This document shows, piece by piece, positions 1-64,000 of a DNA stretch of 64,000 nucleotides. A program made the position numbers and the translations under genes. Below the pieces are notes generated by a model, which did no database searches, was not told the DNA's origin, and was given only the letters and a program-made list of their open reading frames with translations. Each line of letters starts with the position of its first letter. Position 1 is the stretch's first letter. The DNA is from Roseateles sp. (GTDB taxonomy: Bacteria; Pseudomonadota; Gammaproteobacteria; Burkholderiales; Burkholderiaceae_C): assembly GCA_016790285.1 (NCBI GenBank), contig JAEUPJ010000076.1, positions 22,773-86,772 on the forward strand, in the 5' to 3' direction.

Positions 1-144
1 ATCGAGCAGGCCGTGCAGTCGGTGCTGGCCCAGGGCTTGCGCACCGCCGACATCTGGAGTGAAGGCACCTCGAAGGTCACGACCCGCGAGATGGGCGACG
101 CTGTCGTCAAAGCCATCACGACCACCAAAACCATTCAGAGCTAA
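1..144 (+). CDS. leuB: 3-isopropylmalate dehydrogenase, C-terminal end (partial)
   Basis: Only the last 47 codons are in the window, open from base 1 and ending in TAA. The visible peptide contains [10 protein letters not shown] and [12 protein letters not shown], the usual C-terminal end of LeuB (the RTADI motif followed by a GT-K-V-T-EMGDAV stretch). LeuB oxidises and decarboxylates 3-isopropylmalate in leucine biosynthesis. The order leuB-asd-fimV-truA is common in Burkholderiales and supports the call. The start and catalytic residues lie outside the window, so intactness cannot be judged. Confidence 0.9.
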
Positions 145-166
145 CGCTCCGTCTCGTCTCGCCCCG

Positions 167-213
167 ACCAAACCCGGCGAACGAGCCGGGGCCCAAAGTG
201 GAAGGGGTTTGGT
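167..213 (+). promoter_or_regulatory. structured leuB-asd spacer with two competing stems
   Basis: Bases 167-175 (ACCAAACCC) are perfectly complementary to 205-213 (GGGTTTGGT). A second stem, CCCGGC at 173-178 with GCCGGG at 185-190, shares bases 173-175, so the two cannot both form fully. No T-tract follows, so this is not an obvious terminator. The structure ends 12 nt before the AAGGAA Shine-Dalgarno of asd and could tune asd expression or leuB decay. Function is unknown. Confidence 0.35.
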
Positions 214-236
214 GACTGACAGATAAGGAATTGATG

Positions 237-1358
237 ATGACGACCTTGGTAGGCCTTGTAGGCTGGCGCGGCATGGTGGGCTCGGTGCTCATGGAGCGCA
301 TGACCGCCGAGCGCGATTTCGACCTGATCGAGCCGCTGTTCTTCTCGACCTCCAACGCCGGCGGCACCGCCCCGGCCCAGGCCAAGAACGAGAAGTCGCT
401 GCAGAACGCCTTCGACATCGAGCAGCTCAAGCGCTGCGACATCATCATCACCGCCCAGGGCGGCGACTACACGACCGAGGTCTATCCCAAGCTGCGCGCT
501 GCTGGCTGGAACCGCCACTGGATCGACGCTGCCTCCACGCTGCGCATGGCGGACGACGCCGTCATCATCCTGGACCCGGTCAACCGCCCCGTCATCGACC
601 AGGCGCTGGCCAGCGGCGGCAAGAACTGGATCGGTGGCAACTGCACCGTCAGCTGCATGCTCATGGGCGTGGGCGCGCTGTACAAGGCCGGGCTGGTCGA
701 GTGGATGTCCACCCAGACCTACCAGGCAGCCTCCGGTGGTGGCGCCCAGCACATGCGCGAGCTGCTGACGCAATACGGCACGCTCAACGCCTCGGTCAAG
801 TCGCTGCTGGACGACCCCAAGAGCGCCATCCTCGAGATCGACCGCCAGGTCATCGCCAAGCAGCGCGCACTGACGGCCGAAGAGACGGCCAACTTCGGCG
901 TGCCCCTGGGCGGCTCCCTCATCCCCTGGATCGACAAGGACCTGGGCAACGGCATGTCCAAGGAAGAGTGGAAGGGCATGGCCGAGACCAACAAGATCCT
1001 CGGCAATGGCGCTGCCCAGGGCATCCCGGTGGACGGCTTCTGCGTGCGCGTGGGCGCCATGCGCTGCCACAGCCAGGCGCTGACCTTCAAGCTCAAGAAG
1101 GACGTGCCCCTGGCGGACATCGAGGCCATGATCGCCGCGGACAACGCCTGGGTGAAGGTCGTGCCCAACACCCGTGAAGCCACCATCCGCGACCTGACGC
1201 CCGTGGCCGTCACCGGCACCATGACGATCCCGGTCGGCCGCTTGCGCAAGCTGGCCATGGGCCCCGAGTACCTCGGCGCCTTCACCATCGGCGACCAGCT
1301 CTTGTGGGGCGCCGCCGAGCCGCTGCGGCGCATGCTGCGCATCCTGCTGGAGCGCTGA
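237..1358 (+). CDS. asd: aspartate-semialdehyde dehydrogenase
   Basis: A 373-residue protein that reduces aspartyl phosphate to aspartate semialdehyde, the branch point to lysine/diaminopimelate, threonine and methionine. The N-terminus has the NADP-binding loop [14 protein letters not shown], and the catalytic cysteine sits in GGNCTVSCM at about residue 136. Length and motifs match the gamma/betaproteobacterial Asd family. Three in-frame starts are stacked (TTG 231, ATG 234, ATG 237). I chose 237 because AAGGAA at 225-230 then has a 6-nt spacing; 234 is possible. An intrinsic terminator follows at 1367, so asd appears to end its transcription unit. Confidence 0.95.
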
Positions 1359-1366
1359 TCCAACGC

Positions 1367-1390
1367 AAACGGGCCTCGTGCCCGTTTTTT
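1367..1390 (+). terminator. intrinsic terminator after asd
   Basis: ACGGGC at 1369-1374 pairs with GCCCGT at 1380-1385 across a 5-nt loop. The stem can be extended by flanking A/T pairs and is followed directly by a run of six T. It lies 8 nt after the asd stop codon. Confidence 0.85.
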
Positions 1391-1720
1391 CATGCCCACG
1401 GCCGGCCGGGGCGTTTCCTGCCCCGGTCGTGATTTGCTTACGGTCTTTTACGTCTTGACCTAGGGTTGACCCGGGCGTGGATATTGAAACCAAGCGACAC
1501 ATCACATACCGCTTGAGCATTTCAGCGTATATGCTTGATGCCGTTGTGTTTTTGATTCGAAACTCGACGCAGGCCATATCGTGCAAACCCGTGTCCAAAC
1601 CCGGTTCGTGCGTTGTTTGCTGAAGATCGAGACAGGCGGGGCCGTTATCAGCCCCGCCTTGTTGCTTTGGGGAATGCCTTGAAAGACCACATCCGCGACG
1701 CATTCGAGGGAGTTCGGCCC
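1391..1720 (+). promoter_or_regulatory. asd-fimV intergenic region with a leader hairpin
   Basis: This stretch of about 330 bp holds no credible gene. TTGACC at 1455-1460 with TGGATA 17 bp downstream is a weak promoter candidate. GGCGGGGC at 1635-1642 pairs perfectly with GCCCCGCC at 1651-1658 over an 8-nt loop, followed by a modest T-rich stretch (TTGTTGCTTT). That makes it a plausible attenuator or partial terminator in the fimV leader. GAGGGAG at 1706-1712 is the fimV Shine-Dalgarno. The hairpin is certain as sequence; its function is inferred. Confidence 0.45.
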
Positions 1721-4243
1721 ATGGGATTTGCTCGCCACCATCTCGCGCTCGCCGCGGCTCTGCTCATGGCCGGTAGCGGCGCGCAGGCCCTGGGGCTGGG
1801 CAAGTTGAATGTGCAGTCGGCGCTTGGCGAGACCATGCGCGCCGAGATCGACATCACCAGCCTGACCCCCGAGGAGGCCGCCAGCCTGAAGGTGCGTGTA
1901 GCGCCGCCCGACGCCTACCGCAGCAGCGGGGTGGAATACAACCAGGTGCTCTCCTCGACGCAAGTGCAGGTCGTGCGCAACGGGGCCCGCACCGTGCTGA
2001 GGGTCAGCAGCGACCGCTCCGTGCAGGAGCCCTTCGTCGACGTCATCCTCGAGCTGACGTGGTCCAGCGGCCGCCTGGTGCGCGAATACACGCTGCTGTT
2101 CGACCCCCCGAGCCTGGGCAAGCCCGCCCCGGTGGTGACGGCACCCCCCGCCATGGCGGCCGCGCCGGCGGCCCCCGCTTCCGCCGAAGCCGTACCCGCG
2201 CCCGCACCGGCGGTCACGTCGGCCTTGCCGCGCAGCGCCTCCGCGCCCGCTCCCGCGCCCATCGCCCGTCCTGCGGCACCGGCCCCCGCGCCCGTGGCCG
2301 CCGTGCGCCCGCCGGTCACGGCGGGGTCGGACTACGAAGTTCGCCCGGGCGACTCCCTCTCCAAGGTCGCGGCGCGCACCCAGGTCAGCGGCATTTCGCT
2401 GGACCAGATGCTGGTCGGCCTGTTCCGCAACAACCCTGACGCCTTCATCGACGGCAACATGAACCGCCTCAAGGCGGGTTCCACGCTGCAGGTGCCCGGC
2501 AGCGAGACCCTCGCGTCGGTGTCGCAGAGCGAGGCGCGCCAGATCATCCTGGCCCAGAGCGCCGACTTCTCGGCCTACCGCCAGCGCCTCGCCTCTGCCG
2601 CGCCCACGCTGCAGAACACCGAGAGCGAGCGCCAATCCAAGGGCCAGGTGCAGGCCGCGGTGGAAGACCGCAAGCCGGCCGCCGCCCCGACGCCCGACAA
2701 GCTCACGCTCAGCAAGGCCGGCGGCGCTGCAGCCAGTGCTGCCGAGAGCAAGCTGTCCAAGGAAGCCGAGAAGAAGGATGCCGCCGCCCGCGTGGCCGAG
2801 CTGACGCGCAACGTCGAAGAGCTCAAGAAGCTCTCCAGCGCAGCCAAGCCTGCTGCGCCCGCTGCGGCGTCGGCACCGGCCCCTGCGGTGATGCCCACGC
2901 CCGCATTGCCGGCGCCCGCGCCGGTCGTGGCGGCTGCCGAGCCGGCTTCGGCGCCCGTGACGGCGCCTGCACCGGTGGCAGCGGCCGCCAGCGCGGCGTC
3001 CAAGCCCATGGCCCGCGCGAGCGCGCCGCTTGCGCCCCCGCCGGCCGCCGAGCCGCCCGGCTTCATCGATATGGTGCTCGATAGCCCAATCGTGGTGCCG
3101 GTTGCCGCCCTCGTTGTCGCCGTGCTGGGTGGCCTCGGCCTGTACCGGCTGCGTTCGCGCCGCCCGGCCAATGCGGCCGAGACCGGCTTCCACGAGAGCC
3201 GCCTGCAGCCGGATTCGTTCTTCGGCGGCACCGGTGGCCAGCGCGTGGACACGCGTGATGCCCAGAACAGCGGCCAGTCGTCCATGAGCTACTCGCTGAG
3301 CCAGCTCGACGCCATCGGTGACGTGGACCCGGTGGCCGAAGCCGACGTCTACCTGGCCTATGGCCGCGACCTGCAGGCCGAGGAGATCCTGAAGGAAGCC
3401 CTGCGCGCCAACCCGACGCGCCTGGCCATCCGGCTGAAGCTGCTGGAGGTCTACGCCAAGCGTCGCGACACCAAGGGCTTCGAGCAACTGGCTGTCCAGC
3501 TGTATGCCGAGACCAAGGGCTCGGGCGAAGACTGGTCCAAGGCCCAGGAGTTGGGTCGTGGCATCGACCCCGACAACCCGCTCTACCAACCCGGCGGCGC
3601 GCCTGCGCTGCATGAGGACGGCCCCGAGCTGCGCCCTGAGCCCATGAACGCGAGCACGCTGCCGCAGACGGCGCTGCCCCCGGGCGCCGTGGCTGCCGCC
3701 GCCGCCGCGGCTCATCTGGCGACCGATTCGCTGCGCAGCGGCCCGGATACCGGCCCTGTGAGCGGTTTCGACCTCGCCCTGGACCTGGACCTGGACGCGC
3801 CGGAGCCCGTCTCGCCGAATGCGATGGCCCAGACCCAGGCCATGCCGGCCTCGGTCGAGCACGCGCCGATGACGATGGACTTCGACATCTCCAGCCGTGG
3901 CACGCGCACCGCGCCGCCCGCGCCGGACCTGAGTTTCGACCTCAGCGGCATGGGGGACCTGCCGGTCACCGCGTCGCCCGCGCCGGCAGCGTCCACGGAC
4001 CTGGACTTCGACCTGGGTGCGCCCACCCAGCCGGGCGAGTCCGAACCCGACCACCTCGCCAACGCGCTGGAGGCCCTGGGTGACGACGATGGCGACCCGC
4101 TGCAGCGTCAGCTGGAACTGGCCGACGAGTTCCGCCAGATCGGCGACACGGAAGGGGCGCGCGAAGTGCTGCAGGAACTCCTGCAGCGCGCCAGCGGCCC
4201 CCTGAAGGCCCGCGCCCAGGCCATGCTCAACGAGCTGCTCTGA
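1721..4243 (+). CDS. fimV: FimV-family pilus assembly / polarity protein
   Basis: An 840-residue inner-membrane protein. From the N-terminus: a signal peptide (MGFARHHLALAAALLMAGSG) followed by the FimV N-terminal domain; a Pro/Ala-rich linker; a LysM-like domain at about 204-260 (YEVRPGDSLSKVA); a short coiled coil near 345-375 with KLSKEAEKKDAAARVAEL; a transmembrane segment at about 457-478; an acidic cytoplasmic region; and the conserved FimV C-terminal domain at about 775-840 (LANALEALGDDDGDPLQRQL). FimV binds peptidoglycan and organises type IV pili and polar complexes. The ATG at 1721 is chosen for its Shine-Dalgarno and because it begins the signal peptide; a longer upstream reading frame would bury the signal. 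Confidence 0.9.
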   Translation: MGFARHHLALAAALLMAGSGAQALGLGKLNVQSALGETMRAEIDITSLTPEEAASLKVRVAPPDAYRSSGVEYNQVLSSTQVQVVRNGARTVLRVSSDRSVQEPFVDVILELTWSSGRLVREYTLLFDPPSLGKPAPVVTAPPAMAAAPAAPASAEAVPAPAPAVTSALPRSASAPAPAPIARPAAPAPAPVAAVRPPVTAGSDYEVRPGDSLSKVAARTQVSGISLDQMLVGLFRNNPDAFIDGNMNRLKAGSTLQVPGSETLASVSQSEARQIILAQSADFSAYRQRLASAAPTLQNTESERQSKGQVQAAVEDRKPAAAPTPDKLTLSKAGGAAASAAESKLSKEAEKKDAAARVAELTRNVEELKKLSSAAKPAAPAAASAPAPAVMPTPALPAPAPVVAAAEPASAPVTAPAPVAAAASAASKPMARASAPLAPPPAAEPPGFIDMVLDSPIVVPVAALVVAVLGGLGLYRLRSRRPANAAETGFHESRLQPDSFFGGTGGQRVDTRDAQNSGQSSMSYSLSQLDAIGDVDPVAEADVYLAYGRDLQAEEILKEALRANPTRLAIRLKLLEVYAKRRDTKGFEQLAVQLYAETKGSGEDWSKAQELGRGIDPDNPLYQPGGAPALHEDGPELRPEPMNASTLPQTALPPGAVAAAAAAAHLATDSLRSGPDTGPVSGFDLALDLDLDAPEPVSPNAMAQTQAMPASVEHAPMTMDFDISSRGTRTAPPAPDLSFDLSGMGDLPVTASPAPAASTDLDFDLGAPTQPGESEPDHLANALEALGDDDGDPLQRQLELADEFRQIGDTEGAREVLQELLQRASGPLKARAQAMLNELL

Positions 4244-4270
4244 CGCAGGCGGCCCTTGCCGCGATACTCC

Positions 4271-4297
4271 AACGCCCGGCCTGGCCGGGCGTTTTCA
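4271..4297 (+). terminator. intrinsic terminator between fimV and truA
   Basis: A perfect 10-bp stem (AACGCCCGGC at 4271-4280 with GCCGGGCGTT at 4284-4293) and a 3-nt loop, followed by TTC. It ends only 17 nt before the truA ATG, so truA needs read-through or a promoter inside fimV. Confidence 0.8.
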
Positions 4298-4310
4298 CTT
4301 CCGGATCCCG

Positions 4311-5093
4311 ATGAGAGTTGCACTTGGCGTGAGCTACCGCGGCGGCGGCTACAACGGCTGGCAAAGCCAGCCCGGCGGCCGCACCGTGCAGGACGCCCTC
4401 GAGAAGGGCCTGTCGGCCTTCGCCGCCCAGCCCATCCGCACGATCTGCGCCGGCCGCACGGACACCGGCGTGCACGGCATCAACCAGGTGGTGCATTTCG
4501 ACACCGAGGTCGAGCGCGAGCCCTTCTCCTGGGTGCGCGGCGTCAACCGCTATCTGCCCCCTGACATCGCCATCCAGTGGAGCCGCTTCCCGGGCGAGGC
4601 GTTCCATGCCCGCAATTCGGCCCGCGGCCGGCGCTACGCCTACCTGCTGCTGGAGTCGGCGGTGCGCCCGGCCATCGAGTCAGGTCAATGTGGCTGGATC
4701 TTTCGCCCGCTCGACCAGGCGGCCCTCGAGGCCGCTGCGGCGCAGCTGATCGGTGAACATGATTTTTCGTCGTTCCGCTCGTCGGAGTGCCAGGCGGCCT
4801 CGCCCGTGAAGACGCTGCGCGAGATCAAGGTGCAGCGCCGCGGCGTGTATTGGCGCTTCGAGTTCGAGGCCAGTGCCTTCCTGCACCACATGGTGCGCAA
4901 CCTGATGGGCTGCCTGCTGGCGGTCGGCAGCGGCACGCGCTCGCCGGCCTGGGTCGGCGACGTCCTTGCCGCGCGTGACCGCAAGGTCGCCGCGCCGACG
5001 TTCTCCCCCGATGGCTTGTACTTTCTCGGGCCCACCTACGATGACGAGCTGGACATTCCGCGGCACGTCGCTGCGCTGGATTGGTTGCCGTGA
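4311..5093 (+). CDS. truA: tRNA pseudouridine(38-40) synthase TruA
   Basis: A 260-residue enzyme that isomerises uridines 38-40 in the anticodon stem-loop of many tRNAs. The catalytic aspartate is Asp51 in CAGRTDTGVHGINQ; downstream motifs FHARNSARGRRYAYLLL and FLHHMVRNLMG are typical of TruA. The start MRVALGVSYRGGGYNGW matches the family N-terminus exactly, leaving only about 17 nt to the preceding hairpin and no strong Shine-Dalgarno. It heads the conserved truA-trpF-trpB-trpA-accD-folC string. Confidence 0.96.
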   Translation: MRVALGVSYRGGGYNGWQSQPGGRTVQDALEKGLSAFAAQPIRTICAGRTDTGVHGINQVVHFDTEVEREPFSWVRGVNRYLPPDIAIQWSRFPGEAFHARNSARGRRYAYLLLESAVRPAIESGQCGWIFRPLDQAALEAAAAQLIGEHDFSSFRSSECQAASPVKTLREIKVQRRGVYWRFEFEASAFLHHMVRNLMGCLLAVGSGTRSPAWVGDVLAARDRKVAAPTFSPDGLYFLGPTYDDELDIPRHVAALDWLP

Positions 5094-5129
5094 GGGCCGG
5101 CAGGCGGACCTGACGGCCGAAAAGCACAC

Positions 5130-5759
5130 ATGAAGACCCGAATCAAGATCTGCGGCCTCACGCGAGAGGCTGACGTCGACGCCGCCGTCGAAGCCGGGGC
5201 CGATGCCATCGGCTTCGTCTTCTACGCCAAGAGCCCGCGGGCCGTGACGCCCGAGCGGGCGAGGGCGCTGGCGCGTCGCCTGCCGCCTTTCGTCACGCCG
5301 GTGGGGCTGTTCGTCAACGCGACCGACGCCGAACTTCAGGCCGGGCTCGACGCCTTGCCCAACATGCTCATCCAGTTCCACGGCGACGAGACGCCGGCCG
5401 AGTGCGAGCGTGCCAACCGTCCGTTCATTCGGGCCGCCGGCGTCGGGCCGGGCTTCGACTTGCTAAACTTCAGGCAGTCATTCTCCAGCGCCCAAGCCAT
5501 CCTGCTCGACGCCGTCGTCGAGGGGTATGGCGGTGGCGGCAAGGTCTTCGATTGGTCACTTCTTCCTCCAAGCGCTCCCTTTCCGGTCGTTTTGTCTGGT
5601 GGGTTGAGTGCGGCCAACGTCGGCGATGGCATGGCGCGCATCCGGCCCTGGGCCGTTGATGTGAGTTCCGGCGTCGAGTCCGCCAAGGGCATCAAGGACG
5701 CCGGCCTGATCCAAGCCTTTTGCCGCGCCGTGCGCGATGCCGACGCGGCCCTCGCCTGA
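5130..5759 (+). CDS. trpF: phosphoribosylanthranilate isomerase
   Basis: A 209-residue single-domain TIM barrel catalysing the Amadori rearrangement of N-(5-phosphoribosyl)anthranilate in tryptophan synthesis. [18 protein letters not shown] holds the catalytic cysteine, and [18 protein letters not shown] and [12 protein letters not shown] are further family signatures. It lies 36 nt after truA and 11 nt before trpB. No trp leader peptide or attenuator is visible upstream. The trpE/G/D/C genes are not in the window, consistent with the split trp arrangement usual in betaproteobacteria. Confidence 0.96.
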
Positions 5760-5770
5760 GAGAGATTGCG

Positions 5771-7060
5771 ATGTTTGAATACCAGCAGCCCGACGCCACC
5801 GGGCACTTCCGCTCGTCCGCCGGCCCCGCCTTCGGCGGCAGCTTCGTCTCCGAGACCCTCGTCCACGCCCTGGACGAACTCAAGGACGCCTACGCCCACT
5901 ACCGCAACGACCCCGAGTTCGTCGCCGAGTACAAGAAGGAGCTCGCGCATTTCGTCGGCCGCCCGAGCCCGATCTACCACGCCGAGCGCCTGAGCCGCGA
6001 ACTGGGCGGCGCCCAGATCTACCTCAAGCGCGAGGACCTGAACCACACCGGCGCGCACAAGATCAACAACGTCATCGGCCAGGCCCTGCTGGCCAAGCGC
6101 ATGGGCAAGCCGCGCGTCATTGCCGAAACGGGCGCCGGCCAGCACGGCGTGGCCACGGCCACCATCTGCGCCCGCTACGGCCTGGAATGCGTGGTCTACA
6201 TGGGCAGCGAGGACGTCAAGCGCCAGTCGCCCAACGTCTACCGCATGAAGCTGCTCGGCGCGACCGTCGTGCCCGTGGAGAGCGGCAGCAAGACGCTGAA
6301 GGACGCGCTCAACGAAGCCATGCGCGACTGGGTCACCAACGTCGAAAGCACCTTCTACATCATCGGCACCGTGGCGGGCCCGCACCCCTACCCGATGATG
6401 GTGCGCGACTTCCAGCGCATCATCGGCGACGAGTGCCTCGTGCAGATGCCCGAGATGGTCGGCCGCCAGCCCGACGCCGTGCTCGCCTGCGTGGGCGGCG
6501 GCAGCAACGCCATCGGCATCTTCTACCCCTACATCCCGCACGAGGCCACGCGCCTCATCGGCGTGGAGGCGGCCGGGGAGGGTATCGACAGCGGCAAGCA
6601 CGCCGCCACGCTCTCGGCCGGCACGCCTGGCGTGCTGCACGGCAACCGCACCTACCTGCTGCAGGACGCCAACGGCCAGATCACCGAGACGCACTCCATC
6701 TCGGCCGGCCTCGACTACCCCGGCGTCGGCCCGGAGCACGCCCACCTGAAGGACATCGGGCGTGCCGAGTACGTCGGCGTGACCGACGCCGAGGCGCTGG
6801 CGGCCTTCCACCACCTCTGCCGCACCGAGGGCATCATCCCCGCGCTCGAGTCCAGCCACGCCGTGGCCCACGCGATGAAGATCGCGCCGACGATGGCCAA
6901 GGATCAAGTGCTGCTGGTCAACCTGTCCGGTCGCGGTGACAAGGACATCGGCACCGTCGCCGACCTGTCCAACGCCGACTTCTACTGCCGCCCGAGCTGC
7001 CGCGGCCAGTCCGTCAAGGGCGCCGAGGCCGTCATCGCCTTCCCGGGAGCCCAGGCATGA
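5771..7060 (+). CDS. trpB: tryptophan synthase beta chain
   Basis: A 429-residue PLP enzyme joining indole and serine to make tryptophan. The Schiff-base lysine is in [14 protein letters not shown] at about residue 97; the phosphate loop [12 protein letters not shown] and the [16 protein letters not shown] segment are intact. The ATG at 5771 gives the family N-terminus [13 protein letters not shown] and has GAGAGA just upstream. A more distal in-frame ATG would lie inside trpF and is rejected. The stop overlaps the trpA start (ATGA), as expected for subunits of one alpha2-beta2 complex. Confidence 0.97.
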
Positions 7061-7857
7061 GCCGCATCGCCACCACCTTCGACGCGCTCAAGGCGCAAGG
7101 CCGCAAGGCCCTCATTCCCTTCGTCACCGCGGGCGACCCGCACCCCGCGGCCACCGTCGCGCTGATGCAGGCCATGGCCGAGGCCGGGGCGGACGTCATC
7201 GAGCTGGGCGTGCCGTTCTCCGACCCCATGGCCGACGGCCCCGTCATCCAGCGTGCCGGCGAGCGTGCGCTGACCAAGGGCATCTCGCTGCGCGACGTGC
7301 TGGCCTACGTGCGCGAGTTCCGCATCACCAACGACCGCACGCCCATCGTGCTGATGGGCTACGCCAACCCCGTGGAGCGCTACGGCACGGCGGCCTTCGT
7401 GGCCGATGCCCAGGCTGCGGGCGTGGATGGCGTGCTCATCGTCGACTACCCGCCCGAGGAGTGCGCCGAATTCGCCGCCCAGCTGCGCGCGGCCGGCATG
7501 GATGCCATCTTCCTGCTCGCGCCCACGTCCACCGAGGCGCGCATGGCGCAGGTCGGCCAGCTCGCCAGCGGCTACGTCTACTACGTGTCGCTCAAGGGCG
7601 TGACGGGTGCCGGCCACCTCAACACCGACGCGGTCGCCGAGGCCGTGCCGCGCATCCGCAAGCACGTCAGCGTGCCGGTTGGCGTGGGCTTCGGCATCCG
7701 CGACGCCGCCACGGCCAAGGCGGTGGGGGCGGTGTCGGACGCGGTGGTCATCGGCTCCAAGCTGGTCGAACTGCTCGAACGCCAGCCGGTCGATAATGTC
7801 GCCTCGACTGGCGCCGCCTTCATCCGCGAGATCCGTGCGGCGCTGGACACCCTCTAA
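7057..7857 (+). CDS. trpA: tryptophan synthase alpha chain
   Basis: A 266-residue TIM-barrel subunit that cleaves indole-3-glycerol phosphate and channels indole to Trp[20 protein letters not shown] contains the catalytic glutamate and the conserved loop; [14 protein letters not shown] carries the catalytic aspartate; the phosphate site is seen in [12 protein letters not shown]. The ATG overlaps the trpB stop by 4 nt, so translation is probably coupled. accD follows after 21 nt with AAGGAAGAG as a strong ribosome site. Confidence 0.97.
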
Positions 7858-7878
7858 ATCCCACAAGGAAGAGAACGC

Positions 7879-8751
7879 ATGAGCTGGCTCGACAAACTGC
7901 TCCCGCCCAAGATTCAGCAAGGTGACCCGGCCGACCGCCGCACCGTGCCCGAGGGCCTGTGGATCAAGTGCCCCAGCTGCGAGACGGTGCTCTACAAGAC
8001 CGACCTGGAGCAGAACATCAACGTCTGCCCCAAGTGCTCGCACCACCACCGCATCGGCGCGCGGGCGCGCCTGGACGCTTTCCTCGACGGCGAAGGTCGC
8101 TACGAGATCGGCCAGGAAGTGCTGCCCGTCGACGCGCTGAAGTTCAAGGACAGCAAGAAGTACCCCGACCGCCTGAAGGAAGCGCTGGAGAGCACCGGCG
8201 AGACCGACGCGCTGGTGGTCATGGGCGGTGCCGTCATGAGCGTGCCGGTGGTGACGGCCTGCTTCGAGTTCGACTTCATGGGGGGCTCCATGGGCTCCGT
8301 CGTCGGCGAGCGCTTCGTGCGCGGTGTCGAGACGGCCATCGAGCAGAAGACGCCCTTCATCTGCTTCACCGCCACCGGCGGCGCGCGGATGCAGGAAGGC
8401 CTGCTGAGCCTGATGCAGATGGCCAAGACCAACGCGTCGCTCACGCGCCTGGCCAAGGCCAAGTTGCCCTACATCAGCGTCCTGACCGACCCGACCATGG
8501 GCGGCGTGTCGGCGTCCTTCGCCTTCGTCGGCGACATCGTGCTGGCCGAGCCCAAGGCCCTGATCGGCTTTGCCGGCCCGCGCGTCATCGAGAACACCGT
8601 GCGCGAGAAGCTCCCCCCGGGCTTCCAGCGCGCCGAGTTCCTGATGGAAAAGGGCGCCGTGGACATGATCGTGGACCGCCGCCAACTGCGCGAGACCATC
8701 GCCCGCCAGCTGGCCATGCTGCAGCGCCAAAGCGCCGACGCGGTGGCCTGA
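7879..8751 (+). CDS. accD: acetyl-CoA carboxylase, carboxyltransferase subunit beta
   Basis: A 290-residue subunit of the carboxyltransferase that makes malonyl-CoA for fatty-acid synthesis. A four-cysteine zinc ribbon is visible at the N-terminus (CPSC at 31-34 and CPKC near 50-53). It is followed by the crotonase-fold carboxyltransferase domain with [24 protein letters not shown] and [11 protein letters not shown]. Length and order fit AccD. The gene sits in the trp-folC string as in most betaproteobacteria. Confidence 0.97.
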
Positions 8752-8765
8752 TGGCCCACCCCGTT

Positions 8766-8792
8766 CCGGCTTCGCCGGCCCCCTCGAGGGGG
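8766..8792. repeat. small palindromic intergenic element
   Basis: Two adjoining palindromes: CCGGC-TTC-GCCGG at 8766-8778, then the perfect 14-mer CCCCCTCGAGGGGG at 8779-8792. A related C5TC-TG-GAG5 palindrome lies at 43446-43461. Such GC-rich extragenic palindromes recur in Burkholderiales intergenic spaces; calling it a dispersed family rests on only two copies here. Confidence 0.4.
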
Positions 8793-8843
8793 CGCCGCCG
8801 ATGGCCCGGGGACGCCGGATCCACGGCAGCTGCTTGATTGACC

Positions 8844-8878
8844 GCGGCCAGGCTTGTCAGCCTGGCCGCTCTTCTTCC
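8844..8878 (+). terminator. terminator-like hairpin after accD
   Basis: A perfect 10-bp stem, GCGGCCAGGC at 8844-8853 with GCCTGGCCGC at 8860-8869, with a 6-nt loop, followed by TCTTCTTCC. The T-tract is interrupted by C, so termination may be partial. It ends 16 nt before the folC ATG. Confidence 0.6.
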
Positions 8879-8885
8879 GAACGCC

Positions 8886-10196
8886 ATGACGCTTGACGAC
8901 TGGCTCGCCCACTGCGAGCGCCTGCATCCCAAGACCATCGACATGACGCTGGACCGCGTCAAGGCGGTGAAGGATCGTCTCGGGATCGCGTTCGAGTGCT
9001 CGACCGTGGTGGTCGCCGGCACCAATGGCAAGGGCTCCACCTGCGCGATGCTGGAGTCCATCGCCCTGCACGCCGGCTACCGCGTGGGGCTCTACATCAA
9101 ACCCCACCTGGTGCACTTCCAGGAGCGTTGCCGCGTGGGCGGCGAGCCGGTGAGTGCTGAGTCGCTGGTGCCGCACTTCGAAGCCGTGGAGGCCGCCCGG
9201 GGCGACATCACGCTGACCTACTTCGAGTTCACGACGCTGGCCATCATGCGGCGCCTGCAGCATGAGCCGCTGGACCTGGTCATCCTGGAAGTGGGACTGG
9301 GCGGCCGGCTCGACGCCGTCAACGTGATCGACGCCGACTGCGCCGTCATCACGAGCATCGACCTCGACCACACCGAGTTCCTCGGCCCGGACCGCGAAAG
9401 CGTGGGCCGTGAGAAGGCCGGCATCATGCGCGGTGGTCGCCCCGTGGTGGTGAGCGACCCCATGCCGCCGCCATCCCTGGCCGCGCGCGCGGCCGAGGTC
9501 GGAGCGGACCTGCGCCAGCTCGGCCGCGACTTCACCTTCAGCGGCGACCGCAACCAGTGGCAATGGGCGGGGCGCGACAAGCGCTTCTCCGGCATGGGCT
9601 ATCCCGCGCTGCGCGGCGTGAACCAGCTGCTCAACGCCTCCGGCGTGCTGGCCGCGTTCGAAGCCCTGGCCGACCGCCTGCCCATCAGCGCACAAGCCGT
9701 GCGCACGGGCCTGGCGCTGGTGGAGCTGCCCGGGCGCTTCCAGGTGCTGGCGGGTCAGCCCGTCGTCGTTCTCGACGTGGCGCACAACCCGCATGCGGTG
9801 GCGGCGCTGGCCCAGAACCTCGACCAGATGGGCTTCTTCCCCCGCACGCACGCCGTGTTCGGTGCGATGGCCGACAAGGACCTCGCCGGTATCCTCGCTC
9901 GTGTGGCGCCGCTGGTGGACCACTGGCACTTCACCGACCTGCCGCTGCCCCGCGCGGCCTCGGCTACCGGCCTGGAGACGGCCTTCCTGGCCGCCGGGCT
10001 GAAAACCCCGCCTGGCGTGACGACCGCGACCCACGCCACCCCCCTGGACGCCCTGCACGCCGCGGCGGCCGAGGCGACACCGGCCGATAGAATCCTGGTC
10101 TTCGGTTCCTTCTACACCGTGGGCGGGGTGCTCCAGGCCGGCCTGCCTCGCGTGACCGCCGGCCGCCCGGCCGAACAGCCTCCCACCCTCCACTGA
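8886..10196 (+). CDS. folC: bifunctional folylpolyglutamate / dihydrofolate synthase
   Basis: A 436-residue Mur-ligase-like enzyme that adds glutamate to dihydropteroate and folates. The P-loop GTNGKGSTCAMLESI, the EVGLGGRLDAVN motif, the SIDLDHTEFLG segment and the C-terminal LDVAHNPHAV are all present, and length is normal. The ATG at 8886 (MTLDDWLAHCERLHP) is preferred; an in-frame TTG at 8838 would place the start upstream of and through the terminator-like hairpin. Confidence 0.95.
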   Translation: MTLDDWLAHCERLHPKTIDMTLDRVKAVKDRLGIAFECSTVVVAGTNGKGSTCAMLESIALHAGYRVGLYIKPHLVHFQERCRVGGEPVSAESLVPHFEAVEAARGDITLTYFEFTTLAIMRRLQHEPLDLVILEVGLGGRLDAVNVIDADCAVITSIDLDHTEFLGPDRESVGREKAGIMRGGRPVVVSDPMPPPSLAARAAEVGADLRQLGRDFTFSGDRNQWQWAGRDKRFSGMGYPALRGVNQLLNASGVLAAFEALADRLPISAQAVRTGLALVELPGRFQVLAGQPVVVLDVAHNPHAVAALAQNLDQMGFFPRTHAVFGAMADKDLAGILARVAPLVDHWHFTDLPLPRAASATGLETAFLAAGLKTPPGVTTATHATPLDALHAAAAEATPADRILVFGSFYTVGGVLQAGLPRVTAGRPAEQPPTLH

Positions 10197-10213
10197 CGCC
10201 AGCGACACCGCCG

Positions 10214-10984
10214 ATGGGCCTGTTTTCCTTCCTCAAGCGCGATGTCGCCGCCGACGCGGCGGCGCCCAAGAAGCCGGCCAAGTCCGGCGGCAAGGCCACT
10301 GCGGCCGATGACGTTCAATTGCTGCGCCTGCGCGCCCGCCGCCGCCTCATCGGCGCGGCCGTGCTGGTGGCCGCTGGCGTGGTCGGCTTCCCGCTGATCT
10401 TCGAGACCCAGCCGCGCCCGATTCCGGTCGACCTGCCCATCGATATTCCCCGCAAGGAAAACGCGCCACCGCTGGCCGTCCCCACGCGCGAGCCCCTGTC
10501 GCAGGGGGAGCCGACCCTGGCCCCAGCGCCCCAGGTGGCGCAGGCCGCCAGCGCCGAGGTGCCCGCCGAGCCCAAGGTGGCCGACAGGCCGGCGAGCAAG
10601 CCTGCCGAGAAGCCGGCCGAGAAACCTGCTGAGAAGCCCGTTGACCGGGCCGCGAGCAAGCCCGTCGACAAGCCCGCTGACAAACCCAAGCCCGCCAGCG
10701 ACGGCGCACGGGCCCAGGCCCTGCTGGAGGGCAAGGAGCCGGCCGCGGCCAGCGCCGCCCGCTACATCGTCCAGGTCGGTGCCTTCAGCGAGAACAAGGC
10801 CGCGCAGGACGTGCGCGCCAAGGTCGAGAAGCTCGGGCTCAAGACCTACGCCCAGGCGGTGGACACGGCAGACGGCCGCCGCGTGCGCGTGCGGCTGGGC
10901 CCGTTCGCGAGCCGCGACGAGGCCGAGCGGGCGGCCGCCAAACTCAAGAGTGCCGGCATGCCGGGCTCCATCCTCACCCTCTGA
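10214..10984 (+). CDS. SPOR-domain cell-division protein (DedD-like)
   Basis: A 256-residue single-pass membrane protein. A short cytoplasmic N-terminus is followed by a transmembrane helix near residues 37-55 (LIGAAVLVAAGVVGFPLIF). Then comes a periplasmic linker rich in Lys-Pro-Ala repeats (KPAEKPAEKPAEKP), and finally a C-terminal SPOR domain (ARYIVQVGAFSENKAAQDV ... RVRVRLGPFASRDEAERA). SPOR domains bind denuded glycan strands at the septum. Position between folC and cvpA is that of DedD in many proteobacteria. Confidence 0.88.
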   Translation: MGLFSFLKRDVAADAAAPKKPAKSGGKATAADDVQLLRLRARRRLIGAAVLVAAGVVGFPLIFETQPRPIPVDLPIDIPRKENAPPLAVPTREPLSQGEPTLAPAPQVAQAASAEVPAEPKVADRPASKPAEKPAEKPAEKPVDRAASKPVDKPADKPKPASDGARAQALLEGKEPAAASAARYIVQVGAFSENKAAQDVRAKVEKLGLKTYAQAVDTADGRRVRVRLGPFASRDEAERAAAKLKSAGMPGSILTL

Positions 10985-10996
10985 TGGCAAGGTGGC

Positions 10997-11539
10997 ATGG
11001 ACGTCGCACTGAGCTGGGTCGATCTTGCGCTTGCCGCCCTGTTGCTGATCTCGATCGGTATCGGCTTGTGGCGCGGCCTCGTGTTCGAGGCGATGTCCCT
11101 GGCGGGTTGGGTGGTGGCGTACTTCGCTGCATCGCCCTTGGCGCCCCTCGTGGCTGACCTGCTGCCCGACTCGACCGCCAGCCGCTTTGGCCCGGCCGTG
11201 CTGCACATGGTCACGCTGGCGATCGCGTTCTTCGCCGTCCTGATTGTGTGGAGCCTGGCCTCGCGCCTGGTCAAGACCCTCATCCATGCCACCCCGCTGT
11301 CCATCGTGGACCGCCTGGGCGGTGCTGGTTTCGGTGCGCTGCGCGGCGTGTTCATCGCGCTGCTGCTGGTGCTCGTGATCGGTGCGTCGCCGCTGGCCGA
11401 ATCGTCCACCTGGCAGGCCTCGCGTGCCGCGCCGGTGCTCACCGGCGTGCTGCACGACCTCGCGCCGCTGCTTCCCGAACCTGTTGCCCGTTTTGTTTCC
11501 CGCTCGATGACCCCATCTGAGGCGGATTCGACTGATTAA
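10997..11539 (+). CDS. cvpA: CvpA family membrane protein
   Basis: A 180-residue protein with four predicted membrane helices, beginning with [19 protein letters not shown] as in CvpA. It directly precedes purF with 11 nt between, the conserved cvpA-purF pair. CvpA is named for its requirement in colicin V production; its general role (envelope homeostasis) is not settled. Upstream is the SPOR protein, 12 nt away. Confidence 0.92.
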
Positions 11540-11550
11540 GGACCCCCACC

Positions 11551-13062
11551 ATGTGTGGCATCGTCGGCACCCTGGCCGCTACCCCCGTCAACCAGCTCAT
11601 CTATGACGCGCTGCTGCTGCTGCAGCACCGCGGCCAGGATGCAGCGGGCATCGTCACCATGCAGGGCCAGAAGTGCTTCATGCACAAGGCACGCGGCATG
11701 GTGCGCGACGTTTTCCGCACCCGCAACATGCGCGCGCTGCCCGGCAACATCGGCCTGGGCCAGGTGCGCTACCCCACCGCGGGCAACGCCTACAGCGAGG
11801 AAGAGGCCCAGCCCTTCTACGTGAACGCGCCGTTCGGCATCGTGCTGGTGCACAACGGCAACCTCACCAACGCCCACGCGCTGAAGGAGGAGCTGTTCGA
11901 CATCGACCGCCGCCACATCAACACCGAGAGCGACACCGAGGTGCTGATCAATGTGCTGGCCCACGAGCTGGAGCTGGCCGCGCGCGACCTGCCACTGACG
12001 CCCAAGGAGATCTTCTCTGCCGTGCGCGCGGTGCAAAAGCGCATCAAGGGCAGCTACGCCGTCATCGCGCTGATCGCCGGCCAGGGCCTGCTGGCCTTCC
12101 GCGACCCCTTCGGCATCCGCCCGCTGTGCTTCGGCCGGTCGAGCAATGGCGAGTTCATGGTGGCCAGCGAAAGCGTGGCGCTGGAGGGCACCGGCCACGT
12201 GCTGGAGCGCGACGTCGCCCCTGGCGAAGCGCTTTTTGTCGACATGACCGGCAAGGTGCACACCGAACAGTGCAACGACGCGCCGACGCTCAACCCGTGC
12301 ATGTTCGAATTCGTCTACCTGGCCCGACCCGACTCGGTGCTGGACGGCATCTCGGTCTACCAGGCGCGCCTGAACATGGGCGAGACGCTGGCCCAGCGCG
12401 TCATCTCCACGATGCCGCCCAATGAGATCGACGTGGTCATTCCCATCCCGGAAAGCAGCCGCCCATCGGCGATGCAGCTCGCCCACCGCATCGGCAAGCC
12501 CTACCGCGAGGGCTTCGTGAAGAACCGCTACGTCGGCCGCACCTTCATCATGCCGGGGCAGGGTGCGCGCAAGAAGAGCGTTCGCCAGAAGCTCAACGCC
12601 ATCGGGCTGGAGTTCAAGGGCCGCAACGTGCTGCTGGTGGACGACTCCATCGTACGCGGCACGACGTCCAAGGAGATCGTGCAGATGGCCCGCGAGGCTG
12701 GTGCCCGCAAGGTCTACCTCGCGTCCGCCGCGCCGCCGGTCCGCTACCCCAACGTGTACGGCATCGACATGCCGACCAAGGAAGAACTCATCGCCCATGG
12801 CCGCAGCATCGAGGAAGTGCGGCAGTACATCGGTGCGGACGCGCTGATCTACCAGGACGTGGACGCCATGAAGCGCGTCGTCGCCGCGCTGCGCCCGGGC
12901 CTTGCCGGCTTCGAGGCCAGCTGCTTCGACGGCCACTACGTCACGGGCGACGTCAGCCTGGCCGACTTTGAAGCCATCCGCGAGCAGCGCGCCAACCAGC
13001 CCGGCGACGAGGACGCCGACGCCCGCGGCCGCCTGGCGCTGCAAAGCCGCACCGAGGGCTGA
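11551..13062 (+). CDS. purF: amidophosphoribosyltransferase
   Basis: A 503-residue enzyme for the first committed step of purine synthesis (PRPP plus glutamine to phosphoribosylamine). Cys2, exposed after Met removal (MCGIVG), is the glutaminase nucleophile of the Ntn domain. The C-terminal phosphoribosyltransferase domain carries the PRPP loop [23 protein letters not shown] at 11538-11542 is the ribosome site. metZ begins 4 nt after the stop. Confidence 0.97.
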
Positions 13063-13066
13063 ACGC

Positions 13067-14302
13067 ATGAGCGACACGCCCCGCCGCCCGCTGCCCGACG
13101 GCCTGCGCCCCGAGACGCTGGCCGTGCGCACCGCGCTGCCGCCCAGCCAGCATGGCGAGAACTCCGAGGCGCTCTTCCTCACGACGGCCTACGTCCAGAC
13201 GGACGCCGAGACCTCGGCGCGCAAGTTCTCCAACTCCGAGGACTTCACCTATTCGCGCACCAGCAATCCGACGGTGCGCAGCCTGGAAGCGCGCCTCGCG
13301 GCGCTGGAAGGCACCGAGGCTGCCATCGCCACGTCCACCGGCATGAGCGCCATCCTGCTGCTGGCCATGGGCGTGCTGAAGTCGGGCGACCATGTCGTCT
13401 GCTCGCGCTCTGTGTTCGGCTCCACGATCAATCTCTTCGCCAAGGAGTTCGGCAAGTTCGGCGTGGAGACGACGTTCGTCTCTCAGACCGACCTGGCCGA
13501 GTGGCAGGCCGCCGTCCGCCCGACGACGCGGCTCTTCTTCGCCGAGACACCGACCAACCCGCTGACCGAGGTCTGCGACATCCGGGCGCTGGCCGACATG
13601 GCGCATGCTGCCGGCGCCATCCTGGCCGTTGACAACACCTACTCGACGCCCGCGCTGCAGCGGCCCGCCGAGATGGACGCGGACATCGTCATGCACTCGG
13701 CCACCAAGTACATGGACGGTCAGGGTCGCGTCATGGCCGGCGCGCTGTGCGGGCCGAACAGGCTCATCCGCGACGTGTTCGGCCCCATCCTGCGCACGGT
13801 CGGCATGACCCTCGCGCCCTTCAACGCCTGGGTGGTGCTCAAGGGGCTGGAGACGCTGTCCCTGCGCATGAAGGCACAGAGCGAGCAGGCCCTCGCCGTG
13901 GCCCGCTGGCTGGAGGCGCGGCCCGAGGTGGCGCGCGTGTACTACCCCACGTTGCCGTCTCACCCTCAGCACGAACTGGCCATGCGCCAGCAGTCGGGGC
14001 AGGGCGGGGCGGTGCTGTCGTTCGAGGTGCAGGCGGATTCGCCCGAAGCCGCGCGTGCCGCCGCCTTCCACGTCATCGACAGCACCCGCGTGCTGTCCAT
14101 CGCCACGAACCTGGGCGACACCAAGAGCATCATCACCCACCCCGCCACCACCTCGCACGGCCGCCTCACCGAGGCGCAGCGCCAGGCGGCGGGCATCGGC
14201 CAGGGCCTGATCCGGCTGGCCGTCGGCCTGGAGCATGTCGAAGACATCTGCGACGACCTCGCCCGTGGCCTGAGCACCTTGCATACCTTGAGCAAAGCAT
14301 GA
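13067..14302 (+). CDS. metZ: O-succinylhomoserine sulfhydrylase
   Basis: A 411-residue Cys/Met-metabolism PLP enzyme making homocysteine directly from an activated homoserine and sulfide. The PLP lysine is in MHSATKYMDGQGRVMAGAL at about residue 214. The N-terminus ETLAVRTALPPSQHGENSEALFLT and the FSNSEDFTYSRTSNPTV segment are typical of MetZ rather than MetB or MetC. The purF-metZ order is common in betaproteobacteria. Its stop overlaps the gltX start (ATGA). O-acetylhomoserine use cannot be excluded from sequence. Confidence 0.92.
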   Translation: MSDTPRRPLPDGLRPETLAVRTALPPSQHGENSEALFLTTAYVQTDAETSARKFSNSEDFTYSRTSNPTVRSLEARLAALEGTEAAIATSTGMSAILLLAMGVLKSGDHVVCSRSVFGSTINLFAKEFGKFGVETTFVSQTDLAEWQAAVRPTTRLFFAETPTNPLTEVCDIRALADMAHAAGAILAVDNTYSTPALQRPAEMDADIVMHSATKYMDGQGRVMAGALCGPNRLIRDVFGPILRTVGMTLAPFNAWVVLKGLETLSLRMKAQSEQALAVARWLEARPEVARVYYPTLPSHPQHELAMRQQSGQGGAVLSFEVQADSPEAARAAAFHVIDSTRVLSIATNLGDTKSIITHPATTSHGRLTEAQRQAAGIGQGLIRLAVGLEHVEDICDDLARGLSTLHTLSKA

Positions 14303-15699
14303 GTTCCTTCGACAAGATCCGCACGCGCATCGCGCCGTCTCCCACGGGCTTCCTGCACCTGGGTACCGCGCGCACGGCGCTGTACTCCTGGGCCTTTGCC
14401 CGCCACCATGGCGGCGAATTCGTGCTGCGCATCGAGGACACCGACGTCGCGCGCTCCACGCAGGACTCCGTCGACCAGATCATCCAGGCCATGAACTGGC
14501 TGGGCCTCAGCTACGACGAGGGCCCGATCTACCAGATGCAGCGCCTGGACCGCTACCAGGCCGTCATCGACCAGCTCATCGCCCAAGGCAAGGCCTACCG
14601 CTGCTACGCCACGCCCGAGGAGCTCAACGCCATGCGCGAGGCCCAGAAGGCCCGCGGCGAGAAGACGCTCTACGACCGCCGCTGGCGCCCGGAGCCTGGC
14701 AAGGTGCTGCCCCCGCCGCCCGAAGGCGTCAAGCCCGTGATCCGCTTCGCCAACCCGGTGGAAGGCGACGTGACCTGGGACGACGTCGTCAAGGGCCCGA
14801 TCACGATCAACAACCGCGAGATCGACGACCTGATCATCGCCCGCACCGACGGCGTGCCAACCTACAACTTCGCTGTCGTCGTGGACGACTGGGACATGCG
14901 CATCAGCCACGTCTTCCGTGGCGACGAGCATGTCAACAACACGCCGTGGCAGATCAACATCTTCAACGCCTTGGGCGCGCCGCTGCCGCAGTTCGGCCAC
15001 CTGCCCATCATCCTGGGTGACGACGGGCTGAAGCTCTCCAAGCGCCGTGGCGCGGTCAGCGTGATGGACTACGCCGCGAACGGCTACCTGCCCGAAGGCA
15101 TGTTGAACTACCTGGCTCGCCTGGGCTGGAGCCATGGCGATGACGAGCTCTTCTCGGCCGACCAGATGGTGGCCTGGTTCGACGGCACCCACCTGTCCAA
15201 GAGTCCTGCCCAGTGGGATCCGGCCAAGCTGGACTGGGTCAATGGCCACTACGTCAAGCACGTCGACGAGGCGCGGCTGGCGGCGCTGGTCGTGGAGCAG
15301 CTCGCTGCCAAGGGGCTCGCCGCGGGTGTCGATCAGGTGCAGCCCAAGGTCGGCCTGTTCAAGGACCGTTGTGCCACCGTGGCGGTGCTCGCCGACTGGC
15401 TCGCGATGTACTTCGGCCCCATCACGCCGACGGCGGAAGACCTGGCTGCGCATGTGACCGATTCGGTCCGGCCGGCCTTGGCAGCCCTGGCGGACAAACT
15501 GGGCGCGCTGACCGAGTGGAACAAAGCCACCATCCAGCAAGCGCTCAAGGAGACGCTGGCCGCTACGAGCCTCAAGATGCCCCAATTGGCAGTCCCCGTG
15601 CGCGTGATGGTGTGCGGTCGTCCGCAGACCCCGAGCCTGGATGCGGTGCTTGAGCACTTCGACCAGAAAAAAGTGCTTGAACGCTTGCAAGTCGTTTAA
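14299..15699 (+). CDS. gltX: glutamyl-tRNA synthetase
   Basis: A 466-residue class I aminoacyl-tRNA synthetase. The HIGH-type motif is in IAPSPTGFLHLGTARTAL and the KMSKS-type loop in GLKLSKRRGAVS; the tRNA-binding alpha-helical C-terminal part is complete. The ATG overlaps the metZ stop by 4 nt, an unusual coupling of an amino-acid enzyme to a synthetase. A tRNA-Glu gene lies about 220 bp downstream. The 3' end overlaps the tRNA operon promoter. Confidence 0.97.
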   Translation: MSSFDKIRTRIAPSPTGFLHLGTARTALYSWAFARHHGGEFVLRIEDTDVARSTQDSVDQIIQAMNWLGLSYDEGPIYQMQRLDRYQAVIDQLIAQGKAYRCYATPEELNAMREAQKARGEKTLYDRRWRPEPGKVLPPPPEGVKPVIRFANPVEGDVTWDDVVKGPITINNREIDDLIIARTDGVPTYNFAVVVDDWDMRISHVFRGDEHVNNTPWQINIFNALGAPLPQFGHLPIILGDDGLKLSKRRGAVSVMDYAANGYLPEGMLNYLARLGWSHGDDELFSADQMVAWFDGTHLSKSPAQWDPAKLDWVNGHYVKHVDEARLAALVVEQLAAKGLAAGVDQVQPKVGLFKDRCATVAVLADWLAMYFGPITPTAEDLAAHVTDSVRPALAALADKLGALTEWNKATIQQALKETLAATSLKMPQLAVPVRVMVCGRPQTPSLDAVLEHFDQKKVLERLQVV

Positions 15700-15714
15700 T
15701 TTTCGTCATATACT
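15685..15714 (+). promoter_or_regulatory. sigma70-type promoter of the tRNA operon
   Basis: TTGCAA at 15685-15690 and TATACT at 15709-15714 are separated by 18 bp. The -35 box lies inside the last codons of gltX and the -10 box just after its stop. The AT-rich patch stands out from its surroundings and precedes the first tRNA by about 75 bp. Confidence 0.65.
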
Positions 15715-15789
15715 CTTGGTCTCGCTTGAACAGCGCTGCAAACGAGCGATTGGAGAGAAGGCTGGCAACAGCTGAATCAAGAATCACAC

Positions 15790-15865
<76 letters not shown>

Positions 15866-15915
15866 AAACCCTTCAAAAGGTTGGAGTGGCGCGCAGTTCA
15901 AGTCGCGAAGGTTTA

Positions 15916-15991
15916 GTCCCCTTCGTCTAGAGGCCTAGGACACCACCCTTTCACGGTGATTACAGGGGTTCGAATCCCCTAGGGGACGCCA
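15916..15991 (+). tRNA. tRNA-Glu (anticodon TTC)
   Basis: 76 nt with encoded GCCA end. The acceptor GTCCCCT/AGGGGAC and the T-arm are perfect, and the anticodon TTC is at 15950-15952. The anticodon stem is CCACC/GGTGA, leaving the outermost pair (27-43) as a C-A mismatch. Confidence 0.97.
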
Positions 15992-16044
15992 AGTTTGATG
16001 AGCTTGGATATTGTCGAAAGACGGTATCGAAATTCATCCCACGC

Positions 16045-16121
16045 GGAGTGGTAGTTCAGTTGGTTAGAATACCGGCCTGTCACGCCGGGGGTCGCGGGTT
16101 CGAGCCCCGTCCACTCCGCCA
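16045..16121 (+). tRNA. tRNA-Asp (anticodon GTC)
   Basis: 77 nt with encoded GCCA end. The acceptor GGAGTGG/CCACTCC and the anticodon stem CCGGC/GCCGG are intact; loop CTGTCAC gives anticodon GTC at 16079-16081. It is the last tRNA of the cluster. Confidence 0.97.
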
Positions 16122-16130
16122 AAACAAATA

Positions 16131-16166
16131 ATGCGCCGAAACCCTCGCGGGTTCGGCGCATTTCCT
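16131..16166 (+). terminator. terminator of the tRNA-Ala-Glu-Asp operon
   Basis: ATGCGCCGAA at 16131-16140 pairs with TTCGGCGCAT at 16152-16161, and the stem continues inward with CCC/GGG. It is followed by TTCCTTTT. It lies 10 nt after the CCA of tRNA-Asp. Confidence 0.85.
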
Positions 16167-16181
16167 TTTGGGGCCTTTGAA

Positions 16182-16430
16182 TCAGGAAACGCCGCGCGTT
16201 GGCGCCGGGGCCGTGCCCGCCGCGTCGCTGCCGCCGCTGCCGTGATTCTGGGTTGTTGCCCCGCCGGTGCGAGCCGTGGGGGCGGAGCGAGGGGCCTCGT
16301 TCGTGCTGCGCTTGCCGCTGACCACCAAGCGCGCCAGCTTGACCACCTCACTGGCCTCGGCGGGCATGCCGCCCGCTGCCAGCCCCAGGGTGAGGCACAC
16401 GCAAATCCAGGCTTTCATCGAACGCTGCAT
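16182..16430 (-). CDS. small putative secreted protein
   Basis: An 82-residue protein. The ATG at 16430 is preceded by GGGAGG at good spacing (GGGAGGTGTGAAG then ATG). The first 26 residues form a clear signal peptide (MQRSMKAWICVCLTLGLAAG, cleavage probably near PAEA-SE). The mature part begins SEVVKLARLVVSGKR and then becomes Ser/Thr/Gly/Ala-rich and low-complexity. I recognise no domain with certainty. An upstream extension in frame exists but lacks a ribosome site and would bury the signal peptide. It converges on the tRNA operon terminator. Confidence 0.6.
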   Translation of the reverse strand: MQRSMKAWICVCLTLGLAAGGMPAEASEVVKLARLVVSGKRSTNEAPRSAPTARTGGATTQNHGSGGSDAAGTAPAPTRGVS

Positions 16431-17123
16431 CTTCACACCTCCCACCTCGCGGACAGCGAGGAACAGCATGAAGTGTTCAAGATGAGGAATCTTTCCACCA
16501 GCGTCGCGCGACGAACTGCGCTTTGCCTGGGATGAATTGCGATCGCGCTGCTCGAACCGCGGCGCTGCATCGGTCGAACACGGGCTGGGGCTGAACAACG
16601 CACTTCGACGACTCCTGACTTTGCATCCCCAACCGGTGGCTTCGGTCCTTCAGATAGGCAGTTCGTCTGCCCGAGCTGACCCGTTGACTTCCGGCCACTA
16701 GCCTTCCCCATTTGACGCGCGAAGGCCTTGTGCGAGCGGAAGGGGGGATATGTCGGGAGATTCGTTTCGCCATGCATTTGCGCTGGTAGCACTGCCGGAT
16801 GCTGCAACGCCCAGCGAGCGTGGCGGAGGCGGTCAGCCTTGCGCCAACGTGAACGAGGAGGGTGGCCGGCTGACGGAGGTCCGGCAAGCGGGGCAAGGTG
16901 CTGCTTGGGCCGACTGACTGGCTTCGTCAGATCTACGGCCAGTGTGTCGCCAGAAGCCATTGCGGCAACGAGTTCGGAATCGCGTGGCGCTATTGGGTGC
17001 CAGAGGACAAACGGAATCAAAAGGGCAGGGGTGTGTGCCTGTGCAAGCGCTTCACCGACCAGCGGCGTTGACTTCGGTACGTTGCACCTGGCCTTTACCG
17101 CTAACCTTTGCGGCCAGAAAGAC
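16431..17123. other. gene-poor, less GC-rich stretch between tRNA clusters
   Basis: About 690 bp without a convincing gene. Open frames exist on both strands but have no ribosome sites, odd residue composition and no recognisable motif. Base composition is visibly closer to balanced than the neighbouring genes. The stretch lies against the 3' end of tRNA-Ser, a common insertion point for mobile elements, so a decayed insertion is possible. No integrase, transposase or terminal repeat was found. Confidence 0.4.
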
Positions 17124-17153
17124 AAAACCCAAGTGATTTTCGTCACTTGGGTT
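17124..17153 (-). terminator. terminator of tRNA-Ser
   Basis: Read on the minus strand, AACCCAAGTGA and TCACTTGGGTT form an 11-bp perfect stem with a 6-nt loop, followed by TT. It sits 6 nt beyond the tRNA-Ser CCA end. Confidence 0.85.
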
Positions 17154-17159
17154 CATATG

Positions 17160-17250
<91 letters not shown>

Positions 17251-17263
17251 TGCAAGCCTCATA

Positions 17264-17677
17264 TCATAGCGCAGGTTGAGCAGCCTGCCGAGAAGCGTGT
17301 CGATGCATGACGGGCCTCGCGCGCAAGGCATCACGCCAGCCGAGCTGGTGAATGACGTTGTTCAGGTGCAGCATGCGCCGAGACCGCGCCAGTGTCTGGC
17401 CCTCGCCGTCGACCAACGCGACGTTGCACAGGATGTTCATCGGATCGAAAAGGGCGACGATGTCCGGCTGGATCTCAGTCCATTCCCACGCGATCTGGAT
17501 GGGACCGATGTTGTCCAGCGTTGCCCAGACCTCCTGGCCGGACCTCAGGCCAGATCGTGCATCGTGCACCCTAACGCTGCTTCCCACTTGACGCAGTTCA
17601 TGGGATGCCAATTCGAACTCGTTTACAGTCTTGACGACCGTCTCGCAGGCCATCAGCTGCCAAGCTGCCATCTGCAT
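17264..17677 (-). CDS. RsaM-like (DUF4902-like) quorum-sensing-associated protein
   Basis: A 137-residue protein divergent from the LuxR-type gene. The central segment IQIAWEWTEIQ, then NILCNVALVDGEGQTLARS and NNVIHQLGWRDAL, resembles by eye the pattern W-W / NLMLVD-x-x-G / I-x-x-L-x-W that I associate with DUF4902/RsaM proteins. Those proteins sit beside luxR/luxI genes in Burkholderia and Pseudomonas and dampen AHL signalling. The ATG at 17677 is chosen because GGGAG lies 7 nt upstream; an ATG at 17719 lacks one. The lux-box-like site at 17736-17751 is centred about 66 nt upstream of this ATG, compatible with LuxR-activated transcription. Family assignment is tentative. Confidence 0.55.
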   Translation of the reverse strand: MQMAAWQLMACETVVKTVNEFELASHELRQVGSSVRVHDARSGLRSGQEVWATLDNIGPIQIAWEWTEIQPDIVALFDPMNILCNVALVDGEGQTLARSRRMLHLNNVIHQLGWRDALRARPVMHRHASRQAAQPAL

Positions 17678-17735
17678 TCGGATCTCCCGTCTTTTGGATG
17701 GGTTGCAGTTTGCGTTCATCCTGAGCCGACTGCTC

Positions 17736-17751
17736 CTACCAACCCTAGTAG
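17736..17751. promoter_or_regulatory. lux-box-like operator 1
   Basis: CTACCAACCCTAGTAG fits the CT-N12-AG lux-box frame. It lies between the rsaM-like gene and the luxR-type gene, ending 3 nt before the luxR ATG. It shares CTACCAA and GTAG with operator 2 at 18466. The position suggests activation of the rsaM-like gene and simultaneous occlusion of luxR translation or transcription initiation. Confidence 0.6.
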
Positions 17752-17754
17752 CGC

Positions 17755-18459
17755 ATGAACCTGCAGCGGTACGAACAAGTCAGTCAAGCGGCGGATTTCG
17801 CGTCTTTCAGGCAAGGCCTGATCGATTTCGCGAACGATCTGGATTTCGGCTTGATATCGGGCGTGCTGGCCGTTGAGCGGCGCGGGCCCGGCGCTAAGAC
17901 AGAGTTCTTCTCCGTTGGCAATACGCCAGCAGAGTTCCTGGCGGCTCAGGTGAACCCGGAGAACGCCAAGCGCGACCCGGTTCATCGCCACGTGATGACC
18001 AACGCTGCTCCCTTGATTTATGACCAGCGCCTCTATGCGAACGCGGGGGCTGGCGACTTGTGGGAAATGCAGGCGCCGTTTGGCTATCGCACCGGTCTGG
18101 CCGTAAGCGTGCACATGCCGGGTTACCGACGATTCCTTCTCGGCGTCGATCGGAACGAGGCATTGCCGAGCGATCCCATCAGGCTCAATCGAATGATTGC
18201 TGACCTGCAGTTGCTCGCCGTGCACGCTCAAGACGCGGCTGCGCGGTTGTTGGTGCCTTTGAAGGTGCCACGCTTGCCTCAGCGGCAGCTGGAGATCCTG
18301 CGCTTGACCATGGAGGGCAAGAGCGCATGGGTGGTCGGTAGCCTGCTCGGGATCAGCGAGAACACAGTCAACTACCACCTCAAGCAGCTGTTCAAGCAGC
18401 TTGACGTGTCCAACAAGAATCACGCCGTCTTGAAGGCGATGGAGTTGGGGTTGTTGTGA
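17755..18459 (+). CDS. LuxR-family quorum-sensing regulator without an adjacent luxI
   Basis: A 234-residue regulator. Residues about 1-165 form an autoinducer-binding domain. Residues about 175-234 form a GerE-type helix-turn-helix (LPQRQLEILRLTMEGKSAWV then ISENTVNYHLKQLFKQLDVS) with the conserved E and G of LuxR DNA-binding domains. In the ligand domain the D-P pair (AKRDPVHRH) and the later G (FGYRTGLAV) are kept. The usual pocket aromatics appear changed by eye: W57 to F, Y61 to Q, W85 to Y (TraR numbering). No luxI gene is in the window. There is no strong Shine-Dalgarno before ATG 17755, where operator 1 abuts; a later start cannot be excluded. Confidence 0.85.
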   Translation: MNLQRYEQVSQAADFASFRQGLIDFANDLDFGLISGVLAVERRGPGAKTEFFSVGNTPAEFLAAQVNPENAKRDPVHRHVMTNAAPLIYDQRLYANAGAGDLWEMQAPFGYRTGLAVSVHMPGYRRFLLGVDRNEALPSDPIRLNRMIADLQLLAVHAQDAAARLLVPLKVPRLPQRQLEILRLTMEGKSAWVVGSLLGISENTVNYHLKQLFKQLDVSNKNHAVLKAMELGLL

Positions 18460-18465
18460 CACCCC

Positions 18466-18481
18466 CTACCAAGGTTTGTAG
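18466..18481. promoter_or_regulatory. lux-box-like operator 2
   Basis: CTACCAAGGTTTGTAG fits CT-N12-AG and is a better dyad than operator 1 (CTAC-x-AA-xx-TT-x-GTAG). It begins 6 nt after the luxR-type stop codon. A LuxR-type start site about 42 bp beyond its centre would fall near 18511-18516, just upstream of a 16-codon ORF. Confidence 0.6.
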
Positions 18482-18511
18482 TTCCTCAAATTTGGTCGCT
18501 CATCCACACTG

Positions 18512-18549
18512 AACTCCATCGAATCACGGCCCTTCGGCTAGACGGAGTT
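18512..18549 (+). promoter_or_regulatory. hairpin covering the small-ORF ribosome site
   Basis: AACTCCATC at 18512-18520 pairs with GACGGAGTT at 18541-18549 (8 of 9 positions), enclosing a small GCC-CTTC-GGC hairpin at 18529-18538. The 3' strand contains the GGAG Shine-Dalgarno at 18544-18547. Transcripts reading through from luxR would contain the full hairpin; a transcript begun near 18516 would lack part of the blocking strand. Confidence 0.4.
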
Positions 18550-18553
18550 GAAT

Positions 18554-18604
18554 ATGTGGAAGCTGTTTGCTGAGCTTTTTGGCCTGCCTTACACCGGCGG
18601 CTGA
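18554..18604 (+). CDS. 16-residue peptide ORF downstream of a lux box
   Basis: ATG at 18554, stop TGA at 18602-18604, peptide MWKLFAELFGLPYTGG. GGAG at 18544-18547 with 6-nt spacing is a good ribosome site. The peptide would be an amphipathic, aromatic helix followed by a Pro-Tyr-Thr-Gly-Gly tail. It occupies the place where a luxI target gene could be expected, after operator 2 and before a strong terminator at 18677, so the LuxR-driven transcript would be about 200 nt. It could be a signalling or regulatory peptide, a leader peptide, or a chance ORF within a small RNA. I know no named homologue. Confidence 0.4.
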   Translation: MWKLFAELFGLPYTGG

Positions 18605-18676
18605 CTAGCCAACGGAGGATCATCAGGTAAAGCGACACCTCCATCGCTTTCGTTCGGCGCCCCCCGAACGTCTTGT

Positions 18677-18717
18677 GCCCGCGACCGCCCTATCCAGGGC
18701 CCTCGCGGGCTTTTTTG
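18677..18717 (+). terminator. strong terminator after the luxR / small-ORF unit
   Basis: GCCCGCGA at 18677-18684 pairs with TCGCGGGC at 18703-18710, with further inner GC pairing. It is followed by TTTTTTG. It separates the luxR module from the decarboxylase gene. Confidence 0.88.
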
Positions 18718-18863
18718 TTTTTGGCGGCTGCTTCACAGCCAGCCAAGCTGGGCGCCGAGATCGGCAGGTCCGGCATTCCCTGGCCCCAGGACACGGTGGC
18801 GACACGCTGCGGCCCTACACTTCGCGGCTTCGTTTTTTGATGCCCGCCCGCTGGAGGCCGCCC

Positions 18864-21131
18864 ATGATCCGTTTTCACTTTCCCATCGTCATCATCGATG
18901 AGGACTACCGCTCCGAGAACACCTCGGGCCTGGGCATCCGTGCGTTGGCGGAAGCCATCCAGAAGGAGGGCATGGAGGTGTTGGGGGTGACGAGCTACGG
19001 CGACCTCTCTCAGTTCGCCCAGCAGCAAAGCCGCGCCTCCGCCTTCATCCTGTCTATCGACGACGAGGAGTTCACCTCCGGCCCTGACCTGGATCCGGCC
19101 GTCTTGAACCTGCGCAAGTTCATCGAGGAGATCCGTTTCCGCAACCCGGACATCCCGATCTACGTGTACGGCGAGACCCGCACCAGCCAGCACTTGCCCA
19201 ACGATGTGCTGCGCGAGCTCCACGGTTTCATTCACATGTTCGAGGACACGCCGGAGTTCGTGGCGCGCCACATCATCCGCGAAGCCAAGAGCTACCTCGA
19301 CGGCCTGGCGCCGCCGTTCTTCAAGGCGCTGATGGACTACGCCCAGGACGGCTCCTACTCCTGGCACTGCCCTGGCCATTCCGGCGGTGTCGCGTTCCTG
19401 AAGAGCCCCGTCGGCCAGATGTTCCACCAGTTCTTTGGCGAGAACATGCTGCGTGCCGACGTGTGCAACGCCGTCGAGGAACTGGGCCAGTTGCTCGACC
19501 ACACCGGGCCCGTGGCGGCTTCCGAGAAGAACGCCGCGCGCATCTTCAACGCCGACCATTGTTTCTTCGTCACCAACGGCACGTCGACGTCCAACAAGAT
19601 GGTCTGGCACCACACGGTGGCGCCGGGCGACGTGGTCGTCATCGACCGCAACTGCCACAAGAGCAATCTGCACGCCATCATCATGTGCGGCGCGATTCCG
19701 GTGTTCCTGACGCCCACGCGCAACCACTACGGCATCATCGGCCCCATCCCCGAGAGCGAGTTCAGCCCCGAGGCCATCCGGGCCAAGATTGCTGCCAACC
19801 CGCTGCTGGCCCATGTGGACCCTGCCACCGTCAAGCCCGCCATCGTCACGCTGACGCAGAGCACCTATGACGGCGTGCTCTACAACACCGAGACGATCAA
19901 GAAGAAGCTCGACGGCTACATCCCGACGCTGCACTTCGACGAGGCCTGGCTGCCGCACGCCGCGTTCCACGACTTCTACGGCCAGTTCCATGCGATGGGC
20001 AAGAACCGCCCGCGCCCCAAGGAAGCCATGGTCTACGCCACGCAGTCCACCCACAAGCTGCTCGCGGGCATCTCGCAGGCCTCGCAGGTGCTTGTGCAGG
20101 ACTCGCAGAGCGTCAAGCTCGACAAGCACCTCTTCAATGAGGCCTACCTGATGCACACCAGCACCAGCCCGCAGTACTCGATCATTGCGAGCTGTGACGT
20201 GGCTGCCGCGATGATGGAGCCTCCGGGCGGCACGGCGCTGGTGGAAGAGAGCATTCGCGAATCGCTGGACTTCCGCCGTGCCATGCGCAAGGTGGAGGGC
20301 GATTACGGCGACGACTGGTGGTTCAAGGTCTGGGGGCCGGACTTCCTGCGTGCCGAAGAGGGCAGCGAGCCGGTCTCGGCCGACTGGATGCTGCACGCCG
20401 ACGAGGAATGGCATGGCTTCGGCGCGATGGCCGAAGGCTTCAACATGCTGGACCCGATCAAGTCCACCATCATCACGCCCGGGCTGGACATGGAAGGCCG
20501 CTTCGCCGCGACCGGCATCCCGGCGTCGGTGGTGACCAAGTTCCTCGTCGAGCACGGCGTGGTGGTCGAGAAGACGGGCCTCTACTCGTTCTTCATCATG
20601 TTCACCATCGGCATCACCAAGGGCCGCTGGAACACGCTGCTGACCGCCCTGCAGCAGTTCAAGGACGACTACGACAAGAACGCGCCCCTGTGGCGCATCC
20701 TGCCGGAGTTCTGCGCCAAGTTCCCCAAGTACGAGCGCATGGGGCTGCGCGACCTCTGCCAGAGCATCCACCAAGCCTACGCGGAAGGCGATATCGCGCG
20801 GTTGACGACGGACATGTACCTGTCCAACCTGCAGCCGGCCATGACGCCGACCGACGCCTACGCCCACATTGCGCAGCGCAAGACGGAGCGCGTGGGGATC
20901 GACGAGCTCGAGGGCCGCATCACCACCTCGCTGTTGACGCCGTATCCGCCCGGCATTCCGCTGCTCATCCCCGGCGAGCGCTTCAACAAGAAGATCGTCG
21001 ACTACCTCAAGTTCACGCGCAGCTTCAACGCCAAGTTCCCGGGCTTTGCGACCGACGTGCACGGCCTCGTGCACGAGATGGACGAGGAGACCGGGCGCGG
21101 CCACTACTACGTGGATTGCGTCAAGCAGTGA
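18864..21131 (+). CDS. biodegradative-type Orn/Lys/Arg decarboxylase
   Basis: A 755-residue PLP enzyme of the fold-I basic amino-acid decarboxylase family. The order is an N-terminal CheY-like wing domain (residues about 1-130), the PLP core with HCPGHSGG, NADHCFFVTNGTSTSNKM, LHFDEAWLPHAAF and the PLP lysine in ATQSTHKLLAG (about Lys398), and a C-terminal domain. Length is like AdiA/LdcC. Substrate (arginine, lysine or ornithine) cannot be decided from sequence; the role is amine or polyamine formation and possibly acid tolerance. GGAGG at 18853-18857 fixes the ATG at 18864. No antiporter gene adjoins. Confidence 0.92.
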   Translation: MIRFHFPIVIIDEDYRSENTSGLGIRALAEAIQKEGMEVLGVTSYGDLSQFAQQQSRASAFILSIDDEEFTSGPDLDPAVLNLRKFIEEIRFRNPDIPIYVYGETRTSQHLPNDVLRELHGFIHMFEDTPEFVARHIIREAKSYLDGLAPPFFKALMDYAQDGSYSWHCPGHSGGVAFLKSPVGQMFHQFFGENMLRADVCNAVEELGQLLDHTGPVAASEKNAARIFNADHCFFVTNGTSTSNKMVWHHTVAPGDVVVIDRNCHKSNLHAIIMCGAIPVFLTPTRNHYGIIGPIPESEFSPEAIRAKIAANPLLAHVDPATVKPAIVTLTQSTYDGVLYNTETIKKKLDGYIPTLHFDEAWLPHAAFHDFYGQFHAMGKNRPRPKEAMVYATQSTHKLLAGISQASQVLVQDSQSVKLDKHLFNEAYLMHTSTSPQYSIIASCDVAAAMMEPPGGTALVEESIRESLDFRRAMRKVEGDYGDDWWFKVWGPDFLRAEEGSEPVSADWMLHADEEWHGFGAMAEGFNMLDPIKSTIITPGLDMEGRFAATGIPASVVTKFLVEHGVVVEKTGLYSFFIMFTIGITKGRWNTLLTALQQFKDDYDKNAPLWRILPEFCAKFPKYERMGLRDLCQSIHQAYAEGDIARLTTDMYLSNLQPAMTPTDAYAHIAQRKTERVGIDELEGRITTSLLTPYPPGIPLLIPGERFNKKIVDYLKFTRSFNAKFPGFATDVHGLVHEMDEETGRGHYYVDCVKQ

Positions 21132-21156
21132 TCTCGCCGCTCAAGCGCGCATGAAA

Positions 21157-21176
21157 AAGGGCCCCTCGGGGCCCTT
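21157..21176. terminator. bidirectional terminator between decarboxylase and fabI
   Basis: AAGGGCCCC at 21157-21165 pairs with GGGGCCCTT at 21168-21176, flanked by AAA on the left (a T-run on the minus strand) and TTGTCGTTT on the right. It serves two convergent genes. Confidence 0.75.
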
Positions 21177-21196
21177 GTCGTTTCAGCGAGGCGGCG

Positions 21197-21979
21197 TCAT
21201 TCGCCGCTGGCAAGTGCCACGTGGCTGAAGCCGCCGTCCACGTACATGATCTCGGCGCTCACGCCGGCTGCCAAGTCCGACAGCAGGAATGCGGCAGCGT
21301 TGCCGACGTCTTCGATGGTGACGTTGCGACGAATGGGGGCCGACGCGGCGAACTGGCTCAACAGCTTGCCGAAGTCCTTGATGCCAGAGGCTGCCAGCGT
21401 CTTGATCGGCCCGGCGGAAATGCCGTTGACCCGCACGCCCTTGGCGCCCAGGTCATAGGCGAGGTAGCGCACGCTGGCTTCCAGGGCCGCCTTGGCCAGC
21501 CCCATGGTGTTGTAGTTCGGCACGAAACGCTCGGCGCCCAGGTAGCTCAGCGTCAGCAGGGCCGCACCCGGGCGCAGGCGTGGCGCAGCGAGCTTGGCCA
21601 TGGCCGGGAAGCTGTAGGCCGAAATGTCGTGGGCGATGCGGAAGTTCTCGCGCGTCATGCCATCCAGAAAATTGCCCGCGATCGCGTCGCGCGGTGCAAA
21701 ACCGATGGAATGGACGAAGCCGTCGAACTCCGGCCAGACCTCGCCGAGCTGGTCGAACAGGGCTTGCATCTGCTCATCGCTCGTGACGTCGCAGTCATAC
21801 ACCAGTTGGGAGCCGAACTCGGCGGCGAACTCGGTGATGCGCTCCTTGAAGCGCTCGCCCTGATAGCTGAAAGCGAGCTCCGCGCCTTCGCGATGGCAGG
21901 CCTTGGCGATGCCGTAGGCGATGGAGCGGTTGGACAGCACGCCCGTGATCAGCAGCCGCTTGCCGGCGAGAAAGCCCAT
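21197..21979 (-). CDS. fabI: enoyl-[acyl-carrier-protein] reductase (NADH)
   Basis: A 260-residue short-chain dehydrogenase-like enzyme completing each fatty-acid elongation cycle. The atypical FabI nucleotide motif [15 protein letters not shown], the SIGFAPRDA segment and the catalytic Tyr-x6-Lys ([14 protein letters not shown]) are present. The ATG at 21979 has AGGAG 7 nt upstream (minus strand) and gives the family N-terminus [10 protein letters not shown]. It is divergent from the rimP operon. Confidence 0.96.
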
Positions 21980-22039
21980 TCGTGTCTCCTGTGAGGTCTC
22001 AAACAACCGCAGATTCTGGCATGCGCAGAGGGTGGCGAC

Positions 22040-22068
22040 TTGCCGGCACGGGACTTGCACAGTACAAT
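22040..22068 (+). promoter_or_regulatory. sigma70-type promoter of the rimP-nusA-infB operon
   Basis: TTGCCG at 22040-22045 and TACAAT at 22063-22068 are separated by exactly 17 bp. Transcription would start near 22075, leaving a leader of about 165 nt before rimP. Confidence 0.7.
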
Positions 22069-22158
22069 CCGAGCTTCACTAGAAATGAGGGTTGGCTTCA
22101 ACGCCGGCTTTCGCGAGCTCCGGACGACATCCCCCGGTGCAGGATTCAGGTGAACGAG

Positions 22159-22187
22159 TGGGCGGATTCATCCAGCCCATTTTTTTT
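22159..22187 (+). terminator. attenuator-like terminator in the rimP leader
   Basis: TGGGCGGAT at 22159-22167 pairs with ATCC-A-GCCCA at 22170-22179 (one bulged A), followed by eight consecutive T at 22180-22187 and further T-rich sequence. It lies between the promoter and the rimP ATG, so some transcripts should end here. Comparable leader terminators precede rimP-nusA in enterobacteria. Confidence 0.7.
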
Positions 22188-22240
22188 GCTTTTTCGCTTT
22201 TCCGATTTCCTCGCATTCCCCTCAGGAACCCGATAGACGC

Positions 22241-22864
22241 ATGAGTTGGCAAGCCGCTGTAGAGACCACCGTGACCGGCCTTGGTTACGAACTCGTGGAC
22301 TGCGAACGCAGTGCCGGCGGAATGCTGCGCGTGACGATCGACAAGCTGCAGGCGCAGGCCGAAGCGGGTGAGCTGATCACGGTGGACGACTGCGAGAAGG
22401 TCACGCGCCAGCTGCAGTATGTGCTGGAAGTGGAAGCCTTCGATTACTCCCGGCTCGAGGTGTCCTCGCCGGGGCTGGATAGGCCGCTGAAGAACGCTGG
22501 CCACTACGCGCGTTTCGCGGGCCAGGAAATCGACATCACGTTCAAGTTGCCTTTCCAGGGTCGCAAGAAATACCGCGGCGTCCTGGGCGCCCAGCCGGGT
22601 GCCGACAACGACCAGGCCTGGCGCCTGGTGTTCGACGACGGCACGGCCGAGCAGGCGCTGGACTTCACGCTCGACGAAGTGCGTGAGGCGCGCCTGGTGC
22701 CGGCTTTCAGTTTCAAGGGTCGTGGCGGCGAGCCCGCGCCCGACCGCAAGCCCGGCCAGCGGGGCGTCATCAAGCCGAAGAAGGCTTCACTCAAGAAACA
22801 AGCGGGCGAGCCTGACAAGGCGGCGCCCGGCCAAGACAAGGTTGACGGAGGTCTCAAGCAATGA
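22241..22864 (+). CDS. rimP: ribosome maturation factor RimP
   Basis: A 207-residue protein needed for 30S assembly. The two RimP domains are seen in [21 protein letters not shown] and the [14 protein letters not shown] motif. It is about 50 residues longer than the E. coli protein because of a basic C-terminal tail ([19 protein letters not shown]). The last ATGA overlaps nusA. It is the first gene after the attenuator. Confidence 0.95.
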
Positions 22865-24339
22865 ACCGCGAAATGTTGATGCTGGTGGACGCGATCTCGC
22901 GCGAGAAGAGCGTGGAGCGCGATGTCGTGTTCGGTGCGGTCGAAGCCGCACTGGCCTCGGCCACCAAGAAGATTTATGGCGGTGAAGCCGACATCCGCGT
23001 GAGCGTCGATCGCGATTCCGGCGAGTACGAGACCTTCCGCCGCTGGCACGTCGTGCCCAATGAGGCCGGCCTGCAGAACCCTGACGCCGAGATCCTGCTG
23101 TTCGAAGCCCAGGAGCAGATCGCCGACATCGAGGTGGACGACCACATCGAGGAGCCTGTCGAGTCCGTGCCCATCGGCCGCATCGGCGCGCAGGCGGCCA
23201 AGCAGGTCATCCTGCAAAAGATCCGTGACGCCGAGCGCGAGCAGCTGCTCAACGACTTCATGTCGCGTGGCGAGAAGATCTTCGTCGGCACCGTCAAGCG
23301 CCTGGACAAGGGCGACATCATCGTCGAGAGCGGTCGCGTCGAAGGGCGCCTGAAGCGCAGCGAGATGATCTCCAAGGAAAACCTGCGCACCGGTGACCGC
23401 GTGCGTGCCGTCATCCTCGGCGTGGACCCGACCCAGCGCGGCCCGCAGATCATGCTGTCGCGCTCCTCGCCCGAGTTCATGAAGGAACTCTTCGCCCAGG
23501 AAGTGCCCGAGATCGAGCAGGGCCTGCTCGAGATCAAGAGCTGCGCCCGCGACAGCGGCTCGCGCGCCAAGATCGCCGTGGTGAGCCACGACCGGCGCGT
23601 CGACCCCATCGGCACCTGCGTCGGTGTGCGCGGTTCGCGCGTCAACGGTGTGACCACCGAGCTCGCCGGCGAGCGCGTGGACATCGTGCTGTGGAGCGAA
23701 GACCCGGCCCAGTTCGTCATCGGCGCCCTGGCCCCGGCCAATGTGCAGTCCATCGTGGTGGACGAAGAGCGTCACGCGATGGACGTGGTCGTGGACGAGG
23801 AAAACCTCGCCATCGCCATCGGTCGCGGTGGCCAGAACGTGCGCCTCGCGTCCGAGCTGACTGGCTGGCGCATCAACATCATGTCGGCTGAAGAGTCGGC
23901 GGCCAAGCACGAGCAGGAGACCGAGAGCGTTCGCAAGCTCTTCATCGACAAGCTCGACGTGGACGCCGAAGTCGCCGACATCCTCATCGCCGAGGGCTTC
24001 ACCAGCCTGGAAGAAGTCGCCTACGTGCCGATGCAGGAAATGCTCGAGATCGAAGCCTTCGACGAAGACACCGTCACCGAGCTGCGCACCCGTGCCAAGG
24101 ATGCGCTGCTGACGATGGAAATCGCCAAGGAAGAGAAGGTCGAGGAAGTCTCCCAGGACCTGCGCGACCTGGAAGGCGTGACGCCCGAGCTGCTGAGCAA
24201 GCTGGCCGAAGGCGGCATCAACACCCGCGACGACCTGGCCGACCTGGCCGTGGACGAATTGGTCGACCTGTCCGGCATGGACGAGGCGGCCGCGCGCGCA
24301 TTGATCATGAAGGCCCGCGAACACTGGTTCAACGCCTGA
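22861..24339 (+). CDS. nusA: transcription termination/antitermination factor NusA
   Basis: A 492-residue RNA polymerase-binding protein. In order: the N-terminal RNAP-binding domain ([20 protein letters not shown]); an S1 domain ([22 protein letters not shown]); KH1 and KH2 ([31 protein letters not shown]); and two C-terminal acidic repeats with helix-hairpin-helix character ([20 protein letters not shown] and [20 protein letters not shown]). Start overlaps the rimP stop by 4 nt. Confidence 0.97.
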
Positions 24340-24388
24340 TCAACACACCACGCCGCGCCGCACCGAAAGCAATCTGAAGGATCCCCAC

Positions 24389-27300
24389 ATGGCCGTGACT
24401 ACCGTCGCCCAATTTGCCGCCGAGCTCAGTAAGCCGGCGGGCACGCTGCTGGAGCAGCTGCAAGCCGCGGGCGTCAAGAAGTCTTCCGTCGACGACTCGC
24501 TCAGCGAGTCCGACAAGGAACGCCTGCTCGACCACCTGCGTACCTCCCATGGCACCGCTGGCACCGAGCGCAAGAAGATCACGCTGGTCAAGAAGTCGAC
24601 CACCGAGATCAAGCAGGCCGATGCCTCTGGCAAGGCCCGCACCATCCAGGTCGAAGTGCGCAAGAAGCGCACCTTCGTCAAGCGTGACGACTCCGTCGAC
24701 GAGACGACGTCCGGCCCGGATGAAGCCGATCTGGCCCGCCGCGAGGAAGAAGCCCAGGCCCAGGCCGCCGCACTGCGCGCCCAGGAAGAGGAGCTCGCCG
24801 CGAAGGTGAAGGCCCGCGAGGAAGCCGAGCGCGCCGCGCGTGAAGCCGCCGCTGCCGCCAAGGCTGCCGCCGAAGCCGCTGCCGCCGAAGCCGCTGCCAA
24901 GGCCGCCGCCGAAGCGGCAGCCGCTGCCGCCGCCGCGAAGGCCGAGGTCAAGACCGAAGACCAGGCCGAAGCCCGCGCCCGCAACGCTGCCGCTGCCGCC
25001 GCCGAGGCCGCTGCGCTGAACAAGGCAGCCTCCAAGCGCGGCACCAAGGCCGTCGCCCCGGCCCCGGCCCCTGAAGTCGTGGCCCCGCCGCCCCCGGCGC
25101 CGGCTCCCGACGTCGTGGCCCCGCCGCCGCCCGCGCCTGCACCCGAAGCCGCCAAGCCCGCACTGCGCGTGGTCAAGGCCGTCGATGCCGCTGCGGAGGA
25201 AAAGCAGAAGCAGGACGACCTGGCCCGCCGCCGCAAGGCAGCCGAGGACGAGGCCGCCAAGATCCGCGCGATGATGAACGCGCCCAAGAAGGTCCTGGTC
25301 GCGCCCAAGAAGGAAGAGCCCAAGCCGGCCGATGCCGCGGGCATCAAGGGCACCATCCACAAGAAGGCGGGCGCTCCGGCCCCCGCTGGTGCGGCGCCGA
25401 GCGCTGGTGCCGGCAAGCCGGGCGACAAGAAGTCGGTCAAGTCCGAGAAGCTGTCTTCGAGCTGGGCTGATGACGCCGCCAAGAAGCGTGGCCTCAAGAC
25501 CATCGGTGCCGGCCCGGCTGGTGCCGGCCGCCCGGGTGGTGGTGGCAACTGGCGCGCTCCGGCGCGCGGTGCCGCAGGCCGCCGTGGCGACCGCGGTGGC
25601 AACGGCCAGTCGTCGTTCCAGGCGCCCGTCGAGCAGCAGATCCAGGAAGTGCACGTTCCCGAGACCATCTCCGTGGCCGATCTGGCCCACAAGATGTCGG
25701 TGAAGGCCGCCGAGGTCATCAAGCAGCTGATGAAGCTGGGCCAGATGGTCACCATCAACCAGCAGCTGGACCAGGAAACGGCCATGATCGTGGTCGAGGA
25801 AATGGGCCACAAGGCGTTCGCCGCCAAGCTGGACGACCCGGACGCCTTCCTCGAAGAAGAGGGTACGGCCGAGCAGCAGCACGAGGCCCTGCCGCGTGCG
25901 CCGGTCGTCACCGTCATGGGTCACGTCGACCACGGCAAGACCTCGCTGCTGGACTACATCCGCCGCTCCCGTGTGGCCGCTGGCGAAGCCGGCGGCATCA
26001 CGCAGCACATCGGCGCTTACCACGTCGAGACGCCGCGCGGCATGATCACCTTCCTGGACACCCCGGGTCACGCGGCCTTCACGGCCATGCGGGCTCGCGG
26101 TGCCAAGGCCACCGACATCGTCATCCTGGTCTGTGCGGCCGATGACGGCGTCATGCCCCAGACCAAGGAAGCCATCCACCACGCCAAGGCCGCCGGCGTG
26201 CCGATCGTGGTCGCCATGACCAAGGTCGACAAGCCCGACGCCAACATCGAGCGCGTGAAGAGCGAGCTCGTCGGCGAAGAGGTGGTGCCTGAAGACTTCG
26301 GCGGTGACTCGCCGTTCGTGGGCGTGTCCTCCAAGACCGGCCAGGGCATCGACGAGCTGCTCGAGCAGGTGCTGCTGCAGGCCGAAGTGCTGGAGCTGAA
26401 GTCGCCTGTCGAGTCCATGGCCAAGGGCCTGGTCATCGAAGCCAAGCTGGACAAGGGCCGCGGCCCGGTCGCGACGGTCCTGGTGCAAAGCGGCACGCTC
26501 AAGCGCGGCGACGTCGTGCTGGCGGGTTCCACCTACGGCCGCGTGCGTGCCATGCTGGACGAAGACGGCAAGGCCACCAATGAGGCCGGCCCGTCCATCC
26601 CGGTCGAAATCCAGGGCCTGACCGAAGTGCCGCAAGCCGGTGACGAGTTCATGGTGCTGGCCGACGAGCGCCGTGCCCGCGAAGTGGCCACCTTCCGTCA
26701 AGGCAAGTACCGTGACGTCAAGCTGGCCAAGCAGCAGGCCGCCAAGCTCGAGAACATGTTCAACGAGATGGGCCAGGGTGACGTGCAGACGCTGCCCCTC
26801 ATCATCAAGGCCGACGTGCAGGGTTCGCAGGAAGCGCTGGCCGCCTCGCTGCTCAAGCTCAGCAACGCCGAGGTCAAGGTGCAGATCGTCCACGCGGCGG
26901 TCGGCGGCATCAGCGAGAGCGACATCAACCTCGCCATCGCCTCCAAGGCCGTCATCATCGGCTTCAACGTGCGTGCCGACGCCGGCGCGCGCAAGCTGGC
27001 CGAGGGCAATGCGGTCGACCTGCGCTACTACAGCATCATCTACGACGCCGTGGACGATGTGACCAAGGCGATGTCCGGCATGCTGGCGCCCGAGCAGCGC
27101 GAGGAAGCCCTCGGTACCGCCGAGATCCGCGTGGTGTTCGTCGCCTCCAAGATCGGCACGGTCGCCGGCTCGATGGTCACCAGTGGCCTGGTGCGCCGTG
27201 GTGCTCGCTTCCGCCTGCTGCGCGACAACACCGTCATCTACACGGGTGAGGTGGAGTCGGTGCGCCGCGAGAAGGATGACGTGCGCGAGGTCAAGGAAGG

Positions 27301-27397
27301 CTTCGAGTGCGGTATCAAGCTCAAGAACTACAACGACATCGCCGAAGGCGACCAACTCGAGTTCTTTGAAATCAAGGAAGTGGCCCGTACGCTCTGA
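24389..27397 (+). CDS. infB: translation initiation factor IF-2
   Basis: A 1002-residue GTPase that delivers initiator tRNA. An IF2 N-domain occupies residues 1-55, then a long Ala/Glu/Lys/Pro-rich linker (about 110-400). A second IF2_N-like domain ([20 protein letters not shown]) and the G domain follow, with G1 GHVDHGKT near 511, DTPGHAAF and TKVDKP, then domains II-IV. GGATCC upstream provides a modest ribosome site. The linker is unusually rich in alanine tracts. Confidence 0.97.
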
Positions 27398-27425
27398 CCG
27401 CCAACTCCTCGGGTTTACCCCGCAG

Positions 27426-27457
27426 ACCCCGCCCGAAAGGGGCGGGGTTTGTCCTTT
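27426..27457 (+). terminator. terminator-like hairpin between infB and rbfA
   Basis: ACCCCGCCC at 27426-27434 and GGGCGGGGT at 27440-27448 form a 9-bp stem, followed by TTTGTCCTTT. It could lower expression of rbfA-truB relative to infB. Confidence 0.65.
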
Positions 27458-27507
27458 GTTGGCTGTCCACGCGTGAACCGCGCAAACCGCCCGATCAGGA
27501 AACCGCC

Positions 27508-27891
27508 ATGCGACACAAACGCGCCATCCCCAACCGATCCTTCCGAGTCGCCGACCAGATCCAGCGCGACCTGGCGGAGCTCATCCGTGAGCTGAAGGAT
27601 CCGCGCATCGGCATGGCCACCATCAGCGCGGTCGAGGTCACCCCCGACTACGCCCACGCCAAGGTGTTCTTCTCGGTACTGATCGGCGACCCGGCGCAGA
27701 CCCAGGAAGCCCTGAACGAGGCGGCGGGTTTCCTGCGCAACGGCCTGTTCAAGCGCCTGCAGATCCACACCGTGCCGACGCTGCACTTCCAGTTCGACCG
27801 CACCACCGAGCGGGCCGCCGAGATGAGCGCGCTCATCAGCAAGGCCAACGCCCTGCGCGCGGCAGACGACGGCGAGGAGCCCAATGACTGA
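27508..27891 (+). CDS. rbfA: ribosome-binding factor A
   Basis: A 127-residue KH-fold protein acting late in 30S maturation near helix 1 of 16S r[29 protein letters not shown] and the [15 protein letters not shown] strand are family signatures. AGGAAACCGCC precedes the ATG. Its end overlaps the truB start by 8 nt, so the two are coupled. Confidence 0.96.
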
Positions 27892-28843
27892 CGTGGTCGT
27901 GACTGCCGAGAAGCCTGCGCGCGTTCGCGTGCAGCGCAGGCCGCTGCATGGCGTGTTGTTGCTCGACAAGCCGCTGGGCCTGTCGAGCAACAACGCGCTG
28001 CAGAAGGCCAAGTGGCTGCTGCGCGCCGAGAAGGCCGGCCACACCGGCACGCTGGACCCGCTAGCCACCGGCTTGCTGCCACTTTGCTTTGGCGGTGCGA
28101 CCAAGTTCAGCCAGGTGAGCCTGGACGCCGACAAGCGCTACCTGGCCACGCTGGCCCTGGGCGTGCGCACGACGACGGGCGACGCCGAAGGCGAGGTGCT
28201 GGAGCGCCGCGACCCCGACGGCATCACGCCCGAGCAGATCGCCGCCGCCTGCGCCGCCTACGTGGGCGAGATCGACCAGATGCCGCCCATGTACTCGGCG
28301 CTCAAGCACGAGGGCAAGGCGCTGTACGAATACGCCCGACAGGGCATCGAGATCGAGCGCAAGAGCCGCCGCGTGACGATTCATGCCATCGACATCGTCG
28401 CGATGCACGCTGGCACCGTGACGCTGGACGTTCGCTGCACCAAGGGAACCTACATCCGCACGCTGGCCGAGGACATTGGCACGGCGCTCGGCTGTGGCGC
28501 GAGCCTGGCCGCGCTGCGCCGCACCGGTTCGGGCGGCCTCACGCTGGCCGGCGCCGTCACGCTGGCGCAGATCGAAGCGCTGCCCGACGAGGACCGCGCC
28601 GGGCTGCTCACATCGCCCGACTGCCTGCTGGCGGACGCGCCCGAGCTGCGCCTGAACATGGCCGACGCCGTGCGCTTCCTGTCCGGCCTGCGCCGGCGCG
28701 TGGATGCGCCCGACGCCGCACGGGTGCGCGTCTACGGCCCCGAGCCGCGCGCCTTCCTCGGCAGCGCCCACATCACCTCTGGCGAGCTGATCGCCGACCG
28801 CCTGTTGACCCCGCCGGAGGTCCAGGCTCTGCTCTCCGCCTGA
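27884..28843 (+). CDS. truB: tRNA pseudouridine(55) synthase TruB
   Basis: A 319-residue enzyme making pseudouridine 55 in the T-loop of tRNAs. [18 protein letters not shown], the catalytic aspartate in [15 protein letters not shown], and [15 protein letters not shown] are intact. A C-terminal PUA-like region is present. It overlaps rbfA and precedes typA by 25 nt. Confidence 0.96.
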
Positions 28844-28868
28844 ACCGGTTTTTTCTAGAAGCACCACC

Positions 28869-30692
28869 ATGACCACCCCGATCCGCAACATCGCCATCAT
28901 TGCCCACGTCGACCATGGCAAGACCACCATGGTGGACCAGCTCCTGCGCCAGAGCGGCACCTTCGCCGACCACGAGAAGGTCGTCGACACCGTGATGGAC
29001 AGCAATGCCATCGAACGTGAGCGCGGCATCACCATCCTGGCCAAGAACTGCGCGGTCAGCTGGGGTGGCACGCACATCAACATCGTCGACACCCCGGGGC
29101 ACGCGGACTTCGGCGGCGAAGTCGAGCGCGCGCTGTCCATGGTTGACGGCGTCGTGCTGCTGATCGACGCGCAAGAAGGCCCGATGCCGCAGACCCGCTT
29201 CGTCACGAAGAAGGCGCTGGCCCTGGGCTTGAAGCCCATCGTCGTCGTCAACAAGGTCGACAAGCCCGGTGCCAAGCCCGATGCCGTCATCAATGCCGCC
29301 TTCGACCTGTTCGACAAGCTCGGCGCCACCGACGAGCAGCTGGACTTCCCCGTCGTCTACGCCTCCGGCATCAACGGCTGGACGTCGCTGACCGAAGGCG
29401 CGCCCGGCGAGCAGTGGGGCCCGGACATGTCGGCCCTGTTCGAGACCGTCCTCAAGCACGTGCCGCCGCAAAAGGGCGACCCGGCCGCACCGCTGCAGCT
29501 GCAGATCTCGGCGCTGGACTTCTCCAGCTTCGTCGGCCGCATCGGCGTGGGCCGCATCAGCCAGGGCACCATCAAGCCGGGCATGCAGGTCAGCGTGATG
29601 GAAGGCCCCGGCGGCAAGGCCGTCAACGGCCGCATCAACCAGGTCCTCACCTTCCACGGCCTGGACCGCGTGCAGGTCACGGAAGCCGGCCCCGGCAACA
29701 TCGTGCTGATCAACGGCATCGAGGACATCGGCATCGGCGTGACCGTGACCGACCCGGCCAATCCGCAGCCGCTGCCGATGCTCAAGGTCGACGAGCCGAC
29801 GCTGACGATGAACTTCTGCGTGAACACCAGCCCGCTGGCCGGCCGCGAAGGCAAGTACGTCACCAGCCGCCAGATCTGGGACCGCCTGCAAAAGGAACTG
29901 CAGCACAACGTCGCGCTGCGCGTGTCCGAGACCGACGAGGACGGCGTCTTCGAAGTCTGCGGCCGCGGTGAACTGCACCTGACCATCCTGCTGGAGAACA
30001 TGCGCCGCGAAGGCTACGAGCTGGCCGTCTCCAAGCCGCGCGTGATGTTCAAGGACGTCGACGGCGTGAAGTGCGAGCCGATGGAGCTCGTGACGGCCGA
30101 CGTCGAAGAAATCCACCAGGGTGGCGTCATGCAGGCCCTGGGCCTGCGCAAGGGCGAGATGCTCAACATGGAGCCGGACGGCCACGGCCGTGTGCGCCTG
30201 GAGTACCGCATCCCGGCGCGCGGCCTGATCGGCTTTGCCAACGAGTTCATGAACCTGACGCGTGGCTCGGGCCTGATCTCCTCCATCTTCGACGGCTACG
30301 AGCCGCACAAGGGCGACATCGGCGGCCGCAAGAACGGCGTGCTCATCTCGATGGACGATGGCGAGATCTTCACCTACGCGCTGGGCAAGCTCGACGACCG
30401 CGGCCGCATGTTCGTCAAGCCCAACGACCCGGTGTACGAGGGCATGATCGTCGGCATCCACAGCCGCGACAACGACCTCGTCGTGAACGCCACGCGCACC
30501 AAGCAGCTGACGAACTTCCGCGTCTCGGGCAAGGAAGACGCGATCAAGATCACGCCGCCCATCGATCTCACGCTCGAGTACGGCGTCGACTTCATCGACG
30601 ACGACGAGCTGGTCGAGATCACGCCCAAGAGCGTGCGCCTGCGCAAGCGCCACTTGTCCGAGAACGACCGCAAGCGCGCGTCCCGCGCTTGA
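28869..30692 (+). CDS. typA: ribosome-associated GTPase TypA/BipA
   Basis: A 607-residue translational GTPase. G1 AHVDHGKTTMVD, the switch region DSNAIERERGITILAKN, DTPGHADFGGEVER and NKVDKP are present; the C-terminal BipA domain includes GRGELHLTILLENMRREGYEL. It binds 70S ribosomes like EF-G and supports 50S assembly and stress adaptation. Length is normal. Confidence 0.97.
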   Translation: MTTPIRNIAIIAHVDHGKTTMVDQLLRQSGTFADHEKVVDTVMDSNAIERERGITILAKNCAVSWGGTHINIVDTPGHADFGGEVERALSMVDGVVLLIDAQEGPMPQTRFVTKKALALGLKPIVVVNKVDKPGAKPDAVINAAFDLFDKLGATDEQLDFPVVYASGINGWTSLTEGAPGEQWGPDMSALFETVLKHVPPQKGDPAAPLQLQISALDFSSFVGRIGVGRISQGTIKPGMQVSVMEGPGGKAVNGRINQVLTFHGLDRVQVTEAGPGNIVLINGIEDIGIGVTVTDPANPQPLPMLKVDEPTLTMNFCVNTSPLAGREGKYVTSRQIWDRLQKELQHNVALRVSETDEDGVFEVCGRGELHLTILLENMRREGYELAVSKPRVMFKDVDGVKCEPMELVTADVEEIHQGGVMQALGLRKGEMLNMEPDGHGRVRLEYRIPARGLIGFANEFMNLTRGSGLISSIFDGYEPHKGDIGGRKNGVLISMDDGEIFTYALGKLDDRGRMFVKPNDPVYEGMIVGIHSRDNDLVVNATRTKQLTNFRVSGKEDAIKITPPIDLTLEYGVDFIDDDELVEITPKSVRLRKRHLSENDRKRASRA

Positions 30693-30778
30693 TTTCGCGC
30701 AGCGCGCCCGCGGTGCTCGCCGGCGTGTTGCGTTCCCCCAGCCCGCTGCGGGCGGGGGATCTGGCCCGATGAATGCCC

Positions 30779-30805
30779 GCGCCCCTGTCCAGGGGCGCTC
30801 TTCTT
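30779..30805 (+). terminator. terminator-like hairpin upstream of EamA gene
   Basis: GCGCCCCTG at 30779-30787 pairs with CAGGGGCGC at 30790-30798, followed by TCTTCTT. It ends 8 nt before the next ATG. A second GC-rich stem (CCCGC/GCGGG around 30741-30753) lies upstream. Confidence 0.55.
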
Positions 30806-30806
30806 G

Positions 30807-31685
30807 ATGTCGCACCGTTCTGCCGTCTTGCTGATGCTGCTCGTCACGCTGATGTGGAGTTCGGCGGGCGTGGTCACGCGGCAGCTGGAGGCGGCGCGTG
30901 GGTTCGAGATCACGTTCTGGCGCAGCAGTTTCAATGCGGTGGCCCTGGTGCTGATCCTGGGCGTCATGCGCGGGCGGGCGCTGCTGCCGGCCCTGCGCGG
31001 CGCGGCCGTGTGGGCGTCGGGCGTCTGCTGGGGCGTCATGTTCACGGCCTTCATGGTGGCGCTGTCGCTCACGACGGTGGCCAACGTGCTGGTGACGATG
31101 TCGCTCGGCCCCTTGATCACGGCGCTGTTCGCCCGTGTGTTCCTGCACCAGCACATCCCTGCCCGGACCTGGGGCGCCATCGTCGTGGCCAGCATCGGCA
31201 TCGCCTGGATGTTCGGCCAGCAGGCCGGCGCGGGCGGCAGCCTCATCGGGGTGATCGTGGCCCTGGGCGTGCCGCTCGCAGCGGCCACGAACTGGTGCCT
31301 GCTGCAAAAGGTGGGGCAGGGCAGTGGGGCCGACATGCTGCCGGCCGTGCTGCTGGGCGCGCTGATGTCCGCCGGCCTCACGCTGCCGCTGGCCTGGCCG
31401 CTGCAGGCCAGCGCGCACGACCTGGGCCTGCTCGCCTTCCTGGGCGTGTTCCAGCTGGCGGTGCCTTGCCTGCTGGCCGTGCGGCTGGCACGCGAGCTGC
31501 CCGGGCACGAGATCGCGCTGCTCGGGCAGGCGGAAACCCTGCTCGGCGTGCTCTGGGCCTGGCTCTTTGCGGGCGAACACCCAGGCAGCGCGGCCCTGAT
31601 CGGCGGTAGCCTCGTGCTGCTGGCGCTCATCGCCAACGAAGCCCTCGCGACCCCTTCCGCTCAATCCGTCTCCAAGAACGCATGA
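30807..31685 (+). CDS. EamA-family (DMT superfamily) transporter
   Basis: A 292-residue protein with about ten hydrophobic helices in two EamA repeats, starting MSHRSAVLLMLLVTLMWSSAG with the WSS/G motif common to the family. Members export metabolites or amino acids; the substrate is unknown. ATG 30807 is preferred over the TTG three bases upstream. Its stop overlaps the next gene by 4 nt, suggesting co-expression with the acyl-CoA hydrolase-like enzyme. Confidence 0.88.
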   Translation: MSHRSAVLLMLLVTLMWSSAGVVTRQLEAARGFEITFWRSSFNAVALVLILGVMRGRALLPALRGAAVWASGVCWGVMFTAFMVALSLTTVANVLVTMSLGPLITALFARVFLHQHIPARTWGAIVVASIGIAWMFGQQAGAGGSLIGVIVALGVPLAAATNWCLLQKVGQGSGADMLPAVLLGALMSAGLTLPLAWPLQASAHDLGLLAFLGVFQLAVPCLLAVRLARELPGHEIALLGQAETLLGVLWAWLFAGEHPGSAALIGGSLVLLALIANEALATPSAQSVSKNA

Positions 31686-32800
31686 ACGACCTGATTCCGT
31701 CCCTGGTGTCCGACGGCCAGATCCTGGCCGAGATCAATGGCTGCCTCGGCCTTATCACGCTGAACCGTCCGCAGGCGCTCAACGCGTTGTCGCTGCCGAT
31801 GATCCGCGACATCACGACGCTGCTCAGGCACTGGGCCGACCGGCCGGAGATCCAGGCCGTGGCGGTGCTGGGCGCCGGCCGCGAGGGCAAGCCGCCGGCC
31901 TTCTGCGCGGGCGGGGACATCCGCTTCTTCCACCAGGCCGCCCATGCGGGTGACCCGGCGCTGGGCGACTTCTTCACCGAGGAGTACCGCCTGAACCACC
32001 TCATCCATGCCTACCCCAAGCCCTACATCGCGCTGATGGACGGCATCGTCATGGGCGGCGGCATGGGCATCAGCCAGGGCGCCAAGCTGCGCGTGCTGTC
32101 TGAGCGCTCCAAGCTCGCGATGCCGGAGACGGGCATCGGCCTGTTCCCCGACGTCGGCGGCGGCTACTTCCTGGCGCAATGCCCCGGCCACGTGGGCGAG
32201 TGGCTGGCGCTGACGGGCCAGTCGATCGCCGCGGGCGACGCCATCGAGTGGGGCCTGGGTGACGTGTTCGTGCCCGCGGCGCAGTGGGACGACCTCGTCG
32301 CGGCGCTCAAGTCCAGCCCGCAGCCGAGCGCCGAGCATGTCGTGGCGACCGTCATGGAGCGCGCCGACCTCGCTCCGGCCGCCGACCCCAAGGCGGCCGC
32401 CGAACGCATCGACCGCCACTTCGGTGAGCCCAGCGTCGCAGGCATCCTCGACTCGCTCGCCGCCGCTGGCGACGACTGGGCGCGCCAGACGCACGACAGC
32501 CTGCTGCATCGCTCGCCCACGATGCTGGCCGTGACGCTGGAACTCGTGCGCCGCGGCCGCAGGCTGAGCCTGGCCGATGACCTGCGCCTGGAGCGCGACC
32601 TGGTGCACCAGTGCTTCCACCTGCGCGGCAGCGCCGAGGCCAGCGAGACGGTCGAGGGCATCCGTGCCCTGGCGGTCGACAAGGACCATGCCCCGCGCTG
32701 GCGCCCGGCTCGCGTCGCCGAGGTCGACCCCGCCGAAGTGGCGGCCTTCTTCGTGAGCCCCTGGCCGCCCGAGGCGCATCCGCTGAAGGACCTGGCGTGA
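31682..32800 (+). CDS. 3-hydroxyisobutyryl-CoA hydrolase-like enoyl-CoA hydratase family protein
   Basis: A 372-residue crotonase-fold enzyme. AFCAGGDIRFF is the oxyanion-hole region. EEYRLNHLIHAYPKPYIALM, GIVMGGGMGIS and MPETGIGLFPDVGGGYFL match the ECH_2/HIBCH subgroup, which hydrolyses 3-hydroxyisobutyryl-CoA in valine breakdown. The length (about 100 residues longer than simple hydratases) also fits. No other valine genes are near, so the physiological substrate is uncertain. Confidence 0.85.
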   Translation: MNDLIPSLVSDGQILAEINGCLGLITLNRPQALNALSLPMIRDITTLLRHWADRPEIQAVAVLGAGREGKPPAFCAGGDIRFFHQAAHAGDPALGDFFTEEYRLNHLIHAYPKPYIALMDGIVMGGGMGISQGAKLRVLSERSKLAMPETGIGLFPDVGGGYFLAQCPGHVGEWLALTGQSIAAGDAIEWGLGDVFVPAAQWDDLVAALKSSPQPSAEHVVATVMERADLAPAADPKAAAERIDRHFGEPSVAGILDSLAAAGDDWARQTHDSLLHRSPTMLAVTLELVRRGRRLSLADDLRLERDLVHQCFHLRGSAEASETVEGIRALAVDKDHAPRWRPARVAEVDPAEVAAFFVSPWPPEAHPLKDLA

Positions 32801-34818
32801 CCGCCACCGCGGCCCTGGCGCCCTCGGCCGGCGTGGGCGGCCACGCCGCCGCCCCGGCCCGGCATGCCTACAACCTGGGCCTGCAGGGCATGCGCGGCAT
32901 CGCGATCCTGCTGGTGCTGCTCAACCATGCGCACGTGCCGGGGTTTCAGGGGGGCTTCATCGGGGTCGACGTCTTCTTCGTCATCTCCGGCTACCTCATC
33001 GGCGGCCTGCTGCTGCGCGAGCTGCAGACCACCGGCCGCATCGACCTCTGGGCGTTCTACGCGCGCCGCGTGCGCCGCCTGCTGCCCGCGGCGGTGCTGC
33101 TCATCCTCGTGGTGCTGCTGGGCATCCGCTTCCTGTATGCGCCGCATGAGCAGGACGAACTCCTGTCCTCGGCCCGTGCTTCGGCGCTGTATGCCGCCAA
33201 CCTGTGGTTCGCGAGCCGGCCGACCGACTACTTCGGCGGCCACACCGAGGCCAATCCGCTGCTGCACCTGTGGTCGCTCGCGGTGGAGGAGCAGTTCTAC
33301 CTGTTCTGGCCGCTGCTGATGCTGGCCGTCTGCCGCGGTGCCGGCGGGGCGGACCCGCGCCGCCGCGTCACGGCCCTCATCGTGGGCGCCGGGGTCGTGA
33401 GCCTTGCGGCCTGCATCGTCGTGTCGCTGGTGCACTTCAAGTACGCCTTCTTCCTCACGCCGATGCGGGTGTGGGAGTTCGGGGCCGGCATGCTGGTGGC
33501 CATGCGGCCGGGCTGGTCGCGCGCGCTGAGCCCCAGGGCGCTGCAGGGCGTGGGCGTGTTCGCGCTGGCTGCGCTGGCTGTGGCCAACCTGCGCTTTGAC
33601 GGCAGCCTGCAGTTCCCCGGCTTCTGGGCCGTCATCCCGGTGGCTGCAGCCGTCGGGCTGCTGCTGGCCGCCGAGCGTGGCCAGGCCTCCTGGGTGGGGC
33701 GGCTGCTGGAGGCGCGCCCGCTGCGCTGGGTGGGCGACTGCTCCTACTCGGTCTACCTCTGGCATTGGCCCGTGCTCATCGCGGCGGCGGTCTGGACCTC
33801 CACGCCCGGCCCGCTGTTGACGGCCTCGCTCGTCGTCCTGTCGGTGCTGCTGGGCTGGCTGTCCTACCTCGGCGTCGAGCAGGTGTTCATGCGGCGCCTG
33901 TGGCAAGGCGCCTCGCCCGTGCGCGTGGCGCTCGTCGGCCTGGGCGCCTGCGTGGCCGTGGCCGGTGCCGCGCAGTGGATGCGCGGCCACATCCACAAGG
34001 GCAGCGAGGGCACGCCCTACCTGCAGGCCTCCAAGTGGCAGCTGGTCGACTCCTCCGGCTGCCTGGTGCTCTTCGATGCCGTGGACCAGCCGTCCTGCGA
34101 GTTCGGGGACACCGCGTCGGCCACGACGGTGGTGCTGTTCGGCGACTCCCACGCCGCGCAGTGGCTGGCGCCGCTGGAGACCCTGGCCAAGGCCCAGGGC
34201 TGGCGCCTCGTGGCCCTCACCAAGGCCGTCTGCCCGTCGGTCGACACGCACGTGGACTTCTACGTCACGCGCTCGCGCTTCGTGCAGTGCGAGCAATGGC
34301 GTGCGCGCATGTTCGAGCGCCTGGAGCAGCTGCGCCCGCAGATGGTCGTCATGGCCAGCTCGGCGGGTTACCGCGACGTGGAACTGCCGCGCTGGGAGGC
34401 CGGCCTCGCCAGCACCGTGAAGCGGCTGCAGGGCATGGGCAGCAAGGTGGCCTACATCCGTGACACGCCGCACACCGGGCTGGACGTGCCCACCTGCTGG
34501 GCCCGCGTGGCCTGGTGGGGCTGGGTGCCGCCCGGGGCCTGCACCTACCCCACCGCCGCGCACGATGAACGGCTCGCTTCCCTGGCCGAAGCCGAGGCCC
34601 GCGCGGCGGCCAGCCTGGGCGCCGTCTACATCGACCTCTCCGACGCCATTTGCACGACCGAGCGCTGCCCCACGCGACACGGCGACACGCCCATGTTCCG
34701 CGACCGCACGCACCTGAGCGAGCCCTTCGCGCGCACGCTGGCGCCGCAGTTGGCCGAGCGGCTGCTGCCGTTGCTCGTAAGCGGCGCGCCGGCGGCGGCA
34801 TCGGCAGTTGCCCGCTGA
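32797..34818 (+). CDS. OafA/YrhL-type acyltransferase with SGNH domain
   Basis: A 673-residue membrane O-acetyltransferase, start GTG overlapping the previous stop (GTGA). The N-terminal acyltransferase-3 part has about ten helices with LVLLNHAHVPGFQGGFIGVD (catalytic His) and VFFVISGYLIGGLLLREL. The C-terminal periplasmic SGNH hydrolase-like domain carries GDSHAAQW and the late DRTHLS Asp/His pair. Such proteins O-acetylate lipopolysaccharide, peptidoglycan or exopolysaccharide; no glycan gene cluster is nearby to decide. An in-frame extension upstream lies wholly within the preceding gene and is rejected. Confidence 0.9.
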   Translation: MTATAALAPSAGVGGHAAAPARHAYNLGLQGMRGIAILLVLLNHAHVPGFQGGFIGVDVFFVISGYLIGGLLLRELQTTGRIDLWAFYARRVRRLLPAAVLLILVVLLGIRFLYAPHEQDELLSSARASALYAANLWFASRPTDYFGGHTEANPLLHLWSLAVEEQFYLFWPLLMLAVCRGAGGADPRRRVTALIVGAGVVSLAACIVVSLVHFKYAFFLTPMRVWEFGAGMLVAMRPGWSRALSPRALQGVGVFALAALAVANLRFDGSLQFPGFWAVIPVAAAVGLLLAAERGQASWVGRLLEARPLRWVGDCSYSVYLWHWPVLIAAAVWTSTPGPLLTASLVVLSVLLGWLSYLGVEQVFMRRLWQGASPVRVALVGLGACVAVAGAAQWMRGHIHKGSEGTPYLQASKWQLVDSSGCLVLFDAVDQPSCEFGDTASATTVVLFGDSHAAQWLAPLETLAKAQGWRLVALTKAVCPSVDTHVDFYVTRSRFVQCEQWRARMFERLEQLRPQMVVMASSAGYRDVELPRWEAGLASTVKRLQGMGSKVAYIRDTPHTGLDVPTCWARVAWWGWVPPGACTYPTAAHDERLASLAEAEARAAASLGAVYIDLSDAICTTERCPTRHGDTPMFRDRTHLSEPFARTLAPQLAERLLPLLVSGAPAAASAVAR

Positions 34819-34867
34819 TGGCCCTGGCGGCAGGGCAGGGCGCATGACCGAGGGACAATCGACGGTG

Positions 34868-35866
34868 ATGTCTGCCCCTGCTGTTTCTCCCTGGCGCCTG
34901 TCCGTCGCGCCGATGATGGACTGGACTGATCGCCATTGCCGCTACCTGCACCGCCTGATCACGCGGCACGCCTTGCTGTACACCGAGATGGTGACCACCG
35001 GCGCGCTGCTGTATGGCGACCAGCCGCGCCACCTCGACTACAACCCCGAGGAGCACCCCGTGGCGCTCCAGCTCGGTGGCAGCGAACCGGCCGACCTGGC
35101 TGCCTGCGCCAAGCTAGCCGAGCGCTGGGGCTATGACGAGGTCAACCTGAACTGCGGCTGCCCGAGCGAGCGGGTGCAAAAGGGCGCCTTCGGTGCCTGC
35201 CTGATGTCCGAGCCCCAGCTCGTGGCCGACTGCGTGAAGGCCATGCGCGACGCGACCTCGCTGCCCGTGACGGTCAAGCACCGCATCGGCATCGACAAGA
35301 TCGAGAGTTACGAGTTCGTGCGCGACTTCGTCGGCACCGTGGCCGCCGCGGGTTGCGACGTGTTCATCGTGCACGCCCGCAACGCCTGGCTCCAGGGCCT
35401 GAGCCCCAAGGAGAACCGCGAGATCCCGCCGCTGCGCTACGAGATCGTCGCGCAGCTCAAGCGCGAGTTCCCGCAGCTCACCATCGCCATCAACGGCGGC
35501 CTCAAGACGCCTGACGAGATCGCGCAGCAGCTGGCGCATGTGGACGGCGTGATGATCGGCCGCGAGGCCTACCACGAGCCCTGGAGCATGGCGCAGTGGG
35601 ACTCCCGCTTCTTCGGCCAGCCCGACCCCGCGGCGTCGCGCGAGGCCGTGGAGGCCGCCTGGCTCGACTACCTCGACCGCCTGCACGCCGCCGGCCGCTC
35701 CTGGCCGCACGCCATGCGCCACGCGCTGGGCCTGTGGAACGGCACGCCCGGCGCACGCCGCTGGCGCCAGGTATGGAGCGACCACCGCCTCAAGACCCTG
35801 CCGCCGCGGCAGGTGGCCGCCCAGGCGACGGCGGCACGGCTGTCCGGCCAGCTCGCCGCGGCATGA
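34868..35866 (+). CDS. dusA: tRNA-dihydrouridine(20/20a) synthase DusA
   Basis: A 332-residue FMN enzyme reducing uridine 20/20a in the D-loop. RLSVAPMMDWTDRHCRYLHRL is the DusA N-terminus. The catalytic cysteine lies in NLNCGCPSERVQKGAFGACLM, and HRIGID and INGGLKTPDEI follow. ATG 34868 matches the family start; ATG 34844 is an alternative. The gene would overlap the acyltransferase end only if a still earlier start were used. Confidence 0.93.
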   Translation: MSAPAVSPWRLSVAPMMDWTDRHCRYLHRLITRHALLYTEMVTTGALLYGDQPRHLDYNPEEHPVALQLGGSEPADLAACAKLAERWGYDEVNLNCGCPSERVQKGAFGACLMSEPQLVADCVKAMRDATSLPVTVKHRIGIDKIESYEFVRDFVGTVAAAGCDVFIVHARNAWLQGLSPKENREIPPLRYEIVAQLKREFPQLTIAINGGLKTPDEIAQQLAHVDGVMIGREAYHEPWSMAQWDSRFFGQPDPAASREAVEAAWLDYLDRLHAAGRSWPHAMRHALGLWNGTPGARRWRQVWSDHRLKTLPPRQVAAQATAARLSGQLAAA

Positions 35867-35875
35867 CGACCGACC

Positions 35876-36463
35876 GTGGGCTCCGTCGTCGACGCTGATG
35901 ACCCGCCCGGCCTGCCGGCCGACGAGCCGCTGTGGTGCCACAGCTTCGACACGGCGCTGGGCCGCTGCGGCGTCGTGTGGAGCCGCCTGGGGCTCGTGGC
36001 CTCGCTGCTGCCCGATGCCAGCCCGCAAAGGCTCCAGCGCCGCCATCCCGGCGCGGTGCTGACGGACGAACTGCCGGCACCCGTGCAGCACGCCGTGCAG
36101 GGCATCCGGGCCCTGCTGGGTGGCGAGATGCGTGACCTGCGCGACGTGGTGCTCGATGAACGTGGCATCCCGGCGTTCCGCCGCCAGGTCCATGCACTGA
36201 CGCGGGCCATCCCGCCCGGCCAGACGCGCACCTACGGCGAGATTGCTGCCGCGCTGGGCCAACCCGGCGCCGCGCGGGCCGTGGGCCGGGCCGAAGGCGA
36301 AAACCCCTTTGCGCCCATCGTGCCCTGCCACCGCGTGATGGGCGCGGGCGGCGAGCCGACCGGGTTTTCGGCGCCGGGCGGCATCCAGACCAAGCGCCGG
36401 CTGCTGCTCATCGAGGCGCGCGCGGCCGGCCAGCTCGCCGGGGACCAACAAGCCTTGTTCTAA
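35876..36463 (+). CDS. ogt: methylated-DNA--protein-cysteine methyltransferase
   Basis: A 195-residue suicide repair protein removing O6-alkyl groups from guanine. The acceptor cysteine is in PIVPCHRVMGAGG, preceded by RTYGEIAAALGQPGAARAVGRA (helix-turn-helix recognition). The best start is GTG 35876, as the nearby ATGs are out of frame or run into a stop. It sits between dusA and a helicase in a tight run of plus-strand genes. Ogt and the C-terminal domain of Ada are similar; length indicates a stand-alone enzyme. Confidence 0.9.
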   Translation: MGSVVDADDPPGLPADEPLWCHSFDTALGRCGVVWSRLGLVASLLPDASPQRLQRRHPGAVLTDELPAPVQHAVQGIRALLGGEMRDLRDVVLDERGIPAFRRQVHALTRAIPPGQTRTYGEIAAALGQPGAARAVGRAEGENPFAPIVPCHRVMGAGGEPTGFSAPGGIQTKRRLLLIEARAAGQLAGDQQALF

Positions 36464-36469
36464 TCGCGC

Positions 36470-37714
36470 ATGTCTTTTGCATCCCTGGGCTTGTCGCCCG
36501 CCCTGCTGCGCGCCGTGCGCGAGCTGGGCTACCACGCCCCCACGGCCATCCAGGCCGCTGCCCTACCACCCATCCTGGCCGGCGCCGACGTGCTGGCGCT
36601 CGCCCAGACCGGTTCCGGCAAGACCGCGGCCTTTGCGCTGCCGCTGCTGCAGCGCCTCGTGGCCGCGCCGCCGCGACCCGGGCCGCGGGCGCTCGTCCTC
36701 GCGCCCACGCGCGAGCTCGCCGCGCAGACCGCCGAGCTGCTGCGCGAGCTGGCCAGCCGGCTGCTGCACCGGCCCAAGGTGGCGCTGGCCTTCGGCGGCG
36801 TCTCCATCAACCCGCAGCTGATGGCGCTGCGCGGCGGCTGTGACGTGATGGTGGCCACGCCCGGGCGCCTGCTGGACCTGCTGGAGCACAACGGCCTCAC
36901 GCTCGCCGGTGTCGAGTGCTTGGTGCTGGACGAGGCCGACCGCCTGCTGGCCGCCGGCTTTGCCGACGAACTCCACCGCGTGCTGGCCCAGTTGCCGGCG
37001 CGTCGGCAGTCGCTGCTTTTCTCGGCCACCTGCCCGGCAGGGGTGCAGGCCCTGGCCGAGCAGCTGCTGCACGAGCCTGTGCGCATTGCCATCGAGGAGG
37101 CGCCGCCGCAGATCACCCAGCGCGCCATCCAGCTCGACCGTGCCCAGCGCCTGCCGGCCCTGCGCCAGCTGCTGCGTGACGAAGCCTGGGCCCGCGCGCT
37201 GGTGTTCGTGGCCAGCCGCTACACGGCCGAGCTGGTGTCGGACAAGCTCTTTGCCCACGGCTTCAAGGCCGGTGTGCTGCACGGCGAGCTGAGCCAGGGC
37301 GCCCGGCGCGATGTGCTGGCGGCGCTCAAGGCCGGCAGCGTGCAGGTGCTCGTCGCCACCGACGTGGCGGCGCGCGGCCTGCATGTCGAGGCGCTGGACG
37401 CCGTCGTCAATTACGAGCTGCCCCGCTCGGCGGCCGACTACACCCACCGCATCGGCCGCACGGGCCGGGCGGGCGCGCAGGGCGTGGCGGTGAGCTTCAT
37501 CTGCGCTGACAGCGCCGAGAACGCCGAGAGCCATTTCCGCCTCATCGAGAAGCGCCAGGGCCAGCGCGTGCCGCGCGAGTGCCTGCCCGGCTTCGAGCCG
37601 CAGGCCGTGGCCACCGAGGCGCAGGCCAGCGGCGGCATCAAGAGCGCCACCCGCAAGAGCAAGAAGGACAAGCTGCGCGAAGCCGCAGCCAAGGCAGCCA
37701 CCGATGGGCATTGA
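36470..37714 (+). CDS. DEAD-box RNA helicase (RhlE-like)
   Basis: A 414-residue ATP-dependent RNA helicase. Q motif FASLGLSPALLRAV, Walker A AQTGSGKTAAFALPLLQ, DEAD in CLVLDEADRLLAAGF, SAT in LLFSATCPAGVQ and HRIGRTGR are all present. The basic C-terminal tail (TRKSKKDKLREAAAKAA) is typical of RhlE-type proteins that aid rRNA maturation or RNA decay. It begins 6 nt after ogt and overlaps the next gene by 11 nt. Confidence 0.9.
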   Translation: MSFASLGLSPALLRAVRELGYHAPTAIQAAALPPILAGADVLALAQTGSGKTAAFALPLLQRLVAAPPRPGPRALVLAPTRELAAQTAELLRELASRLLHRPKVALAFGGVSINPQLMALRGGCDVMVATPGRLLDLLEHNGLTLAGVECLVLDEADRLLAAGFADELHRVLAQLPARRQSLLFSATCPAGVQALAEQLLHEPVRIAIEEAPPQITQRAIQLDRAQRLPALRQLLRDEAWARALVFVASRYTAELVSDKLFAHGFKAGVLHGELSQGARRDVLAALKAGSVQVLVATDVAARGLHVEALDAVVNYELPRSAADYTHRIGRTGRAGAQGVAVSFICADSAENAESHFRLIEKRQGQRVPRECLPGFEPQAVATEAQASGGIKSATRKSKKDKLREAAAKAATDGH

Positions 37715-38174
37715 GATCGAACGCAAATTCCTGGTCGCCAGCGACGCCTGGCGCGCCCAGGCCGGCCGCGCCACCCGCTTCAGCCAGGGCTACCTGAGCC
37801 GCGACCCCGCGCGCACCGTGCGCGTGCGGCTGGCCGGCGAGCAGGCCTTCCTCACGATCAAGGGCGCGACGACGGGCGCCTCGCGTGCCGAGTTCGAGTA
37901 CGCCGTGCCACTGGCCGATGCCCGCGCGTTGCTGGCAATGTGCGACGGCCCGGTGGTGGAGAAGGTGCGCCACCTGTGCGTGCATGAGGGCATGACCTGG
38001 GAGGTCGACGAGTTCCTGGGTGCCAATGCAGGCCTGGTGCTCGCCGAGATCGAGCTGTCCTCGGAAGACCAGCCTTTCGGGCGCCCGGCGTGGCTCGGCG
38101 AGGAGGTCACCGGCGACGCGCGCTACGTGAACGCCAACCTGGCGGTGCGGCCCTTCAGCGCCTGGAACGCCTAG
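37704..38174 (+). CDS. CYTH domain protein (class IV adenylate cyclase / triphosphatase fold)
   Basis: A 156-residue single-domain protein beginning GIEIERKFLV, the ExExK signature of the CYTH triphosphate tunnel. Alternating charged strands (TVRVRLAGEQAFLTIKG, AEFEYAVPL, WEVDEFLG, LAEIEL) follow the usual tunnel pattern. Bacterial members of this size usually hydrolyse inorganic triphosphate; cyclase activity is unlikely but not excluded. It is translationally coupled to the helicase gene. Confidence 0.88.
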   Translation: MGIEIERKFLVASDAWRAQAGRATRFSQGYLSRDPARTVRVRLAGEQAFLTIKGATTGASRAEFEYAVPLADARALLAMCDGPVVEKVRHLCVHEGMTWEVDEFLGANAGLVLAEIELSSEDQPFGRPAWLGEEVTGDARYVNANLAVRPFSAWNA

Positions 38175-38204
38175 ACGGGGCTGACGGGCCTGACGAGGCT
38201 GACG
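38172..38204. repeat. 9-bp-phased CTGACG repeats
   Basis: CTGACG occurs at 38181, 38190 and 38199 with exact 9-nt spacing; TAGACG at 38172 (overlapping the CYTH stop) is a degenerate fourth unit. They lie about 110 bp upstream of the His-rich protein and TonB receptor genes and could be regulator-binding sites. A GGGGG-CAA-CCCCC hairpin follows near 38243-38257. Confidence 0.4.
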
Positions 38205-38311
38205 CGCTGCATCTGGCCGCCGGGCGGCTGCGTAGCTGTCACACGGGGGCAACCCCCGCCGCCGATCATCCGGCGGGCGACCTGTATCGCCAACTCGACT
38301 GACACCCGCCC

Positions 38312-38791
38312 GTGCCTTGCCTGCTTGCGTTCCTGCTGCACCGATCCCGCGCCAGCCTGCTGGCGCTGCTGATCGTCGTGCTGCCGCTGCAGGCCGTGGC
38401 GCAGTTGGTGGCCGGCCTGCAGACGCAGCGCCACGTGCATGCCCAGCCCGGGCTGGCCGTGGCCTCGCCGTCGCCCTTGCGCCAGCTGCTCAATCGCCTG
38501 CATGAGGCCCAGCCGGCCTCGCTGAAGGCCTGGGGCCACGGCGCGCAGCTCGGCGCGCGCCCCCATGCCCACGGGGACGTGGTGCACACCCACGAACCCG
38601 AGCAGCCGGGCGTCATCCTGGTGGCGGATGCCGACGACGGCGCGGGGCAGGGCGCCATCACGGCCTTCCTGGCCTGGCTGCCCCTGGCTCTGACCTGGCC
38701 GGCCGCCCATCGCAGCCCGGCCCCTGTGCCACGGCCCGTGGCCTGGAAGGACCGCCTCGTGGCGCCGCCCCTGGCCCCGCCGCGCGGCTGA
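38312..38791 (+). CDS. His-rich putative exported protein upstream of a TonB receptor
   Basis: A 159-residue protein, GTG start. An N-terminal hydrophobic segment (RASLLALLIVVLPLQAVAQL) acts as a signal peptide or anchor. The body has histidine clusters (QRHVHAQPG, PHAHGDVVHTHEPEQPG) and a second hydrophobic stretch (ITAFLAWLPLALTWPA), ending in a Pro/Arg-rich tail. I do not recognise a named family. The His clusters and position just before the TonB-dependent receptor suggest metal handling; this is inference. Confidence 0.6.
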   Translation: MPCLLAFLLHRSRASLLALLIVVLPLQAVAQLVAGLQTQRHVHAQPGLAVASPSPLRQLLNRLHEAQPASLKAWGHGAQLGARPHAHGDVVHTHEPEQPGVILVADADDGAGQGAITAFLAWLPLALTWPAAHRSPAPVPRPVAWKDRLVAPPLAPPRG

Positions 38792-38864
38792 GGCCTGTCG
38801 ACCCGCGGCACGCGCCGCGCCCGCCCCTGACCGACTGACCGCCCCGCCGGACCGCTGCCGGTGG

Positions 38865-38892
38865 GCCGCCTGCGCACGCGTGTGCAGGCGGC
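38865..38892. promoter_or_regulatory. 28-nt near-perfect palindrome before the TonB receptor
   Basis: GCCGCCTGC at 38865-38873 pairs with GCAGGCGGC at 38884-38892, and the inner bases continue the symmetry with a single mismatched pair. It ends 20 nt before the receptor ATG. It could be an operator dyad or an RNA hairpin controlling receptor translation; there is no T-tract. Confidence 0.45.
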
Positions 38893-38912
38893 GCGCTGCC
38901 CGAGACCCCACC

Positions 38913-41006
38913 ATGCCCCACGCCCCCTCCGTGCTGGCCGCTGCCGCCAGCCTGCTGGCCGCTGCTCATGTGCCCGCCCAGACCTCCACCGAACCTCCCC
39001 TGCTGGCTGCGGCCGTGCTGGAGAAGGTCGAGGTCACCGGCCGCCATTACGACAACGCCATCGGCTCAAGTGACGCCGCCTCGCAGGGCAGCATCCGCGC
39101 CGAGCTGCTCAAGAGCCGGCCGGCGCTGCGGCCGGGCGAGGTGCTGGAGTTCGTGCCCGGGGTCATCGTCACCCAGCACTCGGGCGACGGCAAAGCCAAC
39201 CAGTACTTCCTGCGCGGCTTCAACCTCGACCACGGCACCGACTTCGCCACCACGGTGAACGGCCTGCCGGTCAACATGCCCACGCATGGGCACGGCCAGG
39301 GTTATGCGGACCTGAACTTCCTCATCCCCGAGCTGGTCGACCGCATCGAGTACCGCAAGGGGCCGTACTTCGCGCGCAGCGGCGACTTCTCGGCCGCCGG
39401 CTCGGCCGACATCGCCTACCGCCAGACCCTGGACGAGAACTTTGCCGCGCTCACGCTCGGCCGGCGGCAGTTCCGGCGCCTTGTGGGCGCGGGCTCGACG
39501 ACCTTGGGCGGGGGCTTGCGCCTGCTTGGGGCGTTGGAGGTACAAGGCAATGACGGCCCCTGGCGGCTGCCGGAGCAGCTGCGCAAGCACAACGCCGTGC
39601 TGACGCTGTCCGCCGGCACACGCGCGCAAGGCTGGAGCTCCAGCCTGATGGCCTACGACGCGCACTGGAACTCGGCCGACCAGGTGCCCGAGCGCCTGCT
39701 GTCAGCAGGCAGCTACCAGGGTCAGCCCTTCGGTCGCTTCGACGCGGTCGACACCACCGACGGTGGCCAGACCCGCCGCAGCAGCCTCAGCGCCGAATGG
39801 CACCGCCACACTGACAGCGGCAGCACCGAGCTGGCGGCCTACGCGATGCACTACCGGCTGCAGCTCTTCTCCAACTTCACCTACGCCCTGGAGCGCCCCG
39901 ACGACGGCGACCAGTTCTCGCAGCAGGACCGCCGCAGCGTCTACGGTGCGAGCGCCCGCCACGCCGTGGACCACCGGCTGGGCGACCTGCCCGCGCGCAG
40001 CGAGGTCGGCCTGCAGCTGCGCCAGGACCGCATCCGCGTCGGCCTGTTCGACACGGTGGCCCGCCGCGTCACCGCCACCACGCGGGACGACGAGGTCCGC
40101 CAGACGCAGCTCGGCGTGTATGGGCAGACGTCCGTGGAGCTGACGCCCTGGCTGCGCGGCGTCGTGGGGCTGCGGGCCGACGAGGCGCGCTTTCGCGTCG
40201 ACAGCCTGAGCCTGGCGGCCAACAGCGGGCAGACGTCCGCCCACCTGCTGTCGCCCAAGTTCTCGTTGATCGCCGGGCCCTGGGCGCGGACCGAGTTCTT
40301 CTTCAACGCGGGGCGCGGCTTTCACAGCAACGATGCGCGCGGCACCACCGCTACCGTGGACCCGAAGACCGGCGACGCCGTCGACCGGGTGCCCGGCCTG
40401 GTGGCCGCCCGCGGCATGGAGCTGGGGGCGCGCACGGAATGGGTGCCGGGCCTGCAGTCGTCCGTGGCCCTCTGGAAGCTCGACTTCGACTCCGAGCTCG
40501 TCTACGTGGGCGACGCCGGCGCCACCGAAGCCAACCGGCCGAGCAAGCGCCACGGGCTGGAGTGGAACAACCGCTACGTGCCCGTGCCCTGGCTGCTGCT
40601 GGACGCCGACCTGGCCTGGACACGTGCGCGCTTTGCCGACGCCGACCCGGCCGGCAACCGCATCCCGAATGCGGTCGACAAGGTGGGCTCGCTGGCGGTG
40701 ACGCTGCGTGAGCTGGGGCCGTGGTCCGCCACGCTGCAGTGGCGCTACCTGGGGGCGGGCGCCCTCATCGAGGACAACAGCGTGCGCTCGCGCGCCTCGC
40801 TCACCACCAACCTGCGCGTCAGCCGCCGTCTGGGCCTGGCCAGCGAGCTGACGCTGGATGTCTTCAACCTCGGCAACCGCCGGGTGAACGACATCGAGTA
40901 CTTCTACGAGTCCCGCCTGCCGGGCGAGGCGGCCCCGGTGGCCGACCGCCACGTGCACCCCGCCGAGCCGCGCACGGTGCGCGTGACGCTCAAGCTGGGG
41001 TTCTGA
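38913..41006 (+). CDS. TonB-dependent outer-membrane receptor
   Basis: A 697-residue protein: signal peptide (MPHAPSVLAAAASLLAAAHV, cleavage near VPAQT); a plug domain with VLEKVEVTGRHYDN, LEFVPGVIVTQHSGDGKANQ, YFLRGFNLDHGTDFATTVNG and the segment MPTHGHGQGYADLNFL; then a beta-barrel with alternating strands ending in the aromatic residue F (VTLKLGF). It imports a ligand using TonB energy. The histidine-containing plug loop and the His-rich neighbour hint at a metal or metallophore; no other ligand clue is present. No cobalamin riboswitch is visible upstream. Confidence 0.9.
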   Translation: MPHAPSVLAAAASLLAAAHVPAQTSTEPPLLAAAVLEKVEVTGRHYDNAIGSSDAASQGSIRAELLKSRPALRPGEVLEFVPGVIVTQHSGDGKANQYFLRGFNLDHGTDFATTVNGLPVNMPTHGHGQGYADLNFLIPELVDRIEYRKGPYFARSGDFSAAGSADIAYRQTLDENFAALTLGRRQFRRLVGAGSTTLGGGLRLLGALEVQGNDGPWRLPEQLRKHNAVLTLSAGTRAQGWSSSLMAYDAHWNSADQVPERLLSAGSYQGQPFGRFDAVDTTDGGQTRRSSLSAEWHRHTDSGSTELAAYAMHYRLQLFSNFTYALERPDDGDQFSQQDRRSVYGASARHAVDHRLGDLPARSEVGLQLRQDRIRVGLFDTVARRVTATTRDDEVRQTQLGVYGQTSVELTPWLRGVVGLRADEARFRVDSLSLAANSGQTSAHLLSPKFSLIAGPWARTEFFFNAGRGFHSNDARGTTATVDPKTGDAVDRVPGLVAARGMELGARTEWVPGLQSSVALWKLDFDSELVYVGDAGATEANRPSKRHGLEWNNRYVPVPWLLLDADLAWTRARFADADPAGNRIPNAVDKVGSLAVTLRELGPWSATLQWRYLGAGALIEDNSVRSRASLTTNLRVSRRLGLASELTLDVFNLGNRRVNDIEYFYESRLPGEAAPVADRHVHPAEPRTVRVTLKLGF

Positions 41007-41010
41007 GGCC

Positions 41011-41997
41011 TCACCAGGGCGCGGCGCCCTCGGGCAGGGGCTCGGTGGGCAGGGCCGCCGGGGCGGGGGCCGGGGCAGCGGCGGGCGCCGTGCCGGCTGC
41101 GGCGAAGTCGTGCTCGCCGCCCAGGCCCTCGATCAGCGCCGGGATGAGCCGGCCCAGCTCGCCGGTGGCCAGCGCCAGGTCGGCGTCGAAGGCCTCGTCG
41201 CCGCTGACGTCGGGGCGGCCTTCGAAGGCCAGGTCCAGGAAGCTGATCTTCTTGATCGCGAACCCCTCGGTCAGCGTGAAGGCGACACGCTCGTTCCAGC
41301 TCAGGGCCAGCCGGGTGGGCATCTTGCCGCTGGTCAGGTGGGCGCGGACCTCGTCGATGTCCAGCGGGTGGCGGGCGTAGCGCACGACGGGCTTCTGCTC
41401 GTCGCTGCCCTTGAGCTCGCACTCGCGCTCGATCTGGAAGCCTTCGGGCGTGACGCCGTCCATCAGCCAGGCGGCCATGCAGGCCGCGGGGCTCTCTGCC
41501 GTTTGTACCAGCTGCAGGGACAGCCCCGGGCTCGCCTGGATCAGCAGCGTCACGACCTCGTCTGCACGGCTGCTCGAGCCGGCGTCGACGAACAGCAGCC
41601 GCTCCTTGGGGGCGACCCAGACCTGCGTCGCCGAGGTCTTGGTGAAGGCGCGCGGCAGCAGCTCGTGGGCGGCCTGCTCCTTGAGCTCCTTCTTGGCCTT
41701 CTTGCCGGGCTTGCGGCCGGTCTGGGCCTCGATCTGCTCGCAGAGCTCGTCCACGCGCTCGTTGACGACCGAGGAGGGCAGCAGGCGCTGCTCGCGCTTG
41801 AGCTTGAGCAGCCAGTGCCCGTCCACGACCTCGACGAGCGGCGCGTGCTCCACGCCGCGGGGCGGGGCCCAGCCCACGGCCAGGGGCTGGGTGGGGGCGC
41901 AGGCCAGGAAGGGTTCCTTGGCGAGTTGTTCGGCAAGCTGGGCGGCGTCGGTCTGCCAGCCTTCGCCGATGCGGTAGGGGATCAGGTTCTTGAACAT
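41011..41997 (-). CDS. rdgC: recombination-associated protein RdgC
   Basis: A 328-residue ring-forming DNA-binding protein that restrains RecA. MFKNLIPYRI, GHWLLKLKREQRLLPSSVVNE, and YARHPLDIDEVRAHLTSGK with MPTRLALSWNERVAFTLTE match the RdgC family. The C-terminal tail is a species-specific Ala/Pro-rich extension (APAAAPAPAPAALP). Its stop is 4 nt from that of the convergent TonB receptor. The start lies 17 nt after a strong terminator on the same strand. Confidence 0.95.
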   Translation of the reverse strand: MFKNLIPYRIGEGWQTDAAQLAEQLAKEPFLACAPTQPLAVGWAPPRGVEHAPLVEVVDGHWLLKLKREQRLLPSSVVNERVDELCEQIEAQTGRKPGKKAKKELKEQAAHELLPRAFTKTSATQVWVAPKERLLFVDAGSSSRADEVVTLLIQASPGLSLQLVQTAESPAACMAAWLMDGVTPEGFQIERECELKGSDEQKPVVRYARHPLDIDEVRAHLTSGKMPTRLALSWNERVAFTLTEGFAIKKISFLDLAFEGRPDVSGDEAFDADLALATGELGRLIPALIEGLGGEHDFAAAGTAPAAAPAPAPAALPTEPLPEGAAPW

Positions 41998-42010
41998 GGG
42001 CGCTTGGGAA

Positions 42011-42037
42011 ACAAGAAGCCCGCCAGCGGCGGGCTTC
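42011..42037 (-). terminator. terminator of the PEP-CTERM gene
   Basis: GAAGCCCGCC at 42015-42024 and GGCGGGCTTC at 42028-42037 form a 10-bp stem with a 3-nt loop; on the minus strand it is followed by TTGTTTCC. rdgC begins just beyond it. Confidence 0.75.
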
Positions 42038-42058
42038 GGAAGTCAGCGCCGGATTCTC

Positions 42059-43393
42059 TCAGGTCTGGCGCCACCGCCGCGTCAGCAGGCCGCCGGCGCC
42101 CAGCAGCCACAGCGCCCAGGTCGCTGGCTCGGGCACGTCGGCGGTGATGGCCTGCATGGTGCCGGTGAAGCTGCCGTCGGCCACGAAGGTCAGGCCCGTG
42201 ACGAAGCCGGTCACGTCAAAGGCGTTCACGGCGGCCGAGGCCTCGATGCCGCGGATCTGGAAGCGGTCCACGCCCGCCGTGAAGCCGTGGGCGGTGAAGT
42301 CGAAGCTCGCGCCGGCGGCGAGGTCGGCGGCCGAGAGCTGCCAGGCGCTGCCGTCCCAGGTCCAGACTTCGTACAGCCCGTCGCCCACGCTGCTGGGCAC
42401 CTGCACGGTCTTGAAGTTCGGGTCGCCCGCCCCGGTGGCGTAGCTGAAGCCGACGGCGACGACCGGGTCGATGAAGGTGACCTGGTTGGGCCCCACGCTG
42501 CCGACGTTGAAGCCGTACACCGGCCCGGCCAGCAGGCCGCTGGTGGTGGGCACGGGGGTGAGGGTGGGCAGGGCGATGTTGGTGACGCCCGCCGGCAGCG
42601 TGGCGGGGTTGATGGGCGTGAAGTCGAAATATGAACTGGAGCGGGCGTCGACCGTGCCCGCGAACACGCCTCCCGTGCGTGTGTGGGCCAGGTCTATGCT
42701 GATGGCGTAGCTCGTGCCGTACTGGAGCACGCCGGCGGGCAGCGTGAAGCTGGTGCTCGTGAGGACGGGGCTCTGCCAGATGAGGTCGGACTGCTGGAAG
42801 CTCGTGGGCGGGCCATTGCGCGACTCGACCGTGACGGGGTGCGTCACGTCCTGCACGCGGATGCGCATCTGGTCGATGCCGTCGGGCGTGCTGGCGGGCA
42901 GGGTCCAGCTGATGGTGGGCGTGAGGCCCGCGCCGCTGATCGTCATGGAGTTGACGAAGGGCATGGCGTCGACGTTGCCCAGCGTGGGGGTGGTGATGCT
43001 GACTGCCCCGCTGAAGTTGGCATTGGTGGACAGCAGCAACCGCCAGGCGCCGGTGAGGCTCGCGTCGTAGGGGCGGGAGCCGTAGTACTGGTGCGGCAGC
43101 AGCGTCCAGTCGCGCTCGAACAGGCGCTGCTTGATCCAGCTGGGGTCGGTCGCGAACGCGCCGCACGTGAGGCCTGCCGGGCAGATGCCGGAGGTGCCGT
43201 AGACGTAGGCGCCGGGCATGTCGGCGGGCGGCTGAACGTCCTGGATGCCCCACACGACGATGTCGCCCGTGGCGTGGTTGCCGCTGTTGGCGCTGTTGGC
43301 CTGGCGGATGTAGAAGGGCGAATTGGCCGTGGGCGTGCCCGCGATGGCGGCGGTGGCCACCAGCAGGCCGGGCACGATGAGGCGCTTCTTCAT
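42059..43393 (-). CDS. PEP-CTERM sorting-signal protein
   Basis: A 444-residue exported protein. A signal peptide (MKKRLIVPGLLVATAAIAG) begins it and a PEP-CTERM tail ends it: VPEPATWALWLLGAGGLL followed by TRRWRQT, that is the VPEP motif, one hydrophobic helix and a basic end. Such tails are processed by EpsH-type exosortase, linked to exopolysaccharide production; no exosortase is in this window. The mature part is Thr/Ser/Gly/Pro-rich and beta-like, with fibronectin-like stretches (SMTISGAGLTPTISWTLPAS) and a Cys pair (GICPAGLTC). Function unknown, probably a surface or matrix protein. Confidence 0.85.
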   Translation of the reverse strand: MKKRLIVPGLLVATAAIAGTPTANSPFYIRQANSANSGNHATGDIVVWGIQDVQPPADMPGAYVYGTSGICPAGLTCGAFATDPSWIKQRLFERDWTLLPHQYYGSRPYDASLTGAWRLLLSTNANFSGAVSITTPTLGNVDAMPFVNSMTISGAGLTPTISWTLPASTPDGIDQMRIRVQDVTHPVTVESRNGPPTSFQQSDLIWQSPVLTSTSFTLPAGVLQYGTSYAISIDLAHTRTGGVFAGTVDARSSSYFDFTPINPATLPAGVTNIALPTLTPVPTTSGLLAGPVYGFNVGSVGPNQVTFIDPVVAVGFSYATGAGDPNFKTVQVPSSVGDGLYEVWTWDGSAWQLSAADLAAGASFDFTAHGFTAGVDRFQIRGIEASAAVNAFDVTGFVTGLTFVADGSFTGTMQAITADVPEPATWALWLLGAGGLLTRRWRQT

Positions 43394-43445
43394 GGCGGTC
43401 TCCCTGAGCAGGAGGCCAGCCTAACCACGTTGTCTTGGCGATACA

Positions 43446-43461
43446 CCCCCTCTGGAGGGGG
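43446..43461. repeat. C5TC/GAG5 palindrome
   Basis: CCCCCTC at 43446-43452 and GAGGGGG at 43455-43461 with a 2-nt loop, in the spacer between the PEP-CTERM and DsbA-like genes. It resembles the element at 8779-8792. Confidence 0.35.
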
Positions 43462-43479
43462 CATCGGCGCGTCGCCCGC

Positions 43480-44124
43480 TCAGGCCGGCTGGGCCAGCAC
43501 CTGACGCAGCAACTGCTCGAACACCTCGACCGACTGGCCGCCCTGGATGAGGTGGCGCTGGTTCACGATGATGGCCGGCACCGCGTGGATGCCCTGGCGG
43601 TGCACCTCGGCCTCGGCTTCGCCCACCTCGGCGTCGTAGCGGCGGCTGGCGAGCAGCTCGCGGGTGTCGGCCTCGGGCAGGCCGGCGGCCACGGCGACCT
43701 GCAGCAGCACGGCGGGGTCCGACACATTGCGCCCCTCGGTGAAGTAGGCCTTGAGCAGGGCCACCTTGAGCGTGCGCTGCACGGCGCCGCCGAAGGTTTC
43801 GTCGGCCCAGTGCAGCAGGCGGTGGCCGTCGCGGGTGTTGTAGATGCGGCTGCGGGCTTCCATGCTGAACGTGAAGCCCAGGGCCGCGCCGCGCTCGCGG
43901 ATGGCCTGGCGGGTGCCGGCCAGGGCTTCGGGGCTGGCGCCGTATTTCTCGGCCAGGTGCTCCTCGATGTCCTGCCCCTCGGGCGCCATGCCGGGGTTGA
44001 GCTCGAAGGGGTGGAAGTGCAGGTCCAGCGTCAGGCCCGGGATGCGCGCCGCGGCAGCTTCCAGGGAGTACAGCCCGATGGCGCACCAGGGGCAGACGAT
44101 GTCGGAGATGAAGTCGATTCGCAT
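43480..44124 (-). CDS. DsbA-family oxidoreductase (FrnE-like)
   Basis: A 214-residue cytoplasmic thioredoxin-fold protein. CPWCAIG near residue 11 is the redox motif; HFHPFELNPGMAPEGQDIEEHLA and GIHAVPAIIVNQRHLIQGGQ (cis-Pro loop) fit the FrnE/YwbO group rather than periplasmic DsbA, as there is no signal peptide. Role is probably in thiol stress; the divergent neighbours are two glutathione-transferase genes. Confidence 0.88.
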   Translation of the reverse strand: MRIDFISDIVCPWCAIGLYSLEAAAARIPGLTLDLHFHPFELNPGMAPEGQDIEEHLAEKYGASPEALAGTRQAIRERGAALGFTFSMEARSRIYNTRDGHRLLHWADETFGGAVQRTLKVALLKAYFTEGRNVSDPAVLLQVAVAAGLPEADTRELLASRRYDAEVGEAEAEVHRQGIHAVPAIIVNQRHLIQGGQSVEVFEQLLRQVLAQPA

Positions 44125-44206
44125 GGCCGGGATTGTCGCGGTTCGGCCGCTGCGGGGGCTTTGCGCTTTGCGCTACCGTTGGCGGGTTTCCTCTTCCCGA
44201 CGCGTC

Positions 44207-45070
44207 ATGCCCGACTACACCCCGCCCCAGGTCTGGACCTGGAACCAGGCCAGCGGCGGCCAGTTCGCCAACATCAACCGCCCCGTCGCCGGGCCCACCC
44301 ACGCGCATGAACTGCCCGTGGGGCAGCACCCGCTGCAGCTGTACTCGCTGGGCACGCCCAACGGTGTCAAGGTCACCATCCTGCTGGAGGAGCTGCTGGC
44401 GCTGGGCCACACCGGCGCGGAGTACGACGCCTGGCTCATCCGCATCAACGAGGGCCAGCAGTTCGGCAGCGGGTTCGTGGCCGTCAACCCCAACTCCAAG
44501 ATCCCCGCGCTGCTGGACCGCAGCGGGCCCGAGCCGGTGCGGGTGTTCGAGTCGGGCGCCATCCTCGTGTACCTGTCTGAGAAGTTCGGCGGCGCCTTCC
44601 TGCCGGCCGGTGGCGCCGCGCGGGCCGAAGCCCTGAGCTGGTTGTTCTGGCAGATGGGCAGCGCGCCCTTCCTGGGCGGTGGCTTCGGGCACTTCTATGC
44701 CTATGCGCCCGAGAAGCTGGAGTACCCCATCAACCGCTATGCCATGGAGGTCAAGCGGCAGATGGATGTGCTCGACCGGCTGCTCGCCGAGCGGCGCTTC
44801 ATGGCGGGAGATGACTACACCCTGGCCGACATGGCCACCTGGCCCTGGTACGGCGCCCTGGCCAAGGGGCAGCTCTATGGCGCAGGGGAGTTCCTCTCGG
44901 TGCACGAGTACACCCACGTCATCCGCTGGGCCGACGAGATCGCCAAGCGGCCGGCGGTGCAGCGCGGGCGCAAGGTCAACCGCGTCTTCGGTGACCCGGC
45001 CACGCAGCTGCACGAGCGCCACGACGCCAGCGACTTCGACACCCGCACGCAGGACAAGCTCGCCCCATGA
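44207..45070 (+). CDS. yghU: YghU-like glutathione S-transferase / disulfide reductase
   Basis: A 287-residue GST-fold protein. YTPPQVWTWNQASGGQFANINRPVAGPTHAHELPVG is the YghU/YfcG-type N-terminus (only part quoted: NQASGGQFANINRP). LGTPNGVKVTILLEEL and VFESGAILVYLSEKFG (Glu-Ser glutathione site) are present. YghU binds two glutathiones and reduces disulfides. ATG 44207 matches the family length of 288; longer in-frame sequence lies antisense to the DsbA-like gene and is rejected. It overlaps the next GST gene by 4 nt. Confidence 0.9.
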   Translation: MPDYTPPQVWTWNQASGGQFANINRPVAGPTHAHELPVGQHPLQLYSLGTPNGVKVTILLEELLALGHTGAEYDAWLIRINEGQQFGSGFVAVNPNSKIPALLDRSGPEPVRVFESGAILVYLSEKFGGAFLPAGGAARAEALSWLFWQMGSAPFLGGGFGHFYAYAPEKLEYPINRYAMEVKRQMDVLDRLLAERRFMAGDDYTLADMATWPWYGALAKGQLYGAGEFLSVHEYTHVIRWADEIAKRPAVQRGRKVNRVFGDPATQLHERHDASDFDTRTQDKLAP

Positions 45071-45696
45071 TCACGCTCTACGACTGCGCCACGGCGCCCA
45101 GCCCACGCCGGGCCCGCATCCTGCTGGCCGAAAAGGGCGTCGCCCACGAGACGGTGCAGGTCGACCTGCGCCAGGGCGAGCAGCTGGGCGACGCTTACCG
45201 CCGCATCAACCCGCACTGCACCGTGCCGGCCCTCGTGACGGAAGAAGGCGCCGTGCTGACCGACAACGCCGGCATCGCTGCGTACCTGGAGGCGCGCTAC
45301 CCCGAGCCGCCGCTGCTGGGCCGCACCCCGCTGGAGAAGGCCGAGATCGCCGCCTGGCAGTGGCGCGTGGAGTTCGAGGGGCTCATGGCCATCGCCGAGG
45401 CGCTGCGCAACAGCAGCCCCGCCATGGCCGGACGCGCGCTGCCCGGGCCGGTCGACTACGCGCAGATCCCGGCCCTGGCCGAGCGGGGCCTGGCGCGGCT
45501 GCAGCACTTCCTGGCGGTGCTGGATGCGCACCTGCAAGGGCGCGACTTCATCGCGGCCGGGCAGTTCAGCATTGCCGACATCACGGCCGTCGTGGCCGTG
45601 GATTTCGCGCGTGTCGTGAAGGTCAGGCCGGGCGAGGCTCACCCCCACCTGCTGCGCTGGCGTGAAGCCATGCAGGCGCGTGGGACGATGGCCTGA
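45067..45696 (+). CDS. glutathione S-transferase family protein
   Basis: A 209-residue GST. The thioredoxin-like N-domain shows YDCATAPSPRRARILLAEKGV, HCTVPALVTEEGAVLTDNAGIAAYL (cis-Pro and Asp/Asn glutathione site); the helical C-domain ends with FSIADITAVVAVDFARVV. The substrate is unknown. Start overlaps the YghU stop (ATGA), so the two GSTs form an operon. Confidence 0.88.
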   Translation: MITLYDCATAPSPRRARILLAEKGVAHETVQVDLRQGEQLGDAYRRINPHCTVPALVTEEGAVLTDNAGIAAYLEARYPEPPLLGRTPLEKAEIAAWQWRVEFEGLMAIAEALRNSSPAMAGRALPGPVDYAQIPALAERGLARLQHFLAVLDAHLQGRDFIAAGQFSIADITAVVAVDFARVVKVRPGEAHPHLLRWREAMQARGTMA

Positions 45697-45724
45697 GACG
45701 AGTCACTTCGGCAGGAGCAGCGCC

Positions 45725-46252
45725 ATGATTCACCGCGACCGCATGACGGCCCGCCTGGACGGCGAGTTCGCCGTGTTCCTGATCGGCATGCGCATCAACC
45801 GGCCCTGGGCGGTGCACCGCTGGCTGCCGGTCGCATCGGCCATGCCGCGCATGCTGCGCGAGCTGTACACGCAGCCGGGGCTCGGCCTGCTGAGCCACGA
45901 GATGTGGTTCTCGCGCACGATCGTGCTGGTGCAGTACTGGCGCAGCATGGACGCCTTGCTCGCCTACGCGCAGGACCGCCAGGCCGCCCACTTACCGGCC
46001 TGGCAGGCCTTCAACAAGGCCATCGGCACGGACGGCAGCGTCGGCATCTGGCACGAGACCTACCTCAGCGGGCCGCGGCGATACGAGAACGTCTACGTGA
46101 ACATGCCGGCGTTCGGCCTGGGCAAGGCGGGCGAGCTGGTGCCGGCGCGCAGCGGGCTGCAGTCGGCCGCGGCGCGACTGCGCGGCGGGGCGGCGGCGGT
46201 CAGCGCACCCGCCACGTCAGGCGAGGGCGCCACACCGCCAGCACCACATTGA
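45725..46252 (+). CDS. DUF4188 family protein
   Basis: A 175-residue protein. RLDGEFAVFLIGMRINRPWAVHRWLPV and PRMLRELYTQPGLGLLSHEMW, then YWRSMDALLAYAQD, match DUF4188, a ferredoxin-like dimeric fold related to antibiotic-biosynthesis monooxygenases. No enzyme activity is established. AGGAG at 45714-45718 supports ATG 45725. Its last 53 nt overlap the 3' end of the convergent membrane-protein gene. Confidence 0.8.
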   Translation: MIHRDRMTARLDGEFAVFLIGMRINRPWAVHRWLPVASAMPRMLRELYTQPGLGLLSHEMWFSRTIVLVQYWRSMDALLAYAQDRQAAHLPAWQAFNKAIGTDGSVGIWHETYLSGPRRYENVYVNMPAFGLGKAGELVPARSGLQSAAARLRGGAAAVSAPATSGEGATPPAPH

Positions 46253-46706
46253 CCGCGCACAGCGCGATCAGCAGCAGCAGGGTGTTGCGCTCGGAGCGCA
46301 GCAGCGTGGCCAGCTGCGCCGGGTCGGCGCTGGCAGCGGCCAGCAACTCGGCCTGCCGGCTGGCCGAGCCCACGACCATCAGCGTGGCCTCGAACACCGT
46401 GATGCCGAGCAGCGCCTTGAGCCAGGCCCAACCGGCATCGATGTAGCCGCGCGTTGCGGCCAGCGCGAGCAGGCCACTGACGACCACCACGGCCATTGAA
46501 GGCACCAGCAAATAGTTCGCGATCCCGGCGTACACCTGGCGCGCCGCGGCGAAGGCCACCGGCGAGCTGCGGTCCGCCAGCAGGTTGATGAGCAGGCAGG
46601 CGGCCAGCCCGCCGCCGAAGCCGATGGACGCCAGCTCGTGCAGCACCTTGGCCCCGCCCCGCCACGCCCGCTTGGCGGTCATGCGGGGCGGGGCATCGGG
46701 CGTCAT
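46200..46706 (-). CDS. four-helix integral membrane protein (DUF2269-like)
   Basis: A 168-residue protein with four hydrophobic segments (ASIGFGGGLAACLLINLL, YLLVPSMAVVVVSGLLALA, WLKALLGITVFEATLMVVG, NTLLLLIALCAVNVVLAVW). Its layout resembles DUF2269-type predicted membrane proteins, but I am not certain of the family. It is the last gene of a minus-strand run and lies 25 nt after the M14-type hydrolase gene. The 3' end overlaps the convergent DUF4188 gene. Confidence 0.7.
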   Translation of the reverse strand: MTPDAPPRMTAKRAWRGGAKVLHELASIGFGGGLAACLLINLLADRSSPVAFAAARQVYAGIANYLLVPSMAVVVVSGLLALAATRGYIDAGWAWLKALLGITVFEATLMVVGSASRQAELLAAASADPAQLATLLRSERNTLLLLIALCAVNVVLAVWRPRLTWRVR

Positions 46707-46731
46707 GCGGGTGGGCGCCAGGGTTGCCTGC

Positions 46732-47712
46732 TCAGCCGAGGCGGCGGTCGCTCGGCCGCGCGAGGTAGAACCACTCGGTGCCCGGCTGCGACTTCACGTT
46801 CGGGAACACGATGCGGCCTTCGCTGGGGGCCAGCACCGGCTCGCCGCTGGCGCGCGTGCCGATGGCCTGGCCTTTCTCGATGGGGTCGAAGCTGGCCCAT
46901 TCGCGGGCGAACTGGTCGCCCATGTCCTCGCGGTCGATGACGTCGTAGAGCTGCAGCACCTCGGGCGGCTGCGCGGGGCGGTGGGGCTCCACGGCGCTGT
47001 CGTCCAGCATGCCCAGGAAGACGAGCGTGCGCAGGATGGCCAGGCGCGCCACTTCGGGGCCGTTGGGGTCCAGGTGCTGGCCGCATTCGAGCGTGATGGC
47101 CCAGCCGCCGGTGGAGCGCATGTACTCGGTCGTTCCCACGCCGTAGTGCGGGTCGCTGATGAGGCTGGCGCGGCGCGAGCCGTCGTGCTCGCGCTGCTGG
47201 CGCCGCTGCAGGCCCAGCGCGTAGGTGGAGAGCCAGCCTTCCACGATGCGGCCCACGCCCAGGCGGGCCGCGAGGGCCGATTCGGTCGCTTCCTGGGAAA
47301 AGGGCTCCAGCTCGCCGCTGTTGTTGCGCGGGCCGATCATGGCGAAGGCCGGGCCGTTGCCCTGGAAGCTGTGCAGGTCCAGGATGCCGTCGTGCTGGGC
47401 GATCAGCGGGCACAGCTGCCTGGCGATGCGGTCCTCGTAGTCGTGCGCGATGACGGGCGGGCGCAGGTTGCGGTTGAGGTTGCGGTCGCCCTCGCGGCGG
47501 CCCAGCTGGTGGGCGAGCGGGTTCACGATGGGCACGCAGGTCAGCCTGCCGCGCAGCAGCGTCAGCTCGCCGGCGTCGAGCTGGCGAATGATCTCGGCCA
47601 TGGCCTGGGTGCCGTGCACCTCGTTGCCATGCACGGCGCCCGTGACGAGCAGGCGCGGGCCCGGCGTGAGGCCGGCGAACTGGTGGACGCGGAGATGGGA
47701 GGTGGCAGTCAT
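46732..47712 (-). CDS. succinylglutamate desuccinylase/aspartoacylase family zinc hydrolase
   Basis: A 326-residue M14-type metallohydrolase. Zinc ligands are seen in TGAVHGNEVHGTQ (H-x-x-E) and ILDLHSFQG (H); NPLAHQLGRREGDRNLNR supplies the substrate arginines. A C-terminal beta domain (PVLAPSEGRIVFPNV) is typical of AstE/aspartoacylase relatives. The exact amide substrate is unknown. Its start overlaps the PIG-L gene stop by 4 nt, so two amide-bond hydrolases are made together. Confidence 0.87.
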   Translation of the reverse strand: MTATSHLRVHQFAGLTPGPRLLVTGAVHGNEVHGTQAMAEIIRQLDAGELTLLRGRLTCVPIVNPLAHQLGRREGDRNLNRNLRPPVIAHDYEDRIARQLCPLIAQHDGILDLHSFQGNGPAFAMIGPRNNSGELEPFSQEATESALAARLGVGRIVEGWLSTYALGLQRRQQREHDGSRRASLISDPHYGVGTTEYMRSTGGWAITLECGQHLDPNGPEVARLAILRTLVFLGMLDDSAVEPHRPAQPPEVLQLYDVIDREDMGDQFAREWASFDPIEKGQAIGTRASGEPVLAPSEGRIVFPNVKSQPGTEWFYLARPSDRRLG

Positions 47713-48560
47713 GGCGTGAGCAGGGCGGAAGACAGGGCCTGGTCGGCGGGGTAGACGCGCCGCGGCAGCTCGGCGGCGGGCTGGCCGGCGCGGTAGGCGA
47801 CGAGGCGGTACAGGGTGGCGAAGGCGAAGTCCGGCGGCGCCTCACCGGCGCCCAGCACCAGTTCGCCGCCGCGGCGCACGCTGTCGGCCAGGAAGGCCGG
47901 CAGGCGCAGGTGGTAGGGGTTGCGTTCGATCTCGCCGGCATGCCGCTCCAGCGCTGCGACGAGCCGTGCGGTGTCGGCCAGGCTCGTCTGCACCAGCGTG
48001 TTCGGCGCCGACTGGGTCGACCAGAACTCGGTATGGGCGACGACCGTGTCCAGCCGCGCGGCCGCCAGTGCCTCGGCGACCAGCCGGTAGGTGCCGCGGT
48101 GGCTGGGGTTGTCGTCGAGCACGTGCGGGGCGAGCACGAGGGCCGGCCGGTGCTCGGTGAGCAGGGCGGCCAGCGTCTTCACATGCGCCGCCCACAGGGC
48201 CGGTGCGCGCTCGGCGGTGTCGCCCCGCACGTCGACCAGGCCCTCGGCGCCGGCGCGGATGCAGCCGAAGCCCAGTACGCCGCAGGCGTCGAGCAGCTCG
48301 GCCCAGCGGGGTTCACGGCGCTCCGGGTTGCTGCCCAGCGTCACGGCCACGTTGGTGACGCGCCAGCCCGCTTCCCGCTGCAGGCGCAGGGGCAGGGCGC
48401 CGACGATGCATTCGTCATCGGGGTGGGGCGCAAACACGAGGCAGTGGCCGGGCGCGGCTTCGGGCGCGGGTGCGGTGCTGCGGTCGGGCGGGTTGCCCAG
48501 CAGGGCGGCAAATCGGCTCAGGTGATCGCGCCAGCGGGCGAGGTCGGCATCCAGGGACAT
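47709..48560 (-). CDS. PIG-L family deacetylase
   Basis: A 283-residue LmbE/PIG-L zinc deacetylase. VFAPHPDDECIVGALPLRL is the metal-binding HPDDE motif and HVLDDNPSHRGTYRLV supplies the third ligand. Family members remove acetyl groups from GlcNAc-containing metabolites. It is preceded by an EamA transporter gene (9 nt) and followed by the M14-type hydrolase (4-nt overlap), suggesting a small pathway for deacylating and exporting or importing a metabolite. Confidence 0.88.
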   Translation of the reverse strand: MSLDADLARWRDHLSRFAALLGNPPDRSTAPAPEAAPGHCLVFAPHPDDECIVGALPLRLQREAGWRVTNVAVTLGSNPERREPRWAELLDACGVLGFGCIRAGAEGLVDVRGDTAERAPALWAAHVKTLAALLTEHRPALVLAPHVLDDNPSHRGTYRLVAEALAAARLDTVVAHTEFWSTQSAPNTLVQTSLADTARLVAALERHAGEIERNPYHLRLPAFLADSVRRGGELVLGAGEAPPDFAFATLYRLVAYRAGQPAAELPRRVYPADQALSSALLTP

Positions 48561-48569
48561 GCCGGCATC

Positions 48570-49457
48570 CTACCGACGCGGCAGGCGTCCCGGCCATGTC
48601 GCCAGCAGCACGCCCGATAAGGCCAGGCCATAGGCCACGGCCTGCAGCGCGGACAGCGACTCGCCGAGCAGCAGCCCGATAAGCGCGGTGCTGATGGGCA
48701 GGAAGACCATGAACACCCCGGCCTGCGCTGCGGGCAGGCGCTTCAGGCCCGCCATCCACAGCCACACGGTGATCACGCTGGCCGTGGCGGCGTAGTAGGC
48801 CAGCAGCCCCCAGTCCTGCAGGCGCGGCGCGGCGAAGTCGAAGCTCAGGCCCTGCCAGATGGCCAGCGGCGACACGAGCACGAGGCCCCAGAGGTTGATG
48901 AGGGCGCTGATGCGCTTGGGGCCCAGGCCCGCGGTCAAGGTCTTGCCGATGACGACGTAGCAGCCCTCGCAGAACACGGCGGCCAGCAGCAGCAGGGCGC
49001 CCACCAGCGTGGTCTCGGCGCCGCCTTGTTTGGCCGTGGCGACGAGGGCGATGCCGCCCACCGCGCAGGCGATGCCCGCGAGCACGCGGCCGCTCGGGCG
49101 CTCGCGCAGGAAGGCCCAGCTCAGCAGCGCCACCGCGGCGGGGATGCCGGCCATGATGACGCCCGCCACCACGGCCGAACTCTGCCGCAGGCCGAACAGC
49201 ATGCAGATCGAGAACAGGAAGTTGCCGAGGAACGATTCCAGGAACAGCAGGCCCTTGGCGCGGGTGTCCAGCGGCGCCTCGTCGGCGGGCTTCTTGAGCC
49301 AGGGCAGCATCAGCACGGCGGCCATGCCGAAGCGCAGCCCCGCGAGCAGGAAGACGGGAAAGGCCGCGACGAGCAGCTTGGACAAGCCGACATAGCTGCC
49401 CACCAGGCTGGTGCTGGCGGCCAGCAGGGCATAGGCCCGCCAGGGCACGGGGTGCAT
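48570..49457 (-). CDS. EamA-family (DMT superfamily) transporter
   Basis: A 295-residue protein with ten hydrophobic segments in two EamA repeats ([60 protein letters not shown]). The direction and substrate are unknown. It lies 11 nt after the phytase-like gene and 9 nt before the PIG-L gene on the same strand. Confidence 0.87.
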   Translation of the reverse strand: MHPVPWRAYALLAASTSLVGSYVGLSKLLVAAFPVFLLAGLRFGMAAVLMLPWLKKPADEAPLDTRAKGLLFLESFLGNFLFSICMLFGLRQSSAVVAGVIMAGIPAAVALLSWAFLRERPSGRVLAGIACAVGGIALVATAKQGGAETTLVGALLLLAAVFCEGCYVVIGKTLTAGLGPKRISALINLWGLVLVSPLAIWQGLSFDFAAPRLQDWGLLAYYAATASVITVWLWMAGLKRLPAAQAGVFMVFLPISTALIGLLLGESLSALQAVAYGLALSGVLLATWPGRLPRR

Positions 49458-49468
49458 GCCGCCGGGCC

Positions 49469-50662
49469 TCAGGGCAGCGGGCCGTCGATCGTCAGCGCGA
49501 CGAACTGCGTGAACTGGGCCGGGTTGAAGTTGTTGTCGGACACCAGGATCAGCGTGCGTTTGCCGTCCACCACGGGCCCGAAGGTGATGCCCTCGATGTT
49601 GTCCAGCGCGAGCACGCTGCCGTCGTCGTTCTTCAGCGAGGACAGGTCGAGCAGCATGGTGCGCTTCACGGGCACCACCTCGCGGCCCTTGATGGTCGTC
49701 CAGCCGGAGACGTCCGTCGCGCCACGGGTGTCGATGAGGAAGAGCTTGATGGTGTTGCTGGTGGGCTGCCTGGTGTGCGCGGCCACGCCGGGTGTCACGG
49801 CGCCGGTGGCGTAGGCGCGCTCGATGACGATGAATTCGTGGCTGGACAGCGCCAGCATGTCGGGCACGCCGTTGGTGGCGAAGTCACCTGCGCGGGTCGG
49901 CGGGAAGGGCACCGGGCCCACCTCATAGACGTATTCCGCCCCGGCTTTGCCTGTGTCCAGGTCGAAGGACAGCATGCGCGCGCGGCTGCCGCGGCCGACG
50001 GCGGTGGGCAGGCTGTCCTGGGCCAGGCCGTTCTCGCTCATGGTCCAGAGCGTCTTGCCGTCGGGCGTGATGGCGATGCTCTCGAAGGCGAGGTTGTTGT
50101 AGACGCCCATGTCGCCCGCGGCGATGCCCGAGGCGCTGCCGACCGGGTTGTAGTAGGCCGGCACAGGGAAGTCGGCGATGTGCTTGCCGTCCGGCGTCAT
50201 GCGGCGCACGGTCGGGTTCTGGAAGCCGGCCGAGCTGCGCTGGCCTTCGTTGCTCCAGTAGATCTGGTTGCGCCTGGTGTCCAGGCGCAGGCTTTCGGGG
50301 TCGACCATGTTGCGGCCGAAGGGCTGGCCGTCCACGTCGAGCAGGGTGGTCATGTTGACCCAGCTCACCCCCGCCTCGCCGGGCGCGGCGCTGCGGCGGA
50401 ACTTGCTCAGGTCCAGGGCCAGCTCGTAGAAGCGCGCCGGGCCGCGGTCGCTGCGGTCATCGCAGATCGCCAGGTAGCGGCCGGTGCCGGGCACGTAGTC
50501 GATGCTGGAGAGGCCGCCCACCGGCACCCCGCGGAACACGGCGGTGGTCGGGACGATCTGCTGGCCGAGGTAGCTCAGCGTCTGGGCCAGCGCAGGCAGC
50601 GTGAGCAGCGACAGCGCGGCAAGAGAGGCCGCACGGGCGGCGCAACGGGCGAAAAACTTCAT
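49469..50662 (-). CDS. exported esterase-like phytase-domain protein
   Basis: A 397-residue secreted protein: signal peptide MKFFARCAARAASLAALSLL with cleavage near PALAQ-T, then a phytase-like (PF13449-type) beta-propeller domain. GGLSSIDYVPGTGRYLAICDDRSD, DPESLRLDTRRNQIYWSNEG, FESIAITPDGKTLWTMSEN and LDNIEGITFGPVVDGKRTLI are the recurrent motifs. Activity is usually unproven in this family. ATG 50662 is preferred over 50677 because GAGGAAG precedes it. It heads a five-gene minus-strand run. Confidence 0.85.
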   Translation of the reverse strand: MKFFARCAARAASLAALSLLTLPALAQTLSYLGQQIVPTTAVFRGVPVGGLSSIDYVPGTGRYLAICDDRSDRGPARFYELALDLSKFRRSAAPGEAGVSWVNMTTLLDVDGQPFGRNMVDPESLRLDTRRNQIYWSNEGQRSSAGFQNPTVRRMTPDGKHIADFPVPAYYNPVGSASGIAAGDMGVYNNLAFESIAITPDGKTLWTMSENGLAQDSLPTAVGRGSRARMLSFDLDTGKAGAEYVYEVGPVPFPPTRAGDFATNGVPDMLALSSHEFIVIERAYATGAVTPGVAAHTRQPTSNTIKLFLIDTRGATDVSGWTTIKGREVVPVKRTMLLDLSSLKNDDGSVLALDNIEGITFGPVVDGKRTLILVSDNNFNPAQFTQFVALTIDGPLP

Positions 50663-50731
50663 CAACTTCCTCGGCACGGCATCCAGCCGTTGGGGCGGCG
50701 CAGTCTAGTCGGACTGCGCCGGGGCACCCGT

Positions 50732-52048
50732 TCAGGCGGCGCGCCGCAGGGCTCCGCGCAACGTGTCGATGATGCGTTCGATGTGGCTGCTCTCGATGAT
50801 CAGCGGCGGCGACAGCGCAATGGTGTCGCCCGTCGTGCGGATCAGCAGGCCCTTGTCCCAGCAGTCGAGGAAGATGTTGAAGGCGCGCTTGGCCGGCTGG
50901 CCGTCCAGGGGCTTCAACTCGATGCCGCCGACCAGGCCGATGTTTCGCACGTCGATGACGTTGGGTTCATCACGCAGGGAGTGCAGGGCCTTGGCGAACT
51001 CGTCCTGCATGCGGGCGGCGCGGGTGAGGAGGTCGCCGTCGGCGTAGGTGTCCAGGGTGGCGATGCCCGCGGCGCAGGCCAGCGGGTGGGCCGAGTAGGT
51101 GTAGCCGTGGAAGAACTCGATGAGGTGCTCGGGCCCGGTCATGAAGGCGTCGTGGATCTTCTGCTGCGCAAAGACCGCGCCCATCGGCACGCAGCCGTTG
51201 GTGATGCCCTTGGCGACCGTCATCAGGTCGGGCGTCACGCCGAAGGTCTGGGCACCGAACGGGTTGCCGGTGCGGCCGAAGCCGGTGATGACCTCGTCGA
51301 AGATCAGCAGGATGCCGTGCTTGTCGCAGATGTCGCGCAGGCGCTGCAGGTAGCCCTGCGGCGGGATCAGCACGCCGGTGGAGCCCGCCACGGGCTCGAC
51401 GATGACGGCCGCGATGGTGGACGCGTCGTGCAGCTGCACCAGGCGTTCGAGGTCGTCGGCGAACTCGGCGCCATGCTGGGGCACGCCCACGGAAAAGGCA
51501 TTGCGCGCCGGGTCGTGCGTGTGGCGGATGTGGTCGACGCCCGAGAGCAGGCTGCCGAACATCTTGCGGTTGGCCACCATGCCGCCCACCGAGATGCCGC
51601 CGAAGTTGACGCCGTGGTAGCCGCGCTCGCGGCCGATCAGCCGGGTGCGCGCGCCTTCACCGCGCACGCGGTGGTAGGCAATGGCCATCTTGAGCGCCGT
51701 CTCGACCGACTCCGAGCCGGAGTTGGTGAAGAAGATGCGGTTCAGGCCCGCGGGCGTGAGCTGCGCCAGCCGCTCCGCCAGCTCGAAGGCCTTGGGGTGG
51801 GCCATCTGGAAGGGCGGCGCGAAGTCCAGCTCGGCGGCCTGCTGCTGGATGGCCTGGACGATCTTCGGGCGGTTGTGGCCCGCGTTGACGCACCACAGGC
51901 CCGCGATGCCGTCGAGCACCTCGCGGCCCTTGTCGTCACGGAAGAACATGCCATCGGCCTGCGTCAGCAGGCGCGGCGCCTGCTTGAACTGCCGGTTGGC
52001 GGTGAAGGGCATCCAGTAGGCGTCCAGCTTGGAAACGTCAGCGCTCAT
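50732..52048 (-). CDS. omega-amino acid (beta-alanine)--pyruvate aminotransferase
   Basis: A 438-residue class III PLP aminotransferase. MPFTANRQFKQAPR and the active-site segment FFTNSGSESVETALKMA are typical of the beta-alanine/omega-amino acid:pyruvate subgroup. LLIFDEVITGFGRTGNPFGA and the PLP lysine in MTVAKGITNGCVPMGAV are intact. It transfers an amino group from beta-alanine or another omega-amine to pyruvate; no pathway partner adjoins, so the main substrate is uncertain. Confidence 0.9.
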   Translation of the reverse strand: MSADVSKLDAYWMPFTANRQFKQAPRLLTQADGMFFRDDKGREVLDGIAGLWCVNAGHNRPKIVQAIQQQAAELDFAPPFQMAHPKAFELAERLAQLTPAGLNRIFFTNSGSESVETALKMAIAYHRVRGEGARTRLIGRERGYHGVNFGGISVGGMVANRKMFGSLLSGVDHIRHTHDPARNAFSVGVPQHGAEFADDLERLVQLHDASTIAAVIVEPVAGSTGVLIPPQGYLQRLRDICDKHGILLIFDEVITGFGRTGNPFGAQTFGVTPDLMTVAKGITNGCVPMGAVFAQQKIHDAFMTGPEHLIEFFHGYTYSAHPLACAAGIATLDTYADGDLLTRAARMQDEFAKALHSLRDEPNVIDVRNIGLVGGIELKPLDGQPAKRAFNIFLDCWDKGLLIRTTGDTIALSPPLIIESSHIERIIDTLRGALRRAA

Positions 52049-52084
52049 GCGGGGCTCCGCGAAAGAGATGCCAAAGTCTAAAAG

Positions 52085-53002
52085 CTAATTTGACTGGGCT
52101 GTCAGAATTCGACGACGCCTCAGGGTTCCCACTAGCGGGGTGAGCTGGACGAGCAGGATGCAGGCGAGCATGAGCCCGCAGCCGAAAAGACCGGTGGCAT
52201 CCAGCCGCTCGCCCAGCAGCACGAAGCCGAAGGCGGCGGCGAAGAGCGTCTCGGAGGACAGGATGATGGCCGCGTCTGCCGCGTGGGCGTAGCGCTGGGC
52301 CACGACCTGGGCGGTGAAGGCGACACCCACCGACAGCACGCCGGTGTAGGCGATCGGCCCCGCGGCAGCGAGCACGCCCTGCCAGCGCAGCGGCTCCATG
52401 AACGCGGCGGCGATGAGAGACAGCACGCCGCACACCGCGAACTGGCCGCTGGCGACGAGGAAGGGCGCGCTCATGCGGTCCGCCCAGCGGCCCACCATCA
52501 GCACATGCACGGCCCAGGGCACGGCCGAGGCCAGGACCCACAGGTCGCCCAGGCCGATGCGCAACTCGTGCGCGCCCGACAGCAGGAAGGCGCCCACCAG
52601 GCAGCCCGCGGCCGCTGGCCACACCGACCAGTGCGCCACATGGCGCAGCAGCAGCCAGGCGAGCACCGGCACGAGCGGCACGTAGACGGCCGTCAGGAAG
52701 CCGGCATTGGTGACGCTGGTGAACTGGATGCCGATCTGCTGCATGACCGCGCCGAGCATCATCAGCAGGCCCAGCCCGGCGATGTGCCCGCCGTCCACGC
52801 CCGACAACGGCCGGCCCTCGCGCGCCAGGCGCCGCCACTCCATCACCGCCAGCGGCAGCACGACGAGCGAGCCCACCAGGAAGCGCACGCCGGTGAAGAG
52901 CAGCGGCCCGACGTCGGCCATGGCCCGGTTCTGGGCCACGAAGGCCGAGCCCCAGATCAGCGCGACGAGGGTGAGCAGGAGGTTGGCCTGGATGCGGCTC
53001 AT
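52085..53002 (-). CDS. EamA-family (DMT superfamily) transporter
   Basis: A 305-residue ten-helix transporter, the third EamA protein in the window. Opening RIQANLLLTLVALIWGSAFV carries the WGS motif; the second repeat has ILSSETLFAAAFGFVLLGERL with the conserved E. It is 36 nt upstream of the aminotransferase gene on the same strand and may be co-transcribed, so it could move an amino compound; this is inference from context only. Confidence 0.88.
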   Translation of the reverse strand: MSRIQANLLLTLVALIWGSAFVAQNRAMADVGPLLFTGVRFLVGSLVVLPLAVMEWRRLAREGRPLSGVDGGHIAGLGLLMMLGAVMQQIGIQFTSVTNAGFLTAVYVPLVPVLAWLLLRHVAHWSVWPAAAGCLVGAFLLSGAHELRIGLGDLWVLASAVPWAVHVLMVGRWADRMSAPFLVASGQFAVCGVLSLIAAAFMEPLRWQGVLAAAGPIAYTGVLSVGVAFTAQVVAQRYAHAADAAIILSSETLFAAAFGFVLLGERLDATGLFGCGLMLACILLVQLTPLVGTLRRRRILTAQSN

Positions 53003-53215
53003 GGCGTCGAGAGAAGGGGAGAGGGCGAGAATGAGGCCGAGAGCATGCCATGCGCATGCGTGACGACCAGGTTGGGTCGGGCCAACGCCCGTTCGCGGGG
53101 CCGGCCCCTCATCAAAGGGGGCGGGCCAAAGCGCACCGCGCGCCGGGGTGCGTCCTCACCGAAAATGAGGTTTGAAGCCGTCATGAAGACGAGGTGACGG
53201 TGTTGAGGGAGTTTC

Positions 53216-54208
53216 ATGAGAACAAGTTGCCGCGCCCGCCTGGCGGCGTCAGTGTTGGCCCTGGCCAGCCCATGGGCCATGGCTCAGGTCTACAAGTGCA
53301 CGGATGCTGTGGGCAAGACGACCTATCAGGCCCAGCCCTGCCAGGATGCGAAGTCCGGCGCCGCGATAACGCTCGAAGGGCAGCCTGCGCCGCGCCCCGC
53401 GCCCGCGCAGAGCGCGCTCGGTGGCCTCGCAGCGCCGTCACCGGTACCGGCGGCGTCGGACGAGGAGGAGCGAGGGCGTGTGCCCCACGCATCATCGCCT
53501 CAGCGCCGCCTTCCGCCATCCGCTCGGGTGGAGGTGCCGTGGGTGCGAATCAGCTTTGATCTGCCGAGCGCAGACGGCCGCGCAATGGCATGGACGAATG
53601 CCGGACCGGTGAACCGCGGTCGCCCTGCAGGCGCCGTGGCGGTCGAGACGGGCGTCCGCCCGGTCGCCGTGGGCCCGAACGGCCGTGAGGCCTTCACGCT
53701 CAACGGGGACGAACTGGTCTGGTGGCCCCAGGGACTGGGCGGGTCCAAGCAGAGGCTGACGCCGCCGGCCACACTGCCGCGCCTGTCCTGGGGTGCAGCC
53801 CTGGCCTTGGACGCGCGCAGCGGCGTGCTGGCCGTGGCGTCCCTGGACGGTGAAGGCTACTTCTACCGCTACGACACCCGTCGCCACAGCTGGTTGGGTG
53901 CGACCTCCTTGCGAAACCGCGACCTGCTCGGTTTGGCCTTCGACGCCCAGAATGGCCAGTACGTTGGACTGTCGAGCGACCTGGAGCTGATCATCTATGA
54001 CACCCAGGGCGGCCAGAAGACCGTGACGCCGCTGGCCCAGGTGCTACCCGCCGGCACCTATGACGCAGGTGCGCCGCTGAAGGCGGCGCTGACGCTCGCA
54101 GCCGGCAGCGGCGTGGCGGCGATTGTCCGAGTCAGCGGCGGTGTCGTGAGCCACATCTGGACCTGCGAGCTGGCCGGCGGCCGGGTCCAGTTGACCTACA
54201 AGGATTAA
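53216..54208 (+). CDS. exported DUF4124 protein with beta-propeller-like body
   Basis: A 330-residue protein. Signal peptide (RLAASVLALASPWAMA-Q) is followed at once by a DUF4124-type stretch VYKCTDAVGKTTYQAQPC with two cysteines. A Pro/Ala linker and a body of repeated blades follow (VRPVAVGPNGREAFTLNGDE, ALALDARSGVLAVASLDGEG, LGLAFDAQNGQYVGLSSD). Function unknown. GAGGGA at 53206-53211 is the ribosome site. It is followed after 4 nt by a larger lipoprotein of similar build, so the two probably act together in the periplasm. Confidence 0.75.
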   Translation: MRTSCRARLAASVLALASPWAMAQVYKCTDAVGKTTYQAQPCQDAKSGAAITLEGQPAPRPAPAQSALGGLAAPSPVPAASDEEERGRVPHASSPQRRLPPSARVEVPWVRISFDLPSADGRAMAWTNAGPVNRGRPAGAVAVETGVRPVAVGPNGREAFTLNGDELVWWPQGLGGSKQRLTPPATLPRLSWGAALALDARSGVLAVASLDGEGYFYRYDTRRHSWLGATSLRNRDLLGLAFDAQNGQYVGLSSDLELIIYDTQGGQKTVTPLAQVLPAGTYDAGAPLKAALTLAAGSGVAAIVRVSGGVVSHIWTCELAGGRVQLTYKD

Positions 54209-54212
54209 TGAC

Positions 54213-56063
54213 ATGCGCCGTTCAGTGACCCTAGCCGCCCTGTCGGCGACCCTGCTGCTGCTCGGCGGCTGCGATCTGCGAGAGCGCTTCGCGAGTGCTG
54301 ACGACCGCGTCAACGACGCGGTGCCGCTGCCGGCTGACGTCCAGCAAGCTCAGGCGCGGTTGCTGCAGCAGGCGTCGACCGTGCCGGCTGACCGCACCGC
54401 CTTGGACAACGCCTGGCGCGGCCGCCTGCGCGCTCGGGCCATGTCCTGCAGCCCCGACTTCGCGCCGACCTGGCGCCAGTCCGGCGAGGAAGTGCGCCAG
54501 GCCGTAGGCAACAAGTCCTGTTTCGCGGAGTTCGACCGCAAGCTTGCCCGCTGGATCGGTGTGCAGCGCACGCGATTGCTGCTGGCCCAGCCCCCGCTGC
54601 CGACGGGCAAGCTGCCGCCGTCGATCACGGTGGAGGGTCAGCTGGTGGCGACCAGCAGCCAGGCGCCGGTCGTGGCGGTCACCTCGAGCGAGGGTTTCGA
54701 GCTGCTGTCGGTGGATGGCCGAACCCTGTTCAAGGAGCGGGGCGCGGTAGGGCAGCTGAGCCTGTCGCCCAACGGCCGGCTGTTCGCGCAATCGGTGTCC
54801 GGTGACGTGTCGCGCATCCGCAGCGTGGAAGACGGCGAGACCTTGCTCGAGCTCCCCGACGCTCGCTCCGTGCAGTGGCTGGGCGACTGGTTCCTCGGCA
54901 TTCGCAGCGCGCGCAGCAAGCCAACTTCGGTGCTGAGCCTGAACACGGGTGAGGAAACGCCGGTCATCGTCAACAACACCGGCGTCTACTCCAGTGACGT
55001 GCTGTTGCCCGCACCTGGTGGTGGGGCGCGCTTCAACCTGTTGAGCTTCACGGGGCTGTACCAGCTGGAGGCGAAAGAAACCGGTGGGCGGCTCGTCGTC
55101 ACCGCCGTAGCCGAGAAGCCGGGCGTACAGCGGGCCCTGATGCCGATCACGTCGGGCGGGGGACGGCTGTCGGGCGACGGCAAGAGCTGGGTACTGGATT
55201 CGTCCAGCCAGGGCCTGGTGCGCCTGGACCTGACGACGCTCGAGATCCAGGAAACCAGCTTCCAGCCGATGCTGCTTGGGGGCGTCGCGTCCACGAGCAA
55301 GCCTGACCAGTACGTCCTGGAGCTGCGTGCCCCGATGGAGGCTCCCAATCCGGGCGCGCGGATGCCTCATCTGTACGACGCGGCGGCGGGCACGCTGGCC
55401 CCGTTGAAGGGTGCCGATGCCGAGCGAACTTTTCTGTATCTGCCGGGCGCGAAGCGCTTGGCGCGGCTGAGCCAACCTACGGTCTGGCTCGTTGAGACGC
55501 TTCAGGTTGGTGAGGCACAGCCGATGGCGGACGTGCTCAATGGACAGCTCGAGCAGGTCAACCAGGCGCGCCTGAATGCGGTTCAGCTGGAGTCCCAGCG
55601 TGGGTTGCCTGCAGCGCCCTACCTTGCACCTGCGCTGGCGTCGGCCGCCCCGCTGCTGCCAGGCGTTCGAGATGCGCAGGTGGAAGGCGTGGGCATCTAT
55701 GAAGCGGTCGAGCGGATCGCCCAGCCGGGGCAGTCGCGCAGCACCGGTCGTGTGGCAGTGACCGTGCGTCGTTCCAACCAGCCCCTTGTGCTGGTGCTGT
55801 CCTCGTACGAGCCGGTTCAGTGGCAGTTGCGCCTGGAATCGGGGGCGCGCCTCGCGGCAGTGCTCGTAGCGAGCTATCACGATTCGACGGTCGTGGGTGC
55901 CGGTGACGTGCGCGTGTTGAAGATCGGCCGCCAGTACGCCTACCAGCAAGATGGCCCCGAGTTCGCCGCGCTGCAGCGGGAGGTGTCGCGCTGGGCGGGT
56001 CGCCCGATCGCGCTGTTCCAGAGCGGCTACCGCGGCAACAGCTACACCGTCGGCGGCCGCTGA
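54213..56063 (+). CDS. large putative lipoprotein with propeller-like repeats
   Basis: A 616-residue protein with a lipobox (LLLLGGC, Cys20). The middle has repeated blade-like segments (AVTSSEGFELLSVDGRTLF, LSLSPNGRLFAQSVSGDVSR, GRLSGDGKSWVLDSSSQGLV). The C-terminal 135 residues are a distinct module: VEGVGIYEAVERI, VTVRRSNQPLVLVLSSYEPV, LAAVLVASYHDSTV and IALFQSGYRGNSYTV. I have an impression of similar tails in other uncharacterised exported proteobacterial proteins. No enzymatic motif is seen. It is downstream partner of the DUF4124 protein. Confidence 0.75.
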   Translation: MRRSVTLAALSATLLLLGGCDLRERFASADDRVNDAVPLPADVQQAQARLLQQASTVPADRTALDNAWRGRLRARAMSCSPDFAPTWRQSGEEVRQAVGNKSCFAEFDRKLARWIGVQRTRLLLAQPPLPTGKLPPSITVEGQLVATSSQAPVVAVTSSEGFELLSVDGRTLFKERGAVGQLSLSPNGRLFAQSVSGDVSRIRSVEDGETLLELPDARSVQWLGDWFLGIRSARSKPTSVLSLNTGEETPVIVNNTGVYSSDVLLPAPGGGARFNLLSFTGLYQLEAKETGGRLVVTAVAEKPGVQRALMPITSGGGRLSGDGKSWVLDSSSQGLVRLDLTTLEIQETSFQPMLLGGVASTSKPDQYVLELRAPMEAPNPGARMPHLYDAAAGTLAPLKGADAERTFLYLPGAKRLARLSQPTVWLVETLQVGEAQPMADVLNGQLEQVNQARLNAVQLESQRGLPAAPYLAPALASAAPLLPGVRDAQVEGVGIYEAVERIAQPGQSRSTGRVAVTVRRSNQPLVLVLSSYEPVQWQLRLESGARLAAVLVASYHDSTVVGAGDVRVLKIGRQYAYQQDGPEFAALQREVSRWAGRPIALFQSGYRGNSYTVGGR

Positions 56064-56078
56064 CAGACCGCGTCGGCC

Positions 56079-56873
56079 TCAGCCCGCTTGGGTAGGTGCG
56101 GTCAGGGTGGCGAGCTCGACCTCGTCGAAGCCGGCGGCGCGTCGCGCGTCGAGGTTGAAGGGCGCGCGCAGGCGCGGCGCCTGGTGGCGTTCGGCCAGCT
56201 CGGCGTACGTCGCGATCGGGTCCAGGCCGCGCTGCTCGCACAGGAAGCGGTACCAGCGGTTGCCCGCGGCCACATGCCCGATCTCGTCGCGCAGGATCAC
56301 GTCGAGGATGGCCCCGGCCGCGTGGTCGCCCGCGCCCACGAGCTTGGCGCGCACGCCGGGGGAGGCGTCCAGCCCGCGGGCCTCGAGCGTGCGGGGCACG
56401 AGGGCGATGCGGGCCAGAAGGTCGTGCCGCGTGCGTTCGGCCATCTCCCACAGTGCGTTGTGGGCGTCGAAGTCGCCGTAGTCGAAGCCCAGCGTCAGCA
56501 GGTGGTTGCGCAGCAGCGTGAAGTGGGTGGCTTCTTCCTGCGCGATGCGCAGCCAGTCGCGGTAGAAAGCCTCGGGCATGCCGGGGAAGCGCCAGCAGAT
56601 GTCCAGCGCCAGGTCGATGGCGTTGAGCTCGATGTGGGCAATGGCGTGCACCAGCGCGGCGACGCCGGCCGGCGTGCGCATCGAGGGCGGCTTCAGCGTG
56701 ATGTGGGCCACCAGCTGCGGGCGCGCGGGGCGGCCGGGGATGCCGGCGGGTTCAGGGATGACGGCCTCGGCGTCGACCGGCAGGTCTGCGGGCAGGGCGA
56801 GCGTGGCAGCGGCCTTGGCGGGTGCGTCGGCAATCAGGAGAGGGCCGAGCGTGGCCAGGCGGAGGTCGGACAT
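56079..56873 (-). CDS. DUF455 ferritin-like protein
   Basis: A 264-residue all-helical protein. [36 protein letters not shown] and [20 protein letters not shown] supply E and ExxH residues of a ferritin-like di-iron site, as in DUF455 (related to MiaE). A tRNA- or small-molecule-hydroxylating role is possible but unproven. The start at 56873 is used because the coding pattern begins there; upstream in-frame sequence lies antisense to the carbonic anhydrase gene. Confidence 0.85.
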
Positions 56874-56915
56874 CGGCGCAATTTTAGAATCCCTCGTTTT
56901 GAAGGGAGGCCCGCG

Positions 56916-57440
56916 ATGGCGATCTACCAGCTCGACGAGCACATCCCCGACGTGGCCGAGACGGCGTTCGTGGCCGACAGCGCCGAGGTCATCGGCCGCG
57001 TGACGCTCGGCGAAGGCGTCAGCGTCTGGTTCAACGCCGTGCTGCGCGGCGACAGCGACACGCTCACGGTTCGAGCCGGCAGCAACATCCAGGACGGCTC
57101 GGTGCTGCACGCGGACACCGGCTTCCCGCTCGATATCGGCGAGAACGTGACGGTGGGCCACCAGGTGATGTTGCACGGCTGCACCATCGGTGACGAAAGC
57201 CTCATTGGCATTGGGGCTGTGGTCTTGAATGGCGCGCGCATCGGCCGCAATTGCATCGTCGGCGCCGGCGCGCTGGTGACCGAGGGCAAGGAATTCCCCG
57301 ACGGCTCGCTGATCGTCGGCGCCCCCGCCAAGGTCGTGCGCGAGCTGACCGAAGCGCAGAAGGCGGGGCTGAAGGCCAGCGCCGCCCACTACGTCAACAA
57401 CGGCCGCCGCTACCAGGCAGGCCTGAAAAGAATCCGATGA
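56916..57440 (+). CDS. gamma-type carbonic anhydrase family protein
   Basis: A 174-residue left-handed beta-helix (hexapeptide repeat) protein. The metal histidines lie in [13 protein letters not shown] and [16 protein letters not shown]; further hexapeptides [20 protein letters not shown] and [22 protein letters not shown] complete the helix. It matches the YrdA/PaaY/CaiE group; carbonic anhydrase activity is likely but not certain. GGGAGG at 56904-56909 gives the start. The stop overlaps hslO (ATGA). Confidence 0.9.
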
Positions 57441-58399
57441 GCGAACTCCACAAATTCCTGTTCGATGGCCTGCCCGTGCGCGGCATGCTGGTGCGCCTGA
57501 CCGACGCCTGGCGTGAAGTGCTGTCGCGCCGCGAGCCTGGCCAGGAGTACCCGCCCGAGCTGCGCGACCTGCTCGGCCAGATGAGTGCCGCTGCCGTGCT
57601 GATGCAGGCCAACATCAAGTTCAATGGCGCCGTGGTGCTGCAGATCTTCGGCGACGGCCCGGTCAAGCTCGCCGTGGCCGAGGTGCAGCCGGACCTGGCC
57701 TTCCGCGCCACGGCCAAGTGCGTGGGCACGGTAGAGCCCGGCGCGACGCTGGAAACCATGGTCAACCTGCACGGCCAGGGCCGCTGCGCCATCACGCTGG
57801 ACCCGAAGGACAAGCTCCCCGGCCAGCAGCCCTACCAGGGCGTGGTGCCGCTGCATGGCGACCAGCGCGAGCCGCTGCAGAAGGTCAGCGAGGTGCTGGA
57901 GCACTACATGCTGCAGTCCGAGCAGCTCGACACCAAGCTGGTGCTCGCGGCCAACGGCGACATGGCCGCGGGCCTGCTGATCCAGCGCCTGCCGGTGGAG
58001 GGCGAAGGCAACCTCGAAGGCCGCAAGAACGAGGACGACATCGGCCTGTCCGATGCGTTCAATCGCATCGCGATCCTGGCCGGCACGCTGACCGCCGAGG
58101 AGTTGCTCACGCTGGACGCGGACACCGTGCTGCGGCGCCTCTTCTGGGAGGAGCAGGTCACGCGCTTCGAGCCGCAGCAGCCGCGCTTTGCCTGCACCTG
58201 CTCGCGCGAACGCGTGGGCCAGATGCTGCTGGGCCTGGGCCGCGAGGAGGTGGACGGCGTGCTCGCCGAGCGCGGCGACGTGGAGATCGGCTGCGACTTC
58301 TGCGGCCGCCACTACCGCTTCGACGCGGTCGACGTCGGCGCCTTGTTCACGCCAGCCGGCCAGCAGCCCGAGGGTGGCGCGACGAGCACGCTTCAGTAG
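57437..58399 (+). CDS. hslO: redox-regulated chaperone Hsp33
   Basis: A 320-residue chaperone activated by oxidation. The N-terminal substrate domain ([38 protein letters not shown]) leads to the C-terminal zinc/redox switch with [10 protein letters not shown] and CDFCGRHY, giving the four cysteines. Start overlaps the carbonic anhydrase stop by 4 nt. A long hairpin that may terminate transcription follows at 58421. Confidence 0.95.
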
Positions 58400-58420
58400 C
58401 CTGCCCAGTCGCCACCAGGC

Positions 58421-58456
58421 AACGCGCCGTCATGCCTTCTGAGGATGCGGCGCGTT
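58421..58456 (+). terminator. hairpin after hslO
   Basis: AACGCGCCG at 58421-58429 pairs with CGGCGCGTT at 58448-58456, with partial pairing inside (CAT-CCTT / AGG-ATG). There is no good T-run, so it may be a processing or Rho-linked structure rather than a classic terminator. Confidence 0.4.
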
Positions 58457-58496
58457 CTGGTGATTGACGCGGCCCCCGCAAAGCGCGACTTTCGGC

Positions 58497-58525
58497 CCTG
58501 GCCCGTTGTCACACGGGCCAGGAGG
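58497..58525 (+). promoter_or_regulatory. Shine-Dalgarno-blocking hairpin
   Basis: CCTGGCCCGT at 58497-58506 and ACGGGCCAGG at 58513-58522 form a perfect 10-bp stem with a 6-nt loop. The last three bases of the stem are the first three of the AGGAGG ribosome site (58520-58525) for the GTG start at 58531. Once folded it should limit ribosome access to the 1190-residue membrane protein. Confidence 0.55.
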
Positions 58526-58530
58526 CGACA

Positions 58531-61500
58531 GTGGCGGACAAAGGCGGCTTCGGCAGCTTCCCCTGGGCCAGTGCGGCGGTGCTGGTGGCCTTCGTGGCCA
58601 GCACGCAGCTCGTGCCCCATGCCTTCGAGCCCCTGAGGCCCGCGGAGAAGGCGCGCGCCCAGGCGCCGCTGGACCCGGATCTGGACGTCAACGCACGGCT
58701 CTGGGAAGACCCCTTCACCGCGCTGCGCCGCTACGAGATCGAGCGCACCGAGCGCTGCGAGCGCGTGCGCAAGCAAACCTCGCAGACGCTGGACATCGAC
58801 TGCCGCGACCGCGTGGCCGAGGTGCGCGACCCGCAGCGCATGCTCGGCAAGCTCGACCGCGACCACGACCAGCGGCTGGACGACACGCTCATCGTGATGG
58901 GCCTGCTGCCGGGTGCCGATTTCGTCGGCGCCGAGGAGGCGCGCCGGCGCCTGCGTTACGCGACGCTCGCCGGCCTGCTCGCCCAGGACTACGTGCCTGA
59001 CAACGCCGAGCGGCTGAGCCTGCTGGAGTTCAGCCTGCTGGAGCCCGCGCCGCCGCCCTCCCTCTTGCCCGAAGCGGCGTCCGCCCCGCCCAGCGGTGAC
59101 AAGCAGGCGCGCGCCGCCCGTGCCAAGGACAGCTACGTCGTGCCCTACGAGCTGCTGTCGGCCCGCTCCGAGCACCGGCGCAAGCCCGATGCCGATGTCG
59201 ACGGCCGGGGCGACAAACCGCGCCGCTACGGCCAGATCGCGCTGCTGTGGGTGGACGAGAACTCCCTGCCCAACCGCAAGCTCGACGCGCTGGCGCGGCT
59301 CACGCAGCAGCTCATGGGGCGCACGGCCCGCACCCTGGCCGCACCTGGCGGCGTGGACACCCAGCGGCTGCCCAGCCTGGCCGTCATCGGCCCCTCGTCG
59401 ACCGATGCCTTGCGCGCGGCGCTGCTGGACCTGCGCTGCGCGGCGGACCGCAAGCATGCGGCCGTGGCGGCCCAGAGCCCGGCCGCCAGCGCTGCCGCTG
59501 CGCGCTGCAGCTCGGGCGTGGCAGGCTCACCCAGCGGGCTGCCGCCTGACTTGCAGGAGGGCTATGAACTGCTGGCCCGCGCCGAGTTCTACAACTCGGC
59601 CTCCACGGCGCCCAACAGCATGATCAGCGAGCTGAGCGACCAGAAGCTGGAGTCCTTCGTCACCGACCAGTTCAACCGCATCACGGGCGTGAACCCCGTT
59701 CGGCCGGTGCAGATGCTGCGCACCATCGGCACGGATGGCGAGCTCATCAAGCGCATCGTGGCCGAGCTCACCCTGCGGCTGCCACACACCGGGCGGCGCG
59801 TGGTGATCGTGGCCGAGCGCGACTCGCTGTACGCCCAGTCGCTGGTGAGCGAGCTGCGCTTTCGCCTGCCCGACAGCCGCGGCAAGGAGCAGCCGCTGAA
59901 GATCGAGGTCATCTACTTCTTCCGCGGCATCGACGGCGTTACGACGCGGGAGGCGGGCAGCGCGGCGGGTACCTCGCCACCCAAGAACGCGCCGCTGGAG
60001 TGGCCCGAGAGCCGCGACCAGCTCGACTACCTGCGCCGGCTCGGCAACGAGCTCAAGCGCAGCGAGACCGACCCGACGCGGCTGCCCATCGGCGCCATCG
60101 GCATCTTCGCCAACGACGTGCACGACAAGCTGCTGGTCCTGCAGGCCCTGCACGAGGACTTCTCCGACCGCATGTTCTTCACGACGGACATGGATGCGCG
60201 CTACCTGCACCCGCGCACCCAGGCGTTCACGCGCAACCTGGTGGTGGCCAGCAGCCTGCCGCTGGCCTTCTACCCGCCGCCGGTGGGTGCGTCGGGCGTG
60301 GACCTGCAGGCCGGCACGCCCCCCTTGCGCGACATCTACCAGGTCAGCACCTATGCCGCCGCGCGCCGCGCCGGTTGCCGCAGCGACACCTGCAAGCGGG
60401 AGGAGCGGCTGGCGCTGGAGCCGGCGCTGCAGAAGCCGTCCGTCTACGAGGTGGGGCGCTCCAGTGCCGTGCCCTTGTCGGGTTATGCGCTGGACGCCCG
60501 CCCGACGCCGCCCGGTGCAGGCCGCGCCGGGCTGGCATTGCTGATGGTGGCCGTGATGGGCTGCGCGCTGCTCGTGTGGCCGTCCACGCCGGCCATCCGC
60601 CAGGCACGGCGCACCTTCCTGCGTGAGCCCACGATGGACAACCAGCCGCAGATGGACATGACGTCCATCGTGCTCGTCGCCCTGCATGCGGGCCTGTTTG
60701 CCTACGTGCTGGCCAGCCTCATCGAGTTCCTGCTGCCGAGCCAGCTCGGTTTCGTGCATGCCTTGCTGCTGGCGAGCCTGGCCGCGTTCGGGGCGCTGCT
60801 GGCCGTGCTGCCGGCGTTGCTGATGGCGCGCCGCGAGCAGCCCCTGCCGCCGGACCAGCCGGCGGGCGTGGACCGGCTGCACCTGGTCATCGTGCTGATG
60901 GTGGTGGCGGTGTGGATGTGGCTGGCGTGGCCCTCGGGTGGCTGGGCGCTGGGCCAGGCGTGCGACAGCTGCGAGCCCGTGGCCTGGCTGGAGGGCGTCA
61001 GCGCCTGGCCGTCCCACCTGATCCACATGCTGGCGCTTTTCGCCATCCTGTGGACGCTGGACTGGGCCTGGGCCGATTCACTGAACCAGCTGCGCCGCGA
61101 CTCAGACTGGCTGCGTCTGCCGCGGCCGGTGGCGCGGCCCGTGGTGCGCAGCGACCTGCGGCAGCTCGTGAGCGCCTGGTTCGAGCACGTCAGCGTGCTG
61201 TTCTGGCGGCCTGGCGTGGGGTTCAGCTGCGACTTCGACCAGCTCTGGAAGGAGTACGGCGAACGCGGCGAGGCCCGGCCGCGGGCGGCGCGCACCCTCG
61301 TCTGGTATGTGCTGACGATCTGCTGCGTGGGGCTGCTGTTCCTGTGCCTGTCCGAGGGGCAGATCCCGGAGGTGCCCGTGCGGGGCGACGAGCACCGGCA
61401 GATGGTGACGGCCACGCTCTACGCCATCTTGCTGCTGCTGCCGCTGCTGGTGGTGGCCGTGGCGGATGCGACCGTGCTGCTGGTGCGCTTTGTGCGCCAC

Positions 61501-62103
61501 CTCAATGCCGGGCGCAGCTTCTATCCCGACTCGACCATCGAGATGTTCGCCAAGGGCCTGGGCGAAGAGCACAAGGCCCTGTGGGCGCAGCACTTCTGTG
61601 CGCGCCCCGAGGACCGCAGCAAGGACGGCGGCGGCTTTGCGGTGCACACGCTGCTGGACGACTGGATCGACGTGCAGGTCGTCGCGCGGCGCAGCACGCC
61701 CGTGGCGCGGCTCGTCATCGGGCCGTTTGTCGTGCTGGCGCTGCTGGTCGTGGCGCGCAGCCGGCTGTTCGACAACTGGTCGCTGACCCCGGCCATCGCC
61801 ATCGGTGTGTGCTTCTACGTGGCCGTGCTCATCGGGCTGACCATCCTGCTCAAGCGTGCCGCCGAGACCACGCGGCGCCATGCCCTGCAGTCCATGCAGG
61901 CGGACCTGCGCTGGCTGGCGGGCAGCGGCAAGCCGCTGTCGGACCTGGTGGAGCCGTACAAGCGGCTCATCGCCTCGGTGGAGAACGAGCAGTGCGGTGC
62001 GTTCGCGGCCTTCTTCGACCAGCCGCTGCTCAAGGCACTGCTGGTGCCGCTGGGCGGGGCGGGCGGCACCCAGTTGTTCGACTACCTGCTGCTCGGTCGC
62101 TGA
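58531..62103 (+). CDS. 1190-residue uncharacterised membrane protein with a large extracytoplasmic domain
   Basis: Start GTG with AGGAGG 5 nt upstream. An N-terminal helix (WASAAVLVAFVASTQLVPHA) is followed by about 630 residues predicted outside the cytoplasm. These include segments with alternating beta/alpha character (YGQIALLWVDENSLPNRKLD, RRVVIVAERDSLYAQSLVSEL, AIGIFANDVHDKLLVLQAL, MFFTTDMDARYLHP) that look like a type-1 periplasmic-binding fold. About nine further membrane helices occur between residues 665 and 1110, with a cytoplasmic-looking region near 850-920, and a soluble tail ends it. I know no function; a sensor or receptor-like role is speculation. No partner gene adjoins on the same strand. 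Confidence 0.75.
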   Translation: MADKGGFGSFPWASAAVLVAFVASTQLVPHAFEPLRPAEKARAQAPLDPDLDVNARLWEDPFTALRRYEIERTERCERVRKQTSQTLDIDCRDRVAEVRDPQRMLGKLDRDHDQRLDDTLIVMGLLPGADFVGAEEARRRLRYATLAGLLAQDYVPDNAERLSLLEFSLLEPAPPPSLLPEAASAPPSGDKQARAARAKDSYVVPYELLSARSEHRRKPDADVDGRGDKPRRYGQIALLWVDENSLPNRKLDALARLTQQLMGRTARTLAAPGGVDTQRLPSLAVIGPSSTDALRAALLDLRCAADRKHAAVAAQSPAASAAAARCSSGVAGSPSGLPPDLQEGYELLARAEFYNSASTAPNSMISELSDQKLESFVTDQFNRITGVNPVRPVQMLRTIGTDGELIKRIVAELTLRLPHTGRRVVIVAERDSLYAQSLVSELRFRLPDSRGKEQPLKIEVIYFFRGIDGVTTREAGSAAGTSPPKNAPLEWPESRDQLDYLRRLGNELKRSETDPTRLPIGAIGIFANDVHDKLLVLQALHEDFSDRMFFTTDMDARYLHPRTQAFTRNLVVASSLPLAFYPPPVGASGVDLQAGTPPLRDIYQVSTYAAARRAGCRSDTCKREERLALEPALQKPSVYEVGRSSAVPLSGYALDARPTPPGAGRAGLALLMVAVMGCALLVWPSTPAIRQARRTFLREPTMDNQPQMDMTSIVLVALHAGLFAYVLASLIEFLLPSQLGFVHALLLASLAAFGALLAVLPALLMARREQPLPPDQPAGVDRLHLVIVLMVVAVWMWLAWPSGGWALGQACDSCEPVAWLEGVSAWPSHLIHMLALFAILWTLDWAWADSLNQLRRDSDWLRLPRPVARPVVRSDLRQLVSAWFEHVSVLFWRPGVGFSCDFDQLWKEYGERGEARPRAARTLVWYVLTICCVGLLFLCLSEGQIPEVPVRGDEHRQMVTATLYAILLLLPLLVVAVADATVLLVRFVRHLNAGRSFYPDSTIEMFAKGLGEEHKALWAQHFCARPEDRSKDGGGFAVHTLLDDWIDVQVVARRSTPVARLVIGPFVVLALLVVARSRLFDNWSLTPAIAIGVCFYVAVLIGLTILLKRAAETTRRHALQSMQADLRWLAGSGKPLSDLVEPYKRLIASVENEQCGAFAAFFDQPLLKALLVPLGGAGGTQLFDYLLLGR

Positions 62104-62600
62104 ACCGCCAGCACGGCGGCGGAGAGCCGTGCCTCCGCCGGACCCTGGATGTCGACCCAGGCCAGCCCGTACGCCTGCAGGGCCGCCCGCAGCCGGGCGT
62201 CGAAGCGCGCGCGGACTTCGGGGCCGTCGCGCTGGATGCCGTCAGGTTGCCAGGGCAGGTCCGGCGCGCACAGCAGTGTGAGCTCGCAGCGGCGCTGGAA
62301 GGCCACAGCCTCGGCCAGCAGCGTGTCATCGTTGAAATAGTGCTGGCTGCACAAGGCCGTGATCAGCGGCGTGGTGTCACAGAAGACGAGGGAGTGCTTC
62401 GCCGCAGCCGCTTCGATGCGGGCGGCCTGCTCGGCCGCGATGTGCGCCTGCTCGTGCTGCTGCGGCGTGCGGCCGTGGGCGTCGCACCATTCGCGCAGGT
62501 ACTCGGGCACGAGGCCGGCACTGAAGTGTGCCGTCAGGGCCTCCGCGAGCGTGGACTTGCCGGTGCATTCGGCGCCCAGCAGCGCCACGATGCGGCTCAC
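62082..62600 (-). CDS. NadR-type nicotinamide riboside kinase (AAA ATPase)
   Basis: A 172-residue P-loop protein. The Walker A motif is LLGAECTGKSTLAEAL; CDTTPLITALCSQHYF and CAPDLPWQPDGIQRDGPEVR match the kinase domain of NadR. The regulatory and adenylyltransferase domains of full NadR are absent, so this is a stand-alone ribosylnicotinamide kinase. GTG 62600 overlaps the pnuC stop. With PnuC it would take up and phosphorylate nicotinamide riboside for NAD salvage. Its 3' end overlaps the convergent large membrane-protein gene by 22 nt. Confidence 0.85.
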   Translation of the reverse strand: MSRIVALLGAECTGKSTLAEALTAHFSAGLVPEYLREWCDAHGRTPQQHEQAHIAAEQAARIEAAAAKHSLVFCDTTPLITALCSQHYFNDDTLLAEAVAFQRRCELTLLCAPDLPWQPDGIQRDGPEVRARFDARLRAALQAYGLAWVDIQGPAEARLSAAVLAVQRPSSR

Positions 62601-63208
62601 GCTCGCCTCCAGGCGCGCCAGCCGATGACGCTCATCGGGATGAAGGCCGTGTACAGGATGACGGTGAGCCAGTAGCCCTTGAGCCCGAAGAGCACGACGC
62701 TGGCGGCGTTGACGACGATCCATGTCGGCCAGTTCTCCTCGTACTTGCGCGCCAGCAGCCACTGGCCGAGCAGGCTGGCCACCGTGGGGAAGGCGTCCCA
62801 GTAGGGCAGGGGGCTGTCGGTCGCGCGGGCCAGGAACAGGCCGAGCAGCGGCCAGGCGGCGAGCGTCAGCAGCACGGGCCGCAGCAGGCCGCGCAAGCCC
62901 AGGCGGCGCACCGTGAGCGTGGCCCCCTCGCGCGTGCGGCCGAAGCGCCATTGCCACCAGCCCCACACGGCCAGCGCGGCGAAGACGAGCTGCAAGGCCG
63001 CCTCGCCGTACAGCTTGCCGTCCCAGAAGAGGGCGAAGTACATGACCGAGCTGATGAACGCGAGCGGCCAGGCCAGCAGGCTCACCCGCATGTTGCAGAC
63101 GACCATCCACACGGCCAGCACGAAGGCGACCAGCTCGAGCCAGGAAATGGGGCTGCCGAAGGCAGTGAAGGCGGGCGCCAGCAGCGCCGCCCAGGCCTGC
63201 ATCAACAT
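62597..63208 (-). CDS. pnuC: nicotinamide riboside transporter PnuC
   Basis: A 203-residue membrane protein with about seven helices. SWLELVAFVLAVWMVVCNMR, YGEAALQLVFAALAVWGWWQW and ENWPTWIVVNAASVVLFGLK are PnuC signatures (the W-x-x-W riboside-binding and N-W elements). It is a facilitative importer kept running by the kinase encoded next to it. ATG 63208 is used; ATG 63202 is also possible. Confidence 0.9.
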   Translation of the reverse strand: MLMQAWAALLAPAFTAFGSPISWLELVAFVLAVWMVVCNMRVSLLAWPLAFISSVMYFALFWDGKLYGEAALQLVFAALAVWGWWQWRFGRTREGATLTVRRLGLRGLLRPVLLTLAAWPLLGLFLARATDSPLPYWDAFPTVASLLGQWLLARKYEENWPTWIVVNAASVVLFGLKGYWLTVILYTAFIPMSVIGWRAWRRA

Positions 63209-63218
63209 GCCGCGAGCA

Positions 63219-63506
63219 TCAGCGCCTGCCTGCGGCGGGCGAGGCGACGGGCACGAAGACCTCGTCGGACTTGATCATGCCCAGCTCGAAGCGGGCCTTC
63301 TCCTCGACCATCTCCAGGCCTTCGCGCAGGTCGCGCAGCTCGGCCTGGAGCTGGGCGTTGCGGGCGCGCGCCTTGTCGTTCTCGGCGTGCGCCGCCGCCA
63401 CCTCCTCCCGGAGGTGGGCGACATAGGGAATGCTGCCCCGGCCCACCCAGAGCTGGGCTTGGATGGCGATCAGGAAGACCGCCAGGACCAGGGCGAGCAC
63501 CTTCAC
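63219..63506 (-). CDS. ftsB: cell division protein FtsB
   Basis: A 95-residue bitopic protein: short N-terminus, transmembrane helix (VLALVLAVFLIAIQAQLWVG), a coiled coil (LREEVAAAHAENDKARARNA, LQAELRDLREGLEMVEEKAR) and the FELGMIKSDEVFV end typical of FtsB. It forms the FtsQLB divisome complex. It starts with GTG 3 nt after the eno stop, the common eno-ftsB arrangement. Confidence 0.92.
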   Translation of the reverse strand: MKVLALVLAVFLIAIQAQLWVGRGSIPYVAHLREEVAAAHAENDKARARNAQLQAELRDLREGLEMVEEKARFELGMIKSDEVFVPVASPAAGRR

Positions 63507-63508
63507 GG

Positions 63509-64000
<492 letters not shown>

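Follow-up and report, generated by a model that had tools for sequence, protein, structure and literature searches.

A conserved small gene beside divergent rsaM and luxR genes in Roseateles and related bacteria: a candidate peptide-signal module

A luxR-type gene of Roseateles sp. is flanked on one side by a divergent rsaM-like gene and on the other by a conserved micro-ORF, and we favour, at a probability of roughly 0.55, the reading that this locus belongs, in a short form, to a conserved module (rsaM <- luxR -> peptide) in which a receptor built on the LuxR scaffold would answer to a peptide signal and RsaM would provide feedback. The divergent rsaM/luxR pair was already known; to it the present analysis adds a peptide gene, paired boxes and genes for an exporter. 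Linkage, conservation, box pairing and RsaM family membership were computed across several sets of loci (labelled L###; genomes G###). The window is a 64,000-nt stretch of GCA_016790285.1 (contig JAEUPJ010000076.1, positions 22,773 to 86,772), from a genome of 5.88 Mb that is 95% complete. It was compared with 14 orthologous loci, 17 paralogue-type loci (L015, L016 and L032-L046, L045 being a duplicate of L016), a genus sample of 20 genomes and a family survey of 82 luxR loci (rows), which are not independent as about 31 of them are from a single genus or close to it.

The luxR-type and rsaM-like genes and their neighbourhood

The first-pass annotation had described a compact, dedicated circuit made up of a luxR-type gene, a divergent RsaM-like gene and two boxes, with no luxI, and this description is borne out. 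The luxR-type gene (17755..18459, + strand) encodes 234 amino acids with both an autoinducer-binding domain (Autoind_bind, 60.0 bits) and a C-terminal GerE helix-turn-helix (48.7 bits), each above its cut-off, and the LuxR profile also matches LasR (E about 1e-23). Its AHL-contact residues are non-canonical: at the positions of TraR W57, Y61, D70 and W85, which we take to be the canonical contacts, the alignment places F, Q, D and Y. In 75 of the 82 survey rows Tyr or Phe stands in place of W57, which weakens the earlier proposal that the regulator listens to foreign AHLs. Since D70 is retained in 80/82 rows and P71 in 81/82, and W57 itself in three peptide-linked LuxRs (L098, L106 and L117), AHL-like ligands are still conceivable.

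A PF00765 search of the host genome found no luxI, making the regulator a LuxR solo; none of the 14 controls built into the search was triggered. Weak matches occurred in 8 of the 20 genus genomes, and all six that were tested proved to be TIGR03694 exosortase acyltransferases (L050 and L051 lay outside this test), so that a cryptic luxI in the genus was rejected. Among 28 genomes with a peptide-linked LuxR, 23 gave no PF00765 match and two, G121 and G052, gave weak ones (one G052 match lies about 15 kb from luxR); full-length LuxI was found in three (G032, G145 and G047), on other contigs. These counts, together with the peptide gene that occupies the place after luxR, speak against the suggestion that this is an AHL circuit whose synthase was lost.

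The rsaM-like gene (17264..17677, - strand; DUF4902/RsaM family) has 137 codons. Its mechanical ORF begins at 17719, a start that is excluded by in-frame stops in the orthologues L001 and L003, and the start at 17677 is preceded by a GGGAG ribosome site. When 17264-17677 was searched against PF16245/DUF4902, as had been advised, the window protein scored 17.9 bits against a cut-off of 25, which was passed by the orthologue from L010 (25.1) and by the protein of the L016 paralogue locus (29.9); that of L015 fell below it. The family profile recovered BcRsaM (4o2h, E 3.7e-6), and a predicted model (pLDDT 81.6) had the same structure as its best PDB match (E 6.8e-5, TM 0.61), so that an RsaM fold and homology to BcRsaM are predicted and the earlier assignment is upheld through its relatives. 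Of 75 distinct loci, 69 carry an RsaM-like gene, as do 39 of the 44 that lie outside the set that yielded the profile; L129 has RsaM and LuxR and lacks the peptide.

As had been noted, the locus adjoins a tRNA-Ser, and this is so in 14/14 orthologous loci. The low-GC patch reported earlier is real, the locus having a GC fraction of 0.57-0.61 and its surroundings 0.60-0.68, but values in the tRNA cluster at 15.5-16.2 kb are equally low (0.56-0.58). We conclude that the neighbourhood is old and bears no sign of an island; a horizontally acquired patch is rejected on account of the constant tRNA-Ser.

Paired boxes, the micro-ORF and a structured 3' RNA

Two 16-bp sites had been reported, and both sequences are exact: Box 1, CTACCAACCCTAGTAG (17736..17751), and Box 2, CTACCAAGGTTTGTAG (18466..18481), each a predicted LuxR site. 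Box 1 is identical in 11 of the 14 orthologous loci, with a single change in the remaining three, and Box 2 in the orthologues is mostly CTACCAGGGTTTGTAG. Because both boxes have counterparts in 14/14 orthologous loci, and because the only two sites in the 5.88-Mb genome within two mismatches of the orthologue consensus CTACCAGGGTTTGTAG are those at this locus, they are better than chance. The genome-wide search for CTACCAA-type sites that had been called for gave few matches, exact CTACCAN6GTAG occurring at four places: the two boxes, a tRNA-Val end (the CCA end) and one site with no clear target. A wider regulon was looked for and rejected, as the one-mismatch form of this pattern was swamped by chance and the other 15 sites matching the orthologue consensus were all at three mismatches, equal to the control. 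Candidate -10 elements lie 23 nt past each box, CAAACT for rsaM (17707..17712, - strand) and CACACT for the peptide gene (18505..18510, + strand). Across the family, a palindromic box precedes the peptide gene in 59 of 73 peptide loci (shuffle mean 5.0), and 49 of the 73 have a matching box pair (shuffle mean 0.1).

Downstream of Box 2 are two elements that the first-pass annotation had missed, a conserved ORF of 16 codons and a structured RNA. The micro-ORF, MWKLFAELFGLPYTGG (18554..18604, + strand), is the proposed peptide signal in its short form. It is retained in 14/14 orthologues, a similar one follows the paralogous LuxR in 17/17 paralogue-type loci, and in those orthologous and paralogue-type rows that pass our fixed test it lies 84-131 nt past luxR. 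Differences by codon position (.356/.127/.532 and.311/.171/.419) follow a coding-like substitution pattern. The conserved part of the putative window peptide is its C-terminal tail, LPYTGG; in the Roseateles short forms the tail has lost its Trp, and there is neither a leader nor a linked exporter. A leader stretch of the transcript (18512..18549, + strand) may pair with the ribosome site; this hairpin beats shuffled sequences in L013 (z -2.8) and L014 (z -2.1), but not in the window (z -0.1). The 3' RNA element (18629..18716, + strand; z -5.2) comprises predicted hairpins at 18629-18650 and 18651-18670 and a terminator hairpin at 18677-18710 with a T run. Within the genus it is more conserved than the micro-ORF and occurs in the same 15 of 20 genomes as the LuxR, and a search of 18440-18760 against Rfam gave nothing above threshold.

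Peptide genes and exporters across the family

It can be seen from the survey that a small peptide gene lies directly downstream of luxR in 73 of 82 loci, so that, as with peptide pheromones, a small gene beside the regulator is conserved across species. Our fixed test passed 65 loci, of which one was dropped as chance, and nine were added by eye; the same test passed 1-7 loci in ten shuffles, 3/82 on the reverse strand and 0-5 at five offsets. In other genera the peptide mostly has a double-glycine leader of the pattern LDxxLLxxVxGG and a tail of the form xPxxxW, sometimes in tandem copies. Tandem tails agree within a precursor (five GPNGGW in L085, four SPKGTW in L109, three PKGGW in L121, and pairs in L089, L106, L107, L110, L116 and L118), the two tails of L068 being different. 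Six peptides scanned against Pfam and NCBIfam matched no family above cut-off.

By similarity, 24 of the 31 long-form loci have linked HlyD and C39-ABC exporter genes, and Pfam confirmed the C39 peptidase-ABC in 4/4 and HlyD in 2/2 of those tested; four long-form loci are without a linked transporter (L068, with a 1.5-kb flank, L109, L114 and L125). None of the 42 short-form rows, 27 of which have at least 3.9 kb downstream, has a linked exporter. In the LuxR tree a 40-row clade that includes the window (SH-aLRT 99) is nested within the long-form LuxRs, with two changes between long and short form. Tail distance tracks the distance between ligand domains once that of the DNA-binding domains is removed (r 0.53, 0/1000 permutations, which ignore phylogeny), and within the long forms alone the correlation is not significant (r 0.16, 73/1000).

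The gene that follows the paralogue peptide (L016:4905-5255) was considered as a signal synthase and set aside, as it has no Pfam family. Among samples of 399 genomes from the order and 398 from the phylum, with at most seven candidates scored per genome, three LuxRs lay outside the family, and no peptide was seen downstream of them. Searches of plasmids with the L107 LuxR and of phages with the window LuxR returned only distant LuxRs (28-31% identity).

A proposed circuit, its alternatives and its relatives

We propose that LuxR would bind the same type of box ahead of rsaM and of the peptide gene, activating both, and that its ligand would be the adjacent peptide, the conserved part of which is the C-terminal tail, xPxxxW in the long forms and LPYTGG at this locus. 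Activation of the gene for its own ligand would make a positive loop via a ribosomal peptide, with RsaM possibly as the negative arm. The double-glycine peptide of most related genera would be cut and exported by the linked C39-ABC/HlyD machine, giving a secreted signal; the Roseateles peptide, with leader and linked exporter absent, would be exported otherwise or act inside its producer.

The peptide could instead be an output, the LuxR sensing some other small molecule and switching on an exported antimicrobial or surface-active peptide together with rsaM. Double-glycine leaders and C39 exporters are typical of bacteriocins too, and the AHL pocket retains its D70 and P71. This reading is made unlikely by the short tails (some six residues, in the constant pattern xPxxxW), by conserved neighbours among which no immunity gene was seen, and by the tail-receptor correlation across all rows and in the short forms. 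A solo of AHL type that hears foreign AHLs, and whose targets are the RsaM arm and some short, unrelated RNA or ORF, would fit the autoinducer-binding domain, the host genome without luxI and the occurrence of RsaM in AHL systems, as recorded in the text of PMC10710839; we consider it quite unlikely given the replaced W57 position and a peptide gene at so many loci in many genera.

Two further alternatives concern the Roseateles locus. The working product of Box 2 might be a small regulatory RNA, namely the structured element, with the ORF a relic, and the folding, conservation and co-occurrence with LuxR of the 3' element agree with this; yet the ORF and its tail motif persist in every orthologue with coding-like substitutions, and paralogue loci keep the ORF while this RNA sequence is absent, so that we regard it as improbable. 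That the ORF is a leader peptide attenuating the Orn/Lys/Arg decarboxylase gene, which lies about 0.4 kb past luxR in the window, is hardly credible: the terminator would end the transcript between the two, and in 12 of the 14 orthologous loci the decarboxylase gene is about 1.8 kb away with the ORF still present.

The usual view is that LuxR receptors sense AHLs or other small molecules and that peptide pheromones belong mainly to Gram-positive bacteria. Double-glycine peptide/C39 exporter loci are known for bacteriocins and streptococcal pheromones; our long forms share the leader and the C39-ABC and HlyD genes with these, and differ in the very short tail and in the linkage to LuxR and RsaM. 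In the Gram-positive RRNPP systems (Rgg/SHP, PlcR/PapR) the regulator gene adjoins its small peptide gene. RRNPP systems (PMC13220807) resemble the present module in this arrangement, in the conserved C-terminal tail and in the positive loop that we propose, and are unlike it in the LuxR autoinducer-binding domain, the RsaM arm and the double-glycine/C39 export genes of most long forms. PipR of Pseudomonas sp. GM79 (PMC4981722), likewise a LuxR homologue, responds to a peptide (Ser-His-Ser) and was not influenced by AHLs; its signal is external (plant macerate, hydrolysate) and requires an ABC importer, whereas the regulator described here has its own peptide gene. Other RsaMs repress AHL quorum sensing, and RsaM 'type 6a', for which Pelomonas is named, has the same two genes in the same divergent order with a luxR solo and no luxI; the main text of that source nowhere uses the word 'peptide', and the present module adds the peptide gene, box pairs and exporter genes (PMC10710839). 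In the literature searched, with preprints and most subscription papers beyond reach, we recognised no LuxR with its own peptide gene.

That the family amounts to a Gram-negative quorum-sensing class, in which LuxR is activated by its own ribosomal peptide (xPxxxW tail, exported via C39-ABC/HlyD in the majority of long-form loci) and RsaM acts as a built-in brake, and in which the leaderless Roseateles form without a linked exporter may give a readout of the very cell that makes it, we put at even odds. The peptides are short enough to be made chemically, so the central claim is directly testable with a reporter. If true, the module would join LuxR sensing with peptide pheromones, provide a candidate cognate signal for an entire set of LuxR 'solos' and offer a new setting for testing RsaM, the mechanism of which is not settled; related bacteria may signal by small peptides through receptors whose family is known as sensors of fatty molecules.

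The luxR locus and its conservation in the genus

The first-pass annotation had described a luxR-type gene, a divergent RsaM-like gene, two lux boxes and no luxI, and this observation was confirmed. The product of the luxR-type gene (17755-18459) has both LuxR domains above the Pfam cut-offs, its closest named relatives being from Roseateles puraquae, R. saccharophilus and Pelomonas spp. (the window genome is of Roseateles/Pelomonas type), and the two 16-bp CT-N12-AG sites, box 1 (17736) on the rsaM side and box 2 (18466) after the luxR stop, lie exactly where they had been placed. The DUF4902/RsaM assignment of the divergent 137-codon gene (from 17677) is backed by a profile of 15 relatives that matched BcRsaM (4o2h, E 3.7e-6), which was also the top PDB match of the predicted fold (mean pLDDT 81.6; E 6.8e-5, TM 0.61), whereas the window protein taken alone matched Pfam DUF4902 only weakly, at 17.9 bits against a cut-off of 25. 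The absence of luxI was borne out, as there was no LuxI match in this genome; the same search found full-length LuxI in genomes G032, G145 and G047, so the method is able to detect it, and gave zero matches in 14 built-in control genomes. Six luxI candidates from the genus (L047-L049 and L052-L054) were rejected as exosortase-type acyltransferases (TIGR03694) that exceed the Pfam LuxI cut-off, and such proteins can lead to false luxI calls within the genus.

The window-type LuxR is present in 15 of 20 genus genomes including our own, the remaining 14 proteins being 74-95% identical, and the RsaM-like gene, both boxes, a micro-ORF after box 2 and the adjoining tRNA-Ser are all kept across the 14 orthologous loci. 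The circuit is old and vertical in descent. The tRNA Ala-Glu-Asp cluster, found once in the window (15790-16121), is wholly or partly duplicated at most of these loci that have enough flank.

Box 1 is unchanged at 11 of the 14 orthologous loci, while box 2 reads CTACCAGGGTTTGTAG at ten, CTACAAGGGTTTGTAG at L005 and L008, and CTACCAGGGTTGGTAG at L009 and L013. Nowhere else in the 5.88-Mb genome is there a site within two mismatches of the orthologue consensus. On both sides of the window luxR a CAAACT/CACACT element lies 23 nt past the box, a spacing that would put the boxes at the position of a LuxR-type activator and suggests that they are placed for activation of rsaM and of the micro-ORF. 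As a warning for box searches, a perfect palindromic box at G000:C59:24698-24713 (L133, in our own genome) is, by eye, the CCA end of a tRNA-Val gene.

The micro-ORF has 16 codons, begins 72 nt past box 2 with a GGAG ribosome site, and encodes MWKLFAELFGLPYTGG. Length and N-terminus vary among orthologues; G[LF]P and the peptide end are kept. Over 15 sequences, differences peak at the third codon position (.356/.127/.532), and pairwise comparison counts 437 synonymous against 574 non-synonymous codon differences, a pattern that appears coding-like without strong purifying selection on each residue. Beyond the micro-ORF, at 18629-18716, lies a conserved 3' RNA in which a pair of hairpins with C-rich loops precedes a terminator (z -5.2). 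Its distribution matches that of the window LuxR (the same 15 of 20 genus genomes, though genome G018 has only a weak partial match), and it is possibly a small regulatory RNA.

A second LuxR in the genus (approximately 43-51% identity) likewise has a divergent DUF4902-like gene, which was not found at L035, a locus cut by a contig end, and a micro-ORF after its stop, encoding MKVIDLICEILGLPKLGG and kin. Its box pair differs in sequence (CTGGCAGACTTGGCAG / CTAGCAGACTTGCTAG plus variants) and satisfies the pair test at eight genus loci; elsewhere the second site departs from the CT-N12-AG form. As each paralogue has its own pair, a private box type tends, judging by these sites, to precede rsaM and the peptide in both. 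The gene after the paralogue's micro-ORF (L016:4905-5255) encodes a product without a Pfam family, the C-terminal half of which resembles, by eye, the helix-hairpin-helix of the RNA polymerase alpha CTD.

Peptide genes across the family

We searched 150 genomes of the family, our own genus among them, with an alignment of 14 LuxR proteins; matches were found in 39, and the regions around 40 places were taken for inspection. Most contained a small ORF 70-206 nt past luxR that ended in the motif xPxxxW or a slight variation on it (APKSTW, SPRTGW, APTKGW, GPNGGW, TPNKTW and IPVGRW among others). Such tails usually follow a double-glycine leader, LDxxLLxxVxGG; this we call the long form, and the leaderless, window type the short form. 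Nine precursors carry 2-5 tail copies, identical within each precursor except L121, and the L068 precursor has two differing copies.

We then tested 82 of the 83 collected luxR loci (L126 has too short a flank) against fixed criteria: a ribosome site, a length of 12-110 codons, the tail motif and a position at most 450 nt from luxR. It can be seen that 65 of 82 pass (32 strict, 33 loose), against 0-2 strict and 1-7 total in ten dinucleotide shuffles, 0 strict and 3 total of 82 on the reverse strand, and 0-2 strict and 0-5 total at five other offsets; because the motif was picked after part of the loci had been viewed, this is an excess over background and not a blind prediction. The rows are not independent, since 31 of the 82 form a first, mostly Roseateles set; outside it 39 of 51 pass. 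One pass, L111_4, looks like chance, and nine of the 17 misses (L002, L008, L011, L012, L013, L116, L117, L122 and L127) have a peptide by eye, which the test missed because the ribosome site was weaker, the tail was extended or there were other minor deviations. In total, 73 of 82 loci have a peptide gene. The other nine are L129 and eight inner members of L108 and L111, two tandem arrays each made up of five luxR genes, where a peptide gene follows the last luxR only; the arrays may provide multiple receptors for a single peptide or for more than one. L129, with an RsaM-like gene, a LuxR with the canonical Trp and no peptide gene, may represent the state before peptide acquisition.

Among the 73 peptide loci, a palindromic CT-N12-AG site, most often CTGTAAGAGTTGACAG or close to it, lies between luxR and the peptide at 59 (shuffle mean 5.0), and a matching site (at least 11/16) upstream of luxR at 49 (shuffle mean 0.1), the shuffles keeping base composition and not dinucleotides; L124, counted among the 49, is unreliable because a contig end interrupts its luxR. 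In a few rows (e.g. L097, L112 and the window) the strongest palindrome listed differs from the proposed box. The box and the ATG are mostly 62-85 nt apart. With inner array members left out of the count, 69 of 75 distinct loci have a divergent RsaM-like gene, as do 39 of the 44 loci outside the first set (own paralogue L113 included), none of which was used in the profile.

Linked exporters and the history of the two forms

At long-form loci, genes for an HlyD-type protein and for an ABC exporter with a C39 peptidase are often found downstream of the peptide gene (Pfam C39 in 4/4 tested, E 1e-34 to 3e-37; HlyD_3 in 2/2 tested). By similarity, both are present at 24 of 31 such loci, HlyD without the exporter at three with 1.5-kb flanks, and neither at four (L068, with a 1.5-kb flank, L109, L114 and L125). 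No linked HlyD or C39 exporter gene was found in the 42 short-form rows, 27 of which have at least 3.9 kb downstream.

In a quick maximum-likelihood tree of 84 rows, which has many weak inner branches and three long-branched outgroup rows, one joining L129, a clade of 40 short forms including the window falls within the long forms (SH-aLRT 99), with two long/short changes overall. In the simplest story, the exported, leader-bearing peptide would have come first, the ancestor of the window's group would have lost leader and linked exporter while tail position, boxes and RsaM were retained, and the Roseateles lineage would further have lost the terminal Trp.

The candidate ligand and standing of the circuit

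PF00765 had zero matches in 23 of the 28 genomes with a peptide-linked LuxR; three encode full-length LuxI on contigs other than that of luxR, and two have weak matches, one of them (G052) about 15 kb from luxR. We took the AHL-contact residues of LasR and TraR as reference positions, TraR W57 being the Trp that touches the lactone. Of 82 rows, 75 have Tyr or Phe at the W57 position and four have Trp, namely L129, which lacks a peptide, and the peptide-linked L098, L106 and L117; Y61 is conserved in 5 rows and D70 in 80, and the W85 position holds Trp in 41 rows and Tyr in 39. Three LuxR proteins outside the family keep W57, and no such peptide was found downstream of them. With DNA-binding-domain distance removed and phylogeny left in, tail distance correlates with ligand-domain distance over 72 rows (r 0.53, 0/1000 permutations) and over the 42 short forms (r 0.45, 0/1000), the value for the 30 long forms being r 0.16 (73/1000). 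We describe the locus as a LuxR-RsaM circuit in which a peptide gene occupies the place of luxI, the peptide being the putative ligand; the mechanism proposed for the circuit is inferred.

The LuxR/RsaM pair itself is already known. In the literature searched, DUF4902 appeared only in the RsaM review (PMC10710839), whose main text does not contain the word 'peptide'. No LuxR paired with a peptide gene of its own was found in these searches, preprints lying outside the coverage, nor was any description in print of the peptide gene downstream of box 2 or of the family-wide module. The closest precedent is PipR (PMC4981722), a LuxR homologue on which a peptide acts. Given the peptide linkage and the RsaM counts, the 'type 6a' pair of the review, in which rsaM is divergent from a luxR solo, is in this family mostly an RsaM-LuxR-peptide module. 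Should the peptide prove to be the ligand, the circuit would form a separate class.
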